The notes below the pieces were generated by a model. That model ran no database searches. It was given only the letters and a program-made list of their open reading frames with translations, and was not told where the DNA came from. Shown here piece by piece: positions 1-64,000 of a stretch of 64,000 bases of DNA. Each line of letters starts with the position of its first letter. The first letter of the stretch is position 1. Source of the DNA: Faecalibacterium sp. I3-3-89. Lineage in GTDB: Bacteria; Bacillota; Clostridia; Oscillospirales; Ruminococcaceae. The translations under genes were made by a program, and so were the position numbers. The DNA lies in assembly GCF_023347275.1 (NCBI RefSeq), contig NZ_CP094468.1, forward strand, positions 1-64,000, read 5' to 3'.

Positions 1-1323
1 ATGGATTCTTTCAAGGACGTTTTAGAGGCTGCCCAGAGCTACTGCAAAGCGCAGATGGCGGAGCCGACATATAATCTCTATATCGACGGACTGGAGCCGA
101 TCAGCTTTGAGGACTCCAGCCATATCACCCTCTCGGTGCGCAACGACTTCATCTGCAAGATCGTGACGGACCGCTATCTCGGCCTGCTCAAGGAGGCGTT
201 CAAGACGGTGCTGGGCTTTGATGTGGACATCACCCTCGTGGTGCCCAGCACGCCGCCCCACGAGGTGGTGCTGGCCCAGCAGTACGAGGCAAACCCCGCC
301 TCGCCGCAGGGCAACTACGAGTTCACCTTCGAGAACTTCATCAAAGGCCCCTCCAACCAGTTTGCGTTTGCTGCGGCGCAGGCTGTTGCCGCCAACCCCT
401 CCGGCGCCTACAACCCGCTGTTCATCTACGGCGGCTCGGGCCTCGGCAAGACCCATCTGCTGACGGCCATCCAGACCGAGATCAAGCGCACCCACCCCGA
501 CTTCGTCATCATGTACGTCACCTGTGAGCAGTTCACCAACGAGCTGATCGCCGCCATCCGCGCCGGCAGCACCGAAGACTTCCGGATGAAGTACCGCGTG
601 GCCGACCTGCTGCTGGTGGACGACATCCAGTTCATCGCGGGCAAGGAGTCCACGCAGGAAGAGTTCTTCCACACCTTCAACTCCCTCCACGACGCCCACA
701 AGCAGATCGTCATCGCCTCCGACCGCCCGGCCAAGGAGATCAAGAGTCTGGAAGAGCGTCTGCGCACCCGTTTCGAGTGGGGCCTGACCGCCGACGTCCA
801 GCCGCCAGATTTTGAGACCCGCGTGGCCATCGTCAAGCGGAAGGCAGAGCTTCTCCATCTCGACCTGCCGGAGGATGTGGCCGAGTTCATCGCCAACCAC
901 CTCAAAAACAACATCCGCCAGCTGGAAGGTGCCGTCAAGAAGCTGAACGCCTACTATATGCTCGAGGGCATCCAGCCGGTCATCAGTGTGGCACAGAACG
1001 CCATCAAGGACATCCTCAATGAGACTCAGCCCGTGCCCGTCACCATCGAGAAGATCGTGGGCGAGGTGTCCCGCACCTTCAACGTCTCCCCTGCCGACAT
1101 CCGGGGCACCAAGCGGAACGCCAATGTCGCATCCGCCCGCCGTGTGGCCATCTATATCCTGCGCGAAGTCACCGGCATGAGCATGGAGGAGATCGGCCGG
1201 GAGTTCTCGGGCCGCGACCACTCCACCATCGTCTACTCCCTCAAGACCATGGAGCGGGACATGAAGAACGACCAGCACCTGAGGGAAACGGTCAGCGACA
1301 TCATCAAGAACGTGAAAGCCTGA
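1..1323 (+). CDS. dnaA: Chromosomal replication initiator DnaA
   Basis: DnaA binds DnaA boxes at oriC and opens the duplex for helicase loading. The 440-residue protein has the expected length and order: N-terminal interaction domain, AAA+ core with Walker A GGSGLGKTH near residue 143 and Walker B LLLVDDIQF near residue 203, and a C-terminal DNA-binding domain with the signature DHSTIVYSL. It begins at base 1, so the sequence was probably linearised here and its promoter is outside the window. It leads the classic dnaA-dnaN-recF-gyrBA cluster. Identification is secure. Confidence 0.98.
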   Translation: MDSFKDVLEAAQSYCKAQMAEPTYNLYIDGLEPISFEDSSHITLSVRNDFICKIVTDRYLGLLKEAFKTVLGFDVDITLVVPSTPPHEVVLAQQYEANPASPQGNYEFTFENFIKGPSNQFAFAAAQAVAANPSGAYNPLFIYGGSGLGKTHLLTAIQTEIKRTHPDFVIMYVTCEQFTNELIAAIRAGSTEDFRMKYRVADLLLVDDIQFIAGKESTQEEFFHTFNSLHDAHKQIVIASDRPAKEIKSLEERLRTRFEWGLTADVQPPDFETRVAIVKRKAELLHLDLPEDVAEFIANHLKNNIRQLEGAVKKLNAYYMLEGIQPVISVAQNAIKDILNETQPVPVTIEKIVGEVSRTFNVSPADIRGTKRNANVASARRVAIYILREVTGMSMEEIGREFSGRDHSTIVYSLKTMERDMKNDQHLRETVSDIIKNVKA

Positions 1324-1709
1324 CGGGTAAAAGTCATACTCATTCTGGCGCAAACCCCAAAATATGGGGAGAAAAAGGGACAAAACGGGGAAAACAGGCC
1401 CAGATATTGTGGTAAAAGGCCGAAACTTTCCACTCTTTCCACTGAGTTTTCAACATTCAACTCCGATTCTCCACAGCCGTTGTGGAAAGCGACAGATGTT
1501 TCCCCGATTCAACATTCCATCCACAGTCCCTCAACAGACCCGTGGAAAACCAAAACCCCGCATCCCAGCAAGAGTCTGCGGAGTTTTCCACATCTTCCCC
1601 AGCCCCTACTACGGTTACTACAACAAGTTCAATATAGAAAAACAGGTTTTTGCATCGGATCCCATGGGAAACGACAGCAAAACTGACGCAAAAAAGGAGA
1701 GATAAAGCT
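1324..1709. other. Probable oriC (dnaA-dnaN intergenic region)
   Basis: This 386-base gap holds many DnaA-box-like nonamers relative to TTATCCACA: TTCTCCACA at 1467-1475, TTTTCCACA at 1584-1592, weaker sites at 1447-1455 and 1517-1525, and reverse sites around 1481 and 1541. The last strong box is followed by a short C-rich stretch and then CTACTACGGTTACTACAAC at 1606-1624. That matches the arrangement of box, GC-rich spacer and DnaA-trio that forms the basal unwinding module of Bacillus subtilis oriC. Assignment as origin is inference from position and motifs. Confidence 0.8.
1606..1624 (+). other. DnaA-trio-like unwinding motif
   Basis: CTACTACGGTTACTACAAC reads as repeated CTA/TTA/CAA triplets, the complement of the 3'-GAT-5' repeats known as DnaA-trios. 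It sits 13 bases after the box TTTTCCACA (1584-1592), in the dnaA-to-dnaN direction as in B. subtilis. An AT-richer stretch follows (1625-1650). Confidence 0.65.
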
Positions 1710-2816
1710 TTGAACATCATCTGCGATAAAACTCTTCTGAGTGCAGCCATCGACGGCGTATCCAAAGCAGTCACCCTGCGCTCTACCATCCCAGTGCTGG
1801 AGGGCATTTTACTGAAAGCGGAAGGTTTCCAGCTGACCCTTACCGGCTACGACCTCGAAATGGGCATCGTGACCACCATCGAAGCCAATGTCAAGGAACC
1901 CGGCGAGATCGTTCTGAACGCAAAACTCCTCAGCAGCATGATCAGCCGGATGCCATCGGGCCAGATCACCATCCAGTCGGCCGATAATGGCAAGACCACC
2001 ATCCAGAGCGGCGTGGCACAGTTCGAGATCCAGTCCATGTCCGCCTCCGATTTCCCCGAGCTGCCCAATACCGGCGCTGAGGAAACACTGACCATCAAGA
2101 CCGGTGTGCTGCGGGACATGATCGACCGCACCCTGTACGCCGTCAGTCAGGACGAGAAAAAACCGGCGCATACCGGTGAACTTTTTGAGATCGAACCGGA
2201 TAAAATGACCATCGTCGCACTGGACGGCTACCGTCTGGCCATCGTCGAGCGGCCCCTTACGGCCGTCAAGGACATCCGCATCATCGTCCCCAGCAAGACC
2301 ATGACCGAAGTATCCCACCTGCTGCCCAACGACGACGAAGAGCTGGTGCACATCTGTGCCAACCGCCGCTATGTCGTCTTCATGACTGCCGGCTACACCA
2401 TCATGAGCCGCCTGATCGAGGGAGAATTCCTCAACTACCGCAACGTCATCCCCGCAGGCAGCCGCACCCGGGTGACCATCGACACCAAGGAGTTCATCGA
2501 GACCATCGAGCGTGCCTCCCTGATTATTACAGAGCGTTTAAAAAATCCCCTCCGCATCACTTTTACAGAGGGTAAAGTCGTCGTCCGCTGCCAGACGAAT
2601 CTGGGCCGCGTTGTCGATGAGTTCAACGCCGAGTGCGAGGGCGACGAGGTGGAGATCGGCTTCAACAACCGCTATCTGCTGGATGCTCTGCGCAATGCCC
2701 GCACCGAGAAGGTGCGGATGGAGATCAGCGGCCCGCTCAGCCCGGTGAAGGTCCTGCCTGTGGAGGGCAGCGACTTCCTCTACCTCGTGCTGCCCGTTCG
2801 CTTTAAAAATGACTGA
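1710..2816 (+). CDS. dnaN: DNA polymerase III beta subunit (sliding clamp)
   Basis: The beta clamp encircles DNA and tethers the replicative polymerase. The start chosen is TTG at 1710, giving a protein beginning [16 protein letters not shown] (first residue translated as Met); AAGGAGA at 1694-1700 is a well-placed ribosome site. A longer reading from 1650 would start inside oriC sequence and lacks homology. The 368-residue length fits the three-domain clamp, and the C-terminus YLVLPVRF is typical. It is the second gene of the origin cluster; the next gene starts 13 bases past its stop. Confidence 0.96.
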
Positions 2817-2829
2817 GAGGCGTAATAAA

Positions 2830-3045
2830 ATGCAAAAGATCCTCATCCATACCGAATTTATCAAGCTGGATGCCCTGCTGAAGTATGCAGGCCTGTGTGA
2901 GACCGGCGGCGAAGCCAAGGAGCTGGTGCAGGGCGGGGCCGTGAAGGTCAACGGCGAGGTCTGCACCATGCGCGGCAAGAAGTGCCGTCCGGGCGACACC
3001 GTCGAGCTGGACGGCCAGACCATCGAGATCGGGATGGGCGGCTGA
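2830..3045 (+). CDS. yaaA: S4-domain RNA-binding protein (YaaA type)
   Basis: Small 71-residue protein that is almost entirely an S4 RNA-binding domain: [35 protein letters not shown] followed by [10 protein letters not shown]. Proteins of this type sit between dnaN and recF in many Bacillota and are thought to act on ribosomes or RNA; the exact function is not established. ATG 2830 is preferred over the upstream ATG 2809 because GAGAGG at 2815-2820 is correctly spaced from it. The stop overlaps the recF start by one base (TGATG), suggesting translational coupling. Confidence 0.9.
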
Positions 3046-4166
3046 TGCGGCTGCTCTCTCTCGAGGTCGAAAATTACCGGAACATCGCCTCGGCCAGCCT
3101 GACGCCGGGCCGGGAGCTGACAGTCATCTGCGGCAACAACGGTCAGGGCAAAACGAACCTCTTGGAAGCGATCTGGCTGCTCACCGGAGGCAAGAGCTTC
3201 CGGGGCGGCAAGGACGCCGAACTGGTGCGCCGGGGCGAACCCTTCGCTCTGCTCAAAGCGTCCACCCTCCGCGCACAGCAGGAGGAGCAGGAAAAAGAAG
3301 AGCCGAACCGCGTTCGCCTGACCGTGGGCACACCGGACTCCCCCCGCCCGGGCCGGACGGCCTCGGTGAACGGGGGCGCCGTCAAGCGGGCCGCCAGCCT
3401 TGCAGGCAGTTTTCCGGCGGTGGTGTTCGACCCCGGACACCTGAGCCTCGTGAAGGGCGCACCCGAGGGGCGGCGGAAATTTCTGGATGCAGCCCTCTGC
3501 CAGCTCTACCCCGGCTATCTGACCATCTACCGCCGCTATATCCGAGCTTTGCAGCAAAAAAATGCGCTGCTTCGCCGCTCTGTAAACGGTGCTGCGCGTC
3601 CCTATGCCGAAAAAAGAGCTTTGCTGGAGGTGCTGAACGTGGAGCTGGCCCAGCAGGGCGAGGCCATCCAGCAGCGCCGCAGGGCGTATCTTGAGACGCT
3701 CGCGCCGCTGGCCTGCTCGAACTATGAAGAGCTGTCTCACGGGGCCGAGACGCTGCGCCTGCGGTATGCGGCCCAGTTTGAGCCGGGAGGGCTGGCCCAG
3801 CTCCTGCGGCAGAAAATGCCTGAGGAGCTGCGGGCCGGGCAGAGCCTCTGCGGCCCCCACCGGGAAGATCTGGAGCTTCTGCTGGACGGCCAGCCTGCAA
3901 AAGTGTATGCAAGCCAAGGACAGCAGCGGAGCGTCGTGCTGAGCCTGAAGATGGCGGAAGCCGCAGCGGCTGCCTCCATCACGGGCGAACACCCGGTGCT
4001 TCTGCTGGACGATGTGCTCAGCGAGCTGGACGACGGCCGCAAGCAGTATCTGCTGACCCGGATGCGGGAGAAGCAGACCTTCGTGACCAGCTGTGACGAC
4101 ACCGCCTTCCTCCGAACAGACGGCGAGGTCTACCGGATGAACGGCGGCGTACTGACGAAAGTGTGA
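3045..4166 (+). CDS. recF: DNA replication and repair protein RecF
   Basis: RecF is an SMC-like ABC ATPase that loads RecA at single-strand gaps. The 373-residue protein begins [14 protein letters not shown], has Walker A GNNGQGKTNLLEA near residue 30, the signature region QGQQRSVVLSLKMAE and Walker B VLLLDDVLSELDD near the C-terminus. The start at 3045 shares a base with the preceding stop, which excludes the longer open frame beginning at 2982. The length fits the family. Confidence 0.96.
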   Translation: MRLLSLEVENYRNIASASLTPGRELTVICGNNGQGKTNLLEAIWLLTGGKSFRGGKDAELVRRGEPFALLKASTLRAQQEEQEKEEPNRVRLTVGTPDSPRPGRTASVNGGAVKRAASLAGSFPAVVFDPGHLSLVKGAPEGRRKFLDAALCQLYPGYLTIYRRYIRALQQKNALLRRSVNGAARPYAEKRALLEVLNVELAQQGEAIQQRRRAYLETLAPLACSNYEELSHGAETLRLRYAAQFEPGGLAQLLRQKMPEELRAGQSLCGPHREDLELLLDGQPAKVYASQGQQRSVVLSLKMAEAAAAASITGEHPVLLLDDVLSELDDGRKQYLLTRMREKQTFVTSCDDTAFLRTDGEVYRMNGGVLTKV

Positions 4167-4171
4167 GCAGA

Positions 4172-4426
4172 ATGTATGTGCATCTGGGCCGCGATTACGT
4201 CCTGAACGACCGGGACATCATCGGCATCTTCAACTTGGAGACGACCACCATCTCTCCCCGGGGGCGGGAGTTTCTGAACTACGCCCAGAAAAACGGGGCT
4301 GTGGTCAGCCTGTCCGATGAGCTGCCCCAGAGCTATGTACTGGCAGACGCCCCGGTGGATACGGTGTATCTTTCCGAGCTGTCCCCCGCTGCCCTCAAAC
4401 GGCGCACGGAGATGAAGCTGGAATAG
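4172..4426 (+). CDS. remB: RemB-like DUF370 regulatory protein
   Basis: 84-residue protein beginning MYVHLGRDYVLNDRDIIGIFNLET, the N-terminal pattern of the DUF370/RemA-RemB family. In B. subtilis the remB (yaaB) gene also lies between recF and gyrB; RemA-type proteins regulate matrix and osmoprotection genes by binding DNA. ATG 4172 matches family starts; a GTG at 4163 overlapping the recF stop would add three residues. Function here is inferred from family and synteny. Confidence 0.85.
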   Translation: MYVHLGRDYVLNDRDIIGIFNLETTTISPRGREFLNYAQKNGAVVSLSDELPQSYVLADAPVDTVYLSELSPAALKRRTEMKLE

Positions 4427-6757
<2,331 letters not shown>

Positions 6758-6769
6758 TGGGAGGAAACA

Positions 6770-9349
6770 ATGGAAGAAGATTACGTGATGATACCGGGCA
6801 GCGGTACCAAGATGATCATCCGGGACGTCAAGAAAGAGATCGAGACGGCGTTTCTGGATTACTCCATGTCGGTCATCGTGGCCCGCGCCCTGCCGGATGT
6901 GCGTGACGGTCTGAAGCCCGTCCACCGCCGCATCCTCTACACCATGCACGAGCGCGGCAACGACCCCAGCCATCCCTACCGCAAGTCGGCGGACACCGTC
7001 GGTGCGGTGCTGGGTTCTTACCATCCCCACGGCGACGCCTCCGTCTACGACGCGATGGTCCGTCTGGCACAGGATTTCTCCCTGCGCTACCCGCTGGTGG
7101 ACGGCCAGGGCAACTTCGGCTCTGTGGACGGTGACCCCCCGGCAGCTTACCGTTACACCGAAGCCCGCATGAGCCGGATGGCTGTCGAGATGCTGACCGA
7201 CATCGACAAGGACACCATCAACTGGGACCCCAACTTCGACGAGACGAAGAAGGAGCCGAGCGTCCTGCCCTGCCGCTTCCCGAACCTGCTGGTCAACGGC
7301 AGTCAGGGCATCGCCGTCGGCATGGCCACCAATATCCCGCCCCACAACCTCAGCGAGGTCATCGACGGCTGCGTGGCCTATATCGACGACCCCGACATCG
7401 ACCTGCCCGGCCTGATGGAGCACATCAAAGGCCCGGACTTCCCCACTGCCGGCATCATCATGGGGCGCAGCGGCATCCGCGCCGCCTACGCCACCGGCCG
7501 CGGCAAGATCACCCTGCGGGGCCGCGCTACCATCGAAGAGACCAAGAATGGCCGCACCCAGATCATCATCACGGAGATCCCGTATATGGTCAACAAGGCC
7601 CGGCTCATCGAGAATATGGCCGATCTGGTCAAGGACAAGCGCATCGAGGGTATCACCGGACTGAACGATGAGACCAACCGCAAGGGAATGCGCATCGTGG
7701 TGGACATCCGCAAGGACGCCAACGCGCAGGTCATCCTGAACCAGCTGTATCAGTACACCCAGCTGCAGGACACCGTGGGCGTCATCATGCTGGCCATCGA
7801 CCACAAGGTGCCCAAGGTCATGACCCTGAAACAGATGATCCAGAAGTACGTCGAGTTTCAGGATGAAGTCGTCCGCCGCCGCACCCAGTACGACCTGAAG
7901 AAGGCCAAGGAGCGCGCCCACATCCTCGAGGGCTTGAAAAAGGCCACTGACATCGTGGACGAGCTGATCGCCACCATCCGCGCCTGCAAGGGCGGTATGT
8001 CGGAAGCCAAGGCCGCCATCATGGAGCAGTTCGGCTTCGACGACCCGCAGGCCGACGCCATCGTGAAATTGCAGCTGGGCCGTCTGGCCGGCCTCGAGAT
8101 TTTGAAGATCGAGGAAGAGCTGTCCGGCCTGCAGGCCAAGATCGAGGACTGGGAAGACATCCTCGCCCACGATGCCCGGGTGCTCGAGATCGTCAAGAAC
8201 GAGCTGCTGGACATGAAGAAGCGCTTCGGCGACGAGCGCCGCACCGAGATCCAGTCCGTCACCGGCGAGGTGGACATCGAGGACCTCATCGCCGAGGAAC
8301 AGTGTGTCTATACCCTCACCGAGGCCGGTTATATCAAGCGTCAGCTCAAGGCCACCTATCAGGCCCAGAAGCGCGGCGGCCGCGGCATCTCCGGCATGAC
8401 CCGGAAGGAAGAGGACATCGTGCAGGAGATGTTCGTCGGCTCCACCCACGACTACGTCCTGTTCGTCACCGACAGGGGCCGCCTTTTCCGGGTCAAGGGC
8501 TACACCATCTCCGAGGGCAGCCGCACCAGCAAGGGCAGCAACATCGTCAACCTGCTGCAGCTGGCCGAGGGCGAGAAGGTCACGAATATGCTCTGCTACC
8601 CCAAGGATGAGGACAACAAGGGCGGCTTCGTCACCATGGTGACAAAGCAGGGCCTCATCAAGCGCACCCCGCTGGAGCAGTACGCCAACATCCGCAAGAC
8701 GGGCCTCATCGGCATCGCCCTCAACGAGGGTGACGCGCTGGCATGGACCCGCCTGACCACCGGCAATGATATGCTCATCGTGGCTACCCGCAACGGTCAA
8801 GCCATCCGCTTCAACGAGGCCGACGCCCGCCCGATGGGCCGCAGCGGCCACGGCGTCCGGGCCATCAAGCTGGCCGAGGGCGACGAGGTCGTCGGCGTCT
8901 GCATCTGCCGCGAGGGCGGCACGGTGCTCACCGTCACCGAGAACGGCAAGGGCCGCCGCTCCGACATCGACACCTACCGCATCACCGCACGCGGCGGCAA
9001 GGGCATCCGGAACTACGACGCCTCCAAGGACAAGGTGGCAGCGGTCAAGATCGTGGATGACATCGACGATGTGCTGCTGAGCAGTCAGGAGGGCATCATC
9101 ATCCGCCTGCACGCCAACGAGATCCCCGTCCAGAGCCGCTATGGCTCCGGCGTCCGGGTCATGCGTCTGGGCGAGAACGACAAGGTCATGGTCCTTGCCC
9201 GCACGGACCACGACGATGAGGCACAGACTGAGAGCATCGAGTCTGATGCCGAGGACGAACCCACCGCCGAGCAGCTGGCGGAGATGGAAGCAGCCGATGA
9301 GGCATCGGCCGCCGAAGCTCCCGAGGCCGACGTCGGCGACGAGGAATAA
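6770..9349 (+). CDS. gyrA: DNA gyrase subunit A
   Basis: DNA-cleaving subunit of gyrase. The 859-residue protein contains the active-site tyrosine in [10 protein letters not shown] (about residue 129), the quinolone region [14 protein letters not shown] (residues 85-98), a C-terminal beta-pinwheel and an acidic, Glu/Ala-rich tail. The C-terminal blades include RGGRGISGM, close to the GyrA box. The start is set by GGGAGGAAAC just upstream. Residue 90, equivalent to Ser83 of E. coli, is alanine (see findings). Confidence 0.97.
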
Positions 9350-9373
9350 ATCCCGGGACAAAAACATAAGAAG

Positions 9374-9430
9374 ACCCTGTGAGGAAATTTCTCTTTTGCA
9401 AGAGGATGACCCCACAGGGCCTTTTTGCTT
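9374..9430 (+). terminator. Terminator after gyrA
   Basis: CCCTGTG pairs with CACAGGG across a loop containing a smaller CTCTT/AAGAG hairpin, followed by CCTTTTTGCTTTTTT. It lies about 25 bases past the gyrA stop. Confidence 0.75.
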
Positions 9431-9601
9431 TTTTGCACGAAAAAACGGGACAAACTTTGACGGAAATGACAGGCGAAATTTTAAAATTCCATTCGATGAC
9501 ATGGTTTGACATGAAATGACCTGAATGGGTCATGAAACGACCTTGATGTTGGCGGGAATTGGGGTATCATTAAAGAGAACAATTATCATCATAGGGCAGG
9601 A

Positions 9602-9626
9602 CCACGAAAAAATATTTTTTTCGTGG
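9602..9626. other. A/T-rich hairpin upstream of the deacetylase gene
   Basis: CCACGAAAAAA and TTTTTTTCGTGG form a hairpin ending 17 bases before the next start codon. It could be a bidirectional terminator or a leader structure. Otherwise 9431-9643 holds only repeats of a TGACATG/GTCATG type and no gene. Confidence 0.4.
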
Positions 9627-9643
9627 CGTGAGAGTGGAGTAAA

Positions 9644-10600
9644 ATGCAGAGCAATGAGCCGTATATCGGAAGCGTCCGGTTTTTCAAAAACATCATTTTT
9701 TTGTGCTGCATCCTCGGCGTGCTCATCCCGACCGGGCTGGCGCTCCGCTGGCGGAGCCGGGCAAAGACGGCAGAGAGCCTGCTGGCCCAGAACGCCGTCG
9801 TGCTGACGGGCGAAGAGGATGAAGCTGCCAGCGAGGCCGAGGCGGCTTCGGCAGAGACCGAGCCGGAGGCCGACAGCCCCGACGAGCAGGAGCCGCTCAG
9901 CTACCAGCTGCTCTACCCGGATTTCTATGCGCCCACCCCTCTGCCGGACATCGAGGACGCCGGCAAGACCATCTACCTCACCTTCGATGACGGCCCCTCC
10001 GACCGCACCGACGAGGTGCTGAAGATCTTGGACGAGAAGGGGGTCAAGGCCACCTTCTTCGTCATTGGCCGGGAGGATGAGACCTCCATCCAGCGCATCA
10101 AGAAGGCCGCTGCGGCAGGCCACACCATCGGGATGCACAGCTACAGCCACGACTACGAAAAGATCTATACCTCGGTGGAGGATTTCCTCGATGACTTCTA
10201 TAAGCTGTTCGTCATCCTCCGGGATGAGGCAGGCGTGACCCCCACGGTGTTCCGTTTCCCGGGCGGCAGCCTCAACAACTACAATCAGGGCGTCTACAAG
10301 GAGATCATCGCGGAGATGCTTCGCCGCGGCTTCCGCTACTACGACTGGAACCTTTCGGCAGAGGATGCGGCCAAAAAGTCGCCCTCGGCCAGCACCATCG
10401 TGGAGGGCATCACCTCCTATTCGGCCCAGAAGAAGCATGGAGTCGTGCTGATGCATGACTCCGCCCACTGCAAGACGACAGTTGAAGCATTGCCTGCACT
10501 CATCGATACGCTGCGGGAGCAGGGCTTTGATTTTGCCCCGCTGGACCGCACGGTGCGTCAGGTCAGCTTCCACTATAGATCGGCGTCAAATCAATCATGA
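9644..10600 (+). CDS. Membrane-anchored polysaccharide deacetylase (NodB domain)
   Basis: Removes acetyl groups from N-acetylated sugars, in Bacillota most often in peptidoglycan. Residues 15-36 form a hydrophobic signal anchor (NIIFLCCILGVLIPTGLAL), followed by an acidic Glu/Ala-rich linker to about residue 100. The NodB domain begins with the metal-site motif TFDDGPSD, followed by FFVIGRE, the HSYSHDY motif and RFPGGS. The C-terminal LMHD carries the last catalytic histidine. The overall plan is that of PdaA-like enzymes; the substrate is inferred. The bactofilin gene follows 16 bases later, suggesting a cell-envelope operon. Confidence 0.88.
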   Translation: MQSNEPYIGSVRFFKNIIFLCCILGVLIPTGLALRWRSRAKTAESLLAQNAVVLTGEEDEAASEAEAASAETEPEADSPDEQEPLSYQLLYPDFYAPTPLPDIEDAGKTIYLTFDDGPSDRTDEVLKILDEKGVKATFFVIGREDETSIQRIKKAAAAGHTIGMHSYSHDYEKIYTSVEDFLDDFYKLFVILRDEAGVTPTVFRFPGGSLNNYNQGVYKEIIAEMLRRGFRYYDWNLSAEDAAKKSPSASTIVEGITSYSAQKKHGVVLMHDSAHCKTTVEALPALIDTLREQGFDFAPLDRTVRQVSFHYRSASNQS

Positions 10601-10616
10601 GAGGAACGTGTTGAAG

Positions 10617-11228
10617 ATGAGCAAGAAAGACAATTTTTCGCAGGCAGCCTATGAGATGTTCGGCATCGGCAGGGGCGGCAGCAAGCGGGAGGCCGACAAG
10701 ACGGCGGAGAAGCCTGCGGAGTCCGCAGCCATGAATGTGGAAGAGGACGAGATGAGTCTGACCGTCGCGCCGACCGTAGCAGAGGTGAAGCCTCTGGAAA
10801 AGGTCCCTGAGAAGCCCAAGACCACCCTTCTGGCGGAGGGCAGCGTCTTCGAAGGCACCCTGCATACCAAGGGCGATGTGGAGATTGCAGGAGTCTTCAA
10901 GGGCGACATCTTCTCCGAGGGCAATGTCAAGCTCTTTGCCAACATCGAGGGCAACGTGCAGGGCGGCAATGTGGAGCTTGTGACCAGCAGCGTACAGGGC
11001 GATGTCAGCGCCAAGGAGCTGCTCAAGATCGGCCCCCAGTCGGTCATCGGCGGCAACATCAAGACCAAGGATATGATCTGCTCTGGCCGCATCGTGGGCA
11101 ATGTGGAGTCCAGCGGCCGTGTGACCCTGACCACCGGCAGCGCCCTCACGGGCGACCTGACCGCCTCCACCATCGCCGTCATGGAGGGCGCTCTGATGGA
11201 GGGCCGCTTCAAGATCGTAAAAAAATAA
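10617..11228 (+). CDS. Bactofilin family cytoskeletal protein
   Basis: 203-residue protein with a disordered charged N-terminus (to about residue 70) and a central beta-helix of short repeated turns: GSVFEGTLHTKGDVEIAGVFKGDIFSEGNVKL and so on, typical of DUF583/bactofilin. Bactofilins polymerise without nucleotide and often scaffold cell-wall enzymes, which fits its position directly after a peptidoglycan-type deacetylase. ATG 10617 is chosen, with GAGAGGAA at 10599-10606; the longer open frame overlaps the previous gene. Confidence 0.9.
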   Translation: MSKKDNFSQAAYEMFGIGRGGSKREADKTAEKPAESAAMNVEEDEMSLTVAPTVAEVKPLEKVPEKPKTTLLAEGSVFEGTLHTKGDVEIAGVFKGDIFSEGNVKLFANIEGNVQGGNVELVTSSVQGDVSAKELLKIGPQSVIGGNIKTKDMICSGRIVGNVESSGRVTLTTGSALTGDLTASTIAVMEGALMEGRFKIVKK

Positions 11229-11287
11229 GCTGCGGTTATACTGGACAAATCGGCCCCTGATGTGATAAGCTATCGGAACAATAGAAA

Positions 11288-11410
11288 AGATCCTCATGGG
11301 GGAGTAGCAGGCACCGTTTTGCAGGCGGTGCAGCAAGTCAACACAATGACGGCCCGGGCGGCTGTCTGGCTTGCTTTCATTTGCGAGACTCATGTGTTTT
11401 GGTGCGAGTA
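11288..11410 (+). promoter_or_regulatory. yybP-ykoY (Mn2+) riboswitch aptamer
   Basis: The segment carries the family hallmark GGGGAGTAGC (11299-11308), the internal GGCCCGGGC loop region near 11351 and the closing TTTGCGAGACTCATG element (about 11390-11404). This is the manganese-sensing yybP-ykoY class. It precedes mntP, a standard target: Mn2+ binding favours expression of the exporter. Recognition is by conserved bases; no covariance search was run. Confidence 0.88.
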
Positions 11411-11450
11411 CCACGCCCATTCCACATGGAGTCAGTTTGTCAGAAAATGA

Positions 11451-11491
11451 GACCCGGAATTGGCGAAGCGCGCCGATTCCGGGTCTTTTCT
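11451..11491 (+). terminator. Riboswitch-controlled terminator before mntP
   Basis: GACCCGGAATTGGCG and CGCCGATTCCGGGTC flank a short loop and are followed by TTTTCT. The stretch between aptamer and terminator contains CATGTG and CACATG, which could form a competing antiterminator using the 3' strand of the aptamer closing stem. Confidence 0.8.
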
Positions 11492-11528
11492 CTGCCCACC
11501 AATTCCGGTCAGATCAGGAGGCATAATC

Positions 11529-12113
11529 ATGGAATGGAGTCTTTTGTTTTTCTTCAACAGCGCCCTGCTGGGCGTGGGGCTTGCGATGGATGCGTTCTCC
11601 GTCTCGATGGCGAACGGTCTGCATGACCCCAAGATGTCCCGCCGCCGAGGCGTCCAAGTCGCAGGCACCTTCGCCGTCTTTCAGGCCGCCATGCCCATGC
11701 TGGGCTGGGTCTGCGTCCACACCATCGTGGAGCTGTTCTCCTCCTTCGAGACGCTCATCCCGTGGATCGCCCTCATCCTGCTGGGCTACATCGGCGGCAA
11801 GATGCTCCTCGAGGGCATCAAGGGCGAGGAGACCGAGGAGGCTGCCGAGCTGAGCGCAGGCGCGCTCTTCATGCAGGGGGTGGCCACCAGCATCGATGCC
11901 CTGTCGGTGGGATTCACCATCTCGGAGTACGGCTGGTTCATGGCGCTGGTCTGCTCCTTCATCATTGCGGTCGTCACCTTCTTTATCTGTGCAGCCGGTC
12001 TTTCCATCGGCAAGAAGTTCGGCACCAAGCTCTCCGGCAAGGCCTCCGTCCTCGGCGGCGTCATCCTCATCGGCATCGGTCTGGAAATTTTCATTTCGGG
12101 CATTCTGGGCTGA
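11529..12113 (+). CDS. mntP: Manganese efflux pump MntP
   Basis: 194-residue inner-membrane protein with six hydrophobic segments and the conserved acidic repeats GLAMDAFSVSMANG and GVATSIDALSVGFT, the paired metal-site motifs of the MntP family. It exports Mn2+ when the metal is in excess. ATG 11529 follows AGGAGG at 11516-11521. Control by the upstream riboswitch matches the family's known regulation. Confidence 0.95.
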   Translation: MEWSLLFFFNSALLGVGLAMDAFSVSMANGLHDPKMSRRRGVQVAGTFAVFQAAMPMLGWVCVHTIVELFSSFETLIPWIALILLGYIGGKMLLEGIKGEETEEAAELSAGALFMQGVATSIDALSVGFTISEYGWFMALVCSFIIAVVTFFICAAGLSIGKKFGTKLSGKASVLGGVILIGIGLEIFISGILG

Positions 12114-12123
12114 GTATAAAGCA

Positions 12124-12159
12124 AAAGCGGCGCCTGCGCGATGCAGGGCCGCTTTTTTG
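12124..12159 (+). terminator. Terminator after mntP
   Basis: AAAGCGGC-CCTGC, loop GCGAT, GCAGG-CCGC followed by TTTTTTG, starting about 10 bases past the mntP stop. It lies between two convergent genes and may serve both. Confidence 0.8.
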
Positions 12160-12173
12160 TTCCCCGTGGAACA

Positions 12174-12845
12174 TCATTCAAAATAATCGCCGTATTCCTC
12201 TGTGAGCTTACTGCCCAGACGGCGGATGCCGCCGTAGAGATGGCGCTCCACCAGCGGTTCGAAGGCCGCAAGGTCGCACCGCTCAATGGCGTCGATGAGG
12301 TTATGGTGGTCGGCCACCACCTCGGCCAGACCGCCGGTGGTCAGGGTATCCAGCATCCGGAAGCGGCTGTAGTCGGCGTGGGCGTTCTGCAAGGTGCGCC
12401 AGAGGTACATCTTCCCCATGGCGGAGAACCACGTCTCGTGGAGGCGGGTGTCGGCCTCGTAGAGGCGGTTGAAGTCCAGCGTCTCGGCCTTGGCCAGCTC
12501 GTCGTAGGCGGCGGCGCGCTGACGGATGAGGGCACGGTGCTCGGGGGTGCAGTGGGGCGCAAAGTCCCGCAGCACCCGGGCCTCCACCGCGATGCGCTCG
12601 TAGATCAGCTCATCCACGATGTCCCGGTTCAGCCGGGTGACAGTGGTGCCCTTGTAGGGCACGATCTTCACAAGGCCGTTTTCCTGCAGGCGCTGCAGCA
12701 CCACCCGGATGAGGGAGCGGGGCGCGCCGAAGCGGGTGCAGAGCGGGTTTTCGCTCAGAGAGCAGCCGGGCCGCAGGGTCAGGTCGATGATCTCCCGCTC
12801 GAGGACGGCGTATATTTCCGAATCCGTTTTAAACTGCTGTTCCAT
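12174..12845 (-). CDS. GntR-family transcriptional regulator (FadR/FCD type)
   Basis: 223-residue regulator with an N-terminal winged helix (SLSENPLCTRFGAPRSLIRVVLQRLQENGLVKIVPYKGTTV, about residues 28-70) and an all-helical FCD ligand domain with histidines typical of a metal or carboxylate site (HETWFSAMGK, HHNLIDAI, ERHLYGG). Such proteins repress catabolic or transport genes in response to small acids; the target cannot be told from sequence. It is the last gene of a leftward operon and overlaps the pseudouridine synthase gene by 17 bases. Confidence 0.87.
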   Translation of the reverse strand: MEQQFKTDSEIYAVLEREIIDLTLRPGCSLSENPLCTRFGAPRSLIRVVLQRLQENGLVKIVPYKGTTVTRLNRDIVDELIYERIAVEARVLRDFAPHCTPEHRALIRQRAAAYDELAKAETLDFNRLYEADTRLHETWFSAMGKMYLWRTLQNAHADYSRFRMLDTLTTGGLAEVVADHHNLIDAIERCDLAAFEPLVERHLYGGIRRLGSKLTEEYGDYFE

Positions 12846-13554
12846 TGTCGTTTTCCTGTCTGATGCCCCAAGCGGGCCATGTCCCGGGCACGGGGAGGCG
12901 GAAGTCCATCGCCTTGCCGGTGCCGGGGTGGATGAAGCGGAGGCGGGCGCTCTGGAGCGCGATGTCTCCCTTGACGCGGCTCCCGTATTTGCCGTCGCCC
13001 CAGAGCGGGTGGCGGCGGGAGGCGAACTGCACCCGGATCTGATGGGTGCGGCCGGTGTGGAGGGTGATGTCCGCGAGGCTGGCGCTGCCGTCCGGGGCAG
13101 ACGCCGCAAGGCGGTATTCCAGCACGGCCTCCTTCACGCCCTTGCGGGGGCGGCTGACCGGGAAGACCCGGCCCCTCCGGCTGTCCTTGAATAAGTAGTC
13201 GTGCAGGACGCCTTCTGAGGGGAGCGTTTCGTCCGGCCCGCCCGCGATGAGGGCGCGGTACTCCTTCCGGAAGGGCGGTGCGTCCGGCGCATCGGCGGCG
13301 GGCTCGGCCCGGCCATCCTGCACGGCATAGTACTGCTGGCTCTGGGCCACCTGCCGGCTGAGGGCGGCAGCGGCCTGCGGGGTCTTGGCATAGACCATCA
13401 GCCCGGACACGCCGGTGTCCAGCCGGTGGATGACGCCCACATAGGCGTCGGGCCTGCCCCAGTGCTTCCGCAGGGCAGCGGGGACGCCCTCCTCGCTGGA
13501 AAGACCGGCGGGCTTGTCCAGCACCACGAGGGCTGCATCTTCGTAAAGGATCAC
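12829..13554 (-). CDS. RluA-family pseudouridine synthase
   Basis: Converts uridine to pseudouridine in rRNA or tRNA. The 241-residue protein contains the catalytic motif VIHRLDTGVSGLMVYAKT near residue 45 and the late motifs LHTGRTHQIRVQFASRRHPLWGD. It lacks an N-terminal S4 domain, so it resembles the shorter RluA-type enzymes. The start is GTG at 13554, overlapping the nudix stop in a GTGA coupling signal; upstream frame extension has no homology. The RNA target is not predictable here. Confidence 0.88.
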   Translation of the reverse strand: MILYEDAALVVLDKPAGLSSEEGVPAALRKHWGRPDAYVGVIHRLDTGVSGLMVYAKTPQAAAALSRQVAQSQQYYAVQDGRAEPAADAPDAPPFRKEYRALIAGGPDETLPSEGVLHDYLFKDSRRGRVFPVSRPRKGVKEAVLEYRLAASAPDGSASLADITLHTGRTHQIRVQFASRRHPLWGDGKYGSRVKGDIALQSARLRFIHPGTGKAMDFRLPVPGTWPAWGIRQENDNGTAV

Positions 13555-14102
13555 AGCTTGCCCTCGTCCACCAGCGCCTTGAGCTTGAGCACCCCCGCGA
13601 TGGTCTTGCCGTCCTTGATCTCGTTGCGCATGACCATCTCGTAGGCCTTTGCCAGCGGGATGCGGTCGGGCGTCAGGAACTCGTCGTCGTCCAGATGCAT
13701 CTGGGTCTTGTGCAGCCCGGTGGCCGCCCACATATAAATGACCTCGGTGTCATAGCCCACGGTGGGGTAGAACTCGCCCAGCGGGGTGTAGTGGTCGGCG
13801 GTCAGGCCGCACTCCTCGCCCAGCTCCCGCTTGGCGGCCTCGAAGGGGTCTTCGCCCTTTTCCAGCTTGCCGGCGGGCAGCTCCCACAGCTCCTGCTGCA
13901 TGGCATAGCGGAACTGGCGCACCATGCAGAGGGTGCCGTCCTCAAAATAGGGCACGATGCAGGCCCCGCCGTGGTGGTGGACGACCTCCCGCTGGGCAGT
14001 CTCGCCGTTTTCCAGCAGGGCAGTGTCCTTGGTCAGCGTGACCACCCGGCCCTCAAAGAGCACTTCGCTCGTGAGCGTCTTTTCGAAATGTGCAGCATCC
14101 AT
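13551..14102 (-). CDS. Nudix hydrolase, ADP-ribose pyrophosphatase type
   Basis: Contains a complete Nudix box GKLEKGEDPFEAAKRELGEECGL around residues 75-97, with the proline-containing ELPAGKLE lead-in typical of ADP-ribose pyrophosphatases. Such enzymes hydrolyse ADP-ribose to AMP and ribose 5-phosphate. ATG 14102 is chosen; a TTG at 14135 would add 11 residues. First gene of a three-gene leftward operon with overlapping junctions. Confidence 0.9.
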   Translation of the reverse strand: MDAAHFEKTLTSEVLFEGRVVTLTKDTALLENGETAQREVVHHHGGACIVPYFEDGTLCMVRQFRYAMQQELWELPAGKLEKGEDPFEAAKRELGEECGLTADHYTPLGEFYPTVGYDTEVIYMWAATGLHKTQMHLDDDEFLTPDRIPLAKAYEMVMRNEIKDGKTIAGVLKLKALVDEGKL

Positions 14103-14156
14103 CGTTTTTTGTGCCTGTCCTTCCCTGCGCTCCAAGGCGCATTTTCCTATGGATAA

Positions 14157-14186
14157 AGTTTACGGCAGAAGCTGTACAAATGTCAA
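14157..14186 (-). promoter_or_regulatory. Promoter of the nudix operon
   Basis: On the minus strand TTGACA (14181-14186) is followed after 18 bases by TAAACT (14157-14162), about 55 bases before the nudix start. The remainder of the 14103-14570 gap holds the nifJ promoter and a repeated leader. Confidence 0.65.
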
Positions 14187-14332
14187 TTATAAATTTAGGA
14201 TTTTGTAAGAAAAACCTCATCATCACTGGATTTTAGGCAATAAAAGCCTCTTGGATGCAGGCAGAGACACATCTGTAAAAAAGCGCTAAAAAATTTCGTG
14301 AATTTTTGTTGTGTTTTGCCAGTGGGTTTGCG

Positions 14333-14361
14333 TTGCCTTTGCCAGCGGAATTTGCTATTAT
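14333..14361 (+). promoter_or_regulatory. Promoter of nifJ
   Basis: TTGCCT (14333-14338), 17-base spacer, TATTAT (14356-14361). This predicts a transcript starting near 14368 and a 5' leader of about 200 bases. Confidence 0.65.
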
Positions 14362-14384
14362 ATTAGATGAGCAATAGTGCCTTC

Positions 14385-14517
14385 ATGGGGTTCTCCGGCC
14401 CCGGGCAGGGCTATTGCCCTCGATGGGTCTGTGCCTTTGCGGAGTTCTCCGGCTCCGGCAGCGCGCAGCATCCGTCAGTTGAGCAATGCGTTTTCAAGGA
14501 GTTCTCCGGCTCCGGCC
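14385..14517 (+). repeat. Direct repeats in the nifJ leader
   Basis: TTCTCCGGCYCCGG occurs three times, starting at 14391, 14445 and 14502 (spacings 54 and 57). The first and last copies are preceded by TGAGCAAT at about 14368 and 14480. The repeats lie between the nifJ promoter and its ribosome site. Confidence 0.7.
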
Positions 14518-14570
14518 AAAGACGTTTGCCCCGCGCAGAAGGTACCAAAATTCTGAATGGAGGAAGAAAA

Positions 14571-17500
14571 ATGCCTAGAGCAAAGCAAACCATGGATGGC
14601 AATACCGCTGCCGCTCATGTAGCATATGCCTACACGGACGTGGCTGCTATCTACCCCATTACCCCCTCTTCTCCGATGGCTGACTCTGTGGACCAGTGGT
14701 CCGCTGCTGGCCAGAAGAACATCTTCGGCAACCAGGTCAAGGTCGTCGAGATGGAGTCTGAGGCAGGCGCTGCAGGCGCTGTGCACGGCTCTCTGGGTGC
14801 AGGTGCTGTTACCACCACCTTCACCGCTTCTCAGGGCCTGCTGCTGATGATCCCCAATATGTACAAGATCGCTGCTGAGCAGCTGCCCTGCGTGTTCGAT
14901 GTTTCTGCACGTACCGTTGCTACCCAGTCCCTGAACATCTTCGGTGATCACAGCGACGTTATGGCATGCCGCCAGACCGGCTTCGCAATGCTGGTCGAGA
15001 GCAGCGTGCAGGAAGTCATGGATCTGTCCCCTGTTGCCCATCTGGCAGCCATCGAGGGCAAGGTCCCCTTCCTGAACTTCTTCGACGGCTTCCGTACTTC
15101 TCACGAGTACCAGAAGATCGAGAAGTGGGATTACGCCGACCTGAAGGAAATGTGCAACATGGAGGCTGTCGAGGAGTTCCGTGCCAAGGCTCTGAACCCC
15201 GAGCACCCCAAGATGCGCGGCTCCCACGAGAACGGCGACGTGTTCTTCCAGCATCGTGAGGCCTGCAACTCTGTCTACGACGCACTGCCCGCAGTCGTCG
15301 AGAAGTACATGGCCAAGATCAACGAGAAGCTGGGCACCAACTACGACCTGTTCAACTACTACGGCGCACCCGATGCCGATCGCGTCATGATCGCTATGGG
15401 CTCTGTCTGCGACGTCGCTGACGAGGTCATCGATTACCTGAACGCTAAGGGCGAGAAGGTCGGTATCGTCAAGGTCCGCCTGTATCGTCCTTGGGTGTCC
15501 TCCGCTCTGCTGAAGGTCCTGCCCAAGACCGCCAAGAAGGTGGCTGTGCTGGACCGCACCAAGGAGCCCGGCTCTCTGGGCGAGCCCCTGTATCTGGATG
15601 TCGCAGCTACCCTGCGTGAGGCTGGCATGAACGATGTCATCCTGACCGGCGGCCGCTACGGTCTGGGCAGCAAGGACACTCCCCCGTCCTCCATCTTCGC
15701 TCTGTTCAAGGAGCTGGAGAAGGATCAGCCGAAGGAGCGCTTCACCCTCGGCATCACCGATGATGTCACCGGCCTGTCTCTGCCTGAGGTCAAGCCCGCT
15801 CCCATCACCGCAGCTGCTGGCACCAAGGAGTGCAAGTTCTGGGGTCTGGGCGGCGACGGTACCGTCGGTGCAAACAAGAACTCCGTCAAGATCATCGGCG
15901 ACCATACCGACAAGTATGTTCAGGCATACTTCCAGTATGACTCCAAGAAGACCGGCGGCGTGACCATCAGCCATCTGCGTTTCGGCGACAAGCCCATCCG
16001 CAGCCCCTACTACATCAATCAGGCTGACTTCGTGGCCTGCCACAACCCCGCTTACATCCACATGGGCATGAAGATGGTCCAGGATGTCAAGCCCGGCGGC
16101 GTGTTCATGATCAACTGCCAGTGGAACGATGAGGAGCTGGGCCATCACCTGAACGCTGAGGCCAAGAAGTACATCGCTGACAACAACATCCAGCTGTACA
16201 CCATCAACGCAATCGATAAGGCAATCGAGATCGGTATGGGAAAGCGCACCAATACCATCCTGCAGTCCGCTTTCTTCAAGCTGGCTGACGTTATGCCCAT
16301 CGATGACGCCATCAACTTCATGAAGCAGGCAGCTCAGAAGAGCTACGGCAAGAAGGGTCAGGACGTCGTTGAGATGAACTGGAAGGCCATCGATGCCGGT
16401 GTTGACGCCATCCACAAGGTTGACGTTCCCGCTTCTTGGTCCAACCCCGAGGCCGATCCCGCTCCGAAGGAGCTGGCTGGCCGTCCGGAGCTGGTCAAGC
16501 AGATCCGCGACGTCATGGAGCCCATCGCTCGTATGGACGGCGACAGCCTGCCCGTCTCTGCCTTCGTTGCTAACGCAAACGGCGAGTGGGAGCAGGGTGC
16601 TTCCGCTTACGAGAAGCGCGGCACCGCTGTGAACGTCCCCGAGTGGGATGCTTCCAAGTGTGTTGGCTGCAACCAGTGCGCATTCGTGTGCTCTCACGCA
16701 ACCATCCGTCCCTTCCAGCTGACCGCTGACGAGCTGGCAGCAGCTCCCGCACAGACCAAGAGCCGCGACAACAAGCCCGCAAACGAGTACAAGTTTGTCA
16801 TGGCTGTGTCTCCTCTGGACTGCATGGGCTGCGGCGAGTGTGTCACCGTCTGCCCCACCAAGGCTATCCAGATGGTTCCTCAGGAGTCTCAGGCCGACCA
16901 GCAGGCAGTCTTCGACTACTGCGTCGCCAACATCTCCAAGAAGCCCTCTAAGTTCGCAGACGACACCGTCATCGGCTCTCAGTTCAACCAGCCGCTGCTG
17001 GAGTTCTCTGGCTCCTGCGCAGGCTGTGCTGAGACCTCTTACGCACGTCTGATCACCCAGCTGTTCGGCGAGAAGATGTACATCTCCAACGCCACCGGCT
17101 GCTCCTCTATCTGGGGCGGTACTGCTTCCATCTCTCCGTACACTGTCAACAAGGACAGCGGCCACGGTCCTGCATGGTGCAACTCCCTGTTCGAGGATAA
17201 CGCAGAGCACGGTCTGGGCCTGTATCTGGGCCAGAAGACCGTCCGTGAGAACCTGATCAAGCGCATCGCTGAGGTCGCTGGTTCTGACAAGGCTTCTGCT
17301 GAGCTGAAGGCTGCTTTTGACGAGTTCATGGCAACCAAGAACAACACCAAGGCAAACGATGCCCCCGCTAAGGCTCTGATCGCTGAGCTGGAGAAGGCTG
17401 CTGCCGCTGGCTGCACCGAGTCCGCTGAGATCCTGAAGAGCAAGGAGTTCATCGCCAAGAAGTCCGTCTGGATCTTCGGTGGTGACGGCTGGGCATACGA

Positions 17501-18116
17501 CATCGGCTTCGGCGGTCTGGATCACGTTCTGGCCTCCGGCGAGGATGTCAATGTCATGGTCTTCGATACTGAGATGTACTCCAACACCGGCGGACAGGCT
17601 TCCAAGGCTTCCAACATTGGTGAGGTCTGCCAGTTCGCTGCTGCTGGTAAGGAGATCAGCAAGAAGAGCCTGTCCGAGATCGCTATGACCTACGGCTACA
17701 TCTATGTCGCTCAGATCGCTCTGGGCGCCAACATGAACCAGGCTGTCAAGGCGATCGCTGAGGCTGAGGCTTACCCCGGCCCCTCTCTGATCATCGGCTA
17801 CGCTCCCTGCGAGCTGCACGGTGTTAAGGGCGGCATGACCAACTGCCAGAACGAGATGAAGAAGGCAGTTGAGGCTGGTTATTGGAACCTGTTCACCTTC
17901 AATCCGGCCAACAAGGCTCAGGGCAAGAACCCCTTCACCCTGACCTCCAAGGCTGTGGATGGCGAGAAGTATCAGGCCCTGCTGGCAAACGAGACCCGTT
18001 ACAGCCGCCTGACCCGCGCCTTCCCGGAGCGTGCAAAGCAGCTCTTCGCTCGCAACGAGCAGGTCGCAAACGACCGTTACGAGCATCTGAGCCGTCTGGT
18101 CGAGCTGTACAAGTAA
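14571..18116 (+). CDS. nifJ: Pyruvate:ferredoxin (flavodoxin) oxidoreductase
   Basis: Oxidises pyruvate to acetyl-CoA and CO2, passing electrons to ferredoxin; central to anaerobic glycolysis. The 1181-residue single chain contains the N-terminal YPITPSSPMAD motif, two [4Fe-4S] motifs CVGCNQCAFVCSH and CMGCGECVTVCPT near residues 698-765, a further cysteine pair in GSCAGCAETSY, and the thiamine-diphosphate motifs GGDGWAYDIG and YSNTGGQASKAS. ATG 14571 follows GGAGGA at 14559-14564; the extra frame upstream is leader sequence. Its codon usage is markedly richer in GCT, CTG and TCT than neighbours, as expected of a very highly expressed gene. The ferredoxin at 31990-32160 is a plausible electron acceptor. 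Confidence 0.97.
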   Translation: MPRAKQTMDGNTAAAHVAYAYTDVAAIYPITPSSPMADSVDQWSAAGQKNIFGNQVKVVEMESEAGAAGAVHGSLGAGAVTTTFTASQGLLLMIPNMYKIAAEQLPCVFDVSARTVATQSLNIFGDHSDVMACRQTGFAMLVESSVQEVMDLSPVAHLAAIEGKVPFLNFFDGFRTSHEYQKIEKWDYADLKEMCNMEAVEEFRAKALNPEHPKMRGSHENGDVFFQHREACNSVYDALPAVVEKYMAKINEKLGTNYDLFNYYGAPDADRVMIAMGSVCDVADEVIDYLNAKGEKVGIVKVRLYRPWVSSALLKVLPKTAKKVAVLDRTKEPGSLGEPLYLDVAATLREAGMNDVILTGGRYGLGSKDTPPSSIFALFKELEKDQPKERFTLGITDDVTGLSLPEVKPAPITAAAGTKECKFWGLGGDGTVGANKNSVKIIGDHTDKYVQAYFQYDSKKTGGVTISHLRFGDKPIRSPYYINQADFVACHNPAYIHMGMKMVQDVKPGGVFMINCQWNDEELGHHLNAEAKKYIADNNIQLYTINAIDKAIEIGMGKRTNTILQSAFFKLADVMPIDDAINFMKQAAQKSYGKKGQDVVEMNWKAIDAGVDAIHKVDVPASWSNPEADPAPKELAGRPELVKQIRDVMEPIARMDGDSLPVSAFVANANGEWEQGASAYEKRGTAVNVPEWDASKCVGCNQCAFVCSHATIRPFQLTADELAAAPAQTKSRDNKPANEYKFVMAVSPLDCMGCGECVTVCPTKAIQMVPQESQADQQAVFDYCVANISKKPSKFADDTVIGSQFNQPLLEFSGSCAGCAETSYARLITQLFGEKMYISNATGCSSIWGGTASISPYTVNKDSGHGPAWCNSLFEDNAEHGLGLYLGQKTVRENLIKRIAEVAGSDKASAELKAAFDEFMATKNNTKANDAPAKALIAELEKAAAAGCTESAEILKSKEFIAKKSVWIFGGDGWAYDIGFGGLDHVLASGEDVNVMVFDTEMYSNTGGQASKASNIGEVCQFAAAGKEISKKSLSEIAMTYGYIYVAQIALGANMNQAVKAIAEAEAYPGPSLIIGYAPCELHGVKGGMTNCQNEMKKAVEAGYWNLFTFNPANKAQGKNPFTLTSKAVDGEKYQALLANETRYSRLTRAFPERAKQLFARNEQVANDRYEHLSRLVELYK

Positions 18117-18133
18117 ACCAAAGTTCTTTTCCC

Positions 18134-18480
18134 TCTGGCCGGAACCTGCCGCAGCGGCACCTTAGTCCCGAAAGGGCGGCTGCTCCGTGCTGGCGATTAC
18201 TGCGCAACGCAGCAGTACGAAACTGTGGCCCCGGCCAGAGCAAAGACGCGGCTTACGCCTACACAAAGACCAAAGCTTTGTGCCCCAAACTGATTTCGAC
18301 TCTCTGCCTGCTCCCGGACGCGTCGGGGCGGGCAGAGTCTGAAATACCAAAGCGCCCGCGAGGGTCCTTGAAAGCATACTTCGCGTGTGTCAGGAGCATA
18401 AGGTCTGCTCGCAGATACCTTGCTCCGCCTGCTGCATAAGACCTGCTTTGCAGGGATCTTGCCGCAGCCAAAAACGAGAT
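18134..18480 (+). other. Structured non-coding region downstream of nifJ
   Basis: No gene is convincing between the nifJ stop and the terminator at 18491. The region is dense in inverted repeats: CTCTGGCCGG at 18134 pairs with CCGGCCAGAG at 18231-18240 around internal hairpins (CTGCCGC-AGCGGCA type, and CTGCG-CAA-CGCAG); a second long hairpin, AGACTCTGCC type, lies near 18298-18342. It may be a long structured 3' untranslated region or a separate RNA. Confidence 0.45.
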
Positions 18481-18490
18481 CCGTTTTTAG

Positions 18491-18531
18491 CGCCCCGCTC
18501 ACTGGAAACAGTGTCCGGGGCGTATTTTTTA
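18491..18531 (+). terminator. Strong terminator ending the nifJ region
   Basis: CGCCCCG-CT-CACTG, loop GAAA, CAGTG-TC-CGGGGCG followed by TATTTTTT. Confidence 0.88.
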
Positions 18532-18591
18532 TGCCTTTCGATTTTTACACTTTCTTCATAGGTTTTTCATGAAATCCAGCCGAAAAGCTGT

Positions 18592-18726
18592 TATACTACA
18601 GCCATGAGGATTCGGGGCCGCAACCGATTCCTTGTACATGATTCCTCCTCACACCAAAGCAATATCCGAACACAGCGCCCTTTCCGGTGAAGCCGCAAGC
18701 ACCGGGGAGGGCGCTGTGTGTTTTTG
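18592..18726 (+). ncRNA. Candidate small RNA, copy 1 (upstream of mgtE)
   Basis: A -10-like TATACT lies at 18592-18597, with an expected transcript start near 18604. The transcript would hold a hairpin topped by GGGGCCGCAACC (from 18614), an exposed pyrimidine stretch ATTCCTCCTCACACC (18641-18655) and a strong terminator (ACACAGCGCCC at 18670, GGGCGCTGTGT at 18709, then TTTTTGT). A 29-base block (18636-18664) is identical to a block in reverse orientation at 20785-20813. The CCTCCTC stretch is complementary to Shine-Dalgarno sequences, as in C-rich-loop regulatory RNAs of Gram-positive bacteria. A short peptide reading (MIPPHTKAI) is also shared but lacks a ribosome site. Confidence 0.6.
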
Positions 18727-18761
18727 TACGGCAATATTCCGGAAATGGAACGCTTACAGGG

Positions 18762-18790
18762 TTGACCGGGCATTTTTAAGGAGATATAAT
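18762..18790 (+). promoter_or_regulatory. mgtE: Promoter of mgtE
   Basis: TTGACC (18762-18767), 17-base spacer, TATAAT (18785-18790), a near-consensus sigma-A promoter. The predicted start near 18797 gives a leader of about 290 bases before the mgtE start. Confidence 0.85.
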
Positions 18791-18796
18791 AAGCCT

Positions 18797-19089
18797 GTAA
18801 GGCTAAGAAACTTAGTATTTTGAACTTGTGGAGGTGAACGCAGGACAATGGACCCGGATCATAGTCGAAGACGATGGAATGATGCGGCCGGAACGACCGC
18901 GAAAGGTGCTGCGTTCGCCTTTTTTGTACGCTGAACAGCGGGGTGTCTGCTGTCCGGCTGCCGTACAAAAGGGGCGCAGCTCTGCGCGTGCAGACGGGGC
19001 GTGTGCGGCCCTGAGGCTGCGGTGCAGGAGCGGCGCTTTTGCGTTGATGCGGCTGTGTCCTCCTGAGACAGGAAAGAGGAGGAACACGA
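18797..19089 (+). promoter_or_regulatory. Structured regulatory leader of mgtE
   Basis: GGTGAACGCAG (18833-18843) pairs with CTGCGTTCGCC (about 18908-18918) and is followed by TTTTTTG, so the stem is both the base of a branched structure and a terminator. Inside are ATCAT/ATGAT and GCGG/CCGC hairpins. A second part has TGTACG/CGTACA, and just before mgtE TCCTCCT (19058-19064) pairs with AGGAGGA (19077-19083), hiding the ribosome site. A short ORF begins at 18848 within it. It does not match the M-box consensus I know. The likely signal is Mg2+, by analogy with other mgtE leaders. Confidence 0.6.
18848..18934 (+). CDS. Possible leader peptide of mgtE
   Basis: ATG 18848 opens a 28-codon frame, MDPDHSRRRWNDAAGTTAKG and a hydrophobic end, running through the terminator stem. 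GGAGG at 18830-18834 is 13 bases upstream, a loose spacing. The start MDPD followed by Arg-rich residues recalls the enterobacterial MgtL peptide (MEPDP then RRR), whose acidic/proline codons destabilise ribosomes at low Mg2+. The resemblance may be chance; conservation is needed. Confidence 0.35.
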   Translation: MDPDHSRRRWNDAAGTTAKGAAFAFFVR

Positions 19090-20664
19090 ATGGAAGAAAA
19101 AAAGAACAACCCCGAGCGCGAAGTGGACGAAGCCCTTCCGGTGCAGGAGCTGCCTGCCGATATTCCCGCCGAGGTGCGCCAGAAATTGGCCGAAGACCTG
19201 AACGAGCAGGCCACCGAAGACCTCAGGCAGGACGTCCGTGAGGCCGAAAAAGAGGAGGCCAACGACGAAGAGGTCAAGGCCAACCCTGAGATGCTCACCA
19301 AAAGCCGTCTGCTCAAGCTGCTCATCAAGAAGCAGTACGTCAAGCTGCGCGAAGTGACCGAGGAAGAGCAGCCCGCCGACTTGGCCGAGCTGCTGGAAGA
19401 GCTGGACGAGAACAACCGCCTCGTGGTGTTCCGTCTGCTGAAAAAGGATGTTGCGACCGAGGCGTTCGCCTATATGTCCGACGAGGCCCGCGACGACCTC
19501 GTGAATGCGTTTTCGGATGTCGAGCTGGTGAGCGCCATCGAGGAGATGAGCCTTGACGACGCCGCCGACCTGCTGGAGGATATGCCCGCCGGTGTGGTCA
19601 AGCGGGTCTTGGAAAAGTCGTCCCGCCAGACCCGTGAGAGCCTGAACAAGCTGCTGAACTATCCCGAAAGCTCTGCTGGCAGCCTGATGACCCCCGAATA
19701 TGTCCGTCTGCGGGAGGGGATGACCGTCAGCGATGCCTTTGCAGCCATCCGCAGACAGGGTGAGAACGCCGAGACCGTCTACACCTGCTATGTGGTGGAG
19801 CGCAACCGCCTGAAGGGCGTCGTGTCGGCCCGCAGCCTGCTGCTGGCGGACCCGTCCACCCCCATCACGGACATCATGGACGACAATGTCGTCGCCGTGA
19901 AGGTCACGGACGATCAGGAGTTCGTGGCCCGTGAGATGCAGCGCTACGACTTCACCGCCATGCCTGTTCTGGACAACGAGGGGATGTTCGTCGGTATCAT
20001 CACCATCGACGATGCCATCGACGTCCTGACCGACGAGAGCACCGAGGATATGCAGAAGATGGCGGCGATCCTGCCCGACGACGATGCCACCACCTACTTC
20101 GGCACCAGCGTCTGGACCCACGCCAAGCAGCGTATCCCATGGCTGCTCATCCTGATGCTCTCGGCCACCTTCACCGGCATGGTCACGACCCACTACGAGG
20201 AGGCTTTCGTCAGCCTGCCCCTGCTGGTCTCCTTCATGCCCATGCTGATGGACACCGCCGGCAACTGCGGCAACCAGATCAGCACCCTCATGGTGCGCGG
20301 CCTCGCGCTGGGCGAGGTGGAGCCCAGCGACTTCCTCCGCGTTCTGGGCAAGGAGCTGCGGGTCTCCGCCATCGTCGGCGCGGTGCTGGGCCTTGTCAAC
20401 GGCCTGCGCATCTACCTGATGTACACCTACCTCTACGCCGGGCAGTATCAGAACGTCATCGGCTATGCGGTGGTGGTCAGCGTGTCGCTGTTCTTCAGCG
20501 TCATCCTCGCAAAGCTGGTGGGTGGCATGCTGCCGCTGGCCGCCAAGAAGCTGGGCGCCGACCCGGCCATCATGGCGACCCCCTTCATCACCACCATCGT
20601 GGACGCCTGCAGCCTGATCCTCTATTTCCAGATCGCACAGGTCGTCTTCCGCAATATGATGTAA
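19090..20664 (+). CDS. mgtE: Magnesium transporter MgtE
   Basis: Mg2+ channel with cytosolic gating domains. The 524-residue protein has an acidic N-terminal extension (about 70 residues), the MgtE N domain with superhelical repeats (AELLEELDENNRLVVFRLL, DAADLLEDMPAGVVKRVL), two CBS domains (SAGSLMTPEYVRL and TDIMDDNVVAV), and a five-helix membrane domain with PWLLILMLSATFTG and PLLVSFMPMLMDTAGNCGNQ, whose Asp/Asn residues line the pore. ATG 19090 follows GAGGAGG. The N-terminal extension is longer than usual. Confidence 0.95.
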   Translation: MEEKKNNPEREVDEALPVQELPADIPAEVRQKLAEDLNEQATEDLRQDVREAEKEEANDEEVKANPEMLTKSRLLKLLIKKQYVKLREVTEEEQPADLAELLEELDENNRLVVFRLLKKDVATEAFAYMSDEARDDLVNAFSDVELVSAIEEMSLDDAADLLEDMPAGVVKRVLEKSSRQTRESLNKLLNYPESSAGSLMTPEYVRLREGMTVSDAFAAIRRQGENAETVYTCYVVERNRLKGVVSARSLLLADPSTPITDIMDDNVVAVKVTDDQEFVAREMQRYDFTAMPVLDNEGMFVGIITIDDAIDVLTDESTEDMQKMAAILPDDDATTYFGTSVWTHAKQRIPWLLILMLSATFTGMVTTHYEEAFVSLPLLVSFMPMLMDTAGNCGNQISTLMVRGLALGEVEPSDFLRVLGKELRVSAIVGAVLGLVNGLRIYLMYTYLYAGQYQNVIGYAVVVSVSLFFSVILAKLVGGMLPLAAKKLGADPAIMATPFITTIVDACSLILYFQIAQVVFRNMM

Positions 20665-20670
20665 CGATAC

Positions 20671-20712
20671 AGAACGCCCCCGCTCAAGCTCTGAGCGGGG
20701 GCGTTCTGCGTT
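20671..20712. terminator. Bidirectional terminator after mgtE
   Basis: AGAACGCCCCCGCTC, loop AAGCTCT, GAGCGGGGGCGTTCT. It separates mgtE from the converging small RNA. Confidence 0.8.
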
Positions 20713-20722
20713 CCGGCCCCCA

Positions 20723-20858
20723 AGACGCAACAAGACCCCTTCCCGCGCTTGCGGCGACGCGGAAAGAGGTCTTGTCGTTTGGGGTATTGCTTTGGTGTGA
20801 GGAGGAATCATGTGCAAGGGTGCGGTTGCGGCCCCACACCCTTGTGAGCTATAGTATA
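20723..20858 (-). ncRNA. Candidate small RNA, copy 2 (downstream of mgtE, inverted)
   Basis: On the minus strand TATACT (20853-20858) would start a transcript near 20846. It has a hairpin CAAGGGTG/CACCCTTG topped by the same GGGGCCGCAACC, then the same 29-base block with CCTCCTC (20785-20813), then a long stem CAAGACC-GGTCTTG with a weak U-tract. Hairpin arms and terminator stem differ from copy 1 while loop and C-rich segment are identical, a pattern expected of a conserved RNA rather than a recent duplication. Confidence 0.6.
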
Positions 20859-20937
20859 CCCGAACTGTGGGCCAAAATCATGTCTTTCTTGTGAAAGATT
20901 TGTTAATCGGCCTGTGAAATTTTTGGGAGACGGGTGC

Positions 20938-21462
20938 TCAATTTTCAGCATCGGAGACAAGGGCCGCGTGCTGCCGCCCCATCTCCACATAGGCCTCGGC
21001 GTTTTCGATGTTGTGGGCCAGCTGGTCGTCCCGGATGGTCTTGATGACCCGGGCGGGCACGCCTACGGCCACCGAGTTGTCGGGGATGACCATCCCCTCC
21101 GGCACCAGCGCCCCGGCCCCGATGATGCAGTTTTTGCCCACGACAGAGTGGTTGAGCAGGGTGGCGTGCATCCCGATGAGGCTGTTTTCCCCCACTGTGC
21201 AGCCGTGGGCAAGGGCGCAGTGGCCCACCGTGACGTTCTTGCCCAGAAGGACTTGTCCGCCCGGGTCGCAGTGGAGGACGGCGTTGTCCTGCACGTTGCA
21301 GTTTTCGCCCAGCACCAGCGTGCCCTCGTCGCCCCGCAGCACAGCCCCGTACCAGATGTTCGTGCCCTTGCCCAGCGTCACATCGCCCAGCACCGTCGCA
21401 TTCGCGGCCACGAAGACTGCGCCCTCATCCCGGGGCGTTTTTCCACCAAAGGATAGGATCAT
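20938..21462 (-). CDS. Gamma-carbonic-anhydrase family hexapeptide-repeat protein
   Basis: 174-residue left-handed beta-helix protein (VAANATVLGDVTLGKGTNIWYGAVLRGD, NVQDNAVLHCD, VTVGHCALAHGCTVGENSLIGMHATLLNHSVVG). The spaced histidines in LHCD, VGHCALAHG and IGMHA match the metal ligands of gamma-carbonic anhydrase/YrdA/PaaY proteins. Many of these have weak or unknown activity, so the function is left general. Monocistronic and divergent from the carboxypeptidase gene. Confidence 0.85.
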   Translation of the reverse strand: MILSFGGKTPRDEGAVFVAANATVLGDVTLGKGTNIWYGAVLRGDEGTLVLGENCNVQDNAVLHCDPGGQVLLGKNVTVGHCALAHGCTVGENSLIGMHATLLNHSVVGKNCIIGAGALVPEGMVIPDNSVAVGVPARVIKTIRDDQLAHNIENAEAYVEMGRQHAALVSDAEN

Positions 21463-21566
21463 TGTTGAAAAACCACCTTTCTCTTTTGCTTCATTTATGG
21501 TATTCTTTATAATAGCATTTTATATCGGATTATGGAAGCCCGGGGCTTCCGAAGGAGTTTCGCTTT

Positions 21567-22520
21567 ATGAAGTTTATGTCCCCGATGCGGCAGCTGGCGG
21601 CGCTGGCCCTGACTGCCGTGTTCCTCACCACGGCGGCGCTGTCGGGCTTCGCGGTCTACGCCATGCCCATCCAAGCCGCCTATCCGCAGGAATCCATCTA
21701 CCTCTTCGACGCCGACACTGGGGAGACCCTCGTGGAGCAGAATCCCGACCTTCCCCGCTGCGTCGCCAGCCTGACCAAGATGATGACGGCTCTGCTGGTG
21801 CTGGAAAGCGGCACCGACCTCAACGCCAGCATCACCATCCCGGACAGTCTCACGCCGGAGTTACAGTCCATCCGGGCCAACCGGGGCCACACCATCGGCC
21901 TGCAGGCGGGCGAGACGGTGCGCCGCATCGACATGATGTACGCCATGCTCCTGCCCAGCGCCAACGATGCGGCCAGCGTGCTGGCCAATGATACTTCCGG
22001 CAGTCTCTCTGCGTTTGCAGCGCAGATGAACGTCCGGGCAAGCCAGCTGGGCTGCACGGCGACCTACTTCACCTGCCCGCACGGCCTCTACGACGGCGGG
22101 AACTACTCCACAGCCCGGGACATGGCCAAGATCGCGCTGGCCTGCTACGCAAACTCCACCTACCGCCGGATCGCGGATACGGCGTCCTATCGGCTGCCCG
22201 CCACGGAGCTGCATCCGGCCCGGACGATCACGACGACCAACAAGCTCCTGCAGCCCGCCAGCGGCTACTACCGCAGCTATGCCCACGGCATGAAGACCGG
22301 TTTTACCACGCAGGCCGGGCGGTGCTTCGTTACCTTCGCCCAGCAGGACGGCCACACCTACGGGCTGGTCATCCTCGGCTCGAATTCCCAGAACATCTTC
22401 CGGGAGGCGGCAGAGCTGTTTGACTGGGCCTTTACCAGCCCCGAGCTGCACCCTGCCCCGGTGGAGGCCGAGCCGGAGAAACAGGAGCGGGGCGGATTCT
22501 GGCACAAACTATTTGGCTGA
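21567..22520 (+). CDS. D-alanyl-D-alanine carboxypeptidase (PBP5-like), first copy
   Basis: Exported serine peptidase that trims the terminal D-Ala of peptidoglycan stems. A signal peptide spans residues 1-30 (LALTAVFLTTAALSGFAVYA). Active-site motifs are complete: SLTK near residue 68, SAN near 130 and KTG near 239. At 317 residues it ends soon after the catalytic domain with a short charged tail and FWHKLFG, without the usual membrane anchor. The second copy follows 28 bases later and is closely related, indicating tandem duplication. Confidence 0.9.
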   Translation: MKFMSPMRQLAALALTAVFLTTAALSGFAVYAMPIQAAYPQESIYLFDADTGETLVEQNPDLPRCVASLTKMMTALLVLESGTDLNASITIPDSLTPELQSIRANRGHTIGLQAGETVRRIDMMYAMLLPSANDAASVLANDTSGSLSAFAAQMNVRASQLGCTATYFTCPHGLYDGGNYSTARDMAKIALACYANSTYRRIADTASYRLPATELHPARTITTTNKLLQPASGYYRSYAHGMKTGFTTQAGRCFVTFAQQDGHTYGLVILGSNSQNIFREAAELFDWAFTSPELHPAPVEAEPEKQERGGFWHKLFG

Positions 22521-22548
22521 CGTTTGAATGTCAAGGAGGACAAAGCCT

Positions 22549-23838
22549 ATGAATCGATCGAATTTCCTGCCCCGGGCCGCGGCGCTGCTGCTCACGCTGG
22601 TGCTGATGGCCTGCACCGCCCTGCCCGGCTTCGCCGTCTACCAGATGCCCATCCAGACGGTCAGCGATACCGAGTCGGTATACCTCTTCAATCTGGACAC
22701 CGGCAAGCCCATCCTTCGCCAGAACTCCGACCAGCAGCGGTACATCGCCAGCCTGACCAAGATGATGACGGCCCTGCTCTTCCTTGAGAGCGGCAAGGAT
22801 ATGAATGCTGAGATCACCATTCCCGCTTCCCTGACGCAGGAGTTCAAGGACATCCAGAACGCCAACGGCTCTACTATGAACCTCCGCATCGGCGAGACGG
22901 TGCGCCGCATCGACCTGCTGTACGGCCTGCTGGTGGCCAGCGCCAACGACGCGGCCAGCGTCATCGCCAGCGATGTCTCGGGCGGCGACCTGACGGCCTT
23001 TGTGGCCCGGATGAATGCCCGCGCCAAGGAGCTGGGCTGTGAGGACACCACCTTCACCTGCGTCCACGGCCTGTACGACTACGGCAACGTCTCCACAGCC
23101 GAAGACCTCGCCAAAATTGCCGCCGCCTGCTACGCCGACGAGACCTATATGCAGGCCGCCAACACCCTCACCTATACCCTGCCCGCAACGAACCTCCACC
23201 AGAACGAGCGCACCATCAAGTCCACCAACCTCATGCTGGACCCGGAGTACGCCTACTACCGCGACTATATCCGGGGCATGAAGACCGGTTTCACCACCCT
23301 CGCGGGGCGGTGCTTCGTCACCTTCGCCCAGCAGGATGGCCATACCTATGGCCTCGTGGTGCTGGGCAGCGACCTGAACAACATCTATCGGGAGTGCTCT
23401 GAACTTCTGGACTGGGCCTTTTCCAGCTTCGCCGACCGGCCCTTGGTGGACACGAAGACGGTGCTGACCACCCTCCCGCTGACCAAGTGCCGTGCCGAAG
23501 AGACTGTGGAGCTGTATGCCGCCAATGACCTCAGCGGCTACGGCCACGCCGACGACGAGGTGACGTTCGACTTCTCCCTGCCGGAGAGCGCTGCCGCCAC
23601 CATCAAGGAGGGCGCTGTGCTGGGCACGGCCACTGTCTATCTTGACGGTTATGAGATGGGGACGGTGGATCTTGTCACCCACAGGGAGTATGTGTCCGAC
23701 TTTCGCACCGACGCCAAAACGACCCTTCTGCTCATGGCTGTGCTGGTAGGCATCCTCATCGTGCTGGGCTTCCTCACGATGGTGGCCGGCGGCGGCTCGC
23801 TGAACCTGCGGCGGAGGAATCGCTCCCGCAGAAGATGA
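22549..23838 (+). CDS. D-alanyl-D-alanine carboxypeptidase (PBP5-like), second copy
   Basis: 429 residues with signal peptide (AAALLLTLVLMACTALPGFA), SLTK, SAN and KTG motifs and high similarity to the preceding gene through the catalytic domain. Unlike it, this copy keeps a C-terminal beta-domain (VELYAANDLSGYGHADDEVTF) and ends in a transmembrane helix (TLLLMAVLVGILIVLGFLTMV) with a basic tail. ATG 22549 follows AAGGAGGA. A Cys in LMACTALPG resembles a lipobox, but the GFAVY cleavage site shared with copy 1 seems more likely. Confidence 0.92.
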   Translation: MNRSNFLPRAAALLLTLVLMACTALPGFAVYQMPIQTVSDTESVYLFNLDTGKPILRQNSDQQRYIASLTKMMTALLFLESGKDMNAEITIPASLTQEFKDIQNANGSTMNLRIGETVRRIDLLYGLLVASANDAASVIASDVSGGDLTAFVARMNARAKELGCEDTTFTCVHGLYDYGNVSTAEDLAKIAAACYADETYMQAANTLTYTLPATNLHQNERTIKSTNLMLDPEYAYYRDYIRGMKTGFTTLAGRCFVTFAQQDGHTYGLVVLGSDLNNIYRECSELLDWAFSSFADRPLVDTKTVLTTLPLTKCRAEETVELYAANDLSGYGHADDEVTFDFSLPESAAATIKEGAVLGTATVYLDGYEMGTVDLVTHREYVSDFRTDAKTTLLLMAVLVGILIVLGFLTMVAGGGSLNLRRRNRSRRR

Positions 23839-23844
23839 TAGAGC

Positions 23845-23873
23845 AAAAAGCTCCCCGTTGGGGAGCTTTTTTG
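23845..23873 (+). terminator. Terminator after the carboxypeptidase pair
   Basis: AAAAAGCTCCCC, loop GTT, GGGGAGCTTTTTT, starting 7 bases past the stop. Confidence 0.9.
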
Positions 23874-23902
23874 CTGTGTGGAGTTGATTTTTTATGAACG
23901 GC

Positions 23903-24218
23903 TGCACGCGCTGGTGGCGCGGGAGTAGAGCGCGGTTACGCGAGGTTAAGTTCTCTTTTGCGTGCCAAAAGAGAACCAGAAAAGCACCCGCTACTTTCGA
24001 GGCGCGGGAGGCACGAATCAAGGGCTACTCGCCCTTGATAATCCCGGAGGAGTAGTCGAAACGGAAAAAAGCTGGCCGCTGCGCTAAAAGCTTTTTTCTC
24101 GTTTCTCCGACTTGCTGCTTCGCAGCTGGCGTTACGCCCTTGCAGGGCGTGAAGTTCAGCGACGACGTGAAATCTTCGGCGGAGCCGTAAATGGGAGAAG
24201 CACAAAAAAATGCGTTTA
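23903..24218 (+). repeat. Dispersed repeat, left half (A), copy 1
   Basis: Starts with GCGCTGGTGGCGCGGG, contains the palindrome GTTCTCTTTT-GCGTGCC-AAAAGAGAAC (from 23949) and ends GGAGAAGCACAAAAAA. It matches 30541-30850 in the same orientation. Short frames in it are repeat sequence, not genes. Confidence 0.8.
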
Positions 24219-24273
24219 TAGCAATTTTCAAAAATAAGGCGAATAGCCGCAGGAATGGAACCAGCCTGAGCAG

Positions 24274-24429
24274 TCAGAAGGCGAAACTGTCTGAAAAGCA
24301 CATTGTATCGCGTTCGGAAGAGCATCCAGGGTCCGTGTTCTTGACTTCTTCCGATTTACAACCGGTAGCACCTACGCAAATAGCCACGCTCAATGCAATT
24401 GCCGCAATATGCTTTTTCTTTAATCGCAT
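24274..24429 (-). pseudogene. Truncated lipoprotein remnant
   Basis: A 51-codon frame from ATG 24429 encodes MRLKKKHIAAIALSVAICVG then ATGCKSEEV: a basic N-terminus, hydrophobic segment and lipobox (GATG-C), a clear lipoprotein signal peptide. It stops soon after in a low-complexity Ser/Cys tail, so only the export signal and a few residues remain. GGAAG lies just upstream. It follows the secreted-protein gene by 38 bases on the same strand. Probably the 5' remnant of a lipoprotein gene cut at the repeat junction. Confidence 0.6.
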
Positions 24430-24467
24430 AAAAATCTTCCAAGCTTCTATTCCCTAGGCCGAACGTA

Positions 24468-25292
24468 TTAGTTACGCAGTGCTTTTTCACGCACTTCCGG
24501 TGTAACTGCTTTCAGAAGATTATAGAGGTCAATAATATCGGTGATTGCCTGCCGGTCCTGCCCCGTCCATGTGTAATCAAACTTGCTATAATCCGTTCCC
24601 TCGAAACGCATGATAACGGTATCGGCACTCAAAAGGTTTCGCAACCATTCGACTTCACTGTCTTCCATTTCAAAGATGGCCACTGCAAACCATTTACCAA
24701 GCTCTTTGTCGTATCCATAATCGGAGTTATCATAATCGCAAGTGTAAATGTACTTATAATCTCCACCGCGCAGAATGATGTCATCGATATCCAGCTCGGA
24801 AGAGCCTATGTAAGTAAAATCTTCCCAGAAAACAATAGTGTTCCCCTTGTCCCAGATATAAAGGTTGGGGCCAATGCCACACGTCTTGCGCTTATCGATG
24901 CTGTCATAATGCGGGGTTGTAATCGCCCAGCAGTCTTCTACTGCATCGTAGTTGACATTGCACTTTGCAAGTGCATCCTGAATACCAAGAATCTGCTGTG
25001 CTTCTGCCAGCACACCAAAATTGGTGACAGCAGCTTTTCCTGCATCATCCAACTGGTTATAGGCATCCAAAGCGGCCACGATTGCCGCGCGTCTGCTGCG
25101 CGCGACAGTGCCGATCTGGCTGATCAGTGCTTCTACCTGCTCCGGGGTCACAGCACTATTCTGCTGCGCGAGCACCGCAAAAGGAACGTCCCCGGCGGGG
25201 CTGGCGGCCAGCGCGGGTAACGCAGTGCCTGCCATCAGTGCTGCCACAATTGTGCCTGCCGCAATAACTTTGCATTTTTCCAAAATTTTCAT
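24468..25292 (-). CDS. Secreted protein of unknown function
   Basis: 274 residues. The N-terminus is a signal peptide (KVIAAGTIVAALMAGTALPALAA, cleavage near residue 30). Residues 45-105 are helical with a QVEALISQIGTV / IVAALDAYNQLDDAGKAAVTN pattern reminiscent of short FIVAR-like or Ig-spacer helices. The rest is acidic and aromatic (FWEDFTYIGSSELDIDDIILRGGDYKYIYTCDYDNSDYGYD) with three cysteines. I do not recognise the family. AT-richer than the surrounding housekeeping genes and located inside the repeat-bounded element, so probably acquired. Confidence 0.75.
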   Translation of the reverse strand: MKILEKCKVIAAGTIVAALMAGTALPALAASPAGDVPFAVLAQQNSAVTPEQVEALISQIGTVARSRRAAIVAALDAYNQLDDAGKAAVTNFGVLAEAQQILGIQDALAKCNVNYDAVEDCWAITTPHYDSIDKRKTCGIGPNLYIWDKGNTIVFWEDFTYIGSSELDIDDIILRGGDYKYIYTCDYDNSDYGYDKELGKWFAVAIFEMEDSEVEWLRNLLSADTVIMRFEGTDYSKFDYTWTGQDRQAITDIIDLYNLLKAVTPEVREKALRN

Positions 25293-25375
25293 TTGATTTT
25301 CCTCTTTTCTCCTGACTTCGGCTTATAGCTGTTGTAGCATAAAATTATAGATACAACAAAAAGGAGCGTTTTGGC

Positions 25376-25492
25376 ATGATGACAAATGAAGAGATCCTTG
25401 CTATCCTGCGGCAGTACCCTGATCTGGTCCCCGAGGTTCTGGCCATCCTGACCGAAGCCCCTGCCAAAACAGATCTGCCGTTTGTCGGCTGA
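25376..25492 (+). CDS. Small protein, 38 residues
   Basis: ATG 25376 (or 25379) follows AAAAGGAG at a good distance. The product MMTNEEILAILRQYPDLVPE and so on is acidic and helical with a Leu/Ile-Pro pattern. It ends one base before the stop of the convergent truncated XRE gene. Real translation is plausible from the ribosome site, but function is unknown. Confidence 0.45.
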   Translation: MMTNEEILAILRQYPDLVPEVLAILTEAPAKTDLPFVG

Positions 25493-25493
25493 T

Positions 25494-25790
25494 TCACTCC
25501 GGCTTTGCCCGGGAGCGCAGCAGCGTTTCCACCGCGTTGCGCTGCTCTGGCGTTGCGCTGTTAAGCAACGCCACAATTTCCTGCATCTGTTTGTCGAGCT
25601 CGCCCATCCCGGCGGGTTCTTTTTTTGTGCCCATAAGCTCTTCAACGGTAATGCCAAAGTAGTCCGCAATTTTTTTGCGGCTGGACATTCTGGGTAAAGC
25701 GCCGTTTTTCCAGCTTGTCAGCATAGAGTTTGAAAAAACAAGTTCTTCTGCAACAGCAGCAGGGGTTTTTCCCCCACACCGTCCTGTTGA
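25494..25790 (-). pseudogene. XRE-family regulator lacking its N-terminus
   Basis: The frame reads GKTPAAVAEELVFSNSMLTSWKNGALPRMSSRKKIADYFGITVEELMG, which covers helices 2-5 of an XRE helix-turn-helix, followed by a helical tail. A stop codon lies just upstream of the homologous part, and no start codon precedes helix 1; the only ATG (25724) falls inside the recognition region. The first 15 or so residues are missing. It is an inactive remnant or needs a non-canonical start. Confidence 0.6.
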
Positions 25791-25938
25791 TCAGGTGTCA
25801 ATGCGCGGGCACCGGGTGCAAAAAGCAGAGGGTCGCGCGTACCTTCCGATCTGCTTTCCGCCCTAAATCCAAAAATATTGCCAAGAGTAAAACGTACCCA
25901 CAATATTATTTTACACTATCTTGTATGGCTTGGCAATG

Positions 25939-25970
25939 TTTTTTTTTGGGGGGGGGGGGGGGGGGGGGGG
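25939..25970 (+). repeat. T9-G23 homopolymer tract
   Basis: Nine T followed by 23 G directly at the left edge of the right half-repeat. The equivalent place in the second locus reads GGGAGGGGGGAGTCG. Such a tract can form G-quadruplexes and slip during replication or sequencing, so its true length is uncertain. Confidence 0.85.
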
Positions 25971-26123
25971 AGTCGAAACACCCCTCCCTGCCTCTGGCCC
26001 GCGCGGAGCGCAAGCCATTTGACCGAAAGAAAAAACTTAATCCGCGCTACCAGCGCGCACGCCCACTTAAAGAAACCCTAGCCCTACTGCAAGAGCGCTC
26101 TGCCCCGCGCACCAGCGCGCACA
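25971..26123 (+). repeat. Dispersed repeat, right half (B), copy 1
   Basis: Begins AGTCGAAACACCCCTCCC, contains GGCCCGCGCGGAGCGCAAGCC and TCCGCGCTACCAGCGCG; it matches 30971-31134. The left arm of the CCAGAGGTAGGGAGGGG hairpin found at 30940 is absent here, replaced by the poly-G tract. Confidence 0.75.
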
Positions 26124-26137
26124 CCCGCTCAAAAATA

Positions 26138-26175
26138 AAAGAGAAGCACCTGCCCTTTTGCAGATGCTCCCCCTG
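26138..26175 (-). terminator. Terminator of the holB operon
   Basis: Minus strand: AGCATCTGC, loop AAAAGG, GCAGGTGCT followed by TCTCTTTTA, just downstream of holB. Confidence 0.75.
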
Positions 26176-26180
26176 ATTCA

Positions 26181-27137
26181 TTATCCCAGCTTCGCCGCCA
26201 GCACAGAAAGCACGATCTTCGGATTCACCTGCGCCCCCAGCCGCTGGATGGCGGCATCGGCCAGCGAGAGGGCGCGGCGGGCGGCATCGCCCGTCAAGGG
26301 CGCACCGACGCAGCCCCGCAGTCCGGCGGCAGCCACAGCCCGGAAATCGCCCAGCAGCGCGGCGGCTGCGGCCTTGTCCTTCTCGTACCCTGCCAGCAGA
26401 ACGGCGGCCGCGTAGCTGTCCTGCGCCGCCGCAGCCTTCGCCAGCGTCAGGGCCTTTTCCACCTGTTCCCGGCGGGCGTCGTCCTGTGCCGCCGCGAGTA
26501 CGGTGCCGATGTGGCCGTCGAACAGCTGGCTGTAAAGCTGGGCCTGCTTTTTGTCCACACCCTGCCCGATGCACCACTTGGCGCACTCCTCGGGGCTGAC
26601 CGGGGCCACAGCAAAGCTGACGCAGCGGCTACGGATGGTGGGCAGGACACCAGCCAGCGAGTCCGCGGTCAAGAGGAACAGCACTCCCTCAGGCGGCTCT
26701 TCCATCACCTTCAGAAGGGCGTTGGCAGACTCCTCGTTCATCCGCTCCACATGATAGAGCAGGACGGCGCGGCCTTCGGCAGAGAGGCTGGTGTTGAAGA
26801 TCTCAGTGCGCATGGCCTTGACCTGACTGACGAGATACCGCCCGCCTGTGCCCATGCCAGTGACGGAGATGGCCTCCCGCACGATGCCCGTTTCCACCCT
26901 ACCGCTGCTGCGGTCGCCGGCCTTGCCTACGGCACGACAGCATTCGCCCCGCAGAAGGGCCTCAGCGGGCGCGCCGCCCGCAGGGTAAAGATAGTCTGCT
27001 GCCACGCAGCGGGCCGCGTAGCCCGCGCCTAAGCCCGTCTCACCCACCAAGAGCACACTGTGGGTCAGGCGGCGGCTCTCCAGCATCAGGCGGACGCTGT
27101 CTTTGAGGGCGGCGTTGCCCGCAAGGCGGTCGATCAT
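26181..27137 (-). CDS. holB: DNA polymerase III delta' subunit
   Basis: Clamp-loader subunit. The protein (318 residues from MIDRLAGNAALKDSVRLMLESRRLTHSVLLVGETGLG) has the clamp-loader fold: a degenerate P-loop, the HVERMNEESANALLKVMEEPPEGVLFLLTA signature, LPTIRSRCVSF and a helical C-terminus. The P-loop lysine is missing (GETGLGAGYA), as is common in non-hydrolysing delta' subunits, and the usual four-cysteine zinc site is reduced to GECC. It follows the rhomboid-like gene by 10 bases. Confidence 0.88.
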   Translation of the reverse strand: MIDRLAGNAALKDSVRLMLESRRLTHSVLLVGETGLGAGYAARCVAADYLYPAGGAPAEALLRGECCRAVGKAGDRSSGRVETGIVREAISVTGMGTGGRYLVSQVKAMRTEIFNTSLSAEGRAVLLYHVERMNEESANALLKVMEEPPEGVLFLLTADSLAGVLPTIRSRCVSFAVAPVSPEECAKWCIGQGVDKKQAQLYSQLFDGHIGTVLAAAQDDARREQVEKALTLAKAAAAQDSYAAAVLLAGYEKDKAAAAALLGDFRAVAAAGLRGCVGAPLTGDAARRALSLADAAIQRLGAQVNPKIVLSVLAAKLG

Positions 27138-27147
27138 CATGAGCGGC

Positions 27148-27789
27148 TCACCTCCGGTTCTTTCGCTTCCACTGCTCCCGGCGGATCCACGCCCGGACGC
27201 TGCGCAGGGCCTGCGGCCCGAAGAAGAGTGCGAAGCCCAGCATACTCAGCAGATAGCTCACCTTATACAGCCACCCGGCGGTAAGGAAGCTGAACAGCCA
27301 CATGGCGGCAGCAAAGAGGCCGAAGTACTTCACCTTCACCGGGAAGACGAAGAACAAAAGCACCTGCACCTCGGGGTAGAGCATGGCGAAAGCCAGCAGC
27401 AGGGACAGCGACAGACAGTAGGTATCGGCGGGGATGCCGGTGACGAGACAGCCCAGCGCCGTGCCCGCCATCCCCAGCAGGAAGTAGAGGTTGAAGCGGA
27501 AATCGCCCCACTCCTTTTCCAGCGCAGAGCCGATGAACCATGTGAAGTAGATGCCCAGAATGACGCTCAGCGGCCCGCCCCCCGAGAACGGGATGAAGAC
27601 AAAGGTGATGAGACGCCACACCTGCCCCATCAGCAGCAGGCCCCGGCTCAGGCCGAGGTAGGATGAGACAAATTGATTTACGAACAGCTCGATGGCGTAG
27701 ACCAGGATCTGTCCGCCTACGATGAGGGAGATGAGATTCGGGATGCAAAAGCGGCCATATTTCCGCTCAAGGCGGGAGATCCAGTTCAT
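27148..27789 (-). CDS. Rhomboid-like integral membrane protein
   Basis: 213 residues with six or so hydrophobic helices (NLISLIVGGQILVYAIELFV, LITFVFIPF, LSVILGIYFTWFIGSAL, FNLYFLLGMAGTALGCLV and others). The order WRLITFVFIP, FTWFIGSALEKEWG and YFLLGM resembles the rhomboid/derlin fold, including the WR motif. I do not see a GxSG serine motif or the matching helix-6 histidine, so it is probably a pseudoprotease. First gene before holB. Confidence 0.65.
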   Translation of the reverse strand: MNWISRLERKYGRFCIPNLISLIVGGQILVYAIELFVNQFVSSYLGLSRGLLLMGQVWRLITFVFIPFSGGGPLSVILGIYFTWFIGSALEKEWGDFRFNLYFLLGMAGTALGCLVTGIPADTYCLSLSLLLAFAMLYPEVQVLLFFVFPVKVKYFGLFAAAMWLFSFLTAGWLYKVSYLLSMLGFALFFGPQALRSVRAWIRREQWKRKNRR

Positions 27790-27949
27790 AGACAGACGCC
27801 TCCGTGAAAATAAATTTTGCGGCCCATGTCCGGGGCCATATCCTGCCTTTCATTGTATCATGTTTGCCCGGTCCATTCAAGAAAATCCGTGGGAACAGCG
27901 GTGTTCCATTTTCATCCGCAGATGGGAGAAGTATCCCGTCTGGAATCAT

Positions 27950-28275
27950 CTTTTAACTTTTTCCACCGGGTTTTCCACTGATTTTGTGAAAAAGAAGCCG
28001 GTTTTCCCACAGTGTTTTCCACTTTTTCCACTGAGTTTTCCACAGAAAATCGAGCATCGGGTTATACACGATGTATTCAAGAGCGGGAAATGAGGGAAAA
28101 ACTGGGGAGAAAAGGGGGCGAAGCACCTTTTTTCCAAAAGAAAGTCGAGGTCAAAAATTTATTTTCGGAGGCATTTCGCACCCGGGAGGAAAACGGCTCT
28201 CCCCTCTGGAATTTTTGGCCCCGGAGTTTTCCACAAGCATGCCCCGGCAAAACGGCTCTGTGGAAAACTGTGGGG
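27950..28275. other. Cluster of DnaA-box-like sites
   Basis: The 576-base gap 27790-28365 has no gene. It contains repeated TTTTCCAC(A/T): 27971, 28015, 28024, 28036 (TTTTCCACA) and 28227 (TTTTCCACA), a reverse copy at 28259-28267, TTTTCCCACA at 28002 and TTATACACG at 28062. The same nonamer, TTTTCCACA, is the last box of the probable oriC. This density resembles a DnaA-binding cluster outside the origin. The rest of the gap shows nothing I can name. Confidence 0.55.
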
Positions 28276-28365
28276 AGACCCGAGGCCTCCGCATCCTTCG
28301 CGGGGAAAACAAAATGCGCCCCCGGGGCCGGACGGCCCGCAGAGGCGCAGGGGGTGCAGAAAAAT

Positions 28366-29133
28366 TTATACAGCTCCATAGATGCCGTGGACGGAGACTT
28401 CGCCGGTAAAGACCCTCTCCTCGCCGCTGTCGGTGCGGACGATGAGCTGGCCGTCGGCGTCCACGTCGATGGCCGTGCCGCTGCCCAGCTCCCCGCCCGG
28501 CAGGTCGAAGGTGACGTGACGGCCCAGATTGATGCAGGCGGCCTTATACTCCTCCCGGAACGGCGCGAAGCCCTCCCGTGCGAAGGTGTAGAGGGGGCGG
28601 TCGAAGCCGAAATCGGTCAGTGCCTCGGCCAGCCACTGGGGGTCGGCGTCGAGGTCTACCGCTGCACCCTGCAGCTCCAGCGAGGTGCCGTTGGGCAGGT
28701 CGGCGGCGTCGAAATAGTTCTGGGGCTGGGCCAGATTGATGCCGATGCCGCAGACGATGCCCCGCCCCTGCATCTGGTAGCCGTAGCTCACGCTCTCGCA
28801 GAGGATGCCCACGATCTTCTTGCCGTTCAGCAGCAGGTCGTTGGGCCATTTGATCTGGCAGTCCACGCCGTAGCGCCGGGCCAGCTGCTCACGGACAGCG
28901 AGGCTGGCCAGCAGCGGCAGGGTGGCAGGCTGGGCCAGCGGCTCCCGGATGACTGCGGTGTAATAGAGGGCGCGGCCCTCTGCGTTTACCCAGCTGCGGC
29001 CCAGACGGCCCCGGCCTGCGGTCTGGTTGGTGGTGTACACCGCGCCCACCGGGCCGAACTCCTCGAAATGCTCTTTTGCGTAGGCGTTGGTGCTGCCGCA
29101 CTCGGACAGCCAGCGCACCTCATTGATGCTCAT
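28366..29133 (-). CDS. birA: Biotin--[acetyl-CoA-carboxylase] ligase
   Basis: Attaches biotin to carboxylase carrier domains. The 255-residue protein has the ligase motifs STNAYAKE, TNQTAGRGRLGRSW, the KWPNDLLLNGKKIVGILCES block and GIGINLAQ, with a C-terminal SH3-like domain (GSGTAIDVDADGQLIVRTDSGEE). There is no N-terminal helix-turn-helix, so it is monofunctional and not the repressor type. ATG 29133 overlaps the upstream stop in ATGA. Confidence 0.92.
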   Translation of the reverse strand: MSINEVRWLSECGSTNAYAKEHFEEFGPVGAVYTTNQTAGRGRLGRSWVNAEGRALYYTAVIREPLAQPATLPLLASLAVREQLARRYGVDCQIKWPNDLLLNGKKIVGILCESVSYGYQMQGRGIVCGIGINLAQPQNYFDAADLPNGTSLELQGAAVDLDADPQWLAEALTDFGFDRPLYTFAREGFAPFREEYKAACINLGRHVTFDLPGGELGSGTAIDVDADGQLIVRTDSGEERVFTGEVSVHGIYGAV

Positions 29134-29621
29134 GCCTTGGGTACCTCTTTGTGCTCGTGGCCCACCACCTTGCCGTCGGCAAGGGTCAGGATGCCGTAGG
29201 TGTTGGGGCCGGTGTAGCACCGGCCGCAGGAGCCGGGATTGAACAGGAACACATCGCCCCGCTGCTCGGCCACCGGGACGTGGGTGTGGCCGAAGAGGGC
29301 GACGTTCGCGCCCCGGGCCGCTGCGGCGTCGGATAGCGTGTCGAGGTCGTATTTCACTCCGTACATATGGCCGTGGGTGTAGAAGACGACCACCCCATCA
29401 AAGGCCGCAAGCCCGTCCAGCGGTTCCAGTGCACCAAAATCGCAGTTTCCGGCCACGGCGTAGGCCCGGAGCCGGGGGTAAAGGGTCAGCGTCTGCTCGA
29501 GGTCGCGCAGGCCGTCGCCCAGAAAGATCAGGGCGTCGATGTGGTCGGCCTCGGCCTTCAGGATGTGCTCGAGGGCCAGACGGTTGCTGTGGCTGTCGCT
29601 CAGGATCAGAAGTTTCGTCAC
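29130..29621 (-). CDS. YfcE/MJ0936-family metallophosphoesterase
   Basis: 163-residue calcineurin-like phosphoesterase with motifs LILSDSHSN (metal site), FLGDG, GNCD, YTHGHMYG and FGHTHVP in the expected order. Members hydrolyse phosphodiesters in vitro; the cellular substrate is unknown. Translationally coupled to birA by a four-base overlap. Confidence 0.88.
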   Translation of the reverse strand: MTKLLILSDSHSNRLALEHILKAEADHIDALIFLGDGLRDLEQTLTLYPRLRAYAVAGNCDFGALEPLDGLAAFDGVVVFYTHGHMYGVKYDLDTLSDAAAARGANVALFGHTHVPVAEQRGDVFLFNPGSCGRCYTGPNTYGILTLADGKVVGHEHKEVPKA

Positions 29622-29644
29622 GGGAAAAGGTTCCTCCTCAAATT

Positions 29645-30496
29645 TTATTCGGGGTCGCGCTGCTGCAAGGTCAGCAGTACTTTATATACTTCACTCTTGG
29701 AGTAGGGGGTGCCCTGCGCTGCGGCCTTGGCGGCGGCAGTGGGGCCGAAGCCCTGCCCGGTCAGCTCAAGCGCCCGCTGGGCGGCCTGCTCAAGGGTCAG
29801 TTCGGCTTCCGGCTCTGCAGAGACCGGCGCGCCGGCCATGACCAGCACATATTCGCCCCGCGGCTCGCTGGCGGCATAGTGGGTCTGTGCCTCGCCGAGG
29901 GTGGTCTTCCAGATCTCTTCGTGGAGCTTGGTCAGCTCGCGGCAGAGGGTGATGCTCCGCTCCGGGCCGAAGGCGTTTGCGAGGTCATCCAGCGTCGTGC
30001 GCAGTTTGTGGGGGGCTTCGTAGAAGATGACGGTGCGCTTTTCGCCCAACAGCTCGGCCAGACGCTCCTTTTTCTGCTTCCGGTTCACGGGCAGGAAGCC
30101 CTCGAACACCCAGCGGGAGGTGTCCTGTCCCGAGACGGCCAGCGCCGTCACACAGGCAGATGCCGCTGGAACAGGCACGACCTTGATGCCCCGGGCCAGC
30201 GCGTCCCGCACGATGACCTCGCCCGGGTCGGAGACGCAGGGCATACCGGCGTCGGAGCAGAGGGCGCAGCTCTCGCCCGCCTCGATGCGGCGCAGGATGC
30301 CTTCGCCCTTCTGCAATGCGTGTTCGTAGTAGCTTACCATCGGCTTTTTCAGGCCCAGATAGTTCAGCAGCCGCATGGTCACGCGGGTGTCCTCGGCGGC
30401 CACGAAGTCCGCCGCGCCAAAAGTGGCAGCGACGCGGGGCGGCATATCATCAAGGTTGCCGATGGGGGTTGCGACGATATAAAGAGTACCGGCCAT
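29645..30496 (-). CDS. rsmI: 16S rRNA (cytidine1402-2'-O)-methyltransferase
   Basis: RsmI ribose-methylates C1402 in the ribosomal P site. The 283-residue protein starts MAGTLYIVATPIGNLDDMPPR and contains AAEDTRVTMRLLNYLG, CSDAGMPCVSDPGE (usually SDAGTPGISDPG) and RTVIFYEAPHKL, all family signatures. In many Bacillota it adjoins trmN6; here a repeat element separates the two. Confidence 0.94.
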   Translation of the reverse strand: MAGTLYIVATPIGNLDDMPPRVAATFGAADFVAAEDTRVTMRLLNYLGLKKPMVSYYEHALQKGEGILRRIEAGESCALCSDAGMPCVSDPGEVIVRDALARGIKVVPVPAASACVTALAVSGQDTSRWVFEGFLPVNRKQKKERLAELLGEKRTVIFYEAPHKLRTTLDDLANAFGPERSITLCRELTKLHEEIWKTTLGEAQTHYAASEPRGEYVLVMAGAPVSAEPEAELTLEQAAQRALELTGQGFGPTAAAKAAAQGTPYSKSEVYKVLLTLQQRDPE

Positions 30497-30540
30497 GATG
30501 GACCTCCATTTTTACGATAAGACGATGTTTGGTTGGTTGT

Positions 30541-31134
30541 CGCGCTTGTGGCGCGGGGGTAGAGCGCGATTACGCGAGGCTAAGTTCTCTTTTGCGTGCC
30601 AAAAGAGAACCAGAAAAGCACCCGCTACTTTCGAGGCGCGGGAGGCACGAGAAAGGGGCTGCTCGCCCCTTTCAGACCCCAAAGGAGTTGTCGAAACGGA
30701 AAAAAGCTAGCCGCTGCGCTAAACGCTTTTTTCTCGTTTCTCCGACTTGCTGCTTCGCAGCTGGTGTTACGTTTTTGCAGGGCGTGAAGTTCAGCGACGA
30801 CGTGAAATCATCGGCGGAGCCGTAAATAGGAGAAGCACAAAAAATGCGTTTAGCGCAGCGGCTAGCATTTTTGGGCTTCGACTTCTTCTTTAGGTTTGTT
30901 AAGGGCGAGCAGCCCTTAACTCGTTGCGGGGAGAGTGGAGTCCAGAGGTAGGGAGGGGGGAGTCGAAACACCCCTCCCTACCTCTGGCCCGCGCGGAGCG
31001 CAAGCCACTTGACCGAAAGAAAAAACTTAATCCGCGCTACCAGCGCGAGAACCATTTCTGGTTCTCTTTTGGCACGCAAAAGAGAACATTAGCCTTAATG
31101 AAAAAGCGCTCTAAACCCGCGCCACCAGCGCGCG
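30541..31134. mobile_element. Inverted-repeat element without cargo (copy 2)
   Basis: About 590 bases between rsmI and trmN6. The ends form imperfect inverted repeats of about 78 bases: left CGCGCTTGTGGCGCGGG then GTAGAGCGCGATTACGCGAGG; right end complement CGCGCGCTGGTGGCGCGGG then TTTAGAGCGC. Both arms end in the palindrome GTTCTCTTTT-GCGTGCC-AAAAGAGAAC. The middle holds the hairpin CCAGAGGTAGGGAGGGG / CCCCTCCCTACCTCTGG (30940-30988). No protein gene is credible. I see no target-site duplication. Confidence 0.7.
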
Positions 31135-31159
31135 AACTCACCTGACAGAAAACTCAGCT

Positions 31160-31855
31160 TTACCGTTTCACCGCTGGCGCAGCGGAACCATACATCGCCG
31201 CGCCAGCGGTGATGAGCACATCCGGCTCAATGCGCAGACCGGTGCGGCGGTTCTTCTGGGCCTCCACGAGGAAGAGCCACGGTGCGGCGTCGGGCCGGTT
31301 TTTTACGAAAGCCAGCCGCTTCGGCTCGAGACGGTGTGCCCGCAGCACCGCCAGCACCTCGGCCAGCCGCTCGGGCCGGTGGCAGAGCGCAAGCCTGCCG
31401 CCGTCCTTCAGCAGACGGAAGCCGCAGGCGCAGACGTCCTCGAGGGTGCAGTCCGTCTCGTGGCGGGCCGTAGCCCGGCCTGCCTTGGCGCTCTGGGGCC
31501 CGGCGGCAAAATAGGGCGGGTTGCAGGCGCAGACGTCGAACTGCCCCTCTCCCTCCCGGAAAGAGCGCAGGTCGGCGAGGTGCGGCGTGATGTGGCCGAT
31601 GCCCTGCTCTGCGACGGCCTGCTGCAAGAGCGCACTGGCCTCGGGCTGCAGCTCGACGGCGGCGCAGGGGCCGCGATGCCCCCGGTCGTGCCACTCGAGG
31701 CTGACGATGCCGCAGCCCGAACACAGGTCTGCCGCCGTCTGGCTGCGCTTTGGCTCACAGAAGCGGGCCAGCAAAAGCGCATCTGAGCCGAACCGGTGGA
31801 CGGCAGAGCAGTATACTTCTGTTTTATTATACAAAATCTCGGTGGAATGTTCCAT
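31160..31855 (-). CDS. trmN6: tRNA1(Val) (adenine37-N6)-methyltransferase
   Basis: Class I SAM methyltransferase of 231 residues. It begins MEHSTEILYNKTEVYCSAVHRFGSDALLLARF, the family N-terminus, followed by the SAM motif DLCSGCGIVSL and the adenine-N6 motif CNPPYF. ATG 31855 is chosen over an upstream frame that encodes no homologous residues. Paired with rsmI in related genomes, supporting the assignment. Confidence 0.88.
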   Translation of the reverse strand: MEHSTEILYNKTEVYCSAVHRFGSDALLLARFCEPKRSQTAADLCSGCGIVSLEWHDRGHRGPCAAVELQPEASALLQQAVAEQGIGHITPHLADLRSFREGEGQFDVCACNPPYFAAGPQSAKAGRATARHETDCTLEDVCACGFRLLKDGGRLALCHRPERLAEVLAVLRAHRLEPKRLAFVKNRPDAAPWLFLVEAQKNRRTGLRIEPDVLITAGAAMYGSAAPAVKR

Positions 31856-31918
31856 ATGCCCGGCTGAAATCCTCCGACAAAATATTCTGTCCCAAAAGAT
31901 GAAAAATTTATGCAACAA

Positions 31919-31959
31919 AGAAAAGCAGCAGACCCGTACAACAGGTCTGCTGCTTTTGA
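31919..31959. terminator. Terminator after the ferredoxin gene
   Basis: AAAAGCAGCAGACC, loop, GGTCTGCTGCTTTT; on the minus strand the stem is followed by CTTTGTT. Located between ferredoxin and trmN6. Confidence 0.85.
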
Positions 31960-31989
31960 TGCGTTATTCGCGCGGCTGTCTGCTAAAAA

Positions 31990-32160
31990 TTATTCAGCAG
32001 TGATAGCGCCGGTGGGGCAAGCGCCCTCGCAAGCACCGCAATCGATGCAAGCGTCTGCGTTCACGACTGCAACGCCATTCTCAACAGCAACTGCACCAAC
32101 GGGGCAAGCGCCCTCGCAAGCGCCGCAGCCAACACATGCGTCAGAAACCTTGTGTGCCAT
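31990..32160 (-). CDS. 2[4Fe-4S] ferredoxin
   Basis: 56-residue clostridial-type ferredoxin with two perfect cluster motifs, CVGCGACEGACP and CIDCGACEGACP, carrying electrons from enzymes such as pyruvate:ferredoxin oxidoreductase. ATG 32160 begins MAHKVSDACVGCG; the longer frame is promoter sequence. Confidence 0.96.
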   Translation of the reverse strand: MAHKVSDACVGCGACEGACPVGAVAVENGVAVVNADACIDCGACEGACPTGAITAE

Positions 32161-32258
32161 AATAGAACTCTCCTTTATCTCCCCGTGCTCAGTATTTATG
32201 AAGAAACCTGCCTCTGCACGGCTCTGGCAGACCCCTCGGAAATCATATCCTTGACTGC

Positions 32259-32287
32259 ATTCTAGCAAAGCCGTTTCAAAAAGGCAA
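32259..32287 (-). promoter_or_regulatory. Promoter of the ferredoxin gene
   Basis: Minus strand TTGCCT (32282-32287), 17-base spacer, TAGAAT (32259-32264), about 100 bases before the start codon. The rest of 32288-32450 holds AGTTAGTTTTAACAGACTAAC (32400-32420), an inverted repeat of unknown role, and part of a CTCTCAAAGACTCTGCCAG repeat. Confidence 0.65.
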
Positions 32288-32450
32288 GACTAACCGCACC
32301 CGCCCAAAAGCAAATCTTTGTTTTTTGTTGGGTTGCACAAAAGCATGGGCTAACTTTTGGAGAAATTTGAAGAGGATATTTGGCGAAAATCACGAAGTAT
32401 AGTTAGTTTTAACAGACTAACCTCTCAAAGACTCTGCCAGCACTGCCCTC

Positions 32451-33392
32451 TTATTTCTTTTCTTTTCGGCCGCAGCCGGGGCAGGACGGCGCGCCGTCGG
32501 CGCTGGCCGCAGCCACCACGGGGGCGGGGTCGCGCACGCCGGAATAATCGTCATCCGGGTCGGGGCGGCGGGGGGCGCGCTTGCCGCCGGAGACATACTC
32601 ACAGACGCTCACCTTGTAGTACCGGGGCGCGAAAGCCTCGGTGCCGCAGCGCACCCGCAGGTAGCCGGAGATGGGGTTGACCTCCAGCACGGTGCCGAGG
32701 CCGTCCGGGGTGCGGACAGTGCTGCCCACCATGGGCATGATGCTGTTCAGGTACTCGTAGGCGTTCTCCTCGTAGGCCAGACAGCACATCAGACGGCCGC
32801 AGGCGCCGCTGATCTTGGTGGGGTTGAGGGAGAGGCCCTGCTCCTTCGCCATCTTGATGGAGACGGGCTGGAAATCCTTCAAAAAGCGGCTGCAGCAGAA
32901 GGGCTGGCCGCAGATGCCGAGGCCGCCGATCATCTTGCTCTCGTCGCGCACGCCGATCTGGCGCAGCTCGATGCGGGTGTGGAAGATGCCGGCCAGATCC
33001 TTGACCAGCTCGCGGAAGTCCACACGGCCGTCGGCGGTGAAATAGAACATGATCTTGGAGCGGTCGAGGGTGTATTCGGCCTCCACCAGCTTCATTTCCA
33101 GCCCGTGGCGGGCGATGCACTCCTGACAGGTGCGGTAGGCGCGCTTCTCGTCCTCCCGGTTCTGGCGCATCCGGCGGACATCCACGCTGTCGGCCATCCG
33201 GGTGATGGGCTTGAGGGCCTTGGGCACGGCGGAGTCGGCGATCTCCTTCACGCCCTGCACCACCTCGCCGCACTCCACGCCCCGGGCCGTCTCGACGATG
33301 ACGTAATCGCCGGTCTGGATGGGGGTGTCTGCGGGGTCAAAATAATAGGTCTTGCCGTTGTCCTTGAAACGGACGGATATAACTTTTTTCAT
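32451..33392 (-). CDS. ricT: PSP1-domain protein RicT (YaaT)
   Basis: 313-residue protein beginning MKKVISVRFKDNGKTYYFDP, with the PSP1 core (ADGRVDFRELVKDLAGIFHTRIELRQIGVRDESKMIGGLGICGQPFCC) and the cysteine motifs CGQPFCCSRFL and CGRLMCCLAYE. In B. subtilis RicT/YaaT is part of the RicAFT complex, which carries Fe-S clusters and affects RNase Y processing. ATG 33392 is used because homology begins there. The C-terminal 45 residues are variable. Confidence 0.9.
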   Translation of the reverse strand: MKKVISVRFKDNGKTYYFDPADTPIQTGDYVIVETARGVECGEVVQGVKEIADSAVPKALKPITRMADSVDVRRMRQNREDEKRAYRTCQECIARHGLEMKLVEAEYTLDRSKIMFYFTADGRVDFRELVKDLAGIFHTRIELRQIGVRDESKMIGGLGICGQPFCCSRFLKDFQPVSIKMAKEQGLSLNPTKISGACGRLMCCLAYEENAYEYLNSIMPMVGSTVRTPDGLGTVLEVNPISGYLRVRCGTEAFAPRYYKVSVCEYVSGGKRAPRRPDPDDDYSGVRDPAPVVAAASADGAPSCPGCGRKEKK

Positions 33393-33652
33393 AGCATTCC
33401 TCTTTGGGGTCGTATCTGACACGGATAAGCCCGGAAAAATGGGCTGCCAGCAGTCTGTATTTTCGCTCCACAGCCCGCTTTGGGCGGGACTGTGGCTGAA
33501 ATTGCGATAAAATTCCATTCTGCATTCTAGTATAACATAATCCGGCCCGCATTTCCACGAAATAGAGCAAGAAAACAGCCGGAATCTTCCCAGCAGCCTC
33601 CGGGATAAAGATAGATTAAGGAAAGTTTTGTTAAAGATTGGCTTTGCCACTA
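33393..33652. other. Divergent region between ricT and the RND gene
   Basis: No gene seen. A minus-strand TATACT at about 33527-33532 may serve ricT. Otherwise nothing I can support before the RND promoter at 33653. Confidence 0.5.
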
Positions 33653-33680
33653 TTGCAAGAGGGGCGGCCTCGTGTATAAT
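33653..33680 (+). promoter_or_regulatory. Promoter of the RND transporter gene
   Basis: TTGCAA (33653-33658), 16-base spacer, TATAAT (33675-33680), about 95 bases before the start codon. Confidence 0.7.
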
Positions 33681-33774
33681 AGGAATGATAAGAAGAACTC
33701 AGGGGGCTGCCGTGTCTGCGGCCAGTCCCTTGCCGCGAGGCTGCGGCATAGAAAAGAGAAATGGATAGGAAATC

Positions 33775-36700
33775 ATGGAAAAATTCAGCGTCAAAAAGCC
33801 ATTCACCATCCTTGTCGCGGTCATTATGGTCCTGCTGCTGGGCTTCGTGTCCATCACGAGCTTGCAGACGAACCTTCTGCCCGACATCAGCACGCCCTAC
33901 CTCATGGTGGTCACAGTCTACCCGGGCGCCAGCCCCGAGCGCGTGGAGTCGGAAGTCTCCGACGTGATGGAAAACGCGCTGGGCACTGTGTCCGGCGTCG
34001 AGAACATCACCGCGACCTCGGCGGAGAACTACAGCCTCCTGCTCATGAAGTTTGCCGAGGGCACCGACATGAACAGCGCGATGGTCAAGACCTCGAATAA
34101 GGTGGATCAGACCGCGTCCAGCCTGCCCAGCACCTGCCTGACCCCATCCATCATCGAGTACAGCCTGAACATGAACGCTTTTATGACGGTGGCAGTCAGC
34201 CGGGAGGGCAGCGACGTCTACGACCTGTCGGACTTTGTGAATAACACCCTCTCGCCCTATGTGGGCCGTACCAGCGGCGTGTCCAGCGTTTCGGCCAACG
34301 GCCTCATCGAAAAGATGGTGCAGGTGCAGCTGAATCAGGACAAGATCGACGCGATCAACACCCGCCTGCTGGAACTCATCGACACCCAGCTGGCCGACGC
34401 CCGCGCCCAGCTCGATGACGCCGAGGCCCAGATCGCCGCGGGCCGTGCCGAGTACGAACGGCAGCTGAAAAACTTCGGCAACACGGTCTCCGACACCGTC
34501 ATGGCCCAGATGGGCACCGAGGTGGCCGACGCCGTCACTGTCGTGCGCGATCAGGCGCAGGCCCTGCTCAACAGCGTCAACCAGCTCATCGGCGTGGTCA
34601 ATGAGCCGGAGATCCAGCAGGCCCTCATCGATGTCCGTGACGGCCTGCAGCGGGTCGTGGACCAGTTCAACCAGACCGGTATGCGGGACATCGACTCCCT
34701 TATCGAGATCGTGGGCGAGCTGCGCGACATCACCGATAAGCTCACCGCAGCCCTGCAGGAGCTGCAGGGCCGTCTGGGCACCAGCGACGGCAGCGTCTCC
34801 GACCTTGCCGACGAGCTGGAGGTGTCCAGCAGCCTGAGCACCATCTACAATACGCTGGATCAGGTCATCAAGGCCATGGACAATGTACCCGGCCTGATGA
34901 ACCAGTTCTCGGTCGCTCTGGGTACCTATTCCAGCCAGCAGCTCAGCGCCTATATGCAGTTCACCGAGGCCCGGGAGAAGCTGAAGGACTATGAGAACCA
35001 GCTGGAAGATGCAAAGCGGCTCTACGAGGACACCAAGGAAAAGGCCTTGGCCAGCGCCGATGTGGCAAAGCAGCTGGACATCAAGACCCTCGCCCAGCTC
35101 ATCTACGCCCAGAACTTCTCGATGCCTGCCGGTTACGTCGCCGACAAGGACGGCCAGTCGTGGCTGCTGAAGGTCGGTGAGGAGTACGACAGCGTCTCGG
35201 ACATCGAGGGCGCTCTTCTGCTCCACGTCGAGGGCTTCGGCGATGTCCGCCTCTCCGACGTGGCCGATGTGGCCGTCATCGACAACTCTGAGGCCAGCTA
35301 CACCCGCCTGAACGGCGAGCGGGCCGTGGTGCTGAAAATTTTCCGCAACGCCACCTCCAGCGCCAGCAGCGTCTCGGACGGCTGCCTGAACGCCTTCAAG
35401 GAGATGCAGGCCCAGTATCCCGACCTGCACGTCGTCGTCCTGTCCAATCAGGGCAACTACATCACCATCATCGTCAACAGCATCATCAGCAGTATGCTGG
35501 TGGGCGCTGCGCTGGCCATTATCGTGCTGGCCATCTTCCTCAAGGACATCAAGCCCACCCTCGTGGTCGGCGTCAGCATCCCGCTGTCCGTCCTGTTCGC
35601 CGTCGTGCTGATGTACTTCACCGGCCTCGACATGAACATCATGACGCTGGCGGGCCTGTCGCTGGGCGTCGGTATGCTGGTGGACAACTCGGTGGTCGTC
35701 ATCGAGAACATCTACCGTCTGCGTAGCCGGGGCGTGCCGGCGGCCCGCGCCGCCGTACAGGGCGCCCGTCAGGTGAGTATGTCGGTGGTGGCTTCCACCC
35801 TCACCTCGGTCTGCGTCTTCCTGCCTGTGGTGTTCTCCTCCGGCACGGTGCGCAGCCTGCTGGAACCCATGTCCTTGTGCATCGGCTACTGCCTGATGGC
35901 CTCCCTCATCGTGGCCGTCACGGTCGTGCCTGCTGCTGCCTCTACAGTTCTGAAAAAGGCCGAGCCGAAGCGGCTGGTCTGGTTCGAGAAGATCCAGGAT
36001 AAATACGCCCACAGCCTCGAGTGGTGCTTACAGCACCGCGCCCTGCCGCTGGTGGCGGCGGTCGTGCTGCTGGCCTTCTGCGGCTGGAAGGTCTTCTCCA
36101 TGGGCGTCGTCCTCCTGCCGGAGATTTCCAGCAATGAGGCCACCATCGCCCTCTCCACCGACGACGATCTGACCAAGGAAGAGTCCTACGGCGTGGCCGG
36201 ACAGGTCGTGGAGGCCGTCATGGCCGTGGACGGCGTGGAAGAGGTGGGCGTCACCACTGACACCACTGTGGCCGGCATCGACATCGGCCAGCTGGGCCTG
36301 CCCAGCGCCATCACCGACCTGCTGAGCGCCGCCAACAGCTACGGCAGCTATCAGTTCAACGTCATGCTGGACGAGTCTCTCTCCTCCACCCAGATCGCCG
36401 CTGCGGAGCAGGCCCTGAACGATGCGGTGGCCAGCGTCGAAAAGTGCACCGGCACCGTCGAGATCAGCGGAATGCAGGATCTCACCAGCCAGCTCAGCAG
36501 CGGCCTCTCCGTCAAGATCTACGGCCCCGACGCCGAGACCATCACCGCACTGAGCGACAAGGTCGTCCAGATGGTCAACGACACCGAGGGCTTTGCCAAC
36601 GCGGGCACCGGCCTCGGTCAGGGCGATGCGACCATCAATCTGGACATCGACCGTGACAAGGTCCGCGCCTACGGCCTGACCGTCGCGCAGGTCTATCAGC

Positions 36701-37701
36701 AGATCGCCGCCAAGCTCACCACCACCACCACGGCGGAGACCCCCGTCACCGTGGACGGCTCCACCATGAAGGTCCAGATCAGTGACAACCTTGACCCTGT
36801 GACCAAGGAAAACATGATGGACATCACCTTTACCACCAGCGTGATGGACGCCACCGGCACCATCACCACCGGCACCTGCACGCTGGGCGACATCGCCAGC
36901 TGGTCCACCGGCACCGCCCCCGACTCCATCACCAGCGAGAACCAGACCCGCTACATCACGGTGTCTGCCGACACGCTGGACGGCTACAACACCACCGTCC
37001 AGTCCCGCGTGCTCCAGAAGAAACTGGACGCCTTCGCCCTCTCCGACGAGATGCCCGAGGGCTGCTCCTTCTCGCTGGGCGGCGAGTCCTCCACCGTCAA
37101 CCTGATGGTCGAGGAGATGGTGCAGTGGATGGCGCTGGCCCTCCCCTTCGTCTATCTGGTCATGGTGGCGCAGTTCCAGAGCCTGCTGTCCCCCTTCATC
37201 GTCCTGTTCACGGTGCCGCTGGCCTTCACCGGCGGCCTGCTGGGTATGCTGCTCACCGGCCAGCAGCTGACCATGATCTCCCTGATGGGCTTCATCGTCC
37301 TGATGGGCACCGTCGTCAACAACGGCATCGTCTTCGTGGACTACGCCAACCAGCTGCGTCTGGGCGGCATGGAGCGCCGTGCGGCCCTCGTCGCCACCGG
37401 CAAGACCCGTATGCGCCCCATCCTGATGACGACGCTGACGACGGTTCTGGCCATGCTGCAGATGGTGTTCAGCAACGACATGGCGAGCCAGCTCATGAGC
37501 GGCATGGCCATCGTCATCATCTGCGGCCTGAGCTATGCCACCCTGATGACCCTGTACATCGTGCCCCTCCTCTACGACATCCTCTTCAAGAAGCCGCCGC
37601 TGGTGGTCGATGTGGGTGACGACGGGATGGACGACATCCCCGACGATGCCGCCGAGTATATCGCGCAGGCGAATGCTGGCAAGGCACAGACGGAGGCATG
37701 A
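33775..37701 (+). CDS. RND-family efflux transporter permease
   Basis: Proton-driven exporter of the AcrB/SwrC type, 1308 residues. It begins FSVKKPFTILVAVIMVLLLGFVSI with the first transmembrane helix, followed by LLPDISTPYLMVVTVYPGASPERVESEVSDVMENAL, the usual porter-domain start. The two clusters of helices carry IFLKDIKPTLVVGVSIPLSVLFAVVLMYFTGLDMNIMTLAGLSLGVGMLVDNSVVVIENIYR and the C-terminal repeat. About 230 residues (roughly 190-430) are inserted in the first porter domain, with long heptad-like Gln/Asp/Leu stretches that look like coiled coil. No membrane-fusion protein gene is adjacent, in keeping with single-gene RND pumps of monoderms. Confidence 0.9.
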   Translation: MEKFSVKKPFTILVAVIMVLLLGFVSITSLQTNLLPDISTPYLMVVTVYPGASPERVESEVSDVMENALGTVSGVENITATSAENYSLLLMKFAEGTDMNSAMVKTSNKVDQTASSLPSTCLTPSIIEYSLNMNAFMTVAVSREGSDVYDLSDFVNNTLSPYVGRTSGVSSVSANGLIEKMVQVQLNQDKIDAINTRLLELIDTQLADARAQLDDAEAQIAAGRAEYERQLKNFGNTVSDTVMAQMGTEVADAVTVVRDQAQALLNSVNQLIGVVNEPEIQQALIDVRDGLQRVVDQFNQTGMRDIDSLIEIVGELRDITDKLTAALQELQGRLGTSDGSVSDLADELEVSSSLSTIYNTLDQVIKAMDNVPGLMNQFSVALGTYSSQQLSAYMQFTEAREKLKDYENQLEDAKRLYEDTKEKALASADVAKQLDIKTLAQLIYAQNFSMPAGYVADKDGQSWLLKVGEEYDSVSDIEGALLLHVEGFGDVRLSDVADVAVIDNSEASYTRLNGERAVVLKIFRNATSSASSVSDGCLNAFKEMQAQYPDLHVVVLSNQGNYITIIVNSIISSMLVGAALAIIVLAIFLKDIKPTLVVGVSIPLSVLFAVVLMYFTGLDMNIMTLAGLSLGVGMLVDNSVVVIENIYRLRSRGVPAARAAVQGARQVSMSVVASTLTSVCVFLPVVFSSGTVRSLLEPMSLCIGYCLMASLIVAVTVVPAAASTVLKKAEPKRLVWFEKIQDKYAHSLEWCLQHRALPLVAAVVLLAFCGWKVFSMGVVLLPEISSNEATIALSTDDDLTKEESYGVAGQVVEAVMAVDGVEEVGVTTDTTVAGIDIGQLGLPSAITDLLSAANSYGSYQFNVMLDESLSSTQIAAAEQALNDAVASVEKCTGTVEISGMQDLTSQLSSGLSVKIYGPDAETITALSDKVVQMVNDTEGFANAGTGLGQGDATINLDIDRDKVRAYGLTVAQVYQQIAAKLTTTTTAETPVTVDGSTMKVQISDNLDPVTKENMMDITFTTSVMDATGTITTGTCTLGDIASWSTGTAPDSITSENQTRYITVSADTLDGYNTTVQSRVLQKKLDAFALSDEMPEGCSFSLGGESSTVNLMVEEMVQWMALALPFVYLVMVAQFQSLLSPFIVLFTVPLAFTGGLLGMLLTGQQLTMISLMGFIVLMGTVVNNGIVFVDYANQLRLGGMERRAALVATGKTRMRPILMTTLTTVLAMLQMVFSNDMASQLMSGMAIVIICGLSYATLMTLYIVPLLYDILFKKPPLVVDVGDDGMDDIPDDAAEYIAQANAGKAQTEA

Positions 37702-37718
37702 CTTCATATCGTTGTGCG

Positions 37719-37752
37719 AAAGAGACTGCCGTGATGCGGCGGTCTCTTTTTT
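37719..37752 (+). terminator. Terminator after the RND gene
   Basis: AAAGAGACTGCCG, loop TGATG, CGGCGGTCTCTTTTTT, 18 bases past the stop. Confidence 0.9.
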
Positions 37753-37764
37753 GTGGTGGGGCGA

Positions 37765-37955
37765 AAGCCTCTCCCTTTGGGAGAGGTGTCTCCGAAGGAG
37801 ACAGAGAGGGCAAGCCCGGCACGACAGAGCCGTTATGCTGCGATAAGCTGGCCCTTTGTCAGAGAAAAATGAGCGCAGGGGCTGGTGTCCCCGGATAGCG
37901 GCCTTGCCCTCTCAGGCGCTGACGCGCCAGCTCTCCCTTTGGGAGAGCCTTTTTG
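37765..37955. repeat. Inverted pair of palindromic repeats (copies 2 and 3)
   Basis: Copy 2 (37767-37817) has CCTCTCC-CTTT-GGGAGAGG, then GTGTCTCC-GAA-GGAGACA, then GAGAGGGCAAGCC. Copy 3 (37901-37955), read on the minus strand, has GGCTCTCCC-AAA-GGGAGAGC, CTGGCG, a CGC/GCG hairpin, and GAGAGGGCAAGGCC. They are the same 52-base unit in opposite orientation, 85 bases apart. The 37956-38132 remainder holds only the galM ribosome site and upstream AT-rich sequence. Confidence 0.75.
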
Positions 37956-38132
37956 GGCGGAAACTGTCTGTCGTCCTCGTACAATATGCCCAAAAAATCT
38001 CTCGAAAATTTGGAAGTTGAATCTAAAAGCAATCGCACACAAGGTTCGAAAACTGTGCTATAATCATAATTATGGACAAGGCTGGGGCGGAGCTGCCCCG
38101 GGCCAGAAAATAACAACAAGGAGGCGAGCCTT

Positions 38133-39206
38133 ATGGCACAGTTTCGCTCCAAGCCTTTCGGTGTGACCAAAAACGGCGATAAGGTGGATGAGTACATCAT
38201 CTCCAATCCCGGCGGACTTGAGATCAGTGTGCTGAACTACGGCTGTGTGATCAAAAATCTTTTCGTCCCCACCAAGACGGGCCTTGTGGATGTGGTCGTC
38301 GGGCACGACACCCTCGCCGACTATGAGGCAGATTTCAACTCGTCCGGCAGCACCTGCTGCGGTGCGTTCGTGGGCCGGTACGCCAACCGCATCGAGAACG
38401 CGGAATTTGCCCTCGGCGGCAAGACCTACAAGCTGGAAGCCAACAACGGCAGAAATCACCTGCACGGCACCTTCCCCCGGAAGATCTACGATGTGAAGAT
38501 GTTCGGCGATACGCTCCTGATGGAGACCGAAAGCCCGGCGGGTGAGGATGGTTTCCCGGGGAATCTGAAGGTCAGCGTGCGGTACATCCTCACCCCGGAC
38601 AACACTCTGCGGATGGACTACCGTGTCTCCAGCGATGCGGATACCATCATCAACCTGACGAACCACACCTATTTCAACCTCGACGGCGGCGGCAATGTGC
38701 TGGGCCAGAAGCTCCGCATCTATGCCTCCAACTACCTCGAGGGCAACAACGAGACCTGCCCCACGGGCCGCATCCTGCCTGTGGCCGGTACGCCGATGGA
38801 TTTCCGCGCAGGCAAGCCGCTGGGCCGCGACCTCGACACCGGGTTCTATCAGACCACCATGGCGGGCGGCGGCTTCGACCACTGCTATGTCCTTGACCGG
38901 CCCCGGGGCGCGAGCCAGAGCCTCTGCGCGTGGGCGTCCAGCGACAAGACCGGCATCAGCATGAAGATGTACACCACCCAGCCGGGCATCCAGCTCTACA
39001 CCGGCAACTTCCTGCAGAACTGCCCCTCCCCCGGCAAGGGCGGCGTCCCGATGGAAAAATACGGCGGCTTCGCCCTCGAGACCCAGCACTTCCCCTGCAG
39101 CCCCTCCCACCCGGAGTTCCCCTCCACGGTGCTGCGGGCGGGCAAGGTCTTCCGCGTCAACACCACCCTCCGCTTCTTCACCGGCCGTCAGTGCGGCCGT
39201 CTCTAA
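38133..39206 (+). CDS. galM: Aldose 1-epimerase (galactose mutarotase)
   Basis: Interconverts alpha and beta anomers of galactose/glucose, first step of the Leloir pathway. The 357-residue protein has GRYANRIENAEF, NHLHG, the catalytic histidine in LTNHTYFNLDG and the catalytic glutamate in FALETQHFPCSPSHPEFPST. RBS AAGGAGG precedes ATG 38133. The next gene is galE, giving a partial galactose locus without galK/galT here. Confidence 0.94.
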   Translation: MAQFRSKPFGVTKNGDKVDEYIISNPGGLEISVLNYGCVIKNLFVPTKTGLVDVVVGHDTLADYEADFNSSGSTCCGAFVGRYANRIENAEFALGGKTYKLEANNGRNHLHGTFPRKIYDVKMFGDTLLMETESPAGEDGFPGNLKVSVRYILTPDNTLRMDYRVSSDADTIINLTNHTYFNLDGGGNVLGQKLRIYASNYLEGNNETCPTGRILPVAGTPMDFRAGKPLGRDLDTGFYQTTMAGGGFDHCYVLDRPRGASQSLCAWASSDKTGISMKMYTTQPGIQLYTGNFLQNCPSPGKGGVPMEKYGGFALETQHFPCSPSHPEFPSTVLRAGKVFRVNTTLRFFTGRQCGRL

Positions 39207-39228
39207 GCAAATATCAGCCGCAGCAAAG

Positions 39229-39268
39229 GGCAGCTCCTTTTATGGAACTGCCTTTTGCTGCTTTTTTG
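39229..39268 (+). terminator. Terminator after galM
   Basis: CAGCAAAGGGCAG and CTGCCTTTTGCTG flank a short loop and are followed by CTTTTTT. Confidence 0.82.
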
Positions 39269-39458
39269 CGTCTCCTCTCCATGCGTCCCGGGACAAAAAT
39301 CGTTGCAGTTCATCAGACGGGAGAAAAAGATGCAACAAGAATACATCTTCATAAAAGAGCCGGTACTTGATTCTCTGCGCAAAAAGCGGTATCCTTTAAG
39401 CAGACGGGACGCAGAGGCCCCGCGCAGAGCAACATTTGTGATAAAAGAGGTATAGGAC

Positions 39459-40484
39459 ATGGCTATTTTGGTTTCCGGCGGCGCAGGCTACATCGGCAGC
39501 CACACCTGCATCGAGCTTCTGAATGCAGGCTACGATGTCGTTGTGGCGGACAATTACTATAACGCATCCCCCGTGGTCCTCGACCGGGTCAAGCAGATCA
39601 CCGGCAAGGATTTCCGCTTCTATCAGGCCGACATGACCAAGCACGAGGATGTGGAGAAAATCTTCGCCGAGTGCCCCGACATCACGGCCGTCATCCAGTT
39701 CGCAGCCTATAAGGCTGTGGGCGAGAGCGTCTCCAAGCCCATCGAATACTACTACAACAACCTCAACTGCACGCTGGTCATTCTGGACGTGATGCGTCGG
39801 CACAACTGCCACAATTTCGTGTTCAGCTCTTCTGCCACCGTCTACGGCGACCCCGCCAGCGTGCCCATCACCGAGGACTTCCCGGTCGGCGCCACCACCA
39901 ACCCCTACGGCACCACCAAGGCGATGACGGAGCGCATCCTCACCGATGTCTGCAAGGCCGACCCCACCCTGAACGTGGCTCTGCTGCGCTACTTCAACCC
40001 CATCGGTGCCCACAAGTCCGGCCTCATCGGCGAGGACCCCAACGGCATCCCCAACAACCTCATGCCCTACATCGCCAAGGTGGCCGTCGGCAAGCTGGAG
40101 AAGGTCCATGTCTTCGGCAACGACTACCCCACCCCCGACGGCACCGGCGTCCGCGACTACATCCATGTCGTTGACCTCGCCCGCGGCCATGTCTGCGCCA
40201 TCAAGAAGCTGGAGACGAACTGCGGCCTCTTCATCTGCAACCTCGGCACTGGCAAGGGCTACAGCGTGCTGGACGTCATCCACGCATTCGAGAAGGCCTG
40301 CGGCAAGACCATCCCCTACGTCATCGAGGCCCGCCGCCCCGGCGACATCGCAGAGTGCTACGCCGACCCCACCAAGGCCAAGAACGAGCTGGGCTGGGTG
40401 GCCGAGTACGGCATCGAGGAGATGTGCGCCGACAGCTGGAACTGGCAGAAGAAGAACCCTGACGGCTACCACACCGCAAACTGA
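39459..40484 (+). CDS. galE: UDP-glucose 4-epimerase
   Basis: Interconverts UDP-glucose and UDP-galactose using bound NAD. The 341-residue SDR protein has the Rossmann motif GGAGYIGSH at residue 7, [11 protein letters not shown], the catalytic SSSATVYG and YGTTK, and [10 protein letters not shown]. Length and motifs match bacterial GalE. The ribosome site AGAGG is modest. Confidence 0.96.
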
Positions 40485-40494
40485 ATAAAAAACG

Positions 40495-40544
40495 ATAAGA
40501 GCCTGTACGGCGGGAGCTTCCCGGGTACAGGCTCTTATTTTTTG
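40495..40544 (+). terminator. Terminator after galE
   Basis: ATAAGAGCCTGTAC and GTACAGGCTCTTAT flank a loop containing GGCGGGAGC, followed by TTTTTTG. Confidence 0.88.
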
Positions 40545-40614
40545 CACTTTTTCTGATATTCGAGGAAGGAGACATTATTTTTTCAGAGAGCAGTTCAGAA
40601 CAGCCCCGTTTCTC

Positions 40615-40671
40615 TTGACAATGCCGGAAAGTTAGCCTATATTACTATTGTTAATGCAAACTAACAAACAA
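40615..40671 (+). promoter_or_regulatory. Promoter and possible operator of feoAB
   Basis: TTGACA (40615-40620), 17-base spacer, TATATT (40638-40643). GTTAG at 40631-40635 and CTAAC at 40661-40665 form arms spanning the -10 and start region, recalling TTAGNNTNNCTAA-type iron-regulator sites of the DtxR family. The operator call is speculative. Confidence 0.6.
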
Positions 40672-40695
40672 ACGCGCTCGAGAGGAGCATTCCAT

Positions 40696-43035
40696 ATGAC
40701 GTTGAAAGATTTGAACATCGGCGAGACCGCCGTGGTCGGGACCGTGGGCGGCGAAGGCGCTCTGCGGCAGCATTTTCTGGATATGGGGCTGATCCCCGGT
40801 GAGAAAGTCACGCTGGTCAAATTTGCCCCGATGGGCGACCCGATGGAGCTGAGCATCCACGGCTATGAGCTGACCCTCCGGCTGGACGATGCCGCCCGCA
40901 TCGGGGTCACTCTGGCCAAAGCCCCGGCGGCGAAAAAGGCGGAGGCAGAAAGTGAAAAGCCGGTGGAGCACCCGGGCCTCGGCGAAGGCGGACGCTACCA
41001 CACCAAAAAGGGCGAGAACCCTCTGCCCGACGGCACGACCCTTACCTTTGCACTGGCGGGCAACCAGAACTGCGGCAAGACGACCCTCTTCAACCAGCTC
41101 ACCGGCTCCAACCAGCACGTTGGCAATTTCCCGGGCGTGACGGTGGACCGCAAGAGCGGTGCGATCCGGAACAACCCGAATACGGAGGTCACAGACCTGC
41201 CCGGCATCTACTCCATGTCGCCCTATACCAGCGAGGAGATCGTGACCCGGCAGTTCATCATCGGTGAGAAGCCCACGGGCATCATCAATATCGTGGACGC
41301 CACCAATATCGAGCGGAATCTGTATCTCACCATGCAGCTCATGGAGCTGGATACGCCGATGGTGCTGGCGCTGAACATGATGGACGAGATGCGCGGCAAC
41401 GGTGGCACCGTCCGCATCAATAAGATGGAGGCCATGCTGGGCATCCCGGTCGTGCCCATCTCTGCGGCAAAGAACGAGGGCGTGGACGAGCTGGTGGATC
41501 ACGCGCTCCACGTCGCAAAGTATCAGGAGCGGCCGGGCCGGATGGATTTCTGCGGCGAGGAGGATCACGGCGGCGCAGTCCACCGCTGCATCCACGGCAT
41601 CATCCACCTGATCGAGGATCACGCCAAGGCCGCAGGCATCCCGGTGCGCTTTGCGGCCACAAAGCTCGTGGAGGGCGACCAGCGCATCGAAGCGGCCCTG
41701 AAGCTCGACCAGAACGAAAAAGAGATGATCGAGCACATCATCGTCCAGATGGAGCAGGAGCGGGGTCTGGACCGCGCCGCCGCCATCGCGGATATGCGGT
41801 TCCACTTCATCCACCAGCTGGTGGAGCAGACCGTCGTGAAGCCCCGCCAGAGCAAGGAGCAGCTCCGCTCGGCCCGGATCGACCAGTTCCTCACGGGCCG
41901 CTATACCGCTATCCCGGCCTTTGTGGGCATCATGGCGCTGGTGTTCTACCTCACCTTCGGCGTCATTGGTCTGGCGCTCCAGAACCTGCTGGAAGCGGGC
42001 ATTGATGCCTTGACCGCCGCGATGGACTCCACCCTCACGGCGTGGAACGTCAACGCAGCCGTCCACTCGCTGGTCATCGACGGCATCTTCACCGGTGTGG
42101 GCAGTGTGTTGAGCTTCCTGCCCATCATCGTGACCCTGTTCTTCTTCCTCTCTCTGCTGGAGGATACCGGATACATGGCCCGCGTGGCATTCGTGATGGA
42201 TAAGCTTCTCCGGCGCATCGGCCTCTCGGGGCGCAGCATCGTGCCGATGCTCATCGGCTTCGGCTGCACCGTCCCCGGCGTCATGGCCAGTCGCACCCTG
42301 CCCTCGGAGCGCGACCGCAAAATGACCATCCTGCTCACCCCCTTTATGAGCTGCTCGGCTAAGCTGCCCATCTACAGCCTGTTCGCGGCGGCCTTCTTCC
42401 CGGAGCACGCGGCTCTGGTGATGGTAAGCCTCTATTTCCTCGGCATTGCGGTGGGCATCCTGATGGCCATCCTACTGAAGGGCACCGTCTTTAAGGGCGA
42501 GGCCGTCCCCTTTGTGATGGAGCTGCCCAACTACCGCCTGCCCGGCCTCAAGAATGTGGTCCAGCTGCTCTGGGAAAAGGCCCGTGATTTCCTCCAGCGC
42601 GCCTTTACGGTCATCTTTGCGGCGACCATCATCATCTGGTTCCTGCAGAGCTTCGACCTGCGGCTCAGCCTCACCACTGACCCGCAGCAGAGCATCCTTG
42701 CGTGGCTGGCCAGCGGCATCGCACCGCTGTTTGCGCCGCTGGGCTTTGCCGACTGGCGGGTATCCACGGCTCTTATCACCGGCTTCATGGCCAAGGAGAG
42801 CGTCGTTTCGACCCTCACCATCCTCTATGGCTCCTCTGCGGCCTTTGCCGCCGCGCTGTCCCCGGCGGCGGCTGCGCCCCTGCTGGTGTTCTGCCTGCTC
42901 TATACGCCCTGCATCGCGGCGGTGGCCTCGGTCAAGCGGGAGCTGGGCGGCAAGTGGGCGTTTATCATGGTGGCAAATCAGTGCATCGTAGCATGGCTGG
43001 CGGCCTTCGGCACGCGGCTCATCATGATGCTGTAA
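40696..43035 (+). CDS. feoB: FeoA-FeoB fusion, ferrous iron transporter
   Basis: Imports Fe2+ with a G-protein domain. The 779-residue protein begins with a FeoA SH3-like domain (MTLKDLNIGETAVVGTVGGEGALRQHFLDMGLIPGEKVTL, residues 1-75), a charged linker, then the FeoB GTPase: GNQNCGKTTLFN near 130, NFPGVTVDRK and DLPGIYSMSPY. The membrane part has the Gate motifs GFGCTVPGVMASRTL and PFMSCSAKLPIY and a typical C-terminal half. ATG 40696 follows AGAGGAG. A natural FeoA-FeoB fusion; the GTPase P-loop has Gln-Asn-Cys where Pro-Asn-Ser/Val is more usual. Confidence 0.95.
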   Translation: MTLKDLNIGETAVVGTVGGEGALRQHFLDMGLIPGEKVTLVKFAPMGDPMELSIHGYELTLRLDDAARIGVTLAKAPAAKKAEAESEKPVEHPGLGEGGRYHTKKGENPLPDGTTLTFALAGNQNCGKTTLFNQLTGSNQHVGNFPGVTVDRKSGAIRNNPNTEVTDLPGIYSMSPYTSEEIVTRQFIIGEKPTGIINIVDATNIERNLYLTMQLMELDTPMVLALNMMDEMRGNGGTVRINKMEAMLGIPVVPISAAKNEGVDELVDHALHVAKYQERPGRMDFCGEEDHGGAVHRCIHGIIHLIEDHAKAAGIPVRFAATKLVEGDQRIEAALKLDQNEKEMIEHIIVQMEQERGLDRAAAIADMRFHFIHQLVEQTVVKPRQSKEQLRSARIDQFLTGRYTAIPAFVGIMALVFYLTFGVIGLALQNLLEAGIDALTAAMDSTLTAWNVNAAVHSLVIDGIFTGVGSVLSFLPIIVTLFFFLSLLEDTGYMARVAFVMDKLLRRIGLSGRSIVPMLIGFGCTVPGVMASRTLPSERDRKMTILLTPFMSCSAKLPIYSLFAAAFFPEHAALVMVSLYFLGIAVGILMAILLKGTVFKGEAVPFVMELPNYRLPGLKNVVQLLWEKARDFLQRAFTVIFAATIIIWFLQSFDLRLSLTTDPQQSILAWLASGIAPLFAPLGFADWRVSTALITGFMAKESVVSTLTILYGSSAAFAAALSPAAAAPLLVFCLLYTPCIAAVASVKRELGGKWAFIMVANQCIVAWLAAFGTRLIMML

Positions 43036-43082
43036 AGAAAACGGAAACAGGGAGCGGCCTTGCGCGGGCCGCTCCTTTTTTC

Positions 43083-43142
43083 TTGACATTCCGGCGGTGC
43101 TGTGCTATCATTACTTCAAATTTGAATGATACAATTTTGAAT
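43083..43142 (+). promoter_or_regulatory. Promoter and operator of marR
   Basis: TTGACA (43083-43088), 17-base spacer, TATCAT (43106-43111). The palindrome TTCAAATTTGAA (43115-43126) sits over the start point and a second half-site ATTTTGAAT follows (43134-43142), the pattern of a MarR autoregulatory operator. Confidence 0.8.
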
Positions 43143-43158
43143 CACAAGGAGGCACCCC

Positions 43159-43596
43159 ATGAACACCCCGGGCATCGAATTCGGGCGAAAGACCGCAGCG
43201 GCCTACGCTGCCCTCTGCAAACCCCTGTGCCAGAAGCTGCACCTGACCCAGACGGCCTTTGACATTCTGATGTTCCTCGCCAATAACCCCGGCTACCAGA
43301 CCGCCAGCGACGTGGTGGAGATGCGGAAGCTGAAGGCTAACCTCGTCTCAGTGAACGTAGACCGTCTGGTGCAGGAGGGCTATCTTGTCCGCGAGGCCGA
43401 CCCTGCTGACCGCCGCCGCACCCTGCTGCGCTGCACCGAAAAGGCACAGCCCATCATTGTGCGGGGCCGCGCTTTGCAGGAGGAGTTCGGCCAGAAGCTG
43501 CTCGAGAATACCACCGAGGCCCAGCGGAAAGCCTTCTGCGAGACGATGGACATTATGAACAAAAATCTGGATGCAATTTTGGAGAGAGATACATGA
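43159..43596 (+). CDS. MarR-family transcriptional regulator
   Basis: 145-residue winged-helix protein: LTQTAFDILMFLANNPGYQTASDVVEMRKLKANLVSVNVDRLVQEGYLVREADPADRRRTLLRCTEKA covers the recognition helix and the DxRRR wing. Likely a repressor of its own operon through the palindrome upstream. Its stop overlaps an ATG (ATGA) that begins a broken frame, so the target gene once coupled to it appears lost. Confidence 0.9.
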   Translation: MNTPGIEFGRKTAAAYAALCKPLCQKLHLTQTAFDILMFLANNPGYQTASDVVEMRKLKANLVSVNVDRLVQEGYLVREADPADRRRTLLRCTEKAQPIIVRGRALQEEFGQKLLENTTEAQRKAFCETMDIMNKNLDAILERDT

Positions 43597-43648
43597 GTGT
43601 TTTATCCTCGGCGTGGTGGTCATGGGCTTCAACGCCCTTGCCGGGTAA
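43593..43648 (+). pseudogene. Remnant of a gene coupled to marR
   Basis: ATG 43593 overlaps the marR stop in the coupling sequence ATGA and opens MSVL. A frame change is then needed to read LGVVVMGFNALAG followed by a stop at 43648, a hydrophobic stretch like the start of a membrane protein. A terminator follows at once. Interpretation as a decayed gene is inference. Confidence 0.35.
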
Positions 43649-43654
43649 AAAAGA

Positions 43655-43692
43655 AATGCCTGTGCGGCATCTGCTGCACAGGCATTTTTTGA
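43655..43692. terminator. Bidirectional terminator between marR and the DUF4097 gene
   Basis: AATGCCTGTGC, loop GGCATCTGCT, GCACAGGCATT followed by TTTT on the plus strand and TCTTTTTT on the minus strand. Confidence 0.88.
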
Positions 43693-43697
43693 TTGAT

Positions 43698-44519
43698 TTA
43701 GCGGACAAACTCCACATCCACGTCGCCGTTCTGGGTGGCGAGGCTCAGCTTCTGGGGCGCGCCGGCATTCTGCTGCAGAGCGTCCTTGCCGCTGAGAAGG
43801 AAATTGCGGTCGTTGGAGTCGGAGACCCGGATCCTGCCGCCTCCGGCGGTGAGGTCAAAGCCGTAAGCGCTGCTGTCGCCCACCACTGAGCCGGTGATGC
43901 TGCCGTTCTGGACCTTGGCATTGCAGACATTGGCGGAGATGTTCTCCAGCTTGAGGGTGCCGCTGTTCTGGATGGTAGCGGCCACGTTCTGGGAGGTGAC
44001 GCCGCTCAGGGTGATCTTGCCGTTGCGGGTGGTGCCGCTCAGGGAGATGCCGTTGAAGTTCGTCACCTCGATGCGGCCATTATCGGTGGTCAGAGCGGCC
44101 GTCTGGGCCGAAACGCCGTCCAGCGTGATGTTGTCGTTCGTCGTGCTGACGGTGAGGCTGGCCAGCGTCTGGCGGGGCACCTGAAGCGTCAGGGTGCAGG
44201 CGCGGGTGTCGGTGCTCTTGATGGTAAGGGAGGCGTTCGGCTCCCGGGTCTTGGTCACGGTGAGGGTGCTGCCCGCCACCGAGAAGTCGTAGAGCTTGGA
44301 GCTTTCGAACGCATAGCTCGAGGTGTAGGTGTAGTCGGCGTGGATGTGGTCGGTGTCTGCGGCCTGCAGCACGACGGCGGCGCTGCTGTCCTGCACCACG
44401 ATGGTGCTGATGCCGGCCGGTGCGTCATAGCCGACGCTGTAGGTGGACACAGCTGCAGCGCCGCAGAGCAGCGCCGCCGCTGTGGCGGCTGTCAAAAGAG
44501 CGAGAAGAAACTTTTTCAT
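43698..44519 (-). CDS. Exported DUF4097-type beta-repeat protein
   Basis: 273 residues. A signal peptide (MKKFLLALLTAATAAALLCGAAA) is followed by a series of short beta-strands with Asn/Asp/Gly turns: LTVSTTNDNITLDGVSAQTAALTTDNGRIEVTNFNGISLSGTTRNGKITLSGVTSQNVAATIQNSG. This is the pattern of the DUF4097/putative-adhesin beta-helix family, whose role is unknown. ATG 44519 has GGAGG upstream. A Cys in LLCGAAA could make it a lipoprotein, though the site is not ideal. Confidence 0.78.
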   Translation of the reverse strand: MKKFLLALLTAATAAALLCGAAAVSTYSVGYDAPAGISTIVVQDSSAAVVLQAADTDHIHADYTYTSSYAFESSKLYDFSVAGSTLTVTKTREPNASLTIKSTDTRACTLTLQVPRQTLASLTVSTTNDNITLDGVSAQTAALTTDNGRIEVTNFNGISLSGTTRNGKITLSGVTSQNVAATIQNSGTLKLENISANVCNAKVQNGSITGSVVGDSSAYGFDLTAGGGRIRVSDSNDRNFLLSGKDALQQNAGAPQKLSLATQNGDVDVEFVR

Positions 44520-44677
44520 AAGGAAAACCTCCTGTCGCAAAGAGAAGACCGGATGAGGGGGATCGCCCCGCAAAATTTTTATATTATCCGCCCGGGACCC
44601 GGCTGTGCCCGGACAAACTTTTTCACCTTAAAAATACCGCAGCTTTGGGAAAAAGTCAAGAGTCAAAAAATGAACAA

Positions 44678-44706
44678 CAAAAAACGCCTGCACGGCGGTG
44701 CAGGCG
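44678..44706 (-). terminator. Terminator after tig
   Basis: Minus strand GCGCCTGCAC, loop CGCC, GTGCAGGCGTTTTTTG. Confidence 0.88.
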
Positions 44707-44721
44707 CAAAGGACAGAAAAA

Positions 44722-46017
44722 TTATTTTTCCTCAATGGTGGAGTGCTCGATGACGTAATCGGCAGCGCGGCGGATGCCCTCGTTGCGGCGCATGGCCTCC
44801 ACGTTGGTAGCGGCCTTGATCTCCTCGAGGGTCTTTTTGGTGCGCTCGGCACGCTCGGAGAGGGTCTTGTCGATCTCCTCCTCGGTGGGCAGGAGGCCCT
44901 CGCTCTGGGCCACCTGCAGCAGGGCCATCCGGGCGCGGGTGTTCTTCTCGGCAACGGCGCGGACGGCGGCGGTAAAGCTCTCGCGGGTCTGGTGGACCTG
45001 ACTGAGATAGCGGTCGAGGCTCAGGCGCTGCATCTGCAGCTGCTGCTGGAACCGCTCCATCTCCTGCTGGTAGGCCGTCTCCACGAGGACGCTGGGCAGC
45101 TCGCCCTCAGCGGCGGAGGCCAGCTGGGTGAGGATGGCGTCCTTGGCGCGGTTGAGGGCGCTGGCGTGCTTGCCGTCGTGGAGCTGCTGACGGATCTGGG
45201 CGCGGAACTCGTCCATCGTGTCCACATTGCCGGCCTTCTTGGCAAAATCGCTGTTCAGGGCGGGCAGCTGACGGACGCAGACGTCGTGCAGCTTGATCTT
45301 AAAGACCACGGGCTTGCCGGCGAGGTCGCTGACGTGGTAGCGTGCCGGGAAGGTGACGAAGATGTCGAACTCCTCGCCGCCCTTGTGGCCGAGGATGCCC
45401 TCCTCGAAGCCGGGGATCATCCGGCCGCTGCCCAGCTGCAGAGTCTGGTTCTGGGCGGTGCCGCCGTTGAACGGCTTGCCCTCCAGCAGGCCCTCGTAGT
45501 CGATGTGGACGATGTTGCCCTTGACGGCAGGACCCTTGTGGGGCACCAGCTCGGCAGAGACGGCACGGCGGCGCTCCAGCACGGCGTCGATCTCCTTGTC
45601 GGTGACTTCCGGAGTGACGCACTCGGCCTTGAAGCCGGTGGTCTGGGTCAGCTTCAGCTCGGGCTGCAGGGCGGTGGTAGCGGTGGCCACGAAGCCCTCA
45701 TCCTTCTTCACGCTGACCAGATCGTACACCGGCTCGTCCACTGCGTGGAAGCCGTGTTCTGCCATCGCTGCGTCGTACAGCGCCGGGACGTCCTTGTCCA
45801 TCAGGTCGTTGATGGCGTCATACCAGAAGGTGTGCTCGCCGCGGTCGGCCTCGATCTGGGCGCGGTCAGCCTCACCCTTGGCAAAGCCTTTGATGGTGTA
45901 CGTTGCGCGGGTGCGCTCGTACACGGCGTTGGACGCAGCTTCCAGCTCCTCAGCCGAAGCGCTGAAAGTCATTTTGCAGACACTCTTTTCGGGAGTTTCC
46001 ACGCTTACCAGTTTCAT
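44722..46017 (-). CDS. tig: Trigger factor chaperone
   Basis: Ribosome-associated chaperone with peptidyl-prolyl isomerase domain. The 431-residue protein has the three-part plan: ribosome-binding N-domain (TIKGFAKGEADRAQIEADRGEHTFWYDAINDLM, resembling the usual GFRKGKAP signature), the FKBP-like domain (GNIVHIDYEGLLEGKPFNGGTAQNQTLQLGSGRMIPGFEEGILGHKGGEEFDIFVTFP) and a helical C-domain. The ribosome-docking motif is divergent: GFAKGEADR replaces GFRxGxxP, so binding may be altered or this may be a paralog. ATG 46017 is chosen. Confidence 0.88.
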   Translation of the reverse strand: MKLVSVETPEKSVCKMTFSASAEELEAASNAVYERTRATYTIKGFAKGEADRAQIEADRGEHTFWYDAINDLMDKDVPALYDAAMAEHGFHAVDEPVYDLVSVKKDEGFVATATTALQPELKLTQTTGFKAECVTPEVTDKEIDAVLERRRAVSAELVPHKGPAVKGNIVHIDYEGLLEGKPFNGGTAQNQTLQLGSGRMIPGFEEGILGHKGGEEFDIFVTFPARYHVSDLAGKPVVFKIKLHDVCVRQLPALNSDFAKKAGNVDTMDEFRAQIRQQLHDGKHASALNRAKDAILTQLASAAEGELPSVLVETAYQQEMERFQQQLQMQRLSLDRYLSQVHQTRESFTAAVRAVAEKNTRARMALLQVAQSEGLLPTEEEIDKTLSERAERTKKTLEEIKAATNVEAMRRNEGIRRAADYVIEHSTIEEK

Positions 46018-46215
46018 AGGTTCTACCCTCCGTGCTGCCCCCTGAAAGGGCAAATTCAAAGCATTATGAAGTTATTATAGCACAACAAGCTCAAAAGCGG
46101 TATAATAAAAAGAAAGAAAATCTGTTCTTTTGTCAGCTGAGGCAGCCCGGGGCGGGTCTGCGGGGCAGAAAACAAGGCCCGGAACGCTGCAAAACGGAAG
46201 GAAGTGTACAATCTC

Positions 46216-46899
46216 ATGCGTCTTTTCGACGTTCTCGGGCCGGTGATGATCGGCCCCTCCTCCAGCCATACGGCGGGCGCGGCCCGCATCGGCTACACGG
46301 CCCAGAAGCTGCTGGGCGACATCCCCGCAGAGGCGGACATCGGACTTTATGGCAGTTTTGCCACCACGGGCCGGGGCCACGGCACCGACCGCGCACTGGT
46401 GGCGGGCCTGTTGGGCCTCCGCCCGGACGACCCCCGCCTGCCGGACAGCTTTGCACTGGCCGAGGAGGCCGGGATGAAGTTCACCATCCATCCGGTGGAG
46501 CTGCGCGCCGCCCACCCCAATACAGCTGTCCTTACCTTAAAGAGCAGGACGGGCCGCACCCTCACCCTGAAAGCGGCCTCCGTGGGCGGCGGGCGTATCC
46601 GCGTCACCGAGATCGACGGCGTGCCCGCCGACTTCGGCGGTGACAGCAACACCCTCATCATCCACAACGAGGACACCCCCGGATGCATCGCCGAAGTCAC
46701 CATGTCGCTGGCCCAGCGGCGCATCAACATCGCGTCCATGCAGGTGTTCCGCGCCGCGACGGGCGGCTACGCCGTCATGGTGCTGGAGTGTGACTCCCAT
46801 ATCCCCCATGTGCTGGAACAGCAGATGGCCGTGATGCCGGGCATCCGCAAGGTCACCTGCCTGAACATCGACGAGCCGGAAGAATCTGAGGAGGGCTGA
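46216..46899 (+). CDS. sdaAB: L-serine dehydratase, beta subunit
   Basis: Iron-sulfur serine deaminase converting L-serine to pyruvate and ammonia. Starts MRLFDVLGPVMIGPSSSHTAGAARIG, the family N-terminus; the C-terminal third is an ACT domain (NTLIIHNEDTPGCIAEVTMSLAQRRINIASMQVFRAATGGYAVMVLECD). ATG 46216 is preferred; GTG 46204 overlaps the ribosome site GGAAGGAAG. The alpha subunit follows 3 bases later. Confidence 0.94.
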   Translation: MRLFDVLGPVMIGPSSSHTAGAARIGYTAQKLLGDIPAEADIGLYGSFATTGRGHGTDRALVAGLLGLRPDDPRLPDSFALAEEAGMKFTIHPVELRAAHPNTAVLTLKSRTGRTLTLKAASVGGGRIRVTEIDGVPADFGGDSNTLIIHNEDTPGCIAEVTMSLAQRRINIASMQVFRAATGGYAVMVLECDSHIPHVLEQQMAVMPGIRKVTCLNIDEPEESEEG

Positions 46900-46902
46900 G
46901 AC

Positions 46903-47778
46903 GTGTCGTTTTTATCCTGTGAAGAGATGCTGGCTGCAGCCAGCAGCCAGAAGATCTCCCTGTCGGAGGCCATCCTGCGCAGCGACCTGGCCGAAAGCCG
47001 CCTCACCGAGGCCCACAGCCGGGAGATGATGCATCATCTGTGGCAGGTGATGCAGGCCACCAGCCGGGACTACGACCCCGCCCAGCGCAGCCGCAGCGGC
47101 CTTTCGGGCGGCGACGCGGCCAAGGTGGAGCAGGCGCACCAAGAGGGCAGGAGCTTCGGCGGCGATTACCTCGCCGCTGTGACGGCGGAGGCCCTCAAGA
47201 CCGCCGAGTGCAACGCCTGCATGAAGCGGATCGTCGCGGCCCCCACGGCGGGCAGCTGCGGCGTTCTGCCCGCCGTCCTGCTGCCGCTGGCCCGCAGCGG
47301 CGAGGCGGACGAGGAAGCCATCTGCGACGCCCTCTATGTAGCCGCCGGCTTTGGGCAGGTCATCGCGGCCCGCGCCACGCTGGCGGGCGCGGAGGGCGGC
47401 TGTCAGGCCGAGGTGGGCGCTGCCAGCGCGATGGCCGCTGCCGCGCTCTGCCACCTCAAAGGCGGTGCGCCCGAGCAGTGCGCCGCCGCTGCCGCAATGG
47501 CACTGGGCAACCTGCTGGGCCTCGTCTGCGACCCCGTGGCCGGCCTCGTGGAAGTGCCCTGCATCAAGCGGAATGTGGTCGGTGCAGTGAATGCGGTTTC
47601 TTGTGCCAATATGGCTCTCGCCGGGGTGGACTACGCCATCCCCTGCGACGAGGTCATCGACGCGATGGGCCGCGTGGGCAGCCTGCTCTCCCCCGACCTC
47701 CGGGAGACGGGTCAGGGCGGTCTTGCCGCCACGCCTACCGGTGTCCGAATCGCCCAGACCCTCGCAGAGCAGGGCTGA
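46903..47778 (+). CDS. sdaAA: L-serine dehydratase, alpha subunit
   Basis: Catalytic, [4Fe-4S]-binding subunit, 291 residues, starting with GTG after GAGGAGGG. Motifs include ACMKRIVAAPTAGSCGVLPAVL, GAEGGCQAEVGAASAMAAAAL and CDPVAGLVEVPCIKRN with the cluster cysteines, and the C-terminal GGLAATPTGVRIA. Forms the active enzyme with sdaAB; such enzymes are oxygen-sensitive, in line with an anaerobic host. Confidence 0.94.
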   Translation: MSFLSCEEMLAAASSQKISLSEAILRSDLAESRLTEAHSREMMHHLWQVMQATSRDYDPAQRSRSGLSGGDAAKVEQAHQEGRSFGGDYLAAVTAEALKTAECNACMKRIVAAPTAGSCGVLPAVLLPLARSGEADEEAICDALYVAAGFGQVIAARATLAGAEGGCQAEVGAASAMAAAALCHLKGGAPEQCAAAAAMALGNLLGLVCDPVAGLVEVPCIKRNVVGAVNAVSCANMALAGVDYAIPCDEVIDAMGRVGSLLSPDLRETGQGGLAATPTGVRIAQTLAEQG

Positions 47779-47853
47779 TGCAGGAAAGATAAAAGAAAAG
47801 TAGATGAAAAGACGCTCTTTTTCGAGAAATCCAAAAATATTTCCGAAAAAGTG

Positions 47854-47882
47854 TTGACAAAACCCCGGTTCGGTGATAAAAT
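47854..47882 (+). promoter_or_regulatory. Promoter of the tRNA-Arg gene
   Basis: TTGACA (47854-47859), 17-base spacer, TAAAAT (47877-47882), 25 bases before the tRNA 5' end. Confidence 0.8.
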
Positions 47883-47907
47883 ACATCATGTTCCGAACGG
47901 AACGTAT

Positions 47908-47984
47908 GCGTTGGTAGCTCAGCTGGATAGAGTGACTGACTACGAATCAGTAGGCCGGGGGTTCGAGTCCCTTCCATCGCACCA
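47908..47984 (+). tRNA. tRNA-Arg (anticodon ACG)
   Basis: A 77-base cloverleaf ending in encoded CCA. Acceptor GCGTTGG pairs with CCATCGC except for U4-U69; the D arm has GCTC/GAGT; the anticodon arm is ACTGA-CTACGAA-TCAGT with anticodon ACG; the T arm is GGGGG-TTCGAGT-CCCTT with two G-U pairs. An integrase gene lies directly downstream pointing towards it, so its 3' end is the likely attachment site. Confidence 0.93.
47960..47984. other. Probable attachment site at the tRNA 3' end
   Basis: Tyrosine integrases of this kind recombine in the T arm and acceptor of tRNA genes. The integrase start-to-tRNA arrangement and the abrupt change to mobile genes at this point support attL here. The matching repeat at the other end was not found in the window. 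Confidence 0.5.
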
Positions 47985-47986
47985 GA

Positions 47987-48022
47987 AAATGCCGTGAAAT
48001 CGAAAGATTTCATGGCTTTTTT
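47987..48022 (+). terminator. Terminator after tRNA-Arg
   Basis: GCCGTGAAATC, loop GAAA, GATTTCATGGC, then TTTTTTG. Confidence 0.85.
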
Positions 48023-48137
48023 GTTTTTCTGGCAGAGGTCGCACACACTTGCACACTTTCTGCACACTTTACAAAAAAGCCATGTTATCTTTGCATTGCT
48101 CGCACAGCGTGCATTTCGCTGCACAAAAAAGAAATTT

Positions 48138-49538
48138 TTATGCGAAGAGCACCCGCGTCAGCTCGCGGCGTTCTTCTGCGTCCATCTGCCGGATGGCTTC
48201 AAGGATCATTTTGCCTGTGATTTTTGTTGCCGCCGGCATTTTGCTTTCCGGGGACGCCTGCGGCCCTGCTCCTGCTGTGTCCTGCCGGTAGAAGTCGGCT
48301 TCGATCTTCTTTGCCAGCTCCAACCGGGGCCTGTCCTGCGTGTGAGCGTAGGTGTCCATCAGGACGGTAGCAGTTGCATGACCTGTGTTGCCCTGCACCG
48401 ATTTGAAGTCACCGCCAGACTGCAACAGCTGATAGGTGGCACTGGAGTGTCGCAGACCATGAAACACGATCTTCTCAAACTCCGGGTGCTCTGCTCGCCA
48501 CTGCCGATACCACTTGGTCAGAACGTCCGGGGCAATGGGTAAGCCGTCTGGTAAGCGGAACAGCTGACCGCAGTTGCTGTACTTCTCCGGGGCGTTCTGT
48601 TCGTCCTGCTTCATCTTGTCGAGCCATGCCAGAAGTTCCTCTTTCAGCGGTTTCGTCATATACAGGACACGGTTGGACTTCTTGGTTTTGGTCTTTTTCA
48701 GAATCAGCGAGGACTTGCTCCCCTCCCGTCTGTCCGGGAAGGTGTGGTAGATCTGGCTGGGGTCGATCTTGGACAAGGCTTCTTTGTTGGCACGCTGCAT
48801 TGCCTTGTTCACCGTGATAGCTCCACGACCATCGGCGGCATCGAAGGCGAGGTCTCCCGGCTGTAAGCCGAGGATCTCACCCTCTCGCAGGGAGAGAATC
48901 ATGCTCAGATGCACCGCCAGATGGAGGGCGGGGTTCTCAATGGTCTGCAACGCCGCCAGCATGGTGCGCTCATCCCAGATGGTGCGTTCTTCGGTATTGA
49001 TCTTGGGGGCTTCACGGGGAGTAGGCGATTTGTGAATCAGATCCCAGTCAACGGCATACGAAAAGGCGGTTTTCAAGAGCGTGTGGACTTCGTGAATGGA
49101 CGTGCTGGATAACAGCCGCTTCTTCTGATTTTCCGTCAGCTCCTGCTTCTCGCCGTGAACGTACTGGCCGCAGGGGGTCTGGCTCAGGGTGGCGTAGAAC
49201 TGCTCAATGTCGTAGGTGCGGAGGTCTTGCACCTTCCGCTTTCCGATATACGGCACGATGAGGTTCTGCACCATCGCCACAGATTGGGTGTAGGTCTTGG
49301 GAGACCACTTGTGTTTGCTGGACTGAATGGGAATCCACTTGTAGAGCATCTCCTCCACCGTCATTGCATCCGGCACGAGGAATGTACCATCCAGCAGTTC
49401 CTTTTCGACCGTGATCTTGCGCTCCTGCGCTTCGGCCTTGGTCTTGAAGGTCTCCCAGCCCTTGCAGGGCTTGCCATTGTGGTCTTTGTAGTTGTATCGG
49501 ACAGAATACGTGTTGCCACGTTTCATAATAGATGCCAT
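48138..49538 (-). CDS. Site-specific tyrosine recombinase (integrase)
   Basis: 466-residue integrase with an N-terminal AP2-like arm-binding domain (MASIMKRGNTYSVRYNYKDHNGKPCKGWETFKTKAEAQ), a core-binding SAM-like domain and a C-terminal catalytic domain. Catalytic residues visible are R218 (SLREGE), H360 and R363 (HGLRH), H387 (GHAT) and Y397 (MDTYAH). It would integrate and excise the element at the adjacent tRNA-Arg. ATG 49538 follows GGGAGGG. A C-terminal tail of about 60 residues extends past the catalytic domain. Confidence 0.93.
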   Translation of the reverse strand: MASIMKRGNTYSVRYNYKDHNGKPCKGWETFKTKAEAQERKITVEKELLDGTFLVPDAMTVEEMLYKWIPIQSSKHKWSPKTYTQSVAMVQNLIVPYIGKRKVQDLRTYDIEQFYATLSQTPCGQYVHGEKQELTENQKKRLLSSTSIHEVHTLLKTAFSYAVDWDLIHKSPTPREAPKINTEERTIWDERTMLAALQTIENPALHLAVHLSMILSLREGEILGLQPGDLAFDAADGRGAITVNKAMQRANKEALSKIDPSQIYHTFPDRREGSKSSLILKKTKTKKSNRVLYMTKPLKEELLAWLDKMKQDEQNAPEKYSNCGQLFRLPDGLPIAPDVLTKWYRQWRAEHPEFEKIVFHGLRHSSATYQLLQSGGDFKSVQGNTGHATATVLMDTYAHTQDRPRLELAKKIEADFYRQDTAGAGPQASPESKMPAATKITGKMILEAIRQMDAEERRELTRVLFA

Positions 49539-49552
49539 AGATATTCCCTCCC

Positions 49553-49852
49553 TCAGACCGCAGCAAACCAATCGTCAAAGCTCTGCTTGCTTACCCGGAT
49601 GCTGGTACCGAGGCGAATCACCTTGAAATCTTTCGTGGTGTTGCACAGATTGTACGCAGCACGGTTGGAGATCGCCAACAGTTGGGCGATCTCCTCCACC
49701 CGGTAAACGAGCGGGGCGTGTCGGACAGTTTTGCTGGTCTGGTCAGAAGGTTCTACGGCAGGGGTTTCGGACAATTTCATTGTAGGGGATTCGGGCGCGA
49801 TTTTCAAGTCCTCACGGGTCAGTTTAGCGGAATTTTTGCGGACATTCGTCAT
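49553..49852 (-). CDS. Excisionase-like helix-turn-helix protein
   Basis: 99 residues from MTNVRKNSAKL. The last 55 residues (YRVEEIAQLLAISNRAAYNLCNTTKDFKVIRLGTSIRVSKQSFDDWF) are a MerR/Xis-type winged helix as found in excisionases next to integrases. The first 45 residues are polar and probably disordered. ATG 49852 fits AGGAG at 8 bases; ATG 49858 is too close. Separated from the integrase by 14 bases, so likely co-transcribed. Confidence 0.82.
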   Translation of the reverse strand: MTNVRKNSAKLTREDLKIAPESPTMKLSETPAVEPSDQTSKTVRHAPLVYRVEEIAQLLAISNRAAYNLCNTTKDFKVIRLGTSIRVSKQSFDDWFAAV

Positions 49853-49984
49853 AGGCATGTCTCCTTTGCACTTCTCCAGACCCGGCGCAGTTCCGGTTGA
49901 GCTGCACCCTGTGGGCCGGTAAATATGTAAGGGCCTGCCGCTCCTGACCCGAAGCAGCAGCCCAAAACGTGCGAGAACTTGAAT

Positions 49985-50210
49985 TTACGCGCCCCATGCG
50001 CCCCAAACCACACAAAAGTACCTTTCTGTGTTGATTTTACAGGGCGCATGGCTGGATGGATGCGCCCCAAGAGGGCGCGTCCGGGTTTCTCTCCCGCCCC
50101 AAAGGGCATTTTGCCGCCCTGCATCCGCCCGGAAAGGGCGGATACAAACCCGGAGAAAACAGCGATAACAGGTAAAAACCGCTGATTCGGGGCGCGTGGG
50201 GCGGGAGATT
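49985..50210. repeat. GCGCCCC-rich inverted iterons
   Basis: GCGCCCCATGCGCCCC at 49989-50004, TGCGCCCC at 50061-50068, and the reverse GGGGCGCGTGGGGCGGG at 50189-50205, with further CGCCC/GGGCG units between. The 375-base gap 49853-50227 otherwise holds no gene. Position beside a P4-type replication helicase suggests an element origin of replication, by inference. Confidence 0.45.
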
Positions 50211-50227
50211 TTCACTTTTCGTGTGTT

Positions 50228-51574
50228 TTATGCCGCAGCAAAGGCGGGGTGGACGCATACGCCCCGGAAGCCGCGGTACTTCCCCTCGATGTGCTTGGAA
50301 AAGGTCAGGCCATACTTCCCCGCATTTTTCAGCAGGAACTGGCTGAACTTCTTTTGCGGAACAGGCGATTCCAGATTATCCTCGCACCACTTGGTGTAGG
50401 CGCGGTAGAGATAGGTGGAGCGTTCCTCGGTGTCGGGCTTGAAACGGACATACGCCGTTGCCTGCATGAACTGGGTCAGGTTGTCGCTGTCCGCCATGGC
50501 TGCTTCGAGGTTCTGGATGGAGCGCTCGCTGATGGTAAACTGATAGCGGTTCGCCAGCAGACGGTGCAGCCCCTCCAGCATCCACAGCAGGATGCCGGGA
50601 CGCTCCTCGGACAACTCTTCGATGAGGAAGGGGTTATCCACCCGGGCAGGGTCACGGTCTTTCACCGTGATGAGGATCTGCCTGCGCCAGAAGCCGTCGC
50701 TGTCATCGTGAGCAGCCACAAGGTTGCCATTGCCGAAGCAGATGAAACGAACGTACAGCAAGCCTTGGACAGCCTGCTTGTTTTTCCGCTCGATGCACAA
50801 ACGGTCTTCGGCGGTGACAATGGACTTGATGTTCCGGGTTTCGGGCAAAGCCACCATGTTCAGGTCGTCATCGACCATGACCAGCTTGTACTCCAGATTT
50901 GCACTGGCAAAGCGGTTCGTTTCGATGCGGAGGATGGATTCGGAGTGAGAGGCTTCCCCGAACAGCTTCTTCAGCAGCAAGCCGATGCGGGATTTTCCCT
51001 CGCCGCCCTTGCCGGTCATGATCAGCATCTTCTGCGCCTTGGTAGACGGGATCAGAAGATAGCCGAGATATTCCTGCAAGGTCAGAATGTCCTCCGGGAT
51101 GAGCAGACCGTCCAGAAATTCCAGCCACTTGGTCGGTGCGGGGGCATCGGGCTGGTATTCCACGGGGAGCCGGTTCAGGCAGAGTTCCTTTTCCGGCACA
51201 AATCCCCGCTCGTCCAGAAAGTAGGTTCCGTTCTGGAGATGGATGCGGTCAAGCTGGGGTTTCCATTCAGGGGTATAGGTTTCGATACGGAGTGCGTCCA
51301 GAACCTGCTTCTCCTTCTTGGCAAGGTTGTCGAGCACAAAGTCACGGAGGTCGCTGTGGACTTCGTAGAGCAATGCGTCCTCGTCTACCTCGCCGTTCTG
51401 GTCAAACAGCTTCTGTTTCAGGCACATCATGGGGTGCTTCTCTAAAAGGTACTGGCAGTAAGCGGTTTCACGCACTTTGCCCTTGCTGTCTACCCAAGGG
51501 CATTCGCATTCTTCCTCTTCTTCCAGTTCGTCCTCATCACGCCAATCTTCGTTCCTCTTTTTCCAGTCGCTCAT
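50228..51574 (-). CDS. P4-type SF3 helicase / primase C-terminal protein
   Basis: 448-residue phage/plasmid-type replication helicase. After an acidic N-terminus come DILTLQEYLGYLLIPSTKAQKMLIMTGKGGEGKSRIGLLLKKLFG (Walker A near residue 232), KLVMVDDDLNMVALPETRNIKSIVTAEDRLCIERKNKQ (Walker B and sensor) and RFICFGNGNL. This is the D5/P4 superfamily-3 helicase pattern. Start MSDWKKR at 51574 overlaps the end of the primase gene by 38 bases. Probably drives autonomous replication of the excised element. Confidence 0.87.
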   Translation of the reverse strand: MSDWKKRNEDWRDEDELEEEEECECPWVDSKGKVRETAYCQYLLEKHPMMCLKQKLFDQNGEVDEDALLYEVHSDLRDFVLDNLAKKEKQVLDALRIETYTPEWKPQLDRIHLQNGTYFLDERGFVPEKELCLNRLPVEYQPDAPAPTKWLEFLDGLLIPEDILTLQEYLGYLLIPSTKAQKMLIMTGKGGEGKSRIGLLLKKLFGEASHSESILRIETNRFASANLEYKLVMVDDDLNMVALPETRNIKSIVTAEDRLCIERKNKQAVQGLLYVRFICFGNGNLVAAHDDSDGFWRRQILITVKDRDPARVDNPFLIEELSEERPGILLWMLEGLHRLLANRYQFTISERSIQNLEAAMADSDNLTQFMQATAYVRFKPDTEERSTYLYRAYTKWCEDNLESPVPQKKFSQFLLKNAGKYGLTFSKHIEGKYRGFRGVCVHPAFAAA

Positions 51575-51992
51575 GCAATTCCTCCCAATACTTCCGTAGT
51601 TCGTTTTCGGTCTGCGGGTCCGGGAGCACCGAACAGTCCAGATAATATTCAACGATGTCAAGGTTCTTTATCGCTTCAAGGAAGCAGGGGTGAAGTTCTT
51701 CTGTGGGTGACTGCGGTGCGTATCGGACCCGCCAACGCTGCAGACAGCGGTAATAGTCCAGCAGCAGCTGCCGGACGGTGGGCGGTCTGCGGGGAGCAAG
51801 CCGCACCTTGCCGTCGGCAAGTGCCATGCCGAAGTCCTCCTTCAACTTTTCCACAGCCTTATAGGGAGAAAGTTGAAAAAGTCTGCCGACAAAATCGATC
51901 ACATCGCCATCTGCCTGACAGGCGAAACAGTGGAAACGGCTGTCCACCTTCATGCTGGGGTGTTTATCCCCGTGGAAGGGACAGCACATCAT
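51537..51992 (-). CDS. CHC2 zinc-finger primase-like protein
   Basis: 151 residues from ATG 51992. MCCPFHGDKHPSMKVDSRFHCFACQADGDVIDFVGRLF contains the CHC2 zinc ribbon that primases use to bind DNA. Homologous sequence continues upstream in frame (VKNAISTRQAAELYGFAVNRNG and further to about 52079) without ATG, GTG or TTG, so the true start is unclear. No TOPRIM domain is present; the protein probably works with the adjacent SF3 helicase. Confidence 0.82.
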   Translation of the reverse strand: MMCCPFHGDKHPSMKVDSRFHCFACQADGDVIDFVGRLFQLSPYKAVEKLKEDFGMALADGKVRLAPRRPPTVRQLLLDYYRCLQRWRVRYAPQSPTEELHPCFLEAIKNLDIVEYYLDCSVLPDPQTENELRKYWEELHERLEKEERRLA

Positions 51993-52181
51993 ACCGTTCC
52001 GGTTTACGGCGAAGCCGTATAGCTCCGCTGCCTGCCGGGTCGAGATGGCGTTCTTTACGTCCGAAAAGACAGAGGTGCTACCCTCCGTCCCAATGGGTGG
52101 GGTACAGGCGAAAGGACGAAGCCCGGTGAGGGGCGTGGGTGAGGTTGGGTTTATTCACACATCGATCCGTCAGAGTGTTGT

Positions 52182-53744
52182 TCATTTGACCTCCTGCTGC
52201 GGTACGGCGTGGCTGCGCTCCTCCTTGCGGAAGAAGGCTTCCACGTTCTGTTGTGCGGTGCGGAGTTCACGCAGTTCGATCTGCGCTTTCTTGTAGCGGG
52301 TGTAGAACCCGTTTTTCTCCGAGGAAAGGGTCTGGTATTCGGCATCCAGCTTTTTGAGGTCCGGCAGCGTCCTGAGCCCATTGGCCTTGAAATAGGCGCA
52401 AGCGGCCTCGTACACAGCAAACTCTGCACGGTGCTGCTCCTTGAACTTGGCGGGATTCCGCACAGTCTGGAGCTTCTGTGCAAGGGGCTTGTACTGCCGA
52501 TAGACCACAAGATGCCCGCGCAGCTCCTTGAGGGAGACCATGCGGGCATCCAGGTCTTTGACCACCGCCAGTGCATCGTCGTGCTGGGTTTGCAGTTCGG
52601 CAATGCGCTGGTGCAAGGCATCTTCGCTGAGCAGCTTCTTCTCCTGCAGGAGACACAGGGTCTGCGACCAGCGTTTGAGGTTGAACTTTTTCGCCCAACG
52701 CTCATAGCCGATGCCCTTGCCCGCAGCAACGTTCGCCTGAATGTCAACCAGTTTCCTGATCTTATCCGGCTTCTGTTCGCTGGCGGGCTGGATGATGGCG
52801 GCAAGCTGGATGTTCTGGGAGAGGGCGGTCAGCACCTGCTCTTTTTCCAGCTTCTTGCTCAGTTTCTTGGCGGTGATGAACTTTGTCCGGCCGGGTGGGC
52901 AGTAGCTCAACCGGCCTCGGCTCTCCTTCACGGCGATGCCGTGTTCCTGCATGAGCAATGCAGAAAATTCCTCGAAGGTGGTGGTCTTGTTCAGCACAGC
53001 GTAGATCTGCTTTCGCAGCTTGTCCAGTTCGGTCTGATAGACGGTCTGGGTGGGCTGCTGCCCTTCGGCGGCAAGTTTGGCGTTGGCATGGTCGAGGCGG
53101 CGTTGTCCGCGCCGCTGTGCCCAATACTCGCGCTCCGAAACATGGTCGCCTTGGGCTTCCAGCAGATTGATCTGGTTCAGGTCGGCTTGTTCGCACATTT
53201 CCATGACAGCGACACGGAGGTGCCGGAGCATGGCAGAGGTGCAGCGGTGCTTCTTGCCCACTTCCCAGTCGCACGGCTTGTCCATGAAGGGCTGCCGTTC
53301 CACGGTGCGGACACGCAAGCTGCCGATGACGATGTGGACGTGGATGTTCCCGGCACTGTTGTGACCGTCCGGGTGGGTGCAGACGATGGCGGGATGACCG
53401 GGGAAGTTGTCCTTGCAGAACTGCAAGCCAAGGGCTTGCGCCCGCTCCATGGTCAGACCGTTCTCTACTGCGTCCTTCGGGTCGAAGCTCACAATGTAGT
53501 GATGGGTCTTCACGTCCTCCCGCCCGCCGTTCTTGCCGTACTTGCGGTTGGCAATCAGGCAGGCCATAGCGAACGAAGATTCGCCGCACTCAAGGGTGTC
53601 GAGCAGGTACGAATCCCGCAGCTTGGGTCTGCCCTTCTCGTCCAGAATGGGCAGACCGGTGTATTCGTTGTGCTGAAAGGTGAGATAGCTTTCGGTGGCG
53701 GCATAGTTAGAGTTCTTCGAGCTTAAATGCTTGATGGTTGCCAT
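52182..53744 (-). CDS. MobA/VirD2-type relaxase
   Basis: 520-residue DNA relaxase that nicks oriT and pilots the strand during conjugative mobilisation. The N-terminal nuclease domain has the candidate tyrosines in NSNYAATESYL (residues 14 and 20), HHYIVSFDP (81 onward) and the metal-binding H124-PDG-H128...NIHVHIVIG (H135, H137). The C-terminal half is long and helical, with coiled-coil stretches. ATG 53744 lies within the end of mobC, indicating coupling. No type IV secretion genes are in the window, so the element would depend on a helper. Confidence 0.9.
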   Translation of the reverse strand: MATIKHLSSKNSNYAATESYLTFQHNEYTGLPILDEKGRPKLRDSYLLDTLECGESSFAMACLIANRKYGKNGGREDVKTHHYIVSFDPKDAVENGLTMERAQALGLQFCKDNFPGHPAIVCTHPDGHNSAGNIHVHIVIGSLRVRTVERQPFMDKPCDWEVGKKHRCTSAMLRHLRVAVMEMCEQADLNQINLLEAQGDHVSEREYWAQRRGQRRLDHANAKLAAEGQQPTQTVYQTELDKLRKQIYAVLNKTTTFEEFSALLMQEHGIAVKESRGRLSYCPPGRTKFITAKKLSKKLEKEQVLTALSQNIQLAAIIQPASEQKPDKIRKLVDIQANVAAGKGIGYERWAKKFNLKRWSQTLCLLQEKKLLSEDALHQRIAELQTQHDDALAVVKDLDARMVSLKELRGHLVVYRQYKPLAQKLQTVRNPAKFKEQHRAEFAVYEAACAYFKANGLRTLPDLKKLDAEYQTLSSEKNGFYTRYKKAQIELRELRTAQQNVEAFFRKEERSHAVPQQEVK

Positions 53745-54153
53745 ACAGTTCACCAACCGTTTCTTCGGCTTTCAGCCGAAAGTTCGTGAGTGCGGACAGT
53801 TCCTCCAGAATCTGCGCCCGGAGCTGCTCGGTGTCTTTGCCGCCGGAGTTGAAGTGCCGTGCAAGCTGGTTGAGGTTGCTTCCCACCTTGCTGCACTGGG
53901 CAGACAAGGCGGCAAGCGCCGCCAGTGCGTCCTCGCCGCCCTGCGCCACCACGACGGTGTGCTTGACGTTCACGCCGTACAGGACACGGCGGACGAGTTC
54001 GGACTGGGTGAGGTGGAGTTCTTTGCAGGCGTATGCGATCCGCAGCTTTTCTTCTGCGGTCACTCGGACTTTGATGATGTGTGTCTTTCGTTTTCGCGGC
54101 ATGTCATTGCGGTTCTTCTTTGCGTGTACGTTCGGACTTTTCATTTCAGCCAT
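53707..54153 (-). CDS. mobC: MobC-like relaxosome protein
   Basis: 148 residues. A basic N-terminus (MAEMKSPNVHAKKNRNDMPRKRKTHIIKVRVTAEEKLRIAYACKELHLTQSELVRRVLYG) forms a ribbon-helix-helix-like DNA-binding part; the C-terminus has SKVGSNLNQLARHFNSGG, the MobC signature. It assists the relaxase at oriT. ATG 54153 follows GGAGG. The gene overlaps the relaxase by 38 bases. Confidence 0.88.
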   Translation of the reverse strand: MAEMKSPNVHAKKNRNDMPRKRKTHIIKVRVTAEEKLRIAYACKELHLTQSELVRRVLYGVNVKHTVVVAQGGEDALAALAALSAQCSKVGSNLNQLARHFNSGGKDTEQLRAQILEELSALTNFRLKAEETVGELYGNHQAFKLEEL

Positions 54154-54221
54154 ATTCGACCTCCTGTGAAAATGATAAATGCCCACTCCGGGATGGAGAA
54201 GGCTATATAATGCGACACGCC

Positions 54222-54276
54222 GCTTTCGCACCAACGGTGCGAAGCTAGAGCAGGGTTTGGGGAAGGCACTCCCCAA
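54222..54276. other. Candidate oriT
   Basis: Two inverted repeats lie just upstream of mobC: GCTTTCGCACC-AAC-GGTGCGAAGC (54222-54245) and TTGGGGA-AGGCAC-TCCCCAA (54257-54276), separated by TAGAGCAGGGT. Position beside mobC and relaxase and the paired hairpins fit an oriT; the nick site is not determined. Confidence 0.6.
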
Positions 54277-54986
54277 CAAGGATGACTGAGTGGACAGCAA
54301 TTTTTCAAGCATTGAAAATTTGTGGCCACAGGTCGATACTTGCTTTCGCCCTTTCCGTGCAACACTGAAAATTTCAGAATTCGAACCGCAATGCACGTTG
54401 AAAATTTTGCAGAGCAAAACGTGTGAAAAGGCAAAGCCCCTGCTCATGGTCACCGTTCACACTGAACGCAGTTCCTGCCCCTGTTTTGCAGCGGCGTTGT
54501 CCGGCTCGCCCACAGAAAGTGTGAGGTCATGGCGCAGTATCTCGTTCAGACGGCTTATGTAAGATTCAAGGTACAGTATGAAGAAAGCTGGGCGCAGTGC
54601 AGACACTACAGCCTGCTTCTTTCAAGCATCAGAATAACACTTTGAGGTTGTGTAGTCAACAACTAAAAACAAATTTTGGAAGATTGAACAACTACATAAG
54701 ATTTTATTTGTAAAAAAGAAAAATACCGCCCACGCAGCGCAGCGATGATTTTGTCGGGTGAAACGGCGGCAAAATAGATCGGGTGTGTTGCGGGGCGGTA
54801 AAAATCTTCATAGGGAACAAATCCTCGCCACTCTGTACTTTTCGACGAGACCGCGTTTGCGTAGCAATGAAAGCCCCAGTGGGGCTTTTAAGCGGCAGAG
54901 CGGTCTTGCGCAGCAAGATGGAGGGGCATTGCCCCGACAAGCTCGGCGGGATTTGCGATAAAGGGTATCACGGTTTGCAAGGTGCG
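54277..54986. other. Non-coding stretch of the mobile element
   Basis: No gene I can support. A 38-codon frame at 54529-54645 (MAQYLVQTAYVRFKVQYEES and so on) lacks a good ribosome site. AAGCCCC-AGT-GGGGCTTTT near 54871-54889 looks like a terminator. The stretch 54600-54740 is AT-rich. Confidence 0.45.
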
Positions 54987-55199
54987 TCAAGATGGTTTTG
55001 TAAAATTTATTGTGATAAAGCGGTGATAGTAGGACTTATGAAAAGTGAAGTGTAAAGTACCGTAGCCGTCGATCAGCATCTTATGGGCATACGCACCGAA
55101 GTTGTGCGTTCCCAACTGCCGCATCTTGTGCTGGATGAGATTCAACCCCTGCTCGTTCAGGCAGATTTCCTTGCGGATGGGTCGCGTGCGGTCTGGCAT
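54987..55199 (-). pseudogene. Truncated second relaxosome gene
   Basis: ATG 55199 has AAAGGAG upstream. The first 45 residues, MPDRTRPIRKEICLNEQGLN followed by LIQHKMRQLGTHNFGAYAHKMLIDGYG, match the N-terminal pattern of Gram-positive mobilisation proteins of the ribbon-helix-helix type. After IDGYG the sequence (TLHFTFHKSYYHRFITINFTKPS) is unrelated and AT-rich. The 3' part has been replaced, leaving the start of the gene. Confidence 0.6.
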
Positions 55200-55568
55200 A
55201 TCAAAGAACTCCTTTCACTTTACAACGGACATTTTTAAGTCAAAACGCAGGGATCAAAATGAGAAATTTTCAAAAAATATGCGCCCCTGCTTTTGCGAAA
55301 GCGGGAGCGCGTTGTATCTGCGGATATGAGATTTGAGAGAATAGCAAGCACATCCGGTGTCCGTACACACCGGGAAAATGAGCGTTTCAGCCTTGCAGCC
55401 GATACGCCCATTTTGATTTTTGGGAAAGCCCCAAACCCTTGTTTTTTAGGTTGAAGATACTTCCTGAGCTTTTCCGGAAAGTCCTTGCTTTTATTCGCTT
55501 TGACGATTATAATTATACTGTGATTTTATAAGCAGACGCAGAACGGAACTGCAACAGGAGTGCTGCCC
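55200..55568. other. Region between mobilisation and defence genes
   Basis: 369 bases without a supported gene. The composition changes from GC-rich to AT-rich near 55500, and TATAAT-like sequence (AATTATACTGTG) around 55508-55520 may be the promoter of the next gene. Confidence 0.4.
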
Positions 55569-55769
55569 ATGAAGTATTTATCAATCGCGCAAACCGCTGA
55601 ACGCTGGGGTATCTCCACCCGCCGTATTCAGATTTTGTGCGGCGAGGGGCGTGTCCCCGGTGCGATCCGCATTGGCTCGGTCTGGGGGATTCCAGAGGAC
55701 GCAGAGAAACCGGCGGACGCAAGAATCAAGAACGGCAAGTATATCAAGAAGAAAATTCATAATTCATAA
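55569..55769 (+). CDS. Small helix-turn-helix DNA-binding protein
   Basis: 66 residues: MKYLSIAQTAERWGISTRRIQILCGEGRVPGAIRIGSVWGIPEDAEKPADARIKNGKY is a MerR/excisionase-like winged helix plus basic tail. ATG 55569 is 8 bases after AGGAG. Proteins of this type often precede restriction-modification genes and probably regulate them; this is inference from position, 82 bases before mod. Confidence 0.78.
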   Translation: MKYLSIAQTAERWGISTRRIQILCGEGRVPGAIRIGSVWGIPEDAEKPADARIKNGKYIKKKIHNS

Positions 55770-55851
55770 TGCGTAATGCATAATTGTAATCTGTCGAAAA
55801 TTCTGCATTGTGAATTACGAAATATGCTTTATTTTCAGGAGGAAATCAGCC

Positions 55852-57615
55852 ATGCCAACACTTGAATGGATTGGAAAAAGCAAGGTGATCAATCACCATC
55901 AGAAAGTGCCGTTTCGGGTGTTGGAGCGCAAGTACAGCTTTGATGAAAACGGACAGCACAGCGAAGATAACGGCAGCGAAAACATGATCATCCGGGGCGA
56001 TAATCTGGAAGCCCTGAAAGCGCTGCTGCCCCGGTATGAGGGGCGCGTCAAGTGCATTTACATCGACCCGCCCTACAACACCGGCAACGAGGGCTGGGTC
56101 TATAACGATAACGTCAACGACCCCAAGATCAAGAAATGGCTGGGCGAGGTCGTCGGCAAAGAGGGCGAGGACTTGACCCGCCACGACAAGTGGCTGTGCA
56201 TGATGTATCCGCGCTTGAAGCTGCTGCAAAAGCTGCTGGCGGATGATGGATGCTTAATTATAAGCATCAGCTACCATGAACTACATAATCTTGTAAATCT
56301 CTTGCGAGAGATTTTTGGGACAAAGCAGATTGTGACTGTCACAGTACAAACTTCTGGTGGGAAACCATCAGGCGGTTTTAACTATGTGCAAGAGTATCTG
56401 GTTTTTGTTGTGCCTGCGGACTTTCACGCAAACGCACTTGATTTTTGTGGCGGGAATAACAGAACGCCATTCGAGGGGCTTACACTGAGTACGTTCGACA
56501 AGACACAACGTCCAAATCAGACATATCCAATTTTTATAGACGAAAATGGTGTATTTGCTGGTGTAGGAAAATCATTACAAGAGCAAATTGATGACGGCTC
56601 ATACACCGGAGAGAAAGCTGATTTTCCATATGACTACTCTATCGCTCCACAAGGGAAAGTTGCCGTTTGGCCCGTAACAGCAAAAGGCAAGCAGTGTGTC
56701 TGGCGGCAGATTTCAGGACGATTACAAGCGGATTGGGAAAAAGGCTATATAAAAATCTCAAAAAACAAAAGCGGGAGCAATCAGAACCAATACAGTGTCC
56801 AGTATTTGCCAAGCGGAGTTATCAAGAAAATCAAAGACGGCGAGTTGGAAGTTTTAGGGCATGAAGATGGTGTTCCGACGTTGTTATTTGGAGAAAATCA
56901 GACCGTAGGCGGACAGGTTCCTACGATATGGGCTGAAAAAGCATTTTTCACTGTTAACGGAACGCAAACGCTTAAAAACATTTTTCCTGAATCGCCCAAA
57001 ACGTTCGACTATCCGAAATCGGTTGCACTGATTGAAAGCGTGGTTCAAGCAATCACAAAAGATGCCGATATTATCCTTGATTCCTTCGCCGGTTCCGGCA
57101 CCACCGCCCATGCGGTGCTGAACATGAACAAAGCGGACGGCGGACACCGCAAGTTTATTCTTGTCGAGATGATGGACTACGCCGACAGCATCACCGCCGA
57201 GCGCGTGAAGCGCGTTATCAAGGGCTACGGTGAGGGTAAAAACGCCGTGGAGGGCACAGGCGGCAATTTCAGCTTCTATGATCTTGGCGAACCGCTGCTT
57301 ATGGGCGATTGCCTGAACGAAGCGGTTGCCCCGGAGAAAATCCGCGAATACATCTGGTTCATGGAAACAAAGCAGCCCTACGCCCCGCCCAGCGGCGGAA
57401 ATCCCTATTACCTCGGCAAGCACAACAGCACAGGCTATTACTTCTACTACGAGCCGCAGCGCGTGACGGTGCTGGACTATGCGTTCCTCTCCACCATTAC
57501 GGAAAAAGCCGACGGAACGGTGATCTACGCCGACCGCTGCTCCATCAGTGAGGACAAGCTGGCAAAAATGGGCGTTACATTCAAGAAAATACCGAGAGAT
57601 ATTAGCAGACTGTAA
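55852..57615 (+). CDS. Type III restriction-modification adenine methyltransferase (Mod)
   Basis: DNA N6-adenine methyltransferase of the beta class: the catalytic motif DPPYNTGNEGWVYND (residues 72-86) precedes the SAM motif FAGSGTT (412-418). Length 587 fits type III Mod, which also sets the recognition sequence for the partner Res. ATG 55852 follows AGGAGG. The middle (about 56250-57050) is visibly AT-richer than the flanks, as if the target-recognition domain had been exchanged. res begins 14 bases after the stop. Confidence 0.92.
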   Translation: MPTLEWIGKSKVINHHQKVPFRVLERKYSFDENGQHSEDNGSENMIIRGDNLEALKALLPRYEGRVKCIYIDPPYNTGNEGWVYNDNVNDPKIKKWLGEVVGKEGEDLTRHDKWLCMMYPRLKLLQKLLADDGCLIISISYHELHNLVNLLREIFGTKQIVTVTVQTSGGKPSGGFNYVQEYLVFVVPADFHANALDFCGGNNRTPFEGLTLSTFDKTQRPNQTYPIFIDENGVFAGVGKSLQEQIDDGSYTGEKADFPYDYSIAPQGKVAVWPVTAKGKQCVWRQISGRLQADWEKGYIKISKNKSGSNQNQYSVQYLPSGVIKKIKDGELEVLGHEDGVPTLLFGENQTVGGQVPTIWAEKAFFTVNGTQTLKNIFPESPKTFDYPKSVALIESVVQAITKDADIILDSFAGSGTTAHAVLNMNKADGGHRKFILVEMMDYADSITAERVKRVIKGYGEGKNAVEGTGGNFSFYDLGEPLLMGDCLNEAVAPEKIREYIWFMETKQPYAPPSGGNPYYLGKHNSTGYYFYYEPQRVTVLDYAFLSTITEKADGTVIYADRCSISEDKLAKMGVTFKKIPRDISRL

Positions 57616-57629
57616 GGGGTGTTCGCTGT

Positions 57630-60257
57630 ATGGAACTGAAATCTTATCAGAAAAAAGTGATAGCGGACCTGACCCGCTATCTGGAACTGTTGAACGAAAC
57701 GCAGAACTATATGACAGCGTTTGAGCAGTTCTGGCGGGAAAAGAGCGCACCGGCTTTAGGGCGATACCAAAACGTGATACCCGGTGTTCCAAATCTCTGC
57801 TTCAAGGTACCGACAGGCGGCGGCAAAACCTTCATTGCCTGCAACGCCGTTCGCCCTATCTTTGACGCGCTCCCCGCTACCAAGACAAAGGCGGTCGTGT
57901 GGCTTGTTCCATCGGACGCGATTCTGACACAGACGGCGAAAGCCCTGAAAGACACCTCCCATCCCTACCGCCAAAAAATCGACGTGGATTTCGGCGGGCG
58001 TGTGGAGGTCTACACCAAGCAGGAGCTTTTGAACGGTCAGAACTTCAACCCCACGGCCGTAACGGAGCAGTTGTCGGTTATGGTGCTGTCCTATGATTCC
58101 TTCCGCGGTCGCGGTAAGGAGGGCTTGAAAGCCTATCAGGAAAACAGCAATCTTGCCGCGTTTGCAAAGGTGCTGGGCAAGCCCGACAGCCCCATTGAAA
58201 AAGCGGACGAAACCGCTCTGTTCCAGATCATCAACCAGCTTAACCCGCTTGTCATCGTGGACGAGAGCCACCATGCCCGGTCGGAATTGAGCCTTGAAAT
58301 GCTGGAAAACTTCAATCCCTGCTTTGTGCTGGATTTGACCGCCACACCGAAAAAGGAGAGCAATATCATCTCCTATGTGGACGCGGTGCAGCTGAAAAAC
58401 GAACACATGGTCAAGCTGCCGGTGATCGTCTATAACCGGGACAGCCAAGCCGAGGTACTGACTGATGCAATCGACCTGCGGAACAAGCTGGAAGAAATCG
58501 CAAACGCGGAGTACGCCAAGACGGGTAAATATATCCGTCCTATCGCGCTGTTTCAGGCACAGCCGAAGGGCAAGGAGGACGCGACCACCTTTGAAAAACT
58601 GCGGGACAAGCTGGTGGACGCCGGGATTCCTGCCGATCAAATTGCCATTCGTACCGCCGATGTGAACGAGCTGAAAAATGTGGAGTTGATGTCCCCAAAC
58701 TGCCCGATCCGATATATTATCACGGTCAATGCGCTGAAAGAGGGCTGGGACTGCCCCTTTGCCTATATTCTTGCGTCCCTTGCCAATAAGACAAGTCAGG
58801 TTGACGTGGAGCAGATTTTGGGACGGATTCTCCGTCTGCCCCATACGAGCCAGCATACGCAAAGCGCACTCAATATGTCCTATGTGCTGACTTCCTCCAA
58901 CGACTTCAACAACACCGTGGCGCATATCGTCAAGGGCTTGAACAGCGCAGGTTTCAGCGATAAGGACTATCGGATCGGGGAGTCCGCAAAACCGCAGATT
59001 CCCGAACAGCCAGCAGAACAAATTACGCTGCCTGACCCGCAAGGAGTTTCCGAACTGGAAACCGCAGAGGACGATTTTTCGGGGCTGGATGGGAAATTGA
59101 TCGGGGCAGAGTTGGAGCGGCGCAGAGAACAGGCGCAAACGCCTGAAACTGCCCCGAAGGCCGACACCATGCTGGACGCTGCCGCAGAGGTCGAAAAGGC
59201 ATATACAGATGCAATTCAGCAGACCGGCAATGACCCGGTGATGGACAATCTTCCGTGGGAGGTGCGGGATAAAGTGAAATCATTTGGGGTAAACCCGCAG
59301 TTCCGGGAGGATATTGAAACGCTGCAAATCCCGCAGTTTTTCCTGAAAATCGAGCAATCTCTGTTTACGGACGGCTCTTTTGAACTGCTGGACAAGGAAA
59401 TGCTGGCAGAGGGCTTTACCCTCAAGGGCAAAGCATACGACATTGATTTTGCCGCCGCAGACGATGAAATCCGCGAAATCGACGTGCGGGAGCAGGACGG
59501 CGGTTTGCCGAAGGTGTTCAAGATGGAGAGCGCCGAGCAGCGGTATTTCAAGGAGTGGTTCAACAATCTGCCGCAGGAAAGCCGGGTGCGCCAATGCAAG
59601 GACATGATGTTCAAGCAGCTTAACAAACTGAACATGGTGGACGCTGCCGAGCTGAAAGCCTACATAGACCGCATTGTGGACGATATGGACAAGGCGCAGC
59701 TCGCCGCCATGGAGAAAGCGCCGTTGGGCTATGCGGCGAAGATCCGTGACAAGATTGAAACGCTGCTGGAAGCCCACTATCGGGAAATTTTTGAAAAGTG
59801 GCTGGAAACGGAGCGCATTGTCTGCAAGCCCTCGTTCCGCCTGCCCCTCGCAATCCATCCCACCACCCATACTGACATATACGCCCGTTCGCTGTACACG
59901 GCGGAGGACGGCGACATGAACAAACTGGAACAAAAGCTGGTCGTAGAGCTGACCGCCCTGCCAAATGTCCGTTGGTGGCATCGGAATATTGCCAGACAGG
60001 GCTTTTCAATCAACGGCTTTATCAAGCATTACCCGGATATTCTGATTATGACCCAAAGCGGCAAGCTCATCTGCGCGGAAACCAAGGGCGACCACCTGAA
60101 AAACGATGACAGCCGGGAGAAAATCGCACTCGGTCAGGCGTGGCGTACAGCAGCAGGCAAGGATTTCCGCTATTACATGGTATTTGAGAATGAGGAAAAC
60201 CTCTTGCCGGGTGCAATGAGCATGAGCCAGTTTATCGACACGGTAAAGGCGCTGTAA
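57630..60257 (+). CDS. Type III restriction enzyme helicase-nuclease (Res)
   Basis: 875 residues. Helicase motifs: Walker A KVPTGGGKT (residues 59-67), DESHH (211-215), LTATP, ITVNALKEGWDCP and QILGRILRLP. The C-terminus carries a PD-(D/E)xK nuclease, HYPDILIMTQSGKLICAETKGDHL, with D803, E817 and K819. With Mod it senses unmethylated sites, moves along DNA and cuts. All key residues are present, so it looks functional. Confidence 0.92.
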   Translation: MELKSYQKKVIADLTRYLELLNETQNYMTAFEQFWREKSAPALGRYQNVIPGVPNLCFKVPTGGGKTFIACNAVRPIFDALPATKTKAVVWLVPSDAILTQTAKALKDTSHPYRQKIDVDFGGRVEVYTKQELLNGQNFNPTAVTEQLSVMVLSYDSFRGRGKEGLKAYQENSNLAAFAKVLGKPDSPIEKADETALFQIINQLNPLVIVDESHHARSELSLEMLENFNPCFVLDLTATPKKESNIISYVDAVQLKNEHMVKLPVIVYNRDSQAEVLTDAIDLRNKLEEIANAEYAKTGKYIRPIALFQAQPKGKEDATTFEKLRDKLVDAGIPADQIAIRTADVNELKNVELMSPNCPIRYIITVNALKEGWDCPFAYILASLANKTSQVDVEQILGRILRLPHTSQHTQSALNMSYVLTSSNDFNNTVAHIVKGLNSAGFSDKDYRIGESAKPQIPEQPAEQITLPDPQGVSELETAEDDFSGLDGKLIGAELERRREQAQTPETAPKADTMLDAAAEVEKAYTDAIQQTGNDPVMDNLPWEVRDKVKSFGVNPQFREDIETLQIPQFFLKIEQSLFTDGSFELLDKEMLAEGFTLKGKAYDIDFAAADDEIREIDVREQDGGLPKVFKMESAEQRYFKEWFNNLPQESRVRQCKDMMFKQLNKLNMVDAAELKAYIDRIVDDMDKAQLAAMEKAPLGYAAKIRDKIETLLEAHYREIFEKWLETERIVCKPSFRLPLAIHPTTHTDIYARSLYTAEDGDMNKLEQKLVVELTALPNVRWWHRNIARQGFSINGFIKHYPDILIMTQSGKLICAETKGDHLKNDDSREKIALGQAWRTAAGKDFRYYMVFENEENLLPGAMSMSQFIDTVKAL

Positions 60258-60271
60258 GGGAGGTGCGTGCT

Positions 60272-60967
60272 TTGAAACTGCCGTATGAGAACGAACTGTA
60301 TGAGCTGCGAAAGTGGATAGACTTTACAAATGCAAACTTGCATATGCAGTTTCTCCACACGCCTCAGGAAATTCAGCGCGTTTACCAATGGATCAATGCA
60401 ATTACGAGAGGAATCCAAGCAGACTATCCTTTTTATGCGACTACGCTCCCCTGTGTTGCAAATATACTTTTTCAGCAAAACGAAGTGGGTGCTATTTTCC
60501 TGAATCCTGCGGCATTTGGCGAGTTGGTGGTAATTGTTCGCCATATCAAAGCAGAACCCGTTGTTGTCCAGTTCTGGTCAGAGATACACCCGCGGATTGT
60601 GAATGTTTCCCGTGAGTTATTTGTAGATGGTCATTGTTCAGCTGCGGCAGAAAAGGCAATTAAAGAAGTGGAATCACGTCTGCGCGAAAAGTTTTCAGAG
60701 TTAAAACCTGGCGCAGCAGTTCCCTCAAAGATCGGCGATGTGATTGGCGCACTTATGAGCGAGAACGGCGCTTTCAAATTCTGTGACACAACTACTACCA
60801 GTGGCAGGGACTACCGACGTGGAATCCAATCTCTGTTTGAAGGAATCATGGCAGCCTATCGCAATCCTGCGGCTCATGCTAATCTTCAATATGAAAAACG
60901 TGAGGCTATGGAGCAAATAATGCTGGCAAGCCAGCTGATGTATGTGTTAGACAAGCCGCAATTATAA
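60272..60967 (+). CDS. TIGR02391 (Ymh)-like protein
   Basis: 231 residues. The C-terminal half reads IHPRIVNVSRELFVDGHCSAAAEKAIKEVESRLREK, then RRGIQSLFEGIMAAYRNPAAHANLQYEKREAMEQIMLASQLMYVL, the pattern of the TIGR02391 family, often found near restriction or abortive-infection genes; its AYRNPxAH motif is HEPN-like in style. The N-terminal 100 residues are unfamiliar and helical. TTG 60272 is well placed after AAGGGAGG (GTG 60263 is too close). Starts 14 bases after res and ends 9 bases before the TIR gene. Confidence 0.72.
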   Translation: MKLPYENELYELRKWIDFTNANLHMQFLHTPQEIQRVYQWINAITRGIQADYPFYATTLPCVANILFQQNEVGAIFLNPAAFGELVVIVRHIKAEPVVVQFWSEIHPRIVNVSRELFVDGHCSAAAEKAIKEVESRLREKFSELKPGAAVPSKIGDVIGALMSENGAFKFCDTTTTSGRDYRRGIQSLFEGIMAAYRNPAAHANLQYEKREAMEQIMLASQLMYVLDKPQL

Positions 60968-60976
60968 GGAGAATCT

Positions 60977-62446
60977 ATGGATTTTAGAAAACTTCCATCT
61001 AATTCTGAAGGGTTACTGTTAAAGCTGGTCTGTTCAGAAAACCCTACGCAGGTATTGCGGAAACAATACAACGGGCTTTCTACGCAACAAGAGCAAGAAC
61101 TTGACGGTATCATAAGAGAACTAAAAGAACTCGGCTATATTGATGTTAAATGGGCTGATAATGAGCCATACTTTGTCATTCTAAATAATTCTGCAAGAAC
61201 ATATAGTGAACGATTGGCTGAGTATAACACGCATAACCCCACCAATGCAACACAAGGGAAAAAGGAGAAAAATACAATTTTCATAAGCCACCGATCAACT
61301 GATAAAGGTATTGCGGATATGCTTGTTGACTTTTTTGCAGGAACCGGAATTTCTAAGGAAGCAGTTTTCTGCTCTTCTCTGCCGGGCAACGACATAAATG
61401 AACGCATTTCTGATGAAGTCAGATCTGCGCTGAAAAGCAGCGCAGTTAACATTGCGATTCTTTCGCATGATTATTATCAGAGTGCCTATTGCCTGAATGA
61501 AGCGGGAGTGCTTTGGTATGAGGACGTTCCTGTAATTCCAGTTGCCTTGCCGGAAATTAATTCGGGCAACATGTACGGATTCCTAAATAACGAATATAAG
61601 TTAAGGCGGTTGGATTCCGATACAGATATTTCGTACATTTATGATACTGTGAGCGAAGCGGTATCGGCTCCGCACACAAAAGCCAGTCTTATCACATACG
61701 AGAATAATAAACTTAGAACAAGGTATGCAGAATATTTGAAAGTGAGAGAATTGCCCCCGGGTGGTTCTGATATTTCTATCGCAGATACTATTGCAGAAAT
61801 AACCACGGACGATGAACGAATCGTGCTATACTACATACTTCATGAAAATGTTCGAAAAGTCTCTAAATCTACTATTTCAAGTTGGTTAAACAAATGCGAA
61901 ATCCGTGGCGTAAATGTCGATAACGCGTTTGATCTGCTGTCATCTTTTGATAACGGGGCTTTGAATAACGATACTCTGGAGTTTGGCATCGACACTTTCC
62001 GCAAATACTCTGCAAACGTAGCACGGGTGCTTCCACCACTTAAAAAATGCGTGGATCAGCATATTGAATTAGCCGTCAACATATTCAAAAAAATCTGGTC
62101 AGATGACACGCTTGATATTAATATACGGCTGTTTGTTGCTTATATCGTGGAAGAGAGAATGCGCACGTTTGGTGACCGTTGGATGGCAGAAGGAGAAATC
62201 GAAAATATAAGGCAGTGGGAGAGCAAAAACACACTTGATTCCACACTTTCAAATAACTATGGAAGCTGCCTTGAATTTTTTGTTCAAAATGAGCTTGTAT
62301 ATGCAAGCAGTTGGACAAGCTATGGAAATCCGCGAGAGTATACTTTATTCCCTTCTCTACAGGAGCTCCTTTTTAATTGTCCCCATAAGATTATGGAGGA
62401 ATTACAAAAAGTCAAAGATGCCTATCATTTAGATTTTCCATTTTGA
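60977..62446 (+). CDS. TIR-domain protein, probable defence effector
   Basis: 489 residues. The N-terminus (about 1-75) looks like a winged helix (LLKLVCSENPTQVLRKQYNGLSTQQEQELDGIIRELKELGYIDV). Residues 99-230 form a TIR domain: NTIFISHRSTDKGIADMLVDFFAGTGI, then SLPGNDINERISDEVRSALKSS and SAYCLNEAGVLWY, where E175 fits the catalytic glutamate of NAD-cleaving TIRs. The C-terminal 250 residues are helical and unrecognised. AT-rich relative to mod-res. The ribosome site AAGGAGA follows the previous stop, so the pair is co-translated. Role as an NADase effector is inferred. Confidence 0.8.
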   Translation: MDFRKLPSNSEGLLLKLVCSENPTQVLRKQYNGLSTQQEQELDGIIRELKELGYIDVKWADNEPYFVILNNSARTYSERLAEYNTHNPTNATQGKKEKNTIFISHRSTDKGIADMLVDFFAGTGISKEAVFCSSLPGNDINERISDEVRSALKSSAVNIAILSHDYYQSAYCLNEAGVLWYEDVPVIPVALPEINSGNMYGFLNNEYKLRRLDSDTDISYIYDTVSEAVSAPHTKASLITYENNKLRTRYAEYLKVRELPPGGSDISIADTIAEITTDDERIVLYYILHENVRKVSKSTISSWLNKCEIRGVNVDNAFDLLSSFDNGALNNDTLEFGIDTFRKYSANVARVLPPLKKCVDQHIELAVNIFKKIWSDDTLDINIRLFVAYIVEERMRTFGDRWMAEGEIENIRQWESKNTLDSTLSNNYGSCLEFFVQNELVYASSWTSYGNPREYTLFPSLQELLFNCPHKIMEELQKVKDAYHLDFPF

Positions 62447-62453
62447 GTTTTAA

Positions 62454-62493
62454 GAAGCCCGGCATCGCGCCATTTGACGTGATGCCGGGCTTC
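62454..62493. terminator. Bidirectional terminator between TIR and ATPase genes
   Basis: GAAGCCCGGCATC and GATGCCGGGCTTC flank a 14-base loop between two converging genes. Confidence 0.85.
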
Positions 62494-62497
62494 CTGT

Positions 62498-63712
62498 TCA
62501 GTTCCATTCCTCCGCCAAGAGGAAATCGCGGATATTCCGGTGTTTGATCCCGTTTCGGCTCATGTCGAACTCATCGAGGGAAACAACGTACTTCGGGAAG
62601 TTGTCGCGGATGCTATCATACGCGCCGAACTCGCGGTTGACTGTTTCTTCCGATGCCAGAAGATAAGTGACCTGAACATACAGCTTTTCGCCGCGCTTGT
62701 CACATACAAAATCAATTTCCTTATCGCCCGTCCTGCCGACAGTCACCTCATAGCCCCGGCGCAGCAGCTCCAGATAGACGATGTTTTCCAAAATGAGGTT
62801 GATGTCCCGCATATTGCCGCCGAAGACCGCCTCGCGGATTCCGTGATCGGCAATATAATACTTCTCGTTGGAGGCAAGGATCTGTTTGCCCTGCAAGTCC
62901 TCCCGCTTCACCTGATAGAACAGGTACGCCTCGCAGCAGTATTTGATATAGTTCAGAATTGTTTCCGGGGCAACGGTGCGCTGCTCGTTTTTCAGGAACT
63001 TTGCAAGAGAGGTCGCCGAGAAGGTCGTTCCCACATTGGCGATCACATAGGCAATGATCCGTTCCAGCAGGTCAACGTCACGGATTTTATTTCGCTTCAC
63101 GATGTCCTTGAGCTGGACAGAGTTGAACAGATCGTGAAGATATTGCTTGGACGGCGCATCCGCATAGCGGAGGTTTGCGAGATAGGGCATCCCTCCGGCA
63201 AGCAGGTACTTTTGGAAACACTGCTGAATGGACGCATCAGGACTGATCGAGCGGTACAGCTCCATGAACTCTCCGAATGAGAACGGATAGATCACAAACT
63301 CCACATACCGTCCGCCCAAATAGGTTGCAAGCTCACCAGACAGCAGCTTTGCATTGGAGCCGGTGATATAGATGTCGCAATCCAGCGAAACGCGGAAAGA
63401 ATTGATGCACTTTTCCCAGTCCTTGACCTCCTGAATCTCATCAAAAAACAGATAGACCTTGCCGTCGATCTCCTTGGCGCGTTTGGTGATCTCATCATGC
63501 AGCGCCTGCGCGGTTTGCAGATGGGAGTAGCTCATATCCTCAAAGTTGATGGCGATAAACTGTGTTGGGCTGACGCCGGACTCCGTGAGTTCCTGCTGGA
63601 TCAGCTCCAACATGACCGACTTTCCGCAGCGGCGGATACCGGTCATGACCTTGACTAGCTCCGTCCCGATAAACGGACGGATGCGGCTCATATACAGTTC
63701 GCGTTTGATCAT
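62498..63712 (-). CDS. AAA ATPase with DUF4143 domain
   Basis: 404 residues: AAA_14-type ATPase with Walker A MTGIRRCGKSV near residue 23 and Walker B YLFFDEIQEV near 88, ITGSNAKLLSGELATYLGGRY sensor region, followed by a DUF4143 nuclease-like domain (NEKYYIADHGIREAVFGG, ILENIVYLELLRRGYEVTVGRTGDKEIDFVCDKRGEKLYVQVTYLL) whose E, D and Q/K pattern resembles the PD-(D/E)xK fold. Widespread in gut Bacillota and mobile elements; function unknown. ATG 63712 follows GGAGAG. Confidence 0.88.
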   Translation of the reverse strand: MIKRELYMSRIRPFIGTELVKVMTGIRRCGKSVMLELIQQELTESGVSPTQFIAINFEDMSYSHLQTAQALHDEITKRAKEIDGKVYLFFDEIQEVKDWEKCINSFRVSLDCDIYITGSNAKLLSGELATYLGGRYVEFVIYPFSFGEFMELYRSISPDASIQQCFQKYLLAGGMPYLANLRYADAPSKQYLHDLFNSVQLKDIVKRNKIRDVDLLERIIAYVIANVGTTFSATSLAKFLKNEQRTVAPETILNYIKYCCEAYLFYQVKREDLQGKQILASNEKYYIADHGIREAVFGGNMRDINLILENIVYLELLRRGYEVTVGRTGDKEIDFVCDKRGEKLYVQVTYLLASEETVNREFGAYDSIRDNFPKYVVSLDEFDMSRNGIKHRNIRDFLLAEEWN

Positions 63713-64000
63713 AAAACTTCACTCTCCTTCCGTGGCCGACCACAGTATATCACACTTACGATTGAAACTCAATGGAGAAATTGCAAAACCAAAAGTTATA
63801 ACTGATAAAATACTGAATTCGACAAAAGATTTCAGATAAGGCTCAACTATTTAAGCGAAGCCCTGCAAAGGGAGGGTTTCACCCTTTATTGGCACACAAG
63901 ATGCCGTTACAGAAAAATGAAACAACCATCGGCATATCCGTTGGACGGTTACCCTGCTCAAGAAAGAGAGGGTACAGATTGAAATCGCTGACACGGTGGT
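63713..64000. other. Right edge of the window
   Basis: No complete gene. An open stretch near 63945-64000 (reading TVTLLKKERVQIEIADTVV in one frame) might begin or end a gene cut by the window, but there is not enough to name it. The far end of the integrative element is not visible. Confidence 0.4.

Follow-up and report, generated by a model that had tools for sequence, protein, structure and literature searches.

What are a TIGR02391-family gene and a TIR gene doing at the end of a type III restriction-modification (R-M) operon? The operon lies in the stretch of DNA analyzed here, called the window: positions 1 to 64,000 of contig NZ_CP094468.1 of Faecalibacterium sp. I3-3-89, whose genome of 2.8 Mb is a single contig. 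The original prediction offered two answers, that the pair is a backup triggered when restriction is inhibited or that it is an independent two-gene system, and added that it was probably acquired separately from the R-M genes. Taken as a whole this prediction came through in part: the backup fared well, the independent pair did not, and separate acquisition did by half. I propose that the locus is a type III R-M operon whose 3' end carries two abortive-infection effectors, both of them exchangeable, a reading with a modest balance of probability in its favor. The proposal starts from what is observed: gene order, protein families, predicted catalytic residues, selection, the return of the TIR family on unrelated R-M operons, and different cargo on related operons.

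The features are as follows, G735 being a genome from another family of the same order.

55852..57615, + strand: mod, type III N6-adenine DNA methyltransferase (N6_N4_Mtase 7e-30; PADLOC MTase_III 3e-158; motifs DPPY and FAGSG)
56250..57000, + strand: variable region of mod that probably recognizes the target and is replaced in G735 (26-39% identity in 150-base bins)
57630..60257, + strand: res, type III restriction subunit, helicase and PD-ExK nuclease motif (ResIII 3e-18; PADLOC REase_III; GGGKT, DESH, PD..ETK)
60272..60967, + strand: ymh, TIGR02391/PF09509 HEPN-family protein, probable RNase effector (PF09509, Hypoth_Ymh, 7e-22; TIGR02391)
60272..60580, + strand: N-terminal helical half of Ymh, fast changing (comparison with G735)
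60581..60964, + strand: HEPN domain of Ymh
60860..60877, + strand: RNPAAH, the R-x4-6-H motif of HEPN RNases (Ymh protein alignment)
60977..62446, + strand: putative TIR effector gene, SpbK-like, with a C-terminal domain (TIR_2 5e-8; PADLOC spbK 6e-28; SpbK chain 9phb_G 6e-11)
60977..61267, + strand: N-terminal domain of the TIR protein (family alignment)
61268..61660, + strand: TIR domain (SpbK alignment; N174, E175, G177, and W180 conserved)
61499..61501, + strand: codon of E175, predicted catalytic glutamate (aligned to SpbK E192)
61778..62443, + strand: C-terminal domain (CTD) that defines the family, about residues 268-489 (aligned in 14 rows)
62498..63712, - strand: AAA_14/DUF4143 gene, convergent (AAA_14 2e-34; PADLOC PDC-S01 8e-167; 97% identical in G735)

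The open reading frames and the sequence bear out the predicted layout, coordinates included: mod, res, ymh (TIGR02391), and TIR lie on the + strand in that order, with gaps of 14, 14, and 9 bases. The pair is also AT-richer than mod-res, as had been claimed (G+C of 46% for ymh and 40% for TIR, against 49% for mod and 54% for res; window 58%). Mod and Res have what defines a type III system: adjacent genes, a DPPY-type N6 methyltransferase, SF2 helicase motifs, and PD-ExK. The mod frame is open from a GTG at 55810, and the ATG at 55852 is my choice of start. The ymh gene begins with TTG at 60272, just after GGGAGG at 60258-60263; an in-frame GTG at 60263 overlaps this likely ribosome-binding site, so I judge 60272 the better start. 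Promoter and terminator scans gave no excess over shuffled sequence (8 versus 8.4, and 13 versus 8.8 with sd 3.5), so the case for co-transcription comes wholly from gene spacing. The same locus, with identical proteins, occurs in Faecalibacterium longum CLA-AA-H243 (L023). The convergent AAA_14/DUF4143 gene was considered as a part of the system and rejected, its window version being matched only in the window/L023 locus and in G735; a gene of the same Pfam families at locus L029 does not match the window protein at 1e-8.

The Ymh protein matches TIGR02391 with 47.5 bits (cut-off 39.45) and PADLOC's Aga_HEPN at 1e-9, and it belongs to the HEPN (Ymh) family in having both a PF09509 match and an intact R-x4-H motif. 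R-N-x3-H is kept in all nine aligned Ymh proteins that reach the motif; the tenth, at L082, is truncated. The predicted fold appears to agree with HEPN, and in the structure search the N-terminal half matched many unrelated helical proteins. A PDB sequence search with Ymh gave no significant match, and nothing in the plasmid collection matched it. From its sequence, then, Ymh is a probable RNase effector. Its two halves have changed at different rates: residues 1-120 (counted from 60263) are identical to G735 at 80 of 120 positions with a dN/dS of 0.31, and residues 121-234 at 107 of 114 with a dN/dS of 0.06. Among coding parts of the operon, 60272-60650, in the N-terminal half of Ymh, is the second most variable relative to G735, after the Mod recognition region.

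The TIR protein's best match is SpbK, a TIR abortive-defence protein of Bacillus subtilis and its only solved relative at E 0.001 in a PDB sequence search (5.6e-11). Query E175 falls on residue 216 of chain 9phb, which is SpbK E192 if the chain has 24 extra residues, an offset I counted from the motif N-E-x-G-x-x-W. The available text of PMC12847820 lists E192 among the NAD-contacting residues. N174, E175, G177, and W180, which make up the motif and align with the active-site glutamate and the interface residues N, G, and W of SpbK, are kept in 15 of 15 aligned members (an alignment that leaves out L038, which has no TIR, and two duplicates, L023 and L027). The glutamate picked out by the original prediction is thus the residue that aligns with the active site, and the protein is likely an NADase. 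It differs from SpbK in that the TIR of the latter is the last domain, whereas here a conserved domain of about 220 residues follows, the N-terminus is different, and the setting is an R-M operon. By architecture it is not SpbK: it matches only 129-259 of chain 9phb, and about 270 residues follow the match.

That C-terminal half, which had been called unknown, has neither a Pfam match nor a significant PDB sequence match in its CTD (about 220 residues), and it turns out to hold a distinct conserved domain common to the relatives. To my eye the CTD halves and the N-terminal domain looked like winged helices, an impression that hhalign comparisons of these parts against each other did not bear out (not significant, probability 0.1-5.9%). 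A profile comparison of the CTD with Mod found no similarity. The N-terminal domain is 50-61% identical to the window's in L026 and L029-L032 and 16-23% in L025, L034, L036, and L037; it is absent from the aligned reading frames of L028 (a split gene), L033, L035, and L024 (truncated). A tblastn search of phage and plasmid collections with the TIR protein hit 3 records from phages and 11 from plasmids, always with less than 80% of the query covered; the L034 TIR hit 20 plasmid records, again below that coverage, the best being a Priestia plasmid at 46.7% identity over the TIR part. Scans of viral contigs gave no confirmed match.

G735 has the same four genes in the same order, plus the AAA_14 gene, in a shared block of about 8.9 kb (about 55062-63949). 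The shared order, together with purifying selection on the HEPN half and the TIR domain, argues that the four-gene arrangement is not due to chance. In 150-base bins, identity is 81-99% in res, 71-85% in the first 450 or so bases of ymh, and 95-99% in TIR. The variable region of mod is flanked by 93-94% just before and by 67% then 91-96% after it, and a gapped bin at the start of mod falls to 42%. By two-sequence NG86 estimates, dN/dS is 0.10 for the TIR domain, 0.17 for the linker plus CTD, and 0.10 for Res; residues 1-97 of the TIR protein give 1.66 from very few changes (dS 0.016). What of the separate acquisition of the pair? The shared block implies that the genes travel together now, which goes against the claim, and the unequal dS (TIR 0.07, Res 0.30, AAA_14 0.39, Ymh 0.52, Mod 0.75) points to a mosaic, which goes some way towards it. 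TIR, with the lowest value of the operon genes, was probably exchanged more recently. Upstream of the block, 52182-53756 encodes what I take by eye to be a relaxase-like protein, and 14901-16286 of L118 presumably, again by eye, an integrase-like one.

Do ymh and TIR form a unit? They adjoin each other only in the window/L023/G735 lineage and in G008 (locus L037), where the order is ymh-TIR-mod-M78-res and the gap between the two is 50 bases, versus 9 in the window and in G735. Beside the TIR gene and type III system of L037, positions 6805-7614 encode a Ymh protein with a PD-Lambda-3_B match along almost all of its length. No Ymh was found by blastp in the stretches of L024-L036. Conversely, nine of 295 genomes of the order have Ymh, and a full-length relative of the TIR protein with its CTD is present in two of the nine (the window's and G008) and not in the other seven. 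R-M genes lie within 5 kb in five of the nine (window, G008, L079, L083, and L084, the last through a weak match to HsdM). The pairing is not obligatory. The original prediction had said that rare adjacency would tell against the pair as a unit, and the co-occurrence check of the two proteins comes close to that, finding them rarely adjacent. With most family loci lacking Ymh and seven of nine Ymh genomes lacking this TIR, an independent two-gene system is not supported. What is found instead is replacement: at L079 a Ymh gene lies 9 bases after Mod, at the very position that holds a TIR gene in L034, and the two operons are related, with 71.9% identity in Mod and 72.9% in Res. That two type III operons so alike have a TIR gene in one case and a HEPN gene in the other at the same position supports reading the effectors as exchangeable.

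The company kept by the TIR protein elsewhere gives the same impression. A pattern scan of 84,980 genomes for the CTD yielded 14 loci, among them L023 from the window's own species, and a genome search added G008, G174, and G735 (G203 is the same locus as L034). Family TIR genes stand with type III genes at L026 and L027 (identical TIRs, so one lineage), L034, L037, and G735. L029 has HsdM and HsdR (type I) plus a T5orf172 gene, and no S gene was identified. L030 has an m5C methylase, and L031 an m5C methylase and an LlaJI endonuclease. L032 has N6_Mtase and Methylase_S beside TIR, which I take to be a BcgI-like system, and L035 an Eco57I/TaqI_C enzyme, IIG-like, 0.8 kb upstream of TIR. No same-strand R-M gene was found near TIR at L033, L036, or L038; the vicinity of L025 contains a reverse transcriptase and an FRG gene, and L024 has almost no upstream sequence. 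At L026, L027, L029-L032, and L034, TIR is packed about 30 bp or less from the preceding gene or overlaps it.

Similar TIR proteins stand on R-M systems of different type. The proteins of L030 and L031, whose systems differ in type from that of L032, are 76 and 75% identical to its TIR protein, and those of the window and L029, on type III and type I, are 64% identical. It is as if the TIR protein with its CTD recurs as a plug-in second line on unrelated restriction operons. Its parts seem to have separate histories, judging from unequal identities to the window at L034 (TIR 28%, CTD 41%) and L037 (TIR 57%, CTD 29%) and from the likeness of the L034 TIR to that of the Priestia plasmid. Most of the family tree lacks resolution, with 7 of its 12 inner branches open, and no conclusion here rests on it. 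Three further observations concern these loci. Positions 1497-6373 of L028 contain IetAS-like AAA and subtilase genes (PADLOC IetS) and, after them, the TIR gene in a split copy. Directly downstream of TIR, on the same strand, are genes without a Pfam match at L032 (10709-12832, 707 aa) and L035 (3469-4725, 418 aa). L005/L038 has a CTD without TIR (258 aa) next to a 114-aa reading frame, with no R-M gene found nearby; the domain may be a leftover there, or it may be used by itself.

How strong is the association with R-M? An R-M gene lies within 5 kb at eight of 16 family loci versus eight of 51 other TIR genes (Fisher p 0.009), or at seven of 15 without the duplicate locus (p 0.018); within 300 bp the counts are 6/16 and 6/51. 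For these counts R-M proteins served as phmmer queries, each locus's own left out, and the control TIR genes were hand-picked, not random: 33 best TIR_2 places, 13 from other searches, and 6 lower TIR_2 places, 52 in total and mostly one per genome (three from G048, two from G197), 51 counted after one place proved to have no gene found. Pfam adds L029, L032, and L035, which brings R-M near 11 of 16 family loci by either method (with that of L033 on the opposite strand), the Pfam step being applied to the family and not locus by locus to the controls. Among 87 operon neighbors of the controls, Pfam found ResIII 5 times, N6_N4_Mtase 3, and N6_Mtase, HSDR_N, Type_ISP_C, and Eco57I 2 each, taken from the first 25 of 126 families with loci not separated. 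As a contiguous same-strand neighbor, R-M occurs at 8 of 14 loci (window, L026, L029, L030, L031, L032, L034, L037), a count that drops the duplicate L027 and, for lack of sequence, L024. Since generic TIR genes near R-M are not rare, part of the enrichment is defence-island clustering. Nor is R-M required for the family, because neither method found an R-M gene within 5 kb at five of 16 loci (L024, with its scant sequence, L025, L028, L036, L038) and the only one at L033 is on the opposite strand.

The reverse comparison keeps to related R-M systems. In the mod-res family of the window (Res 49-94% identical), the slot 3' of res is taken by ymh plus TIR, TIR alone, FRG plus Beta_protein, a set of three genes that match no Pfam family, or a gene of 907 aa; L157 ends at a contig edge. 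Nature has provided both kinds of experiment, one effector placed with a range of R-M systems and a group of related R-M systems with differing effectors, and together they favor the backup effector attached to R-M as the likelier of the two original answers.

From this I infer the enzyme activities, the coupling to R-M, and the trigger as follows. Mod-Res would be the first line, destroying unmodified phage DNA, while the TIR protein is held inactive, possibly sensing through its N- and C-terminal domains. Were restriction to fail or be blocked, the TIR protein would cluster as SpbK does and destroy NAD+. Ymh, as a HEPN RNase, would cut RNA; with its fast-changing N-terminal half it may serve as a second effector with its own trigger, not as an antitoxin. 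Each would end phage production through death or arrest of the cell. Since the CTD is kept across unrelated R-M partners, what sets the TIR protein off is more likely something that infection or failed restriction produces in general, be it DNA or a phage protein, than contact with any single R-M subunit. Whether R-M failure itself is sensed becomes a directly testable question.

It may be that nothing is coupled at all: TIR and Ymh could be independent SpbK-like defence genes, each sensing phage proteins by itself, that gain no more than expression and joint transfer from their place in R-M operons. For SpbK, the closest relative with a solved structure, the activator is a phage portal protein, according to the available text of PMC12847820. 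The family members at L025, L028, L036, and L038, where no R-M gene was found, would then need no explanation, nor would the generic TIR genes near R-M or the different types of R-M partner. Yet R-M lies near the family more often than near the hand-picked TIR genes from outside it, the TIR gene packs tightly against the preceding gene in most of its R-M operons, and several R-M types serve as hosts. I regard mere co-residence as possible but doubtful.

At the other extreme, Mod-Res might bind TIR, Ymh, or both and keep them inactive until a phage anti-restriction protein frees them, a precedent being PrrC, which is encoded in a type I locus (PMC12707154 and PMC3710099, in the parts available). 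The operon order kept in G735 would suit such a guard, and the two fast-changing regions, the recognition region of Mod and the N-terminus of Ymh, are what a Mod-Ymh contact might give, but an arms race or recombination explains the change in Ymh equally well. A guard fits poorly with a CTD that is conserved across R-M partners of different type, and the CTD and Mod profiles are without similarity; unrelated partners argue against a direct lock of the PrrC kind, which I consider unlikely. Least probable, to my mind, is an addiction module stabilizing a mobile block, with Ymh and TIR as toxin and regulator or antitoxin. The genes do sit next to each other, Ymh then TIR, 9 or 50 bases apart, but both proteins keep their predicted catalytic residues and each occurs without the other.

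How much of it is new? Suicide effectors linked to R-M are already known in kind. Their coupling to restriction was proposed from gene neighborhoods in 2012-2013, with PrrC as the worked example (PMC3506569 and PMC3710099, as far as the available text goes), and PrrC-EcoprrI is a suicide effector within an R-M locus acting as a second line (available portions of PMC12707154 and PMC3710099). The anticodon nuclease PrrC, an ABC ATPase-HEPN protein, belongs to a type I locus, whereas here a TIR protein and a Ymh HEPN protein stand on type III; unlike PrrC, neither has an ATPase domain, relatives occur on other R-M types, and the tie to R-M is one of co-location. The original prediction knew of no described system with a TIGR02391/TIR pair on type III, and targeted searches of the open-licence literature gave no paper on a TIGR02391/TIR or a TIR/type III NADase system, and none on SPARHA. 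Ymh (PF09509) HEPN genes linked to R-M are in print (excerpts of PMC3710099 and PMC3506569), as solos and as fusions to pMORC, AbiJ-NTD1, and AbiTii in R-M operons, those excerpts showing no type III TIR partner. So is paraMORC-TIR, linked to R-M-type operons (PMC2292703, in part); paraMORC4-TIR is fused to or beside a GHKL ATPase, which none of the four genes here encodes. In BREX and related systems, suicide effectors, HEPN proteins among them, are encoded within the core operon or next to it, and TIR has 0 occurrences in the available text of the source (PMC12839542); these are BREX-type systems, not classical R-M. As for PD-Lambda-3, the Ymh of G008 matches its B protein over nearly full length at 2e-65 and that of the window over the HEPN half only, at 8e-5; a PD-Lambda-3 system has A and B, and no match to A was found in the five window genes or the other locus proteins scanned. 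What could be seen of PMC9519451 has nothing on PD-Lambda-3 under that spelling. What the present loci add is a TIR family that occurs with type I, several type II, type III, and IetAS genes.

A bolder version of the proposal is tempting, though I would put it forward only tentatively. The CTD would be a general sensor of restriction failure (surviving foreign DNA, for example, or anti-restriction activity), linking R-M of any type to NAD+ depletion by TIR in a two-stage immunity, and type III operons would have evolved dedicated slots for interchangeable suicide effectors, located either between mod and res or 3' of res. A census of type III operons, covering 39 of the higher-scoring Mod places in the order (G203 being taken as the identical locus L034), speaks to the slots. 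Mod and Res lie within 3.5 kb at 37 of the 39, and 22 of these 37 pairs have a reading frame of at least 80 aa in between (for example L085, L102, L135, L144-L152, L159, L161, L163, L165-L167, L171; the 84-aa frame of L034 is doubtful). As judged by four TIR queries, a TIR gene lies within the operon in at least five of 39 (L118, L034, L037, L085, L135), those inside L085 and L135 being of other families, and at L102 one lies about 2 kb upstream. The accessory reading frames of type III operons may therefore deserve a look as effectors. Other cargo in the slot includes a YhcG nuclease (L163), 23S_rRNA_IVP proteins (L146, L148, L149), and an M78 peptidase (L037); a regular expression finds HEPN-like motifs at L165 and, after Mod, at L154. 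Between mod and res of L167, positions 4069-4890 of the - strand encode a RES-domain protein. RES toxins degrade NAD+, so two unrelated families that act on NAD+ may share the slot. Many slot proteins have no Pfam match and some look membrane-bound by eye. Among the cargo proteins compared, only the three 23S_rRNA_IVP proteins matched each other.
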